This document shows positions 1-21,670 of a stretch of DNA of 21,670 bases, piece by piece; the first letter of the stretch is position 1, and the number at the start of each line of letters is the position of its first letter. The notes beneath the pieces were generated by a model. The model searched no databases. It was given only the letters and a program-made list of their open reading frames with translations, and had not been told where the DNA came from. The DNA lies in IMG/VR virus record IMGVR_UViG_3300021792_000023, positions 1-21,670 of that record, one strand, 5' to 3'. The DNA is from a virus. The position numbers were made by a program, and so were the translations under genes.

Positions 1-2360
1 CTTTCAATATTCTATCGACTTCTTCTGATGGCAAAGCACACCCATCAAAAGTTCCACTAAAACTTACACACTTCATTCCAGAGAATATACCTTCATTAAA
101 GGATGATAAAGAGCTACACCCATTAAAAGCATTTGACATATTAATAACCAATCTAATGTCAATCTCTTCAACCTTAACTACACTTGTGCAACCTTCCCAT
201 GTATTTGATAAAGTTTTAACTTTCAACAAAACTGTATCTTGATCCTTGATTGATGTTAGCGATGTGCAGTCTTTCCACGTTCCGTTCAAATGTTCTAATT
301 TTTCGGTGTTGTTCAAAACTGGCAAACTTGTTAAGGAAGAACACCCTTCCCAAGTATACATCAATCTATTTATATGTTTGAGATCAACTTCTGGTGTGGT
401 TACTAAACTCTCGCATCCTTTCCATGTTCTCTCTAATGACGACACACCTCTAGTGTTAATCGGTGGCATACTGGTAAGTGATTTACAAGAGTTCCATGTA
501 TAATCCATACTAGTCACATTATCAGTATTTATTGTAGGGAATGAACTCAAATGAGAACAATTATCCCATGCGAAATCCATATCCACCACATTTTCTGTGT
601 TTAAGTCTGGCATACTAGTTAAACTAACACAACCACTCCATGCCCTACTTAAAGTTTTTACATTACCAGTATCTAAATCTGAAGGAAATTTTATTAAGTT
701 GGAACAACTATACCATGTGCTATCCATACTGGTAACGCTACTAGTGTTTAACACATCTGGCATTGCTGTTATACCTCTACAATCTTGCCAAGTTTTTTCT
801 AAAGATCGAACATTACCAGTATCTAAAGTAGAAGGAAAACCTACTAGTGCTTTACAAGAATCCCAAGTCCCTCTCATATTTTCTACACTACTTGTATCCA
901 TATAATCCATACCAGTAACTTGATTACATCCTATGAAGGTATTCTCCATATTGATGACGTTCCCACCATTTTTGAGTTCTGGGAGTGCGGATAAACTAGA
1001 ACAACCCCAGAACATACCTTCTGTGGTTATGGCACTCGATAGATCCAATTCATTAGGAACTGAGGTTAAGTTACCACACAAATACCAAGTTTTATAAAAA
1101 TCAACAACATTACCAGTATCTAAAGTATTTGGCATTGTGGTTAATTTCCTACAATTAGACCACGTTTCATTCATACTAGTAACATTGCTAGTATTCAAAG
1201 TTGATGGAAAGTCAACCAATACCGAACACATACGCCATGTTTTCTCCATGTCAATAACGCTTGCAGTTTCTACATATGGCATTTTTTCAAGGTTAATACA
1301 ACCATTCCATGTTCTATACATACTTTTAACAAGACCAGTTGAACTTAATGTTGATGGCATTACGGTTAATCTTCCACAACCATCCCATGTTTTAATCATA
1401 GTTTCACATCTTGGTAAATTTAAAGTGAAAGGCATTTTACGCAATCTTCCACAACCACACCATGTCATATCTAAAGATTTAGTCGAATTTGTATTAAGTG
1501 CTGGTAGACCCATTAGATTCACACAGTCATTCCATGTTCTTTCCATAGTTTCGACATTTCTAAAATCCATAACCGAAGGCATATTTACTATTTCTAGACA
1601 ACCATCCCACGTTTCTTCCATATTCATGACATTAAATGTATCTAATACATCTGGAAATTTACTTACTTTAGAGCATCCTTTGAATGCCCTAGCCATAGTA
1701 AGAACACTATGTGTGTTTTTCAGATCTGGTATTGCCGTTAAAGATTCACATCCGTTCCAAGTCTCGTATAAATGAATTGCGTTGTTACATTCCAATTCTC
1801 TTGGAAACTGCACTAAGTTGGTGCATCCATTCCATGTCTGCCAAAGACTTTGGACATTACCAGTCTCTAATTCTATTGGCATAGCTGTTATATTACTACA
1901 TCCGTTCCACGTTCCTTCCATTAAAGTTACATTACTAGTATCCAATACTGCTGGAAAGGCAGTTAAAGACCGACATCCATTCCACGCATGGCTCATGTAT
2001 CTTAGATTTCTTGTATCGAGTGCTTCTGGTATCTGAACTAATTCGCCACAGTTCAAACACATTTCTCGCATATCTATTACATTTTTTGTATCCAATACTA
2101 ATGGGATTTCTTTTAATTTGTAACAATTTCTCCATGTAGCAAATAGATCAACACATTTAGACACATTTAATACATCTGGAACATTTTCCAATTCATAACA
2201 CCCATCCCATGTTCTCATTAATTCTGTTAAGTTAGTAGTATCTAATGTTTTTGGGAATTTTTTAAGTGAGTGGCAATAAGCCCACGCCAAATTAAAATCT
2301 TTCACATTTGATGTGTCTATATATGGCATTGCGGTCAAACCAGATCCATTCCAAGTGCCA
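1..2360 (-). repeat. About 32 tandem ~75-nt protein-coding repeats (LRR units)
   Basis: The minus strand shows a 72-78 nt period, each unit encoding one 24-26 residue LRR with an invariant-looking Cys and a nearly invariant Trp three residues before it. DNA identity between units is low, so the period is held by protein selection rather than recent slippage. Two units lack the standard Cys or Trp (the first, with WNGSG, and one with MCLNC near 2060). Confidence 0.85.
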
Positions 2361-2785
2361 TAGATACTTTTCATCTTACTTATATCAACCCCTTCTTCTG
2401 GTAAGGTCTTTAATTTTCTCATATACCTATTAACCCATTTGACACTTAATGAGTCATAATTAACATAACCACTCCAATCTAAAATTTCTATCACGTAGAT
2501 ATTAAAATAATTAAGATCATGATAGAAGTATCCATGTTTTGCCATTATTTTAATAGTATACACACCAGTAGTGGCGTATGTATGAGTTGTTCCGCTATCT
2601 CCTTTTCTATTAAATTTATCTCTTGTCCCATCACCCCAATATACCAGACCATTGTAGTTTGTGTTATCAAATAATGGTAAACGAATTGTAAGGTTAGTTG
2701 GATCAGTTATTTCTATAATAACTTCAAGTCTGTGTGATCTTCGTTGGCGTGAAAAGAAACCAGATTGTGTTGTTAAACCATGCAT
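1..2785 (-). CDS. Giant PKD + BspA/DUF285 leucine-rich-repeat protein, probable virion adhesin or fibre (partial, C-terminus outside window)
   Basis: The frame is open from an ATG at 2785 down to base 1, giving 928 residues without a stop; the end lies outside the window. Residues 30-100 look like a PKD-type beta domain (VYWGDGT near 48-54, THTYATTGVYTI near 67-78). From about residue 143 to the edge run about 32 repeats of 24-26 residues with the pattern TWxGCxxLxxMPxxLDTxNVxxM. This is the DUF285/BspA-like LRR family, but most repeats carry Trp where bacterial members have Phe (MFxGC). The last readable residues (TFDGCALPSEEVDRIL) resemble the usual end of such repeat domains. In known phages and bacteria these proteins are surface or adhesive; a tail-fibre or capsid-decoration role is inference. 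The start is supported by a late-type box (TGTAATTA, 2791-2798) at the fixed 5-nt distance seen for other virion genes. No signal peptide is visible. Confidence 0.85.
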   Translation of the reverse strand, partial: MHGLTTQSGFFSRQRRSHRLEVIIEITDPTNLTIRLPLFDNTNYNGLVYWGDGTRDKFNRKGDSGTTHTYATTGVYTIKIMAKHGYFYHDLNYFNIYVIEILDWSGYVNYDSLSVKWVNRYMRKLKTLPEEGVDISKMKSIYGTWNGSGLTAMPYIDTSNVKDFNLAWAYCHSLKKFPKTLDTTNLTELMRTWDGCYELENVPDVLNVSKCVDLFATWRNCYKLKEIPLVLDTKNVIDMREMCLNCGELVQIPEALDTRNLRYMSHAWNGCRSLTAFPAVLDTSNVTLMEGTWNGCSNITAMPIELETGNVQSLWQTWNGCTNLVQFPRELECNNAIHLYETWNGCESLTAIPDLKNTHSVLTMARAFKGCSKVSKFPDVLDTFNVMNMEETWDGCLEIVNMPSVMDFRNVETMERTWNDCVNLMGLPALNTNSTKSLDMTWCGCGRLRKMPFTLNLPRCETMIKTWDGCGRLTVMPSTLSSTGLVKSMYRTWNGCINLEKMPYVETASVIDMEKTWRMCSVLVDFPSTLNTSNVTSMNETWSNCRKLTTMPNTLDTGNVVDFYKTWYLCGNLTSVPNELDLSSAITTEGMFWGCSSLSALPELKNGGNVINMENTFIGCNQVTGMDYMDTSSVENMRGTWDSCKALVGFPSTLDTGNVRSLEKTWQDCRGITAMPDVLNTSSVTSMDSTWYSCSNLIKFPSDLDTGNVKTLSRAWSGCVSLTSMPDLNTENVVDMDFAWDNCSHLSSFPTINTDNVTSMDYTWNSCKSLTSMPPINTRGVSSLERTWKGCESLVTTPEVDLKHINRLMYTWEGCSSLTSLPVLNNTEKLEHLNGTWKDCTSLTSIKDQDTVLLKVKTLSNTWEGCTSVVKVEEIDIRLVINMSNAFNGCSSLSSFNEGIFSGMKCVSFSGTFDGCALPSEEVDRILK

Positions 2786-2790
2786 ATAGT

Positions 2791-2798
2791 TAATTACA
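2791..2798 (-). promoter_or_regulatory. Late-type promoter box TGTAATTA for the LRR gene
   Basis: The 8-mer ends 5 nt before the ATG at 2785, the same geometry as eleven other boxes in this window. No -35 hexamer and no Shine-Dalgarno sequence are present. It helps choose this ATG, because the frame stays open upstream without another ATG. Confidence 0.5.
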
Positions 2799-2832
2799 TA
2801 ATCTAGTCTGTAATTAGACCATATAAAATATA

Positions 2833-2880
2833 ATAAAAAAAACACACACCCCTCTTTCAAGGAATGTGTGTTTTTTTTTG
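2833..2880 (-). terminator. Rho-independent terminator (probably bidirectional) after the macro-domain gene
   Basis: A CACACA (2843-2848) / TGTGTG (2865-2870) stem is extended by flanking A/T tracts on both sides. On the minus strand it follows the macro-domain stop by about 30 nt and ends in a run of T, so it closes the 4635-2902 operon just before the late promoter of the LRR gene. Confidence 0.8.
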
Positions 2881-2901
2881 TTGTTTATACCTAACTAACG
2901 A

Positions 2902-3363
2902 TCAACCACCATACACAACAATGGTAACATCAAATTTATCATCCAATACTTCTTTAATAATGCCTTCAATTCGTCCCCAGTCGCCTCCAGCCAGCCCAGC
3001 ACCAATCATTGGTAATCCGATTCGACATTTATCAAACTCGTCTCTTACACCCACTAGAGCTTGTTTTAAGGCATCATATTCAAATACATCACCACCCATA
3101 CTAAATCCGAATTGTGTATAAGCATTGATTACTGTAAATGTTCCCCCCACAGAATTTTTAATCTCTGCTTTTGTGTAAGAACCCAATTTGTTTTTATCAC
3201 CGAGTTCTGTTTCTTTATCTGCTTCATAAACATCATACCATTTATCGGCAATTGATCTGGCGATACCACCACCCATTGTGCAAAAGCAATTACACCCATG
3301 AATAATAATATCAAAATTTCCTTCGTCTGCTAACTTGATTAAGTCTCCTTTTATTGTTTTCAT
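2902..3363 (-). CDS. Macro-domain protein (ADP-ribose-1''-phosphate phosphatase / ADP-ribosyl hydrolase family)
   Basis: This 153-aa protein is essentially a lone macro domain. The visible signatures are the ADP-ribose-binding segments IIIHGCNCFCTMGGGIA (residues ~20-36) and PMIGAGLAGGDWGRIE (~118-133), with GTFTVINAYTQ between them. The family binds ADP-ribose and removes ADP-ribose groups or the 1''-phosphate of Appr-1''-p in the cytoplasm. The gene starts 7 nt after the metallophosphoesterase stop and is the last gene of that operon. In phages, macro proteins are linked to tRNA-splicing by-products, ADP-ribosylation reversal, or NAD+ metabolism. With NAMPT- and Prs-like genes in the same window, handling of free ADP-ribose is attractive, but that is inference. 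Confidence 0.9.
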   Translation of the reverse strand: MKTIKGDLIKLADEGNFDIIIHGCNCFCTMGGGIARSIADKWYDVYEADKETELGDKNKLGSYTKAEIKNSVGGTFTVINAYTQFGFSMGGDVFEYDALKQALVGVRDEFDKCRIGLPMIGAGLAGGDWGRIEGIIKEVLDDKFDVTIVVYGG

Positions 3364-3369
3364 AATTTT

Positions 3370-4065
3370 TTATCTTGATTTGTTAATTGTGTGGTCATGA
3401 TGATCTTTTAGTTCTACGAATTTCTCATCCATAATATCTTTTATCTCTTCCAGAGTAAACCAGAATTTTCCAGTATAAACCAATGCATTATCAACACCAA
3501 CGTCTAATGTTTTTCCAGATTTACTATCCACGTTTCTGGTTTCATCTGTTCCGTGACTATGACCATTTAAGTGCCATGCTCCGTGACCAAGATGATCCCA
3601 AACTCTTTTAGGTAAGTGAGAAAGAGATATCTCGATGTCATCATCGAACACAACAATTAAGTCATGTCCAACAAAAGTTACATTGTTATACTTGATTGGA
3701 TAAATCTCTGGAACTGCAATATTGCTTCCAGTTTTTAACAACTTCCTACATTCTCTTTTATGTGTGCTTAATGCACCGCTGTTATGATTGCCCCACAGCA
3801 GATAATGCTCTTTACATGGCATTGTTGATAGTAGATGGAATTTGAAACGATTTGGATCATTAAAACAGACATCACCAAGGTCGAACACAATAGTGTCTTC
3901 ATTGAAGTTTCGTTTCCATGTTTCAATTATCATCTCATCGTATTCCTCGATACTATCAAATCCACGCCCACCCCATAGAAATTCTTTATCATGACCGAGA
4001 TGGAGGTCACTCACAAATACCACATTCCGTGGATCTACTTTTTTTAATTTTAAAATTTTATTCAT
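3370..4065 (-). CDS. Calcineurin-like metallophosphoesterase
   Basis: This 231-aa protein has the full metal-binding set of the family in order: FVSDLHLGH (~18-26), LGDVCF (~63-68), LLWGNHNSG (~89-97), SLSHLP (~148-153) and NGHSHG (~167-172). The two-metal active site should therefore be intact. Family members are phosphodiesterases or phosphatases; the substrate cannot be read from the sequence. The shape (short protein, SIEEYDEMIIETW after motif I) is that of the phage/bacterial 'metallophosphatase' group with unknown substrate. Its ATG overlaps the stop of the 58-aa upstream gene (ATGAATAA, 8-nt overlap), implying translational coupling. The macro-domain gene follows after 7 nt, so the two may act on the same metabolite (inference). 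Confidence 0.88.
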   Translation of the reverse strand: MNKILKLKKVDPRNVVFVSDLHLGHDKEFLWGGRGFDSIEEYDEMIIETWKRNFNEDTIVFDLGDVCFNDPNRFKFHLLSTMPCKEHYLLWGNHNSGALSTHKRECRKLLKTGSNIAVPEIYPIKYNNVTFVGHDLIVVFDDDIEISLSHLPKRVWDHLGHGAWHLNGHSHGTDETRNVDSKSGKTLDVGVDNALVYTGKFWFTLEEIKDIMDEKFVELKDHHDHTINKSR

Positions 4066-4234
4066 CTCCGATTGTAAATTCTGTTTGTGTTATTAAAACC
4101 CCTTCATAACGAATCTTGATTTTTACCGAGTATATGGTTTTACCACTATCCCAGAGGTCTGGGAGTTTTGTTACTTCGGACTCCAAATCCATTCCAGATT
4201 TAAGGAGTCCAGCTAATTTTGGAATATCGTCCAT
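4058..4234 (-). CDS. Small 58-aa hypothetical protein
   Basis: An ATG at 4234 opens a 58-codon frame ending at 4058. The protein begins MDDIPKLAGLLKSGM and ends QTEFTIGDE, with a central KTIYSVKIKIRYEG stretch that looks like a beta hairpin. It is soluble and not recognised. The gene is believable because it is tightly packed: its ATG overlaps the previous stop (TAATG, 1-nt overlap), and its own stop overlaps the ATG of the metallophosphoesterase. No Shine-Dalgarno sequence is seen, so it probably depends on coupling. Confidence 0.65.
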   Translation of the reverse strand: MDDIPKLAGLLKSGMDLESEVTKLPDLWDSGKTIYSVKIKIRYEGVLITQTEFTIGDE

Positions 4235-4392
4235 TATGAATAGAAAAGGTATCCAGTTATTGCTATTGTTGCTACCACAACAACGCTAAGTGCGATGTTG
4301 AGTTTTTTTGCGAGTTCTGGGGAATCGACACGATAGCCGAGTCCGTGTGAAGTGATGTAAAGGCGATTTGTGAGTTTTTTGTATACTTTCAT
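4234..4392 (-). CDS. Small single-pass membrane protein, copy A (52 aa)
   Basis: This 52-aa frame has a basic N-terminus (MKVYKKLTNRLY), a middle segment HGLGYRVDSPELAKK, and one hydrophobic helix (about residues 32-51: LNIALSVVVVATIAITGYLF). A cytoplasmic N-terminus and a single inner-membrane span are predicted. It is a near-perfect duplicate of the gene at 4480-4635: residues 1-41 differ only at position 13 (Ile/Leu), and the C-terminal ~11 residues then diverge. It is not recognised as a named family. Small early membrane proteins in lytic phages are often host-takeover or superinfection-related factors, but nothing here shows that directly. Confidence 0.75.
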   Translation of the reverse strand: MKVYKKLTNRLYITSHGLGYRVDSPELAKKLNIALSVVVVATIAITGYLFYS

Positions 4393-4404
4393 GATATATT
4401 AATT
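4271..4404. repeat. Direct repeat, copy A (134 bp)
   Basis: This segment matches 4514-4647 with 5 differences in 134 positions by eye (about 96% identity). It covers codons 1 to ~41 of the small membrane protein plus the 12 nt before the ATG. The sharp drop in similarity on either side indicates a recent tandem duplication or gene conversion. Confidence 0.9.
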
Positions 4405-4426
4405 GGGTTAAAGGATTTTTGTAATA

Positions 4427-4463
4427 AATGTGCTATTACCCGACACACGAATAATAGCACATT
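4427..4463 (-). terminator. 12-bp inverted repeat between the duplicated membrane-protein genes (terminator or attenuator-like)
   Basis: AATGTGCTATTA (4427-4438) is perfectly complementary to TAATAGCACATT (4452-4463), with a 13-nt loop. On the minus strand the stem is not followed by a clean T run; on the plus strand it is followed by TTC. It could be a weak terminator, a processing site, or an mRNA-stability element setting the ratio of copy B to downstream genes. Confidence 0.45.
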
Positions 4464-4479
4464 TTCTATAGTTGTCAAA

Positions 4480-4635
4480 TTATCGTGTGGCGATGTAAAT
4501 GCTTACTGCTACTGCTACCACAACAACGCTAAGTGCGATGTTGAGCTTTTTTGCGAGTTCTGGGGAATCGACACGATAGCCGAGTCCGTGTGAAGTGAGG
4601 TATAAACGATTTGTGAGTTTTTTGTATACTTTCAT
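4480..4635 (-). CDS. Small single-pass membrane protein, copy B (51 aa)
   Basis: This 51-aa paralogue of copy A has the same basic N-terminus and the same LNIALSVVVV start of the membrane helix, but ends AVAVSIYIATR. It is the first gene after the sigma70-type promoter at 4698-4726. The predicted leader is about 55 nt with a strong GC hairpin near its 5' end. An inverted repeat separates it from copy A. The start is fixed by conservation of the ATG and of 12 nt upstream between the copies. Confidence 0.75.
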   Translation of the reverse strand: MKVYKKLTNRLYLTSHGLGYRVDSPELAKKLNIALSVVVVAVAVSIYIATR

Positions 4636-4647
4636 GATATATTAATT
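4514..4647. repeat. Direct repeat, copy B (134 bp)
   Basis: Partner of 4271-4404. Four of the five differences cluster in an 8-nt patch (about 4598-4605). Confidence 0.9.
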
Positions 4648-4668
4648 TCTAAGTTAGTGGTTTGAAGT

Positions 4669-4686
4669 GCGGGGCGTTTGCCCCGC
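4669..4686 (-). promoter_or_regulatory. 5'-leader hairpin of P1 transcript
   Basis: A perfect 7-bp GC stem, GCGGGGC / GCCCCGC with a 4-nt loop. Its position near the predicted 5' end resembles known 5' stabilising stem-loops in phage and bacterial mRNAs. P2 and P3 have a weaker version (GCGG/CCGC, 6-nt loop) in the same place. Confidence 0.6.
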
Positions 4687-4697
4687 TGACGGAAGAA

Positions 4698-4726
4698 GAT
4701 ATAATGTATTTTTATTAAATGGTCAA
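4698..4726 (-). promoter_or_regulatory. Sigma70-type (early) promoter P1 for the membrane-protein/phosphoesterase/macro operon
   Basis: The -35 box is TTGACC (4721-4726), the spacer 17 nt and the -10 box TATATC (4698-4703). The predicted start is near 4691, so the GC hairpin at 4669-4686 sits only a few nucleotides from the mRNA 5' end. The segment TTCCGTCAGCGGG just after the -10 is conserved with P2 and P3. Confidence 0.7.
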
Positions 4727-4744
4727 CTATTATTTCACTTTTTT

Positions 4745-5296
4745 TTAATAACTCAAGATGGTGGTGAGGTATTTCTCAACAATTCTCCAGTCTTTAAGGT
4801 CATTCCCATGACGAAGGACTTTAAGTTCTCCTTCGGTCATTGCATTGATGACATCTTTTACTTTTTTGGGATGATCTAAAATACGACCTACGACGATTTC
4901 GACACACTCATCCCAGTTGCGGTCTTCATCACGATTTTTCTCATGATGAACTAAAGTCTGGAGTGTTCCAACAATCTCGTCCATTTCAAACTTCTCATCA
5001 GAAGTCTTGTCTAAAAGACGGAGGATTTCGAGATAGAGAAAACCATAAACAATTTCTTTGACAGAAACTGTCTCTTTGTCATTATTCCATGCGAATCCTT
5101 TGCCTATTTCAAGGTCTTCACGAGTCATATAGTTTGAGAATATAGTAGACTTCATAAATCCATCTTCTTCCATCCATATACGGAGGGCTATTCTGATGGA
5201 TTCGTTTAACGTAAGTCCAGTATTACGAAGTTCGATAACTTCTTGTGCGAGGTCGAGTATAATGTTCTCAAGGAATGGGTGTGTGGTGTTAGTCAT
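4745..5296 (-). CDS. Hypothetical protein, 183 aa
   Basis: I do not recognise this family. It is a soluble, acidic, mostly helical protein starting MTNTTHPFLENIILDLAQEV and ending VEKYLTTILSY. Features include LTLNESIRIALRIWMEEDGF (~29-48) and a KKVKDVINAMTEGELKVLRHG stretch near the C-terminus. No membrane segment or catalytic motif stands out. It is expressed from the P2 cassette with a ~48-nt leader and no Shine-Dalgarno sequence. No terminator follows it: promoter P1 begins right behind the stop, so read-through into the next operon is likely. The early-type promoter suggests a host-directed role, but the sequence does not show it. Confidence 0.7.
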   Translation of the reverse strand: MTNTTHPFLENIILDLAQEVIELRNTGLTLNESIRIALRIWMEEDGFMKSTIFSNYMTREDLEIGKGFAWNNDKETVSVKEIVYGFLYLEILRLLDKTSDEKFEMDEIVGTLQTLVHHEKNRDEDRNWDECVEIVVGRILDHPKKVKDVINAMTEGELKVLRHGNDLKDWRIVEKYLTTILSY

Positions 5297-5380
5297 GATT
5301 TTAAGTAGTTAGTAGTTTAAGTTATGCGGTCTGTCCCGCTGACGGATATAGAAATAGTCCAAAAATTAGAAAACGTCAAA
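5294..5380 (-). repeat. Promoter/leader cassette copy 1 (P2), 87 bp
   Basis: From the start codon of the 183-aa gene back through its leader, hairpin, -10 and -35, this segment matches 6690-6776 with only 3 differences by eye. The identity stops at the ATG on one side and at the -35 on the other, so a regulatory unit and not a gene was copied. Confidence 0.9.
5351..5379 (-). promoter_or_regulatory. Sigma70-type promoter P2
   Basis: -35 TTGACG (5374-5379), 17-nt spacer, -10 TATTTC (5351-5356). The predicted start is near 5344. The leader includes the GCGG/CCGC hairpin (5326-5339) and ends CTTAAAATC before the ATG, without an SD sequence. Confidence 0.65.
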
Positions 5381-5415
5381 CATTATTTCGATTTATTTTA
5401 ACTTTTTTTTCAAAT

Positions 5416-5452
5416 CAATAAAAAACCCCCATAACCACTAAGGTCTGGGGGT
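5416..5452 (-). terminator. Rho-independent terminator after the 128-aa gene
   Basis: The stem is ACCCCC(A)/(T)GGGGGT (5425-5431 with 5446-5452), with extra pairing possible inside. On the minus strand it is followed by TTTTTTATTG. It lies about 30 nt past the stop at 5480 and isolates the late pair (6188-5480) from P2. Confidence 0.8.
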
Positions 5453-5479
5453 GTGTTAAATATTATTTAGAATGTATTA

Positions 5480-5866
5480 TTACCACTTTTTTTTCTGATT
5501 TTCCACAAATTCAGCATAAAAAGTCTTAACCATTTTCTCAACTTGTTTAAAAGTTTCGAGTTTCTCTTTTAAACTACCTAGTGGGTTGGTTGGGTGTAGA
5601 ACAGAAGTTCCCACAGTCCCAAATCCAACGTCTACTTGTAGCTCCATTTCATCAGAATCATAATACAGAGCGAACTTAGTGCCATTTACATAAAAAACAT
5701 CCTTATAAGTTTCAAAAGTGAATATAGTGGTTCTCTCTTGTTTAACATCAAAATTCTGCTTAATCTTATCCAAGACATATCTATATCCCGCTGAAGTTAC
5801 CCTCTTTTCTTTTGGGTGGGTATGTGACCTTCCATCAAATCTTATTTCGTCATTATAATCATCCAT
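5480..5866 (-). CDS. Hypothetical protein, 128 aa, likely paralogue of the 105-aa upstream gene
   Basis: The family is not recognised. The protein starts MDDYNDEIRF, has YRYVLDKIKQNFDVKQ (~28-43), a central KFALYYDSDEMELQVDV strand pair, and a C-terminal helix VEKMVKTFYAEFVENQ. The same order appears in the preceding protein (MDSYNQ, FIRLIGGSFDIKQ, RYAIWYDDSKDDIILDL, MMEWLRANIETF), so they look like tandem paralogues. The gene follows its partner by 4 nt. An exact TATAAATA box, the T4 late-promoter consensus, sits at the 5-nt distance (5872-5879), formed from the last codons of the partner gene. That argues for late expression and possibly a virion or assembly role. Confidence 0.72.
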   Translation of the reverse strand: MDDYNDEIRFDGRSHTHPKEKRVTSAGYRYVLDKIKQNFDVKQERTTIFTFETYKDVFYVNGTKFALYYDSDEMELQVDVGFGTVGTSVLHPTNPLGSLKEKLETFKQVEKMVKTFYAEFVENQKKKW

Positions 5867-5870
5867 AGCT

Positions 5871-6188
5871 TTATTTATATTTATAGTTAAAAGTTTCGAT
5901 ATTTGCTCTGAGCCATTCCATCATATCTTTATAAGATGTAGCTCTTTCTGTTACATCTTCCACAATATCATAATAGGGTTCTGGTAGGATTCTGGTTGAC
6001 AAATCTCCATTGACTAAATCTAAAATAATATCATCTTTAGAATCATCATACCAGATAGCATATCGAGCTACCCCATCTGAGTATATGTATTTTTCCCCAT
6101 TCTGTTTAATGTCAAAAGACCCACCTATTAACCTTATAAAGAATTTAAACAATTCCTTGGTTCTGTTACCTTGATTATAACTATCCAT
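5871..6188 (-). CDS. Hypothetical protein, 105 aa, paralogue of the 128-aa downstream gene
   Basis: This is a small soluble protein with no recognised motif. It has an N-terminal helix (ELFKFFIRLIGGSFDIKQ), a beta segment (RYAIWYDDSKDDIILDLV, ~42-59) and a C-terminal helix (YKDMMEWLRANIETF). It is shorter than its paralogue because it lacks the ~15 residue N-terminal insert. The start is supported by the late box CATAATTA (6194-6201) at the fixed 5-nt distance. The terminator of the upstream early gene (6211-6250) lies directly behind that box, so the pair forms its own transcription unit. Confidence 0.72.
   Translation of the reverse strand: MDSYNQGNRTKELFKFFIRLIGGSFDIKQNGEKYIYSDGVARYAIWYDDSKDDIILDLVNGDLSTRILPEPYYDIVEDVTERATSYKDMMEWLRANIETFNYKYK
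5872..5879 (-). promoter_or_regulatory. Late-type promoter box TATAAATA
   Basis: This is an exact match to the T4 late consensus, ending 5 nt before the ATG at 5866. It overlaps the stop codon region of the upstream gene. It links the YATAATTA boxes of this window to the T4 late promoter class. Confidence 0.55.
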
Positions 6189-6193
6189 ATTCT

Positions 6194-6201
6194 TAATTAT
6201 G
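6194..6201 (-). promoter_or_regulatory. Late-type promoter box CATAATTA
   Basis: The box ends 5 nt before the ATG at 6188. There is no -35-like hexamer at 16-18 nt and no SD. Confidence 0.55.
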
Positions 6202-6210
6202 TTTTTTGAT

Positions 6211-6250
6211 AAAAAAAATCCCCCCGACCCATTACAGACCGAGGGGATTC
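6211..6250 (-). terminator. Rho-independent terminator after the 140-aa gene
   Basis: AATCCCC (6217-6223) pairs with GGGGATT (6243-6249), followed on the minus strand by a run of T. It ends the P3 transcript about 20 nt after the stop at 6270. Confidence 0.8.
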
Positions 6251-6269
6251 ATCCATTCCAACAGAATTT

Positions 6270-6692
6270 TTAGTCGATGATGACATGGTGGAACGGAAGT
6301 GCTTTCACTTCCAATTTTCCGTCCACTACATTAACAACAATCTTATATTTACGTCCTTCTACAGTAACGATACTATTGGTATCAATCTGTGTGATTTCTC
6401 CAAGTTCTTCGGTATCTATAGAATCGAACTCAGTCATGTTGACCTCACCTTCCCATTCAAGGCGTGATTTGAGTGCCTCTTTATCAAATACTGCATCGAA
6501 CCCACAGCGATGAAGTTCGTTATAAAGGTCAATGTAACCTTGGATTGTATCTTGAACTTGGAAGAATGCACCTTGTCCCATAAAATAGGTGTAAAATACA
6601 TCCTCGTGTTTTAAGTTTGCAACTACACTCCGTGGTGAATTTGCATATTGTTCTTTAGAGAGCGAAAGTGTGAAGTTTGTAGTGGTGGTCAT
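6270..6692 (-). CDS. Hypothetical protein, 140 aa
   Basis: Not recognised. The N-terminal half is mixed helix/strand (TLSLSKEQYANSPRSVVANL, then YIDLYNELHRCGFDAVFDKEAL). After an acidic linker (DSIDTEELGEITQI) the C-terminal ~40 residues look like a small beta domain (SIVTVEGRKYKIVVNVVDGKLEV). There is no membrane segment. It is a single-gene unit between promoter P3 and its terminator. The leader is nearly identical to that of the 183-aa gene, so the two are probably made at the same time, early in infection. Confidence 0.7.
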   Translation of the reverse strand: MTTTTNFTLSLSKEQYANSPRSVVANLKHEDVFYTYFMGQGAFFQVQDTIQGYIDLYNELHRCGFDAVFDKEALKSRLEWEGEVNMTEFDSIDTEELGEITQIDTNSIVTVEGRKYKIVVNVVDGKLEVKALPFHHVIID

Positions 6693-6776
6693 GATTTTAA
6701 GTAGTTAGTAGTTTAAGTTATGCGGTCTGTCCCGCTGACGGAAATAGATATAGTGCAAAAATTAGAAAACGTCAAA
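6690..6776 (-). repeat. Promoter/leader cassette copy 2 (P3), 87 bp
   Basis: Partner of 5294-5380; 84 of 87 positions agree by eye. The genes behind the two copies share no visible protein similarity. Confidence 0.9.
6747..6775 (-). promoter_or_regulatory. Sigma70-type promoter P3
   Basis: -35 TTGACG (6770-6775), 17-nt spacer, -10 TATATC (6747-6752). The leader hairpin GCGG/CCGC is at 6722-6735. It is divergent from the gp16 late box at 6812-6819. Confidence 0.7.
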
Positions 6777-6811
6777 TAAAAATTGATAAATTTGTGAATT
6801 TATTTTTTATG

Positions 6812-6819
6812 CCTAATTA
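6812..6819 (+). promoter_or_regulatory. Late-type promoter box CCTAATTA for gp16
   Basis: The box ends 5 nt before the ATG at 6825. It is a weaker match (first two bases differ from YA) but keeps TAATTA and the exact distance. Confidence 0.4.
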
Positions 6820-6824
6820 TTGGT

Positions 6825-7349
6825 ATGGAAATTGAACACGACGAACTATCAGACTTTATGAAGGAACTTGCTGATTCTGAATTAGATATACCAGAGAAGA
6901 TTGAACGAGAAGTCCAGACTATCACAGAAGAGAATATGGAGGATGTTCTTCTGGCAGAGCTAGGAAGTGTATTGGCAACTTGTAAAGAAGTGGGTGAAAC
7001 ACTAGCAGATAGAATTGCTTCTGGTGATACATATGAAGGAACTATGATGGGTTTTGCACAAGCAACCGATAACTTAATGAAATCTTTGAAGTTTTTGGAT
7101 AACCGAAAAACTATGAAAGAAAAGCACCAGTTGGAATTAGAGAAAATGCAGAAAGCACACGAACTCAGAATGAAAGAAATCGAGAAACGTAATGAAGGTA
7201 GGAATACTGGTGTTAAATCTATCACTAATAATGTATTTGTCGGGAGTCGTAAAGATTTCTTAAAACAAGCACAGTTGGGGATGAAAAATATCGATGCCAT
7301 CGATGTGGTAGCAACATCATCAAAAAATAAAACTAAGAATAAAAAATAG
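6825..7349 (+). CDS. 16: Small terminase subunit, T4 gp16-like
   Basis: This 174-aa acidic-to-basic protein is close in length to T4 gp16 (about 165 aa). An acidic N-terminus precedes a long helical/coiled-coil core (about residues 68-125, including KTMKEKHQLELEKMQKAHEL). A C-terminal NNVFVGSRKDFLKQ segment (~134-147) matches the VFxGS motif conserved near the end of T4-type gp16. The small terminase forms a ring that recognises DNA and stimulates the gp17 motor-nuclease during packaging. The Lys-rich tail (KNKTKNKK) could contact DNA. gp17 is not in the window. The last 17 nt overlap the convergent end of the split homing endonuclease. The assignment rests on architecture and the VFxGS motif, so it is likely rather than certain. 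Confidence 0.7.
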   Translation: MEIEHDELSDFMKELADSELDIPEKIEREVQTITEENMEDVLLAELGSVLATCKEVGETLADRIASGDTYEGTMMGFAQATDNLMKSLKFLDNRKTMKEKHQLELEKMQKAHELRMKEIEKRNEGRNTGVKSITNNVFVGSRKDFLKQAQLGMKNIDAIDVVATSSKNKTKNKK

Positions 7350-7959
7350 ATCTAACAAAATCTAATAATTCCAATTCCCCTTTAGATTTACTGTTATTAC
7401 ACTTAGGACACCCCTTGGATGCAAGATGTGTGTTTGGTAATTGCTCAAAACATCCGTGTTTTGGACATTTTATAATTACTGGTTTTTTACTGTGTTCATA
7501 TTCCACTAGATCGTAATCATAAAAACCACCATGAATCTCAGTAGCGGATTCTTTAAATTGTTCCGTATTTGAGTATGATTTTTTTATACTACATTCTCTA
7601 CATCCTTTACCTCGTAGATGGTTGTCTGGAGTTACATAAAACTCTCCATGATGTGGACACACCACACAAATCTTGGTCTTTTGATTAGTAAGTTTTTCTA
7701 TTTTAGAATAGTCATATTTGCCTTTGTGGACATCTTCTGCCTTCATTTTAAACTCATCCAGACCCATTGTCCTATTCGCATACGAACACTTCTTACATCC
7801 CCTTCCACGCAGATGATTGGATGGGAATTGTTCAAACTCTCCATGTGTTGGACATATAATCGTAACTTTAGTTCTAGTGTTTTTAAAATTCACCAAACTA
7901 TAATCATATTTCCCATTGAATACTTTATCACATCTTTCTATAAATTCTTCTTGTGTCAT
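7333..7959 (-). CDS. Split homing endonuclease, N-terminal half (three DUF723-type repeats + first nuclease helix)
   Basis: This 208-aa protein has three repeats of about 60-65 residues with the pattern KYDYSxVxF...VxIICPxHGxFxxxPxxHLxGxGCxxC (Cys/His pairs near 35-57, 98-120 and 164-187). This is the DUF723-like zinc-binding DNA-recognition module found in front of phage homing endonucleases. After the last CPKC comes SKGELELLDFVRSIF and then a stop. GELELLDFV is the normal first helix of the PD-(D/E)xK nuclease core that should follow in the same chain. The rest of that core is in the separate upstream ORF (7956-8795). The ATG overlaps that ORF's stop by 4 nt (ATGA), so the two are co-translated. 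It acts, if active, as a DNA endonuclease promoting its own spread. Confidence 0.82.
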   Translation of the reverse strand: MTQEEFIERCDKVFNGKYDYSLVNFKNTRTKVTIICPTHGEFEQFPSNHLRGRGCKKCSYANRTMGLDEFKMKAEDVHKGKYDYSKIEKLTNQKTKICVVCPHHGEFYVTPDNHLRGKGCRECSIKKSYSNTEQFKESATEIHGGFYDYDLVEYEHSKKPVIIKCPKHGCFEQLPNTHLASKGCPKCNNSKSKGELELLDFVRSIFYS

Positions 7960-8795
7960 TTATCCCATCTCCAAACTTTATTACCACAGTCCCATATTCT
8001 ATCATACCCATTGTTAAACATATTCTGAACTTCTGTTAATTCTGGATCAAAATTATCTAATAGTTTGGGTAGTTTGTGTTTCTGGTATTTATTTCTAGAT
8101 TCCAGTTTAACAGTTCGTGGGTCTGCACCTTTAAAATAGAAATAATTGGGTTTTGATTCGTGCATAAACTTAAACCCAAGTCCCTCATACATACCACCAG
8201 TAAACAATCTAATATCAGAATATGTGGTTATAGTTTCTGGGTTATATTCCTTTACAAAGTGTTTGAATAGTTTCTTAGATCCACCGATGATTTTATAATC
8301 TTCTTTTACTACATATCTTATCAATTCCCATTGGTGTTTTGAGAAACGTGATTTACCGAATGTCATTAGAGAAACCATTTCATCCCCATCAAATAATGCA
8401 TATCTCACCGATGCATTAACACTACCTTGTAGATGGTATTTATTAAGGAATGTAGTTGCTGTTTTCGATGATACCTTGTGTATAGATAATTTTCTACCAT
8501 ACAATTTTTTCCCATCTTTATTCCCCAGAGCATTCTTTATCAAATACTCAACTTTCGTTCTCTTTTGCTCCCATTCAAAATCAAAAATATGAATCAACCT
8601 AATACCCTTCTTTTCACATTCTTTTGTTTTGTTTAAATGGTAGTTCTTATCCCTCCTTCCAGTATTCTCGGAATGGTAATAAATACCATTATATTCAATA
8701 GCTAAATTAAGAGATGGGATGTAAATATCCAACTCTTTACCATTCAATACACTTCTGTCACCAGAAATAATTTGTTCATCCGTCTCTAAATTCAT
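7956..8795 (-). CDS. Split homing endonuclease, C-terminal half (PD-(D/E)xK-like nuclease body), permuted upstream of its N-terminal half
   Basis: This 279-aa protein begins MNLETDEQIISGDRSVLNG and continues KELDIYIPSLNLAIEYNGIYYHSE (~20-43), the D...(E)xN core of the phage homing-endonuclease family. Further family features follow: KTKECEKKGIRLIHIFDFEW (~55-74), KYHLQGSVNASVRYALF (~119-135), LMTFGKSRFSKHQWELIRY (~143-161) and a typical end, YDRIWDCGN. Family members normally start with DUF723 repeats and a helix such as GELELLDFV, which are absent here but end the next ORF. A TAA lies directly before the ATG, so there is no longer frame. The catalytic residues needed for strand cleavage appear present, but a complete fold would require the partner ORF. 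Confidence 0.82.
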   Translation of the reverse strand: MNLETDEQIISGDRSVLNGKELDIYIPSLNLAIEYNGIYYHSENTGRRDKNYHLNKTKECEKKGIRLIHIFDFEWEQKRTKVEYLIKNALGNKDGKKLYGRKLSIHKVSSKTATTFLNKYHLQGSVNASVRYALFDGDEMVSLMTFGKSRFSKHQWELIRYVVKEDYKIIGGSKKLFKHFVKEYNPETITTYSDIRLFTGGMYEGLGFKFMHESKPNYFYFKGADPRTVKLESRNKYQKHKLPKLLDNFDPELTEVQNMFNNGYDRIWDCGNKVWRWDK

Positions 8796-8833
8796 TTATG
8801 ATATATATTATCACGAAAATGCAAATAAGCAAA

Positions 8834-8865
8834 AAAAAGGTAGAGAACTTAATCTCTACCTTTTT
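8834..8865 (-). terminator. Bidirectional rho-independent terminator after gp23
   Basis: A perfect 8-bp stem GGTAGAGA (8839-8846) / TCTCTACC (8853-8860), 6-nt loop, flanked by A and T runs that extend it to 13 bp. On the minus strand it follows the capsid stop by about 25 nt and ends in a T run. Confidence 0.88.
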
Positions 8866-8890
8866 GTTTAGGGGGGTTAATGATAAGATA

Positions 8891-10429
8891 TTACCAAAGG
8901 AACTTCTTATTAACACCAGTCGTATCGTCGAATCCATCAGTAAGATCCTTCAAGATGATGGTGTGATAGAAGTTGCTTGCTCCGTTAAGCGACGATGCAA
9001 TTGCGTAACGAGTTGAAAGACCAATCCGTGGGGAGAAGTCGTTCGGACCCATTGTGCGTTGCACCATTACTGGGATGTAAGGGAGGTAAATCAAGCCAGA
9101 ATCCCAGCTTTCAGTTCCCTTGTATCCGAGGAGGATGTAGTCAACACGATGTTCACGACCGATTGCTTGGCTACCACCAAACTGGTTATCTTGGTAACCT
9201 TGGTATTGAGCTTCTGTCCGTGTATCAACAAACACTTTGATCGCACCGAGTGTTCCAGCACGGCTGTTACCGAATTGCTGGTCTACGTTACCATCAATCG
9301 TGAATGGCTTGAAGTTAGGAAGAGTTTCAAGGATCGAACAAGCGTAAGGAGTGACAACTGCGAAGTTGGCAGAACCACGTCTGTTACGAAGCGAGATGAG
9401 ACGTGCTTGAACACGAATAGCTTGCCAAAGGTTGACAGAACGCTCTGCTGACCAACGACCATCAGCTTCTGCTGGTGACCAAGTCGAGTAACCTTTTTTC
9501 GGACCAGCGGAGAGAGACACGTTGAGCATACGAAGAAGAATCTCACGATCAATTTCAGCTTGGAGTTCGTAAGACATCATTGATGTCATTTCGTCATCCA
9601 CGGAAATTCCATGCATATTCATGAGGTCTTGCTCCAACTCGATTGAGTATTTGATAGCAAGTTTACGAGAACCAGCAGAAACTGCGGTTTTCTCGATGCC
9701 CATTGACATTTGTGGAAGTGCTGTAGACATCTCAAGTGAGCTAAGAAGGTTAGCTACACCTTGATCTTCTGGAATGAATGCGAAGTCTGTTGCTGAAGTT
9801 GCACCAGCACCTTGAACACCAAGACCAGACAATGCACTAGATGAGACACCAGTATGTCTTGTGTTGAGGTAGTTGTGGCTTGCTTCTTGTCCATCACCAC
9901 GATTGGGGAATTTAATATCGGGATTAGGATTAGGTCCGTTATCTGGAGAGTTTTCACCCAAGTTTTCTTCGATGTATTTGAAACGAAGTGCGAAAGCAAG
10001 ACCAACTGGTGCGTTCATTGGCTGAATACCAACGATTTCGTTTGCCAAGAGTTCTGGGAACGTCCGTCGAATCATTGGCATGATTACGTTAGGTAGACGA
10101 GCGTCACCTTTAGCGTAGAAATCATTAGAAGCTGGATTTACTTGGTTTCCGTATGCACCAGCATCAACTGGGTTAGCTGGGTCATATCCAGTAAACACAC
10201 CAACTCCACCAGCTTGAAGAGCAGTATCTTCAGTAACGAGTTCTGGAACACGTCCGTAGATTTCTGGGTTGTTACGCATATAGTTATACTGGTTCTCAAG
10301 GAGAACAGCAGTCATAACTGCTTTACGCTTCGTGTCGAGGGGCTTTAAGTCTGCATCTTGTGCTTCAAGAAGAGGCTTCCATTTTTGTAGGAGAATTGCT
10401 GGATCTCCTTGTCCGTATTGTGTATTCAT
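8891..10429 (-). CDS. 23: Major capsid protein, T4 gp23-like
   Basis: This 512-aa protein matches T4 gp23 (521 aa) in length and order. It has an N-terminal LLQKWKPLLE helix like T4's LLNKWKPLLE, then a protease-cleaved propeptide with ELVTE|D near residues 63-68 at the position of T4 FLTE|A (residue 65). MPMIRRTFPELLANEIVGIQPMNAPVGLAFALR follows at about 117-149, and PRIGLSTRYA near the C-terminus. It forms the hexamers of the head shell after gp21 processing. Codon use looks more GC-rich than its neighbours, as expected of the most highly expressed gene. Residues 97-111 (VNPASNDFYAKGDAR) recur almost unchanged in the 186-aa protein at 11436. A TATAATTA box precedes it, but 9 nt rather than 5 nt from the ATG, giving a short predicted leader. 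Confidence 0.95.
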   Translation of the reverse strand: MNTQYGQGDPAILLQKWKPLLEAQDADLKPLDTKRKAVMTAVLLENQYNYMRNNPEIYGRVPELVTEDTALQAGGVGVFTGYDPANPVDAGAYGNQVNPASNDFYAKGDARLPNVIMPMIRRTFPELLANEIVGIQPMNAPVGLAFALRFKYIEENLGENSPDNGPNPNPDIKFPNRGDGQEASHNYLNTRHTGVSSSALSGLGVQGAGATSATDFAFIPEDQGVANLLSSLEMSTALPQMSMGIEKTAVSAGSRKLAIKYSIELEQDLMNMHGISVDDEMTSMMSYELQAEIDREILLRMLNVSLSAGPKKGYSTWSPAEADGRWSAERSVNLWQAIRVQARLISLRNRRGSANFAVVTPYACSILETLPNFKPFTIDGNVDQQFGNSRAGTLGAIKVFVDTRTEAQYQGYQDNQFGGSQAIGREHRVDYILLGYKGTESWDSGLIYLPYIPVMVQRTMGPNDFSPRIGLSTRYAIASSLNGASNFYHTIILKDLTDGFDDTTGVNKKFLW

Positions 10430-10438
10430 AACTTTAAA

Positions 10439-10446
10439 TAATTATA
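10439..10446 (-). promoter_or_regulatory. Late-type promoter box TATAATTA for gp23 (offset)
   Basis: Same 8-mer as other late boxes but 9 nt from the ATG at 10429, so a leader of about 4 nt is predicted. No SD is visible. It lies in the 38-nt gap after gp22. Confidence 0.5.
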
Positions 10447-10467
10447 ATTTTTTAATAGAACTTACTA

Positions 10468-11358
10468 TTATTGACCAAACAGTTTATTTGTTTTGGATTT
10501 CTCTGCCCATACCGCCAACGCAGTTGGAACTTTTGCCTCTTCACCGCTTACTCTTCGTGACTCCGTGATCACTTGTGGTTGGCGGTCAACATTTACAGCA
10601 GAACTCTTCTCTATGATTGGAGTAGAGTTGTGGGATTTAATAAAGAGTTGTCTAACATAATCGAAGTTACGCTTTGCATAATCGAATGACTTCCCTTTGA
10701 AACTTTCAACGATGAACTTTTGCTCAAGAACTGGTAGATTTTTGGTTTTTTCTCTGAGATATTCTTTAGTTTTAAGCAATTCAAGTTCTTTAGCTTGTTC
10801 TCTGATAATCTTGTCTGATTTCTCCATAGACTTTTTAATATCTTCGGTAACGACACGATCAAGAGTAACGAGTTTGCTAATTTTATTAAGGAGTTCTGTG
10901 CTGTGGTCGTGTTTTGCAGACTCAGCAACAACTTCTGTAGGGATGTGTTGTTCAAGGAAGGTGTCTAGGTATTTACTAACAGCAATAACCATAGCTTCTG
11001 TTTGCTTCTCCACTTCCTCATTAAGAAGTTTTTCGTATTTCTCTTTAATAAGAAGAACTTTTTTAGCACGATCTTCATCAACAAGGTCGAATGCTTCTTT
11101 AGTCATACGAGCGTGTTCGGAATCGAGTTTTTCCTCAACTGCTTTACGCTCTGACTTTAATTTGTTTTCGTATTTTTCAACAACTTGTTGAAGCATTTCG
11201 GTATGCTCTTTATCTTGCGTTTCCAGAGCAATTCCAACACGTTCCTCAACTAACTCATCAAGTTTGGCGTTAAATGCTTCCGTGATTTGCTGTTGGGCAG
11301 ATTCACTTAGCACGCCTTCTTGTTCACCAAATAATCCTTTTAGAATATCCTTATTCAT
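10468..11358 (-). CDS. 22: Prohead core scaffolding protein, T4 gp22-like
   Basis: This 296-aa protein is highly charged and almost entirely helical, with long coiled-coil stretches (about residues 25-125 and 165-210), and sits directly upstream of gp23, as in T4. It contains several (I/L)xE sites of the type cut by the gp21 protease (for example LSE, ITE and LEE). The C-terminus (residues ~225-296: FDYAKRNFDYVRQLF ... VPTALAVWAEKSKTNKLFGQ) resembles that of T4 gp22 (phage scaffold family). It builds the internal core on which gp23 assembles and is then degraded. It starts 5 nt after a CATAATTA box. Confidence 0.88.
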   Translation of the reverse strand: MNKDILKGLFGEQEGVLSESAQQQITEAFNAKLDELVEERVGIALETQDKEHTEMLQQVVEKYENKLKSERKAVEEKLDSEHARMTKEAFDLVDEDRAKKVLLIKEKYEKLLNEEVEKQTEAMVIAVSKYLDTFLEQHIPTEVVAESAKHDHSTELLNKISKLVTLDRVVTEDIKKSMEKSDKIIREQAKELELLKTKEYLREKTKNLPVLEQKFIVESFKGKSFDYAKRNFDYVRQLFIKSHNSTPIIEKSSAVNVDRQPQVITESRRVSGEEAKVPTALAVWAEKSKTNKLFGQ

Positions 11359-11363
11359 AATTC

Positions 11364-11371
11364 TAATTATG
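11364..11371 (-). promoter_or_regulatory. Late-type promoter box CATAATTA for gp22
   Basis: The box ends 5 nt before the ATG at 11358. It is divergent from the box for the 186-aa gene; the two lie about 50 nt apart. Confidence 0.6.
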
Positions 11372-11422
11372 CATCTATGATTAAAAAAAAGTTTTTTGAA
11401 TATTTTTTATTTGCATATATGA

Positions 11423-11430
11423 TATAATTA
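11423..11430 (+). promoter_or_regulatory. Late-type promoter box TATAATTA for the 186-aa gene
   Basis: The box ends 5 nt before the ATG at 11436. A TGA precedes TATAAT, which also fits an extended -10. No good -35 is present. Confidence 0.6.
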
Positions 11431-11435
11431 ATATT

Positions 11436-11996
11436 ATGTCAGAATTTGAAAAAGTAATAAACGAGATGTTGAGTGGCGTTGTCATCCCTACTGGAAATGA
11501 CAGTCCTAAAGAGACTTTAGTCAATCCAGCCAATGATGATTTCTATGCGAGGGGCGATTCTCGTAATGTTGTTGGCAGAAAACCAAGAAAGAAAAAACGC
11601 AACAAGCGAGTTCCTCATTCTAGAAAAAGGACAAGAAAGCGCAAACCACTTCAAGAAATGGCTGGTAAAGTTATTCACAAAAAAATGAGCGAAGAACATC
11701 CAGAATTGAGAAGAAAAATTCTTTTCGAGACTGGATTCAACATGGCTTATATGGAGAATAGATTTGAGTGCCTAGAACGTATTTCTAATAGAGTCCTCAA
11801 TCCAACAAGAAAGGTTAATAATAGATACCAAAACAGACCTATTAACAAACCACTTAAAAAACACGTCTTTGAGGATATTGATTGGAAGAGATTAAAAAGA
11901 GAAATCGATCTACATCTTGGTGATGATGTTTATTTCATCTGTGCATCTATTAATGAAGATAAAGATACTATTACATTCAAATACGAGTTTATTTAA
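11436..11996 (+). CDS. Basic, late-expressed protein; candidate internal head protein sharing a capsid-protein peptide (186 aa)
   Basis: Not assigned to a named family. Three parts are visible. (1) The first ten residues, MSEFEKVINE, end in an IxE motif, like the ten-residue capsid-targeting sequence of T4 internal proteins (cut by gp21 after Glu10). (2) Residues 29-43 (VNPANDDFYARGDSR) share 11 of 15 residues with gp23 residues 97-111. (3) An Arg/Lys-rich block at ~47-80 (GRKPRKKKRNKR, RKRTRKRKP) suggests binding to DNA, followed by a mixed helical C-terminus ending in a DDVYFICASINEDKDTITFKYEF beta region. It lies next to gp22/gp23, on the opposite strand, under a late box. A packaged DNA-associated protein is my best guess; it remains inference. 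Confidence 0.75.
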   Translation: MSEFEKVINEMLSGVVIPTGNDSPKETLVNPANDDFYARGDSRNVVGRKPRKKKRNKRVPHSRKRTRKRKPLQEMAGKVIHKKMSEEHPELRRKILFETGFNMAYMENRFECLERISNRVLNPTRKVNNRYQNRPINKPLKKHVFEDIDWKRLKREIDLHLGDDVYFICASINEDKDTITFKYEFI

Positions 11997-12453
11997 ATTC
12001 TTTTAAAATATCATCAAGCATATCATGCGCTTCTAGAACTTTCACATGGAAGGTTTTAAAATCTAGTTTGTGTGGTGGTGATGAGATTCTTAAATTCAAT
12101 ATCCCATTATATGATGAATCTAATATCAATGCGTGTTGACTAAATTGGAAACTGGTTTCTACATAATTCAATTCCCATTTACTTTCACCAATATAGAGTA
12201 TTGTTTTTTCAATCTCATCACCACTTTTAATATCAAAATTCAAATTCTTACTAGATCCAGTATATTTTCTCCAATCAGATTCTTTGGTCACTTTTCTTTT
12301 ACGAACTTTTCCTTTCAATGGAGGTAGTCGTTTTGTTGACCAAAACTTTTTTTGTCCGATATACCATTTACCAGAAGTTTTATTTACTATAATGTAAACA
12401 AACCCAATCATAGATTCTTCTATTTCTTCTGGTGCATTTTTCCATTCAACCAT
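11989..12453 (-). CDS. GIY-YIG-type endonuclease (homing endonuclease-like), 154 aa
   Basis: The protein carries the GIY-YIG fold elements: GFVYIIVNKTSGKWYIGQKKF (about residues 17-37), a basic loop KRLPPLKGKVRKRK, ESDWRKYTGSS, the glutamate-bearing helix ELNYVETSFQFSQHALIL, and a closing Asn in YNGILNL. This family includes phage homing endonucleases and small free-standing nucleases. I place the start at the ATG at 12453 (MVEWKN) because a CGTAATTA late-type box ends exactly 5 nt upstream. A TTG at 12486 and an ATG at 12459 are possible but lack support. Its 3' end overlaps the convergent 186-aa gene by 8 nt. It sits between head and neck genes, a common place for phage endonuclease insertion. 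Confidence 0.82.
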   Translation of the reverse strand: MVEWKNAPEEIEESMIGFVYIIVNKTSGKWYIGQKKFWSTKRLPPLKGKVRKRKVTKESDWRKYTGSSKNLNFDIKSGDEIEKTILYIGESKWELNYVETSFQFSQHALILDSSYNGILNLRISSPPHKLDFKTFHVKVLEAHDMLDDILKEFK

Positions 12454-12458
12454 GAACA

Positions 12459-12466
12459 TAATTACG
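12459..12466 (-). promoter_or_regulatory. Late-type promoter box CGTAATTA for the GIY-YIG gene
   Basis: The box ends 5 nt before the ATG at 12453 and decides the start. Divergent from the promoter at 12473-12502. Confidence 0.4.
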
Positions 12467-12472
12467 AATAAT

Positions 12473-12502
12473 TTGATTACTGTCAAATTCGTGCTATAAT
12501 AT
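12473..12502 (+). promoter_or_regulatory. Promoter of the 133-aa gene (TTGATT -16- TATAAT, also late-type geometry)
   Basis: -35 TTGATT (12473-12478), 16-nt spacer, extended -10 TGCTATAAT (hexamer 12495-12500). The 8-mer TATAATAT ends 5 nt before the ATG. This site could serve both polymerase forms. Confidence 0.55.
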
Positions 12503-12507
12503 TACAA

Positions 12508-12909
12508 ATGATTCGTGTTAAATTGGTTTCGGAAATATACAATTCTTATGTAAATTCGATAAGAGACTTTTTAATAGATAGTTATAATATCGATAAGGAG
12601 GGGAATGTGCTATTATCCAATAAGGAGTTTAGGGATATTTCTAGAGAAACCGCAAAGATGATAATAGACGAGATTCCAAAAAATACACTCATAGTAAATG
12701 ATATCAGATGGGAGCATATTATTGAAAATTCTTTTGATATAGATTCCCACATCGATGTGTTGCGAGGTTATATTTCAAAACGAAAATTCTATGTATCAAA
12801 ATACTTCCCAAAGGATAGTATACCAGAAGTTATTTTCGACTTAAATACAGCGGATATTGATGGGGAATTGAAAGAAGCAATCTTTCTTACCAAAGTCCAT
12901 CTGGTTTAA
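12508..12909 (+). CDS. Hypothetical protein, 133 aa
   Basis: Not recognised. The start is MIRVKLVSEIYNSYVNSIRDFL and the end is DGELKEAIFLTKVHLV. It is predicted mostly helical in the N-terminal two thirds (SNKEFRDISRETAKMIIDEI), with a C-terminal KFYVSKYFPKDSIPEVIFDL segment; no membrane span or metal-binding motif is seen. The start lies 7 nt after a TATAAT, so a leaderless transcript is predicted. Its last 4 nt overlap the stop of the convergent gp14-like gene. The position among neck genes hints at a virion or assembly role, but this is weak. Confidence 0.68.
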   Translation: MIRVKLVSEIYNSYVNSIRDFLIDSYNIDKEGNVLLSNKEFRDISRETAKMIIDEIPKNTLIVNDIRWEHIIENSFDIDSHIDVLRGYISKRKFYVSKYFPKDSIPEVIFDLNTADIDGELKEAIFLTKVHLV

Positions 12910-13643
12910 TAATCATCCTCATCCATATAGAATCCACCATACACTTCGCTGTGTTTTGTCTGTAAGTCATTGTCTGCCATTTCGTCTAGATTCCGACCAG
13001 TATCATTTGTTTCACTCTTACCTTCTATTGGTTTGAATGTGTCATCATCAATAACACCAGCGACAGCAGAATCCATGAGTGTCTTACCACCCACATCTTT
13101 TGGTTCACCCTCTTGCCAGTTGAAGTCGCTACGTTGACCAGAAATAAACCAACGACCAGATACATCAAACAAACTACCATCACCTTGGGATACTACTTCA
13201 AACCCAACACGAACGAATCCGCTGGGTCTTTCACATAGAAGATCCTTGATTTCAAACTTATCTCCAGCTTGTGGAGTTCTAGTTCCAAATACAGATGCCC
13301 ATGTTTCGTAAGTGATTTGAATGTCAATATCGTTTGTTGTTTCGATACCAAATTCAGATAACAAACTGGTATCGGAGTTTATTTTAATAAGTCCTTTAAT
13401 AAGATAAGGTCCGATATATGGTGTGTTTTGATCTCCGTATATTGGATGTGCTAATTTTGGGTCAAAATCTTGTTTGTAATATAATAGATCTAGTCCATAT
13501 AATTTTTCAGCAAGTATCGATTGCTCGTGCAATGTCTTTCTAACACCTTCTTCAAAATTACAACCAATCAAAGGTTGGACTATGCTTGAATCTCTATCTC
13601 CGAGGTTTAGTGGTTTCTGTGATGATGAAGGATTAAATGCCAT
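12906..13643 (-). CDS. 14: Probable neck protein, T4 gp14-like
   Basis: This 245-aa protein is close to T4 gp14 (256 aa). Shared layout: an early SILAEKLYGLDLLYYKQDFD segment (~42-61) comparable to T4 [23 protein letters not shown], then a short loop with IYGD (T4 IFGED). After that comes EFGIETTNDIDIQITYETW, like T4 NFGMQVQDEVTLSI, then PQAGDKFEIKD like PKEGDLIYFP, and FDVSGRWFISGQRSDFNW matching the KFIYSGE region. An acidic, flexible tail follows. gp14 joins gp13 in the neck that connects head and tail. The gp15-like gene is its divergent neighbour, which supports the call, as gp13-14-15 cluster in T4. Similarity is judged by eye and is distant. Confidence 0.58.
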   Translation of the reverse strand: MAFNPSSSQKPLNLGDRDSSIVQPLIGCNFEEGVRKTLHEQSILAEKLYGLDLLYYKQDFDPKLAHPIYGDQNTPYIGPYLIKGLIKINSDTSLLSEFGIETTNDIDIQITYETWASVFGTRTPQAGDKFEIKDLLCERPSGFVRVGFEVVSQGDGSLFDVSGRWFISGQRSDFNWQEGEPKDVGGKTLMDSAVAGVIDDDTFKPIEGKSETNDTGRNLDEMADNDLQTKHSEVYGGFYMDEDDY

Positions 13644-13648
13644 AAGAT

Positions 13649-13656
13649 TAATTATG
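13649..13656 (-). promoter_or_regulatory. Late-type promoter box CATAATTA for gp14
   Basis: The box ends 5 nt before the ATG at 13643. Only 9 nt separate it from the divergent TATAATTA box of gp15. Confidence 0.6.
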
Positions 13657-13665
13657 AGTTTCTAT

Positions 13666-13673
13666 TATAATTA
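13666..13673 (+). promoter_or_regulatory. Late-type promoter box TATAATTA for gp15
   Basis: The box ends 5 nt before the ATG at 13679 and selects this ATG over later in-frame ones (MPTN at 13688). Confidence 0.6.
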
Positions 13674-13678
13674 GATGT

Positions 13679-14767
13679 ATGAACCATATGCCAACGAATG
13701 GGGAGATGACCCAATTGAAAATTCATTTACTTTCAGCACTCGATGGTGTGAAAATAAGAAGATACACATACACCGAGCAAGGGATACGAGATAAGGTAGC
13801 CCAGACTATTGCTGTTCCTCTTAAATATGGACACAAAACACGTCAAATCCATGAGGCGATTCAGTTTAATGGTCATATAGAACTACCAGCAATTTCTGTT
13901 ACATTTAATGGACTAACCAGAGATGAATCTAGATGTGAATCAAAGAAAACACCAATGACTGATAGAGGTTGGGGTGGTAAGGATGGATATGTTACTGTCA
14001 AAAAACCAGTTCCAGTAAATTTCGCTTTTACTTTAAATATAGTAACAACTAAAGGTAGTGATTTAGAAGAAATCATCTCGCATTATATTTCTGTTTTCAA
14101 TCCTTACATCCAATTGTCTTGGAGAGAACCACACACAAATAATAAAGTAATCTCTAAAGTTACATGGGATGGTAATGTCCAAACACAAATGCCAACAGAT
14201 ACAGATTCTGCAAAGAAGATTAGATATGTTGCTTCTCTGGGACTTACAGTTGAGGGTTGGTTCTACCCAGCACAAAATACAAGAACGGATATCATCAAGA
14301 CTATTGAACTCAATTCTGGAATTACAAAGAAAGCACTAGAACAAGGTTGGTATGACGAACCAGATATTATAGATCCAGATAAACAAGTATTCCACGGAAG
14401 ACCTTCCATTTTAGAATTGATGGAGAATAAAGTTTTAACTGGTGGTAGAGTCGATGCATGGGGGGAGAGTCTTCATAATATTCGTGCATTGTTTATTCAA
14501 CCACCACTTAGTAGCGGAATACCGATGTCATCTTATAATCCATTTGAATATAGCGAGAATCTTAGTGCCACCAATGGAGAATTTAATGCAATTATGATTG
14601 ATGAATTTGATGTTCACAATACTGCACACATATCATTTAATGTCCCAGAATACGTTACTGGTGGTGTTGATATTTTGACACTAGATCAATACTTTGGTGT
14701 TAATAAATATTCAGAAACCCATAGTGATTGTGATAAAGGTTCTTTATACATTACACCAATAGACTAA
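13679..14767 (+). CDS. 15: Tail completion / sheath stabiliser, T4 gp15-like
   Basis: This 362-aa protein has the recognisable core of T4 gp15 (272 aa). ALDGVKIRR (~19-27) corresponds to T4 LFSNIQIKR, KVAQTIAVPLKYGHK (~39-53) to FIRVPITYASKEH, and IELPAISVTFNGL (~67-79) to LPRINLHLVDFSY. VPVNFAFTLNIVTTKGSDLEEIISHYISVFNPYIQLSW (~111-148) matches the T4 segment ending EQILPYFQPHF, and VASLGLTVEGWFYPAQ (~184-199) matches WSLTFEVNGWMYPP. gp15 caps the tail tube and sheath and docks the tail to the neck. The extra ~90 residues are C-terminal. A bidirectional terminator follows at once. Confidence 0.75.
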   Translation: MNHMPTNGEMTQLKIHLLSALDGVKIRRYTYTEQGIRDKVAQTIAVPLKYGHKTRQIHEAIQFNGHIELPAISVTFNGLTRDESRCESKKTPMTDRGWGGKDGYVTVKKPVPVNFAFTLNIVTTKGSDLEEIISHYISVFNPYIQLSWREPHTNNKVISKVTWDGNVQTQMPTDTDSAKKIRYVASLGLTVEGWFYPAQNTRTDIIKTIELNSGITKKALEQGWYDEPDIIDPDKQVFHGRPSILELMENKVLTGGRVDAWGESLHNIRALFIQPPLSSGIPMSSYNPFEYSENLSATNGEFNAIMIDEFDVHNTAHISFNVPEYVTGGVDILTLDQYFGVNKYSETHSDCDKGSLYITPID

Positions 14768-14803
14768 TAAAAAAGACCACCCATTTCTAGGTGGTCTTGA
14801 ATT
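14768..14803. terminator. Bidirectional terminator between convergent gp15 and the 63-aa gene
   Basis: A perfect 9-bp stem AAGACCACC (14773-14781) / GGTGGTCTT (14790-14798) with an 8-nt loop. On the minus strand it is followed by TTTTTTATT; on the plus strand by GAATTATTATTTT. The minus-strand side ends the prs-NAMPT-63-aa unit. Confidence 0.88.
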
Positions 14804-14804
14804 A

Positions 14805-14996
14805 TTATTTTAGATAATCTTCTGCTTTCTGAATTACCTTTTCATATTTTTTTATTACTGGGCATTCCTCCGACCAATCATGTCTTTCGTTTTTATTGTG
14901 ATGTAGATTATCACAATCTAATCGATTTGCATAAATGAGCCTTAGAAGATCGGAAATGATAATTTTAGCTTTTAGGGTTTCTCGTTCGTCTTTCAT
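14805..14996 (-). CDS. Hypothetical protein, 63 aa
   Basis: This small charged helical protein (MKDERETLKAKIIISDLLRL ... KYEKVIQKAEDYLK) has a Cys/His-containing middle (CDNLHHNKNERHDWSEECP) that could bind a metal, although the C-H-H-H-C spacing matches no family I know. It overlaps the end of the NAMPT-like gene by 32 nt in another frame and ends just before the terminator, so it is the last gene of that transcript. The overlap is long, and initiation further in cannot be excluded. Confidence 0.5.
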   Translation of the reverse strand: MKDERETLKAKIIISDLLRLIYANRLDCDNLHHNKNERHDWSEECPVIKKYEKVIQKAEDYLK

Positions 14997-16527
14997 TTTT
15001 TCTAATATTTTCTCTCACATCATCAAGTGTAGTTAAGTTTGTAAATTCTCCTTCAACATATACTGTTTTGAGTTCATTGTCTTTACTATTAACTTCCTCC
15101 CAAGAACTTTCATCTTTAGCATAGTATTCACCATTCTCGTCCTTATACACAACAATCAAACCTTTTGCAGATTTTTTAAGACCATCATCGGTTTTTGGAT
15201 TTTTGAAAATTGCTCTTCCTTCTCCATTGATTTCGACATAGGTTGCTTTAATAGCCATCCCGTGTGTATCTCTGGTGACAATACAGTCGGGAGAAACAGC
15301 ACCTTGATACGTGAATGAACCAATACCAAGAACGATATTACAAGAAGCGAAACCTTTTTGTTTAAGACGATATAGGATTTCTTCTGCACGAGCAATTGTG
15401 ATAGAATCTCCATAGATAGCACCAATATGTTCATCTAGAATTTTATATCCTTGTTCATTTTCAGTTCCACCAAAGATTTCATAGAGGCATTGGATCATAC
15501 CCTTCTTCTCTAGTTCGGTAAGTTTGTCCCATTCACTTCGTGGCATTTGTTTTCTATCATTTCCGTCATATCCACAGATGATGTGAACTGGATCTCCACT
15601 ATCTGGACGAACCACAGTCTTGCCATCACGTTTCATAATAATATCTTTAAGACGTGCAATGATACCCCCATCTGGATTTACTACTTGCCAGAAATCCCAT
15701 GTGTCAGATACAATAGACACGATACCAGTTGGGTGGACTTCAGTAATCATCCTTTTGAATGTATCATATTCATTCATGTCACCACCAGCACACATACAAG
15801 AGTGTTCGCTGGCTGGGACACTAGCACCAACCATTTCCTTCTCACAATCTGCATTATAGTAATACTCCATACCAACAATTGCTGGGATTGTATCTGTTCC
15901 ACAGAAAGATGTAAGGTGTGCCATACCAGACATCATTGCGGATTGGCTACCAAACATCCCACGATAAGAGAAATCATGACCTTGGAATTTACAAGATCCA
16001 ATTTCATCTGGACAAGTTTCATTTGCATAATATTCAAAGATTCCTCTGTAAATATTTGCAGTAGTCGCAGAAGTAATAAATCCCCAAGTATTGGCACTAA
16101 ATTCAGTTTCGATGAAATTGGTCAACCAATAAAACTCTGGTTTTGTATTCCAGAATTGAACCATAGGAACTCGCAATGGGACACTAGCACCTTCGGGTAA
16201 TGCAGTAAATTCCAATGGCAGATACCCCAAATCATGTAGTGCTTCGATATGTTCTACTTCGGTATCACCACCGAGAGATGCATCTAAGATTCTCTTGAAT
16301 GATTTTACTACTTCTTCTTTTGGTTTCTCAAAGAAATTGTATTGGAAATCATCATGCAACATCATAATAGATGCTTGTGTTCCAAAATGGATAACAGACT
16401 TCAAACCTTCTACTCGTGTCCCACGAGCGGTCAAGTTTGAAACAACAACTTCAGTTCCTTCTGGATACTGTTTGCGGTGACTTTGTTTATAAAAGTCAGT
16501 TTTTAATACTGGGTTAATGTTCAACAT
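14965..16527 (-). CDS. nadV: Nicotinamide phosphoribosyltransferase-like enzyme (NadV/NAMPT family; candidate Namat)
   Basis: This 520-aa protein is a full-length NAMPT-family member (human enzyme about 491 aa). Visible family motifs are DFYKQSHRKQYP (~11-22), QGHDFSYRGM (~182-191), SFCGTDT (~207-213, with the nicotinamide-site Asp212), VPASEHSC (~238-244, with the catalytic His242), VSDTWDFW (~273-280), VVRPDSGDP (~305-313), AIYGDSIT (~370-377), LGIGSF (~400-405) and RDTHGMAIKAT (~419-429). The classical reaction makes NMN from nicotinamide and PRPP. In the phage NARP1 pathway a homologue instead joins nicotinamide to ADP-ribose pyrophosphate, giving NAD+ directly. The Prs-like gene directly upstream fits either scheme. 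It has its own sigma70 promoter overlapping the end of prs, with the ATG 6 nt after the -10, so a leaderless mRNA is likely. Confidence 0.93.
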   Translation of the reverse strand: MLNINPVLKTDFYKQSHRKQYPEGTEVVVSNLTARGTRVEGLKSVIHFGTQASIMMLHDDFQYNFFEKPKEEVVKSFKRILDASLGGDTEVEHIEALHDLGYLPLEFTALPEGASVPLRVPMVQFWNTKPEFYWLTNFIETEFSANTWGFITSATTANIYRGIFEYYANETCPDEIGSCKFQGHDFSYRGMFGSQSAMMSGMAHLTSFCGTDTIPAIVGMEYYYNADCEKEMVGASVPASEHSCMCAGGDMNEYDTFKRMITEVHPTGIVSIVSDTWDFWQVVNPDGGIIARLKDIIMKRDGKTVVRPDSGDPVHIICGYDGNDRKQMPRSEWDKLTELEKKGMIQCLYEIFGGTENEQGYKILDEHIGAIYGDSITIARAEEILYRLKQKGFASCNIVLGIGSFTYQGAVSPDCIVTRDTHGMAIKATYVEINGEGRAIFKNPKTDDGLKKSAKGLIVVYKDENGEYYAKDESSWEEVNSKDNELKTVYVEGEFTNLTTLDDVRENIRKNERRTRNPKS

Positions 16528-16533
16528 AATTTT

Positions 16534-16562
16534 ATTATACTTTAGTTTTTTGTAGAAATCAA
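16534..16562 (-). promoter_or_regulatory. Sigma70-type promoter of the NAMPT-like gene
   Basis: -35 TTGATT (16557-16562), 17-nt spacer, -10 TATAAT (16534-16539). The ATG comes 6 nt after the -10, so transcription and translation are predicted to start almost together. It lies immediately after the Prs-like stop. Confidence 0.7.
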
Positions 16563-16565
16563 GTT

Positions 16566-17498
16566 TTAACAGAAATAAATATTATCATCGACTTCTGTAT
16601 CGATATTTAATGAGGTTGCTGTGTCTAGAGTGGTAACAACCATTCCATATTTCTCAGACACATTTTTTAATCCTTCAACACAATCTGCGTGTGTAACCAT
16701 AAGACAAAGGTTTTCTTTTGTAGCACCACACTCCATAAGGATATCTGCGAGTCCAAGAAATGTTCCTCCCATCCCACAGACATCATCAACCACAATAACA
16801 AAGTCATCCTTATCAATATTACATTCACTACAACCAAAACTAATAATCTTTCCAGTAGCTGGATCTCTGTGTTTCTCACCTTGCACAAATTCTGTAATAA
16901 TTCTTGTGTCACTTTCATAATGCTCCGTGTAAGAATCAAGAATTGCATTTACATTTTGTAATGCTTCCCAACTACGTTTTGATGCACCAGCATCTGGAGC
17001 AACAATAAAGATTCTCTTTCCTTGATATGTCTCGTAGTCAAATACACCAAGAAATAGATCAGCAAATCGGTCTTTAACGATACAGTTCTTAATCAATGAC
17101 GGCATAACATCAGAATGTGGTGTATCGGTAGTAACCGATTCAAAACCCATACCATTAATAATATTAGCAACAACATATGCGGAAAGCGGTTGACCTTCAG
17201 AACACACTCGGTCTTGTCTACTACCCATGATGTAGGGAGCATACAAATGTATTGTAGGTTGTTTTCTAGTTCCTCTACGTTTTAGAGCATCTACAACCAA
17301 AGCAAGATCAATCAAATCATTCGCATTTTTAATACTATATTTGATTGTATAAGTTACTTTTAAATCCGCATAATAAACGTCAAACTCTTCAAGAACTGGC
17401 ATACGCTCACCAGATGGAAATGTGACAAATTTAACTTCCTCTGTGAATCCTACACGATCTTCTCCTAATCCGAAAATACTTTCTCTATATATTAACAT
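16566..17498 (-). CDS. prs: Ribose-phosphate pyrophosphokinase-like enzyme (Prs family; candidate ADP-ribose pyrophosphate synthetase)
   Basis: This 310-aa protein has PRPP-synthetase family motifs: LYAPYIMGSRQDR (~85-97, the ATP-binding RQD), PLSAYVVANIINGMGF (~104-119), TPHSDVMPS (~126-134, catalytic His128), IVAPDAGASKR (~165-175, catalytic Lys/Arg) and VVDDVCGMGGT (~236-246). Normal Prs transfers pyrophosphate from ATP to ribose-5-phosphate. Here the 5'-phosphate loop, DTGGT in E. coli and DTAGT in B. subtilis, reads GMGGT, so the Asp and the first Thr are replaced. That could fit a larger substrate such as ADP-ribose (NARP1 Adps), but is not proof. I choose the ATG at 17498; a GTG at 17519 would place the start codon upstream of the -10 box. 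The NAMPT-like gene follows directly. Confidence 0.9.
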   Translation of the reverse strand: MLIYRESIFGLGEDRVGFTEEVKFVTFPSGERMPVLEEFDVYYADLKVTYTIKYSIKNANDLIDLALVVDALKRRGTRKQPTIHLYAPYIMGSRQDRVCSEGQPLSAYVVANIINGMGFESVTTDTPHSDVMPSLIKNCIVKDRFADLFLGVFDYETYQGKRIFIVAPDAGASKRSWEALQNVNAILDSYTEHYESDTRIITEFVQGEKHRDPATGKIISFGCSECNIDKDDFVIVVDDVCGMGGTFLGLADILMECGATKENLCLMVTHADCVEGLKNVSEKYGMVVTTLDTATSLNIDTEVDDNIYFC

Positions 17499-17507
17499 AA
17501 CGTCTGT

Positions 17508-17535
17508 ATTATAACACACGTTGTGAGATATGCAA
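17508..17535 (-). promoter_or_regulatory. Sigma70-type promoter of the Prs-like gene
   Basis: -35 TTGCAT (17530-17535), 16-nt spacer, -10 TATAAT (17508-17513), ATG 9 nt downstream. The -35 overlaps the T run of the gp21 terminator. Confidence 0.7.
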
Positions 17536-17564
17536 AAAAATGCCTTAAAAAATTAAGACATTTT
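17533..17564 (-). terminator. Rho-independent terminator after gp21
   Basis: AAAATGTCTTAA pairs with TTAAGGCATTTT (12 bp with one G-U pair, 4-nt loop; 17537-17564) and is followed on the minus strand by a T run. It separates the late gp21 transcript from the prs promoter. Confidence 0.7.
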
Positions 17565-17589
17565 TAATGTATGATGAATACGAATACTA

Positions 17590-18264
17590 TTAGTGTATTT
17601 TGATTTCGTCCAAGAAATTCACAATCGCATTAACAATATATTTTTCTTTGTCATGCCGTGGTAGAGTAGCCAAAGACTCTTCAAGGTTGTCTAATGGGCG
17701 TGCAATGAAGTTTCCGTCTTCACCCAAAATCCATTCTCTTTGTTCGATAAGTGGATCAACTACGGCAGAGGAAACGCTTGGGTCTTGCACAGAGTCGAAA
17801 CAAATAAGACGCAGACCAGAAACTACATTAGCACCATTCTTCTCACTAACTTGTCCTAATGCACGGCTAGATTTACCAATCATTCCGCCACCAGCAATTA
17901 ATGCTTTTTGAATACGCCCCATAGGTGTATCGAGAACAACAGCTTTTCCGTATACAGTTCCGTCATTTTCCATCCTAAGACTAACAGTTCTGTCACATGA
18001 TCTCTCCAAATCTACATCTGGTGTTGATGGGTGATTTAATTCATTATATGCACGTTTTGTTGATACAAATTCTTCATTATATCTTTTAATATCAGCAAGC
18101 ATTTCATTTGGGTCATAAACACGACCATTCTTATTCTTTTGACCCGCTTGACCAAAAATTCCCTCAAGATACAATTGTTTCGGGGCATCTTTATTGGCTT
18201 GTTCTTCATAAGTTTCCAAAGCGGTATTATTCCCACCAATAAGCAATTTAAAAGTATTAGACAT
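17590..18264 (-). CDS. 21: Prohead core protease, T4 gp21-like
   Basis: This 224-aa protein is close to T4 gp21 (212 aa). Conserved features: KQLYLEGIFGQAGQKNKNGRVYD (~29-51), then AYNELNHPSTPDVD (~72-85), holding the catalytic-type His of ELNHP, then VYGKAVVLDTPMGR (~104-117). GMIGKSSRALGQV (~127-139) has the nucleophile-type Ser, and GLRLICFDSVQDPSV (~149-163) follows. The family is a herpesvirus-like serine protease that cuts scaffold, capsid and internal proteins at (I/L)xE and then itself. gp22, gp23 and perhaps the 186-aa protein are its expected substrates in this window. It is divergent from the portal gene, whereas in T4 genes 20, 21, 22 and 23 run the same way. Confidence 0.9.
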   Translation of the reverse strand: MSNTFKLLIGGNNTALETYEEQANKDAPKQLYLEGIFGQAGQKNKNGRVYDPNEMLADIKRYNEEFVSTKRAYNELNHPSTPDVDLERSCDRTVSLRMENDGTVYGKAVVLDTPMGRIQKALIAGGGMIGKSSRALGQVSEKNGANVVSGLRLICFDSVQDPSVSSAVVDPLIEQREWILGEDGNFIARPLDNLEESLATLPRHDKEKYIVNAIVNFLDEIKIH

Positions 18265-18269
18265 ATTAT

Positions 18270-18277
18270 TAATTATG
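18270..18277 (-). promoter_or_regulatory. Late-type promoter box CATAATTA for gp21
   Basis: The box ends 5 nt before the ATG at 18264. No matching -35. Confidence 0.6.
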
Positions 18278-18327
18278 TTTAACTATAATTTTTTTTATGT
18301 TTAAATTAGCTTTTACTCGGTTAAGCC

Positions 18328-18335
18328 TATAATTA
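18328..18335 (+). promoter_or_regulatory. Late-type promoter box TATAATTA for gp20
   Basis: The box ends 5 nt before the ATG at 18341. No clear -35. Confidence 0.6.
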
Positions 18336-18340
18336 TCAAC

Positions 18341-20401
18341 ATGGCGAATATGTTAAACCCATTATCATGGTTCAAGAGTAGCGGTAGTGTTCCTAATGGA
18401 ACTCACCAAGAGGAAGACATTTTAAGAGCAATCAGAAAAGCATCTGCTATTGATCGAGTTCATGATTCTTATTCAAGAAAAACTGACAAATTGGCAGTAT
18501 CAACAATACCAGCACCTTGGGAGGAAGATAAGGAAAGGGGTGGTATCATGGCTCAATGGGCTAATACTGGATTTAGAGATTACCTTAAATTCAACATGAA
18601 CGAGAATAAATTCTCTCGTATCGTGGATTTAAGAACACTTTCCAAAGAAGAAAAAATAGAATCTTGTCTTCATGAAATTGCTATTTCGTGTCTGGCTTCA
18701 CACGATGGTGGTAAAACCATAAAAGTAAAATTAGAAGGAGATTATTCTGATGAAGTTAAAGAAATTATCAACGAAGAACTTGAACTAGTTGTTGATTATT
18801 TTAAATTTGATGAACATGGGCAAAAATATTTTAAAGAGTGGTTAATTTGCGGAGAGGTAGCATTTGAAAATGTATTTTCTATTGAACGACCAGAACTTGG
18901 TATCCTTGACGTTAAATCGATTCCACCAGAGAATATAGATCCAATCTACAGAAACCAATACAATGAAGAAGTAGAGGCGTATATTTTAAGAAAACCATTA
19001 AACCAACTCGATAACCCAAATAATAGGTTCACCCAACAAAATAGAAGAACACAACCAACATTGGCATTTGAAACTATTCCTATGGCTGTAAGTCAAGTTA
19101 CATATTGTAATAGTGGCGAGTGGGATGAATCGATGCATATGGTAATCCCTTACATCACTAAAGGACAAGATGCACAGAAGAAACTTTCTTTGATCGAAGA
19201 TTCGATTGTTATCAATGCTATGGTCAATGCACCAGAAAGATTGTTATGGAACATTCCTACTGGAGATATGGATGCATCATCTCAGAATACATTCATGCGT
19301 AATATCATCAACTCACACAAGAGACGTAAAGGAACTGATGGTAAAGGAAATATCCTTGATAAATACGACCCAATCAGTATTACCGAAGATATTTATATCC
19401 CAGTTAGTAATGATGGTAAATCAGCAACAGTAACACGTCTTGCTGGTAGCACCGCATTTAGTGGTGGATTTAATGGTATGTTGGATTACTTCCACCAAAA
19501 AGTATTTGAGGATATGCACGTTCCGATTGCACGTTTAAATCCAGATGCATCTCAATCAGATGGTCAAACAATCACCATGCAAGAGTTGGCATTTGCAGAA
19601 CGGATTATTGCAATTCAAAAACGCATGGCTAGTGCTATCAAGAAAACACTAATAACACACCTCAAACTAAAAGGTATCAAGTTGCATCGTGAAAGTTGTG
19701 ATGCTGATATTATATTGGAAAGTAGATCCAAAGACCAAGAAATTAGTAGAGAACATATAACCGACGAGCAAAGATTCCAATCACACTTAAAATTGGTTGA
19801 GTCTGGTTATTATAAAGACACATTAAGAAATAAACTTTTAACAGAGGATAACGAAAAATGTGACAAACTTCTTTATGAACTTGGGTTGAGTTATTGGGAT
19901 CAATATGAATTGCGTGAAAGGGACATCTTTGTCGAGTTTTCACTACCAACCAGTTTCATGGCATTGCGTGATCAACAACAGTTTGACTTGAAGTGGAACA
20001 ACTTCAATACAATGGCATCTACTGGATTTTTCTCAGTATACCTACTAGCAAAACAATATCTAGAAATGTCTGACTCCGAAATCCTTCATCACATCGAATG
20101 GAAGAAGAAAGAAGCAGAGAAGAATTGGGAAATCGCACAAATTGAAAGTGAAGGTCCGGACTTTAGAGAAAATGCTATGGCTGATGCTGGTCTTGATGCT
20201 GGAGGTGGCGACTTCGGTGGTATGGATGACTTTGGTGGTGATATGGGCGATATGGGTGATTTCGATGGAGGAGATGTTGGTGGTGGGGATGATGGTGTTG
20301 GTGATACCGAATCAGCATTACCACCTATGGACACCGAACCAGATACTGGTGGAGCAGAACCAGATACTGGTGGTGACGAAGGTGGTATAACCGAGGCTTA
20401 A
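18341..20401 (+). CDS. 20: Portal vertex protein, T4 gp20-like
   Basis: This 686-aa protein is longer than T4 gp20 (524 aa). The portal core includes EIAISCLAS (~107-115), YFKEWLICGEVAFENVF (~162-178), DVKSIPPENIDPIYR (~189-203), MVNAPERLLWNIPTGDM (~294-310), YDPISITEDIYIPVSNDGKSATVTRLAG (~345-372) and MHVPIARLNPD (~393-403). The extra length is mostly a C-terminal tail from about residue 610, made of Gly, Asp, Met and short EPDTGG repeats, with no counterpart in T4. gp20 forms the 12-subunit ring through which DNA is packaged and on which the prohead starts. Its stop overlaps the stop of the convergent helicase gene by 4 nt. Confidence 0.93.
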   Translation: MANMLNPLSWFKSSGSVPNGTHQEEDILRAIRKASAIDRVHDSYSRKTDKLAVSTIPAPWEEDKERGGIMAQWANTGFRDYLKFNMNENKFSRIVDLRTLSKEEKIESCLHEIAISCLASHDGGKTIKVKLEGDYSDEVKEIINEELELVVDYFKFDEHGQKYFKEWLICGEVAFENVFSIERPELGILDVKSIPPENIDPIYRNQYNEEVEAYILRKPLNQLDNPNNRFTQQNRRTQPTLAFETIPMAVSQVTYCNSGEWDESMHMVIPYITKGQDAQKKLSLIEDSIVINAMVNAPERLLWNIPTGDMDASSQNTFMRNIINSHKRRKGTDGKGNILDKYDPISITEDIYIPVSNDGKSATVTRLAGSTAFSGGFNGMLDYFHQKVFEDMHVPIARLNPDASQSDGQTITMQELAFAERIIAIQKRMASAIKKTLITHLKLKGIKLHRESCDADIILESRSKDQEISREHITDEQRFQSHLKLVESGYYKDTLRNKLLTEDNEKCDKLLYELGLSYWDQYELRERDIFVEFSLPTSFMALRDQQQFDLKWNNFNTMASTGFFSVYLLAKQYLEMSDSEILHHIEWKKKEAEKNWEIAQIESEGPDFRENAMADAGLDAGGGDFGGMDDFGGDMGDMGDFDGGDVGGGDDGVGDTESALPPMDTEPDTGGAEPDTGGDEGGITEA
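20168..20398 (+). repeat. Low-complexity Gly/Asp-rich tail coding region of the portal gene
   Basis: Runs of GGTGGTGAT-like codons encode a strongly acidic tail (about 75 residues) with repeated GGDxGG/DMGDM units and two EPDTGG units. It is compositionally unlike the rest of the gene. Confidence 0.8.
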
Positions 20402-21670
20402 ACAAACAAAAAACATCTCATAGAAGCTCTTGTGACCCCTACATATAGGTGTTGCAAGAGTTCTGCTCTTTTGGGATTTCTCATAATATCATCAACAACG
20501 ATAATAATATTTTCATATGTGCTTCCTTGTGACTTATAAGTGGTTAAACAAGGAGCATATTTCAATCTAGCAAAGTGTTTATCTAGTTTATAATACCGAA
20601 CCCACAGATCCCTAGATTTTTTACCTCTAGGTGCTTTAAGAGCATCACGTTTTAGTTTGTCTAGACTTTGCTCCAATTGAAGTAAACTACTCTCATGACA
20701 GATTTCCAATTTAACTTCTTCGTTTGTAAATATGTTTGTTGCGTGTGCGATATAACAATCATACATCACCCCCATAGCAATCCTTGGTTGGATTGACAAG
20801 TTGGTAATAAGTAGTTCCTCGTTCGTCTTACAGATAATCTGAGAGCGAGATTCAATATCAAATATCGGTTTATCAACAATAACTTTATCCCCAACCAGAT
20901 AACGTGGCAGATCCATTTTCCCATTTCGGTAATATGGAAATTCACTCTTTACTACCTCGATCATTTCTGGACTCAATTTGCCAGAATCTTCTTTCAATTC
21001 GGCAATCCGATTTTCGATTTTCGCTTTATAAATCATTTTACGAATGAGTTCGTTATACCAATTAACAGTATTGTTTGTCCATGCGACCATTCGACAATAA
21101 TTCATATCTTCCTCGTATTTCCCAGAAGTAAACATTTTAGATAAAACAGCCAATTGGTCTTTTTTATTAACAACCAATACACCTTGGCTTTCTGTATTCA
21201 AATCAGTTTTTGGATTGAACCTACCATTTCTAATCTCCTTACTAAAATTGATAATTGGGTTTGTATCTTTCTGTCGAATAATCTGCGTGAGGACAACATG
21301 ACCGATATTATGTTTTTCTCGTCTCAGAGAATCCATCGGAGCAGAACACACATGGTTTACTGGTGGTAATTGTTTGCTGTCGCCAACAAAAATGATTTTT
21401 AAAAATGCATTATTATTAATCTCATCAACTAAGAAAGAGAATAACTTGTCATCAAGCATTGATGCCTCATCAACAATAACTAAATCAAAATCCATTATCT
21501 TATTGGATGATTTGTTGTCTTTAACAAAAGTCTCCTTACCATCAGAAGTGACAACTGGCTTCAACCCCAACAACGAATGAATGGTATAATATTCTAAATT
21601 ATCTGATTTAAACTCAGCCATCTGTTTCAAAACAGTCAATGCTTTGTGTGTTGGTGCGGATAAACAGATT
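20398..21670 (-). CDS. dda: SF1 DNA helicase, T4 Dda / RecD2-like (partial, N-terminus outside window)
   Basis: The frame is open from the right edge (SAPTHKAL, motif Ia) to the stop at 20398, giving at least 423 residues; Walker A lies beyond the window. Visible motifs are VIVDEASMLDD (motif II), FVGDSKQLPPV (motif III), VVLTQIIRQKD (motif IV), CLTTYKSQGSTYENIIIVVDD (motif V) and LYVGVTRA (motif VI). This order is typical of 5'-3' SF1B helicases such as Dda (439 aa in T4), which act in phage replication start and fork progress. A TTG at 21639 within motif Ia is not the real start, because conserved sequence continues upstream of it. It converges with the portal gene. Confidence 0.92.
   Translation of the reverse strand, partial: ICLSAPTHKALTVLKQMAEFKSDNLEYYTIHSLLGLKPVVTSDGKETFVKDNKSSNKIMDFDLVIVDEASMLDDKLFSFLVDEINNNAFLKIIFVGDSKQLPPVNHVCSAPMDSLRREKHNIGHVVLTQIIRQKDTNPIINFSKEIRNGRFNPKTDLNTESQGVLVVNKKDQLAVLSKMFTSGKYEEDMNYCRMVAWTNNTVNWYNELIRKMIYKAKIENRIAELKEDSGKLSPEMIEVVKSEFPYYRNGKMDLPRYLVGDKVIVDKPIFDIESRSQIICKTNEELLITNLSIQPRIAMGVMYDCYIAHATNIFTNEEVKLEICHESSLLQLEQSLDKLKRDALKAPRGKKSRDLWVRYYKLDKHFARLKYAPCLTTYKSQGSTYENIIIVVDDIMRNPKRAELLQHLYVGVTRASMRCFLFV

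Follow-up and report, generated by a model that had tools for sequence, protein, structure and literature searches.

Parts of a Hef-like homing endonuclease in swapped order behind the capsid gene of a T4-like phage

Hef-like homing endonucleases are encoded as one chain, in which an array of DUF723-type repeats is followed by a helix and then by the nuclease core. In a distant T4-like phage, the same parts are spread over two ORFs behind the major capsid gene (gp23), with the core first. Is this a rearranged gene whose two products would still form one enzyme, or is it what remains of genes that no longer work? As far as can be judged from the sequence, the arrangement is real, and the two ORFs derive from the Hef-like family (phrog_559/3339) without being a canonical member of it. 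We favor a working split nuclease slightly over a recent relic.

Two overlapping ORFs behind gp23

We analysed a 21,670-nt stretch of the phage's DNA (hereafter, the window). ORF A (7956..8795, minus strand; 279 aa) encodes a Vsr/EDxHD-type nuclease core without its first helix, and then a Mom/GNAT-like C-terminal domain. ORF B (7333..7959, minus strand; 208 aa) encodes three DUF723 zinc repeats and then the nuclease helix alphaA. As an earlier note on this DNA had reported, the stop of A and the start of B overlap in the sequence ATGA (7956..7959, minus strand), which is where the ancestral C- and N-terminal ends would meet. The left neighbour is gp23 (8891..10429, minus strand; Pfam Gp23, E = 3e-76). 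The right neighbour is a convergent ORF with no assigned function (6825..7349, plus strand); the last 17 nt of this ORF overlap the end of B, and it has an apparent counterpart in the sister phage L032 (at 8547-9077). In the outer flanks, we found no remnant of A after B and no helix before A, just the gp23 terminator and about 40 bases. GC content (0.32 for A and 0.34 for B) and codon usage do not separate the two ORFs.

The start of B has a Shine-Dalgarno-like GGAG (7969..7972, minus strand), which lies 9 nt before the ATG and within the end of A and which, along with the ATGA overlap, would couple the translation of B to that of A. Upstream of A, we found no clear ribosome-binding site of its own and no strong promoter. 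A is preceded by the intrinsic terminator of gp23 (8834..8865, minus strand) and, directly before its ATG, by a weak promoter-like site (8798..8825, minus strand; 9/12 matches). This site shows no excess over shuffled sequences, and its position is like that of the promoter-like sites in L032, L033, and L269. The layout of a terminator and then a gene also precedes the genes at this site in other phages: in L032, L033, L035, L269, L293, L316, and L345, the gene stands behind the gp23 terminator, usually with a TTGAC/TATAAT-like promoter. These promoters are so near the start codon that the messages of several of the same-site genes may be leaderless. The weak site before A is placed in a similar way, but this is no more than suggestive.

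Several other genes in the window are worth recording. A second homing-endonuclease-like gene (11989-12486, minus strand) is of the SegE type, with a GIY-YIG match (Pfam E = 4e-27), and lies in the same structural cluster. A gene for a nicotinamide phosphoribosyltransferase-like protein (14965-16527, minus strand), named just from reading its sequence, adjoins a PRPP-synthetase-like gene (16566-17519, minus strand), and these are perhaps an NAD-restoring pair. An ORF of about 950 aa (2-2860, minus strand) runs off the end of the window and contains repeats like ETWNGCxxLxxxPxxLDTSNVxxM. We take these to resemble BspA/DUF285-type surface repeats, and the protein is perhaps an adhesin or a tail-fibre protein. 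There is also a weak macro-domain match at 2902-3363.

Comparison with intact relatives

On the phrog_559 profile (607 positions), B covers positions 123-320 and A covers positions 325-601. The profile places B before A, the reverse of their order in the genome, and just some 4 of its positions are lost between the two. A reaches the end of this profile, which implies that the family's C-terminal domain is present, and it also matches phrog_3339 at 272-534. A search with gp23 identified two sister phages, L032 and L033, whose gp23 is about 73% identical to that of the window. Each has one intact canonical ORF (489 aa in L032 and 495 aa in L033) in the same place, just after gp23 and its terminator. 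These proteins are the closest relatives of A (54-55% identity), while their arrays are merely 35-38% identical to B, as compared to 47-50% for other arrays. The earlier note proposed that B followed by A should be compared with intact relatives, and that order is indeed collinear with L033: residues 2-206 of B correspond to residues 17-223, and residues 5-277 of A correspond to residues 223-495. B ends and A begins at residue 223 of L033, and therefore nothing was lost. The profile and the two positional homologues bear out the note's claims that the order is permuted and that little sequence is missing.

The note had also placed the break inside the nuclease fold, and the structural models agree. 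In the AlphaFold model of the intact L033 protein (pLDDT 90), residues 206-218 form a helix, 219-223 a loop, and 224-231 a strand, so that the modelled split point is the loop between alphaA and beta1 (219-223 in L033 numbering). (The model is numbered from a start that lies four residues into the stop-to-stop frame that we used for alignment; the boundary is equal within a few residues.) The one-chain model has a pTM of 0.64, so its placement of the repeats is uncertain. A profile of the intact relatives aligns with the structure of I-Bth0305I (3r3p) from its first helix on (E = 5e-9), and hence the nuclease fold includes the helix of B as an integral element. The intact model also matches the structure of Vsr (1vsr, E = 3.5e-3). 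I-Bth0305I, an EDxHD/Vsr-type homing endonuclease, and Vsr share this fold with the window, but they are not split and have other DNA-binding parts, and the solved 105-aa chain of I-Bth0305I lacks the Mom-like domain. In the window, neither chain holds the complete Vsr-type fold, as the first helix is encoded in B.

Each fragment is well preserved. A begins with NLETDEQIISGDRSVLNGKELDIYIP, in the linker that follows alphaA in its relatives, and extends to the usual C-terminus of the family. Its nuclease core, from strand beta1 (DRSVLNGKELDIYIP...IEYNGIYYHSE; 8526..8768, minus strand), makes it an EDxHD/Vsr-type homolog: the profile of A matches the catalytic domain of I-Bth0305I (3r3p, E = 3e-8), and D23, E34, G37, and H41, which are invariant in the alignment of relatives, are all present. 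Of the 36 positions that are conserved in at least 90% of relatives, A keeps 34 (the relatives' median is 94%). AlphaFold predicts a confident fold for A alone, without the helix (pLDDT 94). The C-terminal domain (8130..8510, minus strand) has a fold similar to that of Mom from phage Mu (Foldseek 8bv8, E = 7e-7) and matches phrog_1384. Mom is a GNAT-like DNA-modification enzyme, and the same fold is found in the C-terminal part of A's relatives, one of which (L035) exceeds the Pfam cutoff for Mom.

B matches DUF723 from Pfam (E = 1e-15), and its three repeats, which are of the treble-clef kind, all score normally against the family repeat profile: 91.5 bits for repeat 1 (7786..7944), 67.6 bits for repeat 2 (7591..7752), and 84.8 bits for repeat 3 (7399..7557; all on the minus strand), or 92, 68, and 85 when rounded, with a family median of 82. 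After the repeats comes helix alphaA (SKGELELLDFVRS; 7348..7392, minus strand), which aligns with the helix at 206-218 of L033 and carries the family-consensus Glu, and B stops 21 aa past the last repeat. A protein search with B alone did not confirm any viral relative. Neither A nor B has a stop, a frameshift, or an evident loss of conserved residues. Fragments that complement each other without loss, with the break in a loop, are what a split enzyme should have.

The Hef-like enzymes (phrog_559 and phrog_3339; Hef73 of Campylobacter phage; annotated as similar to the Hef of phage U5) are homologous to A and B along their length and share the DUF723-type array, alphaA, the ELDIYIP...IEYNGxYWHSE core, and the C-terminal domain. 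We surveyed 232 domains of the A type from 188 loci and later extended the survey to 268 loci. The window was the only one with a nuclease body that lacks the N-terminal helix, followed by an ORF with DUF723 repeats only; the same permuted order in related phages, which the earlier note suggested looking for, did not turn up a second time among these 268 loci. Fragmented genes apart (the Campylobacter phage records L038 and L039 hold split or frameshifted pieces of such genes), every ORF that encodes the core has the array or the helix ahead of it. The note had recognized that relatives whose nuclease body naturally lacks the helix would undermine its reading, and we found none: even the repeat-less bodies in L014 and L100 have a helix-like stretch at the N-terminus. 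Among repeat-only ORFs with at least three repeats and away from contig ends, only B stops right after the helix, and the others have tails of about 100 aa or more, which are mostly nuclease-like. A degenerate DNA pattern of the A/B joint had no match in viral_contigs, and we found no permuted or split homing endonuclease in the open-access literature that we searched.

How the order may have been inverted

The site after gp23 is occupied in several ways. We examined 56 gp23 loci whose downstream sequence was 1.5 kb or longer. Six of them have an intact gene there (L032, L033, L035, L293, L316, and L345), and one, L269, has a relic with a large internal deletion: at 6591-6930, about 1.5 DUF723 repeats run, out of frame, into the final ~20 residues of the nuclease (RIWDCGNNVWIWEDKS). 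L270 has no such gene after gp23. In L014, several such genes stand in a row with tight junctions beside gp23, on the opposite strand (convergent to gp23), and those that keep their repeats are in the canonical order. Because of the intact genes, the array of L014, and the relic of L269, we conclude that insertion, tandem arrays, and deletion all occur after gp23.

We propose that a tandem pair of Hef-like genes once stood after gp23 of the window's phage. Deletions would have taken the DUF723-plus-helix half of gene 1 and the core half of gene 2, which would leave the core (A, from gene 1) first and the array with alphaA (B, from gene 2) second. Such an origin needs no new mechanism. Tandem pairs on the same strand are common in the family, often with stop/start joints that are tight or overlap; these range from a 14 nt overlap to a 3 nt gap in L014, L047, L094, L126, L205, and L206, and the A|B joint looks like one of them. 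Also, tandem amplification in the T-even phage T6 has been traced to a homing endonuclease, SegB (PMC13096335). We infer that a tandem intermediate is most likely. The earlier note had suggested tandem duplication and outer deletions. The tandem arrays favor this part of its account, while a single ancestral gene for A and B is not established.

The precision of the break needs an explanation. By our own estimate, the breakpoints of two independent neutral deletions on ~490 codons would agree within 5 residues about 2% of the time. The residue-exact complement would be explained by selection for completeness, by a single event, or by a preferred boundary. A preferred boundary is plausible because the intact proteins switch identity just before ELDIYIP. 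In intact pairs with 72-88% identical cores and dissimilar arrays, the identity jumps there, which implies that arrays travel together with helix alphaA. (For instance, L001/L003, L002/L005, and others have cores that are 76-88% identical and dissimilar DUF723 arrays; at that level of core identity, arrays can be only 33-41% identical.) The break in the window lies some 15-20 residues before this switch boundary. Domain shuffling between homing endonucleases has also been published (PMC10448857). Since members of the family swap DUF723 arrays near this boundary, A and B may or may not once have belonged to a single gene. We compared the nearest relatives of A and B for signs of a shared lineage; they differ, but intact members show the same discordance between core and array, so that it neither proves nor excludes a single origin.

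If the gene was instead circularised, or its blocks exchanged, in one step, so that it was opened at the alphaA/beta1 linker and closed at its old ends, then the residue-exact complement follows automatically from the single break. We think this unlikely: A and B meet in a clean ATGA without extra sequence, as in tandem pairs, the outer edges show no target-site duplication and no shared repeat or microhomology above 7 nt, and the nearest relatives of A and B differ. This origin competes with the tandem origin only. It fits either a working or a dead product, so its likelihood and those given below are not mutually exclusive.

A working enzyme or a relic

Our leading interpretation, which we hold tentatively and as close to an even chance, is that A and B are a rearranged Hef-like gene that arose from a tandem pair and whose products assemble in trans. 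A and B would be translated from a shared message, with the ATGA overlap linking the two, and would assemble without a peptide bond, with the C-terminal alphaA of B docking on core A. The docked helix would complete the Vsr-type nuclease, and the zinc repeats of B would supply the target site. Intact members exchange the array and the helix together, so helices and cores from different parents are evidently compatible in natural chimeras. It is quite possible, then, that these are two co-translated polypeptides in permuted order, with a core that is completed in trans by the helix of an exchangeable DNA-binding protein. Expression, assembly, and activity are inferred, as is the tandem intermediate. 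Split phage genes whose products reassemble are known: NrdA of Aeh1 and gene 43A/43B of phage 25 (PMC2988022). As in those cases, one enzyme would be made as two polypeptides, which in the window would reassemble by docking. In contrast, NrdA and 43A/43B keep the canonical order, and what interrupts the host gene there is a homing endonuclease or an untranslated stretch; in the window, it is the homing endonuclease that is in two pieces, and these stand in inverted order.

It is somewhat less likely, though still quite possible, that the locus is instead a recent relic: the outer halves of the same tandem pair were lost accidentally, and A and B are open because too little time has passed, although neither works. 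Genes of this kind do decay, as in the deletion at the same site in L269 and the broken pieces in L038 and L039. A lies just behind the gp23 terminator, with the weak promoter-like site as its only candidate promoter and without a clear ribosome-binding site, and the arrangement is unique among the surveyed loci, with no relative near enough for a test of selection. That the halves differ in their nearest relative also counts against the leading interpretation, but is not decisive. On the other hand, accidental loss would have had to leave fragments that complement each other to the residue in one loop, with the roughly 2% chance estimated above, and to spare both ORFs from stops, frameshifts, and evident loss of conserved residues.

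Alternatively, A and B might have separate functions, with B as a free-standing DNA-binding regulator or site-blocker and A as a leftover or an independent enzyme. B is a complete zinc-repeat array beside a capsid gene, and there is a precedent in CapR of PLE satellites, a capsid repressor that is related to the DNA-binding domains of homing endonucleases (PMC10448857). However, the match of B to CapR in Pfam is weak (21.7 bits) and falls below the curated cutoff (24.2), B keeps the nuclease helix, and the comparable repeat-only ORFs carry long and mostly nuclease-like tails, which makes separate functions improbable. It is very improbable that an ordinary intact gene was turned into a chimera during assembly or amplification: this is a single metagenome contig, and a search for an independent copy found none, but a chimera would need three clean joints, one of them a perfect ATGA, and the flanks and both ORFs are intact.

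If A and B cooperate, then they are a natural split nuclease whose targeting and cutting parts are separate and are joined only by a docking helix. New target sites could then be reached by a simple route, and nature would offer a design for a targeted nuclease in two parts. If the pair is a relic, it is still instructive: the intact, deleted, absent, and permuted states at a single site after gp23 show how tandem selfish genes recombine and decay.

Follow-up and report, generated by a model that had tools for sequence, protein, structure and literature searches.

Two neighbouring genes in the virus record IMGVR_UViG_3300021792_000023, analysed here over 21.7 kb (the window), encode a Prs-like and a NAMPT-like protein and raise the question of how this phage would make NAD+: by canonical salvage through PRPP and NMN, or by a NARP1-type pathway that would rebuild NAD+ from ADP-ribose. 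An earlier note on this DNA had named the latter as a candidate, which is supported by two-model scores and trees, by residues of the active site and the clamp, and by the pairing of the genes. We consider the pair to be, with high probability, a NARP1 module, and call it a variant because position 7 of the clamp consensus lacks its aromatic residue. This reading is based on homology and on the conservation of residues in the catalytic centre and the clamp, and further on the pairing of the genes, on sister phages that lack the cassette and on a late motif that marks the neighbouring genes but not the pair. We infer substrate choice, timing and anti-defence role, the last by analogy with characterised NARP1 modules.

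In such a module, Adps would use ATP to pyrophosphorylate ADP-ribose, released by NADase defence effectors, to ADPR-PP, and Namat would join ADPR-PP and nicotinamide to give NAD+ in one step. NAD+ starvation of the cell would be averted and phage growth could continue. Placed between two structural genes that converge on it and equipped with promoter-like sites of its own, the module would form a self-contained unit, its expression perhaps independent of, and earlier than, that of its late-gene neighbours.

A two-gene cassette among T4-like structural genes

The cassette comprises the following features.

14768..17589, no strand: whole cassette (~2.8 kb) of the window; in the sister phages L123 and L124, the two flanking genes adjoin without it
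17534..17560, minus: weak terminator-like hairpin with a T-tract, following the protease gene at the upstream cassette border; read from the sequence, below the scan's G-C threshold
17508..17536, minus: promoter-like site of the Adps-like gene, TTTGCA-17-TATAAT, 9 nt before the ATG
16566..17498, minus: Adps-like gene (Prs family, 310 aa), predicted to convert ADP-ribose and ATP to ADPR-pyrophosphate
16534..16562, minus: promoter-like site of the Namat-like gene, TTGATT-17-TATAAT, 6 nt before the ATG
14965..16527, minus: Namat-like gene (NAMPT family, 520 aa), predicted to convert ADPR-PP and nicotinamide to NAD+
14805..14996, minus: small ORF (63 aa), function unassigned, overlapping the 3′ end of the Namat-like gene
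14773..14798, scored on both strands: terminator-like hairpin between the cassette and the sheath-stabiliser gene

The Prs-like gene comes first, directly upstream of the NAMPT-like gene on the same strand, with a gap of 38 nt, so that Adps and Namat candidates are adjacent as in NARP1. The NAMPT-like protein matched PHROG 448 ('nicotinamide phosphoribosyl transferase', E 9.5e-191) and the Pfam families NAPRTase (1.8e-38) and NAMPT_N (4.7e-7), and the Prs-like protein matched PHROG 619 (E 1.3e-57), bearing out that full-length members of both families are neighbours here. The ATG at 17498 was the best start of the Prs-like gene; a longer GTG start at 17519 was ruled out because it lies upstream of the TATAAT (−10) box. 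No ORF for an NMN adenylyltransferase, the partner of NAMPT in NARP2, was found next to the pair within the window. With PADLOC, the Namat-like protein had no match and the Adps-like protein no more than a marginal one (17 bits), and NCBIfam names were uninformative, with Namat, NAMPT and HdNadV-type proteins all termed nicotinate phosphoribosyltransferase.

Judged by its genes, the window's source is a deep-branching T4-like phage. The flanking genes encode T4-like head and tail proteins according to PHROGs (T4-type prohead protease, portal, major capsid protein, sheath stabiliser), in agreement with the earlier placement of the pair inside a late gene block; the major capsid protein shared only ~31% identity with cyanophage relatives, and the portal ~25% with T4-like portals. 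At the window's edge, a long open frame at 1-2785 (minus) runs off the end and probably encodes a repeat protein, since the ORFs opposite it look repetitive.

The sister phages L123 and L124, whose capsid proteins are 70-74% identical to that of the window, have the same gene block in the same order. Their protease and sheath-stabiliser genes are convergent and overlap at their ends by 4 bp, whereas the window holds 2.8 kb at this position. GC and GC3 of the cassette matched those of its neighbours, and this compositional test gave no sign of recent import. As the next relative, L125, has a different gene order at the site, the difference may reflect gain in the window or loss in the sisters alike. 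Both sisters possess NAMPT-type genes located elsewhere. That of L123 is full length with a GGGLL-type motif and is followed by polysaccharide pyruvyl transferase and GT29 sialyltransferase-like genes (14830-17693); the same region contains an ORF that resembles, with weak support, a cytidylyltransferase. The L124 protein (17951-19177) is shorter and diverged (408 aa), no NAPRTase domain was detected in it with Pfam, and it is possibly inactive.

A [CT]ATAATTA box precedes the ATG at a distance of a few bases, often five, in 10/23 ORFs, as compared to 6/919 other ATGs (Fisher p 6e-14, an optimistic value given that the box was first noticed in these same genes). Its sites in the window are upstream of 5871-6188(−), 6825(+), 10468-11358(−), 11436(+), 12906-13643(−), 13679(+), 17590-18264(−) and 18341(+), and it recurs in L123 and L124. 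If the box is placed as in T4 late promoters (−13 to −6), the first transcribed base would fall at the ATG, which suggests leaderless late mRNAs in this lineage. Neither cassette gene has this late-promoter motif; before both stands TATAAT, preceded at 17 nt by a −35-like hexamer, although the Namat-like gene's site bears some resemblance to the late box. The claim that the two genes have their own sigma70-type promoters held for position, with sites properly placed before both ATGs, but not for enrichment: the whole region contains 28 sigma70-like matches versus 25.3 ± 5.1 in shuffles. This arrangement fits transcription of the cassette by a host-type polymerase, perhaps early, consensus matches not being proof, and the pair may constitute its own transcription unit within the late-gene block.

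Assignment of the two proteins

Comparison with characterised Adps and Namat versus Prs and NAMPT, the check proposed in the earlier note, favoured Adps and Namat for both proteins. Among solved structures, those closest to the Namat-like protein were SPbetaL1 Namat (9w5x/9w5w; 513 bits), followed by HdNadV (391) and human or other mammalian NAMPT (~196). Profile HMMs built without the window protein scored it at 682 bits (reference Namats), 717 bits (a wider Namat set) and 312 bits (NAMPT); SPbetaL1 Namat itself scored 329 bits against the NAMPT model. In a tree of 95 proteins, 90 Namat-type rows, the window among them, split from five NAMPTs with an SH-aLRT support of 100%. An AlphaFold2 model (pLDDT 90.8) superposed best on 9w5x/9w5w (rmsd 1.6-2.0 Å), with ~2 Å for HdNadV and ~3.2 Å for human NAMPT.

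The active site agrees with these scores. The catalytic nicotinamide/ribose centre is kept (F189, R192, D215, R306 and D308 of SPbetaL1 correspond to F186, R189, D212, R307 and D309 of the window), the catalytic His242 is invariant, and all nicotinamide and ribose contacts are retained, with Ser at position 362 as in most Namats. Of 20 NAD+-contact residues reported for Namat, 19 are either identical or match other Namats, among them Arg38 and Phe405, the clamp pair that carries most weight. The GGGLL-type motif of NAMPT, which canonical salvage would lead one to expect, is absent from the window protein, and GSFTYQ stands there instead. By these comparisons, the NAMPT-like protein is assigned to the Namat clade rather than the NAMPT clade.

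The Prs-like protein scored 201 bits against an HMM of reference Adps proteins and 221 bits against one of all Adps proteins, both made without it, and 48 bits against a Prs HMM, in which Prs was represented by three sequences only. With the Prs model TIGR01251, it reached 69 bits and SPbetaL1 Adps 106, both under the cut-off of 113. These two-model scores were used beside the Adps tree because long branches distort the placement of Prs in that tree (L007). The window branch is itself long (1.82), with nearest relatives only ~33% identical, and grouped with the Adps partners of those Namats that carry an insertion in the clamp described below (support 98/82); since its neighbours include these partners, the two genes appear to have travelled together. 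Those relatives were reached through their Namat neighbours, a short-pattern scan of viral contigs with the window Adps having returned none, and a search for a solved Adps structure found none.

The catalytic residues H128, D169, K209/R211 and D238/D239 are conserved, and PHSD, an HS[DE] motif, takes the place of the DLHA-type motif of Prs. The altered Prs loop that had been pointed out earlier was confirmed:

16758..16787, minus: loop DDVCGMGGTF (DDMIDTGGTL in E. coli Prs)

In place of the DTGGT-type ribose-5-phosphate loop that a canonical Prs would display, it reads CGMGGTF, and its Phe247 is invariant in the aligned Adps proteins. From these sequence features, the Prs-like protein is classed as an Adps rather than a Prs.

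The selectivity clamp and its insertion

That the sequence cannot tell the two chemistries apart, as the earlier note held, is too pessimistic, for a published selectivity clamp discriminates between them. According to the Namat structure paper (PMC12774641), specificity for ADPR-PP comes from a clamp made of the loop residue Arg40 and a helix motif, GSX-Phi-X-Phi-X-Phi-TRD, whose aromatics at positions 3 and 7 contact adenine. In SPbetaL1 Namat, the double mutation R40A/F392G is reported there to cause a ~17-fold loss of ADPR-PP activity with NMN activity retained, and single clamp mutants a loss of only 1.3-1.7-fold; with PRPP the enzyme also forms NMN, about half as fast as its human counterpart. 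The corresponding elements of the window Namat are as follows.

16414..16416, minus: codon of Arg38, aligned with SPbetaL1 Arg40 (clamp loop, adenine stacking; PMC12774641)
15268..15321, minus: clamp helix motif GSFTYQGAVSPDCIVTRD, residues 403-420
15283..15303, minus: 7-residue insertion GAVSPDC within the clamp motif, in place of the second aromatic (SPbetaL1 Tyr396)

The motif reads GSFTYQ-GAVSPDC-IVTRD. Arg38, which provides the loop stacking residue (Arg, Lys or Tyr), Phe405, the aromatic at position 3, and Thr418, Arg419 and Asp420 are kept. The aromatic at position 7 and the fixed spacing to TRD are lost, Ile416 occupies the aligned position, and one adenine-contact aromatic is gone. 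Reference proteins without Tyr or Phe at position 7 but with intact spacing exist (Met in May; His in Whirlwind and DirkDirk). The insertion-free motif occurs in 79 other Namat-type rows and the insertion in eight other viral Namats; the nine insertion-bearing proteins form one clade (97% SH-aLRT), and the consensus of the relatives, GSFTYQGA[VI]xxxAI[VI]TRD, suggests function rather than decay. Given that the damaging change in SPbetaL1 was the double mutation, ADPR-PP activity of the window Namat is expected despite the insertion, if not proven.

Clade membership alone is no proof of ADPR-PP use, because Haemophilus ducreyi NadV (PDB 9ke8, crystallised with NMN), described as NMN-forming, is placed within the Namat clade, next to SPbetaL1 and a staphylococcal phage, and is 43% identical to the window Namat. 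Unlike the window protein, HdNadV has neither aromatic in its clamp motif (GAQTYQRNTRD), with Gln and Arg at positions 3 and 7, and neither an Adps nor a Prs gene was found on its plasmid, pNAD1. An Adps ORF was present in 77/81 Namat loci flanked by 2.5 kb or more to either side, and the NAMPT and HdNadV loci examined yielded none. A substrate call would need clade, clamp residues and an Adps partner together, and the window has both of the latter, with a reservation at position 7. At four loci (L028, L029, L048, L094), the Namat gene reads as two ORFs apart from each other, suggestive of interruption by an intron or insertion.

Alternative readings and related modules

Were the pair to serve canonical salvage, the Prs-like protein would make PRPP from ribose-5-phosphate, the NAMPT-like protein would make NMN, and a host NMNAT would complete NAD+. 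Both proteins do belong to the Prs and NAMPT superfamilies, HdNadV exemplifies a Namat-clade protein able to work in this way, and the window's clamp motif is interrupted; yet the Adps-type loop and HS[DE] motif, the low Prs score, the retained Arg38 and Phe405 and the neighbouring Adps gene render this very improbable. Hardly more probable is that the insertion loosens the clamp such that PRPP and ADPR-PP are used alike, giving both NMN and NAD+. SPbetaL1 Namat is already active on PRPP, and the insertion costs an adenine contact in a loop modelled at a pLDDT of only ~70-74. However, given the mild effect of single clamp mutations, loss of position 7 alone need not shift preference, and conservation of the insertion argues for a function.

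NARP1 chemistry could also supply NAD+ or recycle ADP-ribose during infection without countering any defence, as active NARP1 on bacterial chromosomes, without a defence context known for it, and the NAMPT-type genes of the sisters, as if NAD+ supply were itself useful, would allow. Since the phage NARP1 modules characterised in two reports counter NADase defences (PMC12774641, PMC13232231), we hold this to be unlikely, if less so than the two preceding readings.

Starting again from a variant NARP1 module, we tentatively propose, at somewhat less than even confidence, a NARP1 subtype in which a different, longer lid built by the insertion recognises the adenine of ADPR-PP, with its own co-evolved Adps subtype, and in which related T4-like phages alternate between this module and a NAMPT-type salvage gene elsewhere. 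NARP1 itself is known; the clamp-insertion variant is absent from the portion of the literature examined. With this locus, the range of NARP1 would reach into a deep-branching T4-like lineage, and a natural alteration of the motif to which substrate specificity is attributed would make the clamp model testable beyond point mutants. Sisters with NAMPT-type genes and no cassette would allow two NAD+ strategies to be compared in related genomes.

The closest characterised system is NARP1 of Bacillus phage SPbetaL1 (Adps WIT26982.1, Namat WIT26983.1; PDB 9w5w, 9w5x), with the same two families in the same order. Its Namat is ~50% identical to that of the window and shares the catalytic centre, the Arg40 and Phe392 equivalents and TRD, but has Tyr396 and no insertion; the window Adps, only 33% identical, has an extra stretch before the K-x-R-D motif and resides in a T4-like genome. 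Six viral contigs with NARP1-type pairs (L043, L044, L046, L047, L054, L055) carry the same clamp insertion, with Namats 54-59% identical to the window's and Adps partners in the same or a neighbouring clade. Unlike the window, G007 and G008 (the records of L046 and L048) have a distant capsid protein only (~50%), and the G007 Namat gene lies ~23 kb from the capsid gene. Phages Moby and CcrSwift (NARP2-like) have the NAMPT fold and phage NAD+ salvage in common with the window, but a GGG motif, no clamp, no Adps and an adjacent, NMNAT-like cytidyltransferase.

A macro-domain protein in the window had been cited in favour of ADP-ribose handling.

2902-3363, minus: macro-domain protein (His22, Asn25, Thr29, Gly32)

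The protein itself was confirmed, and its residues follow the pattern published for the macro protein found close to NARP1 in Pseudomonas phage Adele; DarG-like scores were weak. By its description (PMC12846349), Adele has Adps, Namat and a macro-domain protein of this H-N-T-G pattern downstream of NARP1, unlike the window, where the gene lies ~11.6 kb from the pair. As evidence for ADP-ribose handling it was dropped as weak: macro-domain genes are widespread in phages (2480/50,697 records) with no specific link to the pair, and none was found in four insertion-clade relatives searched.

Two further loci came to light. In L088 (1928-4339), a single 803-aa ORF matches both Adps and Namat profiles, an apparent natural fusion. 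A Persicobacter plasmid (L150, 2163-4476) carries an Adps and Namat pair with the intact clamp GSFTYQYNTRD, and the window Namat is slightly closer to its Namat (52%) than to that of SPbetaL1 (50%).
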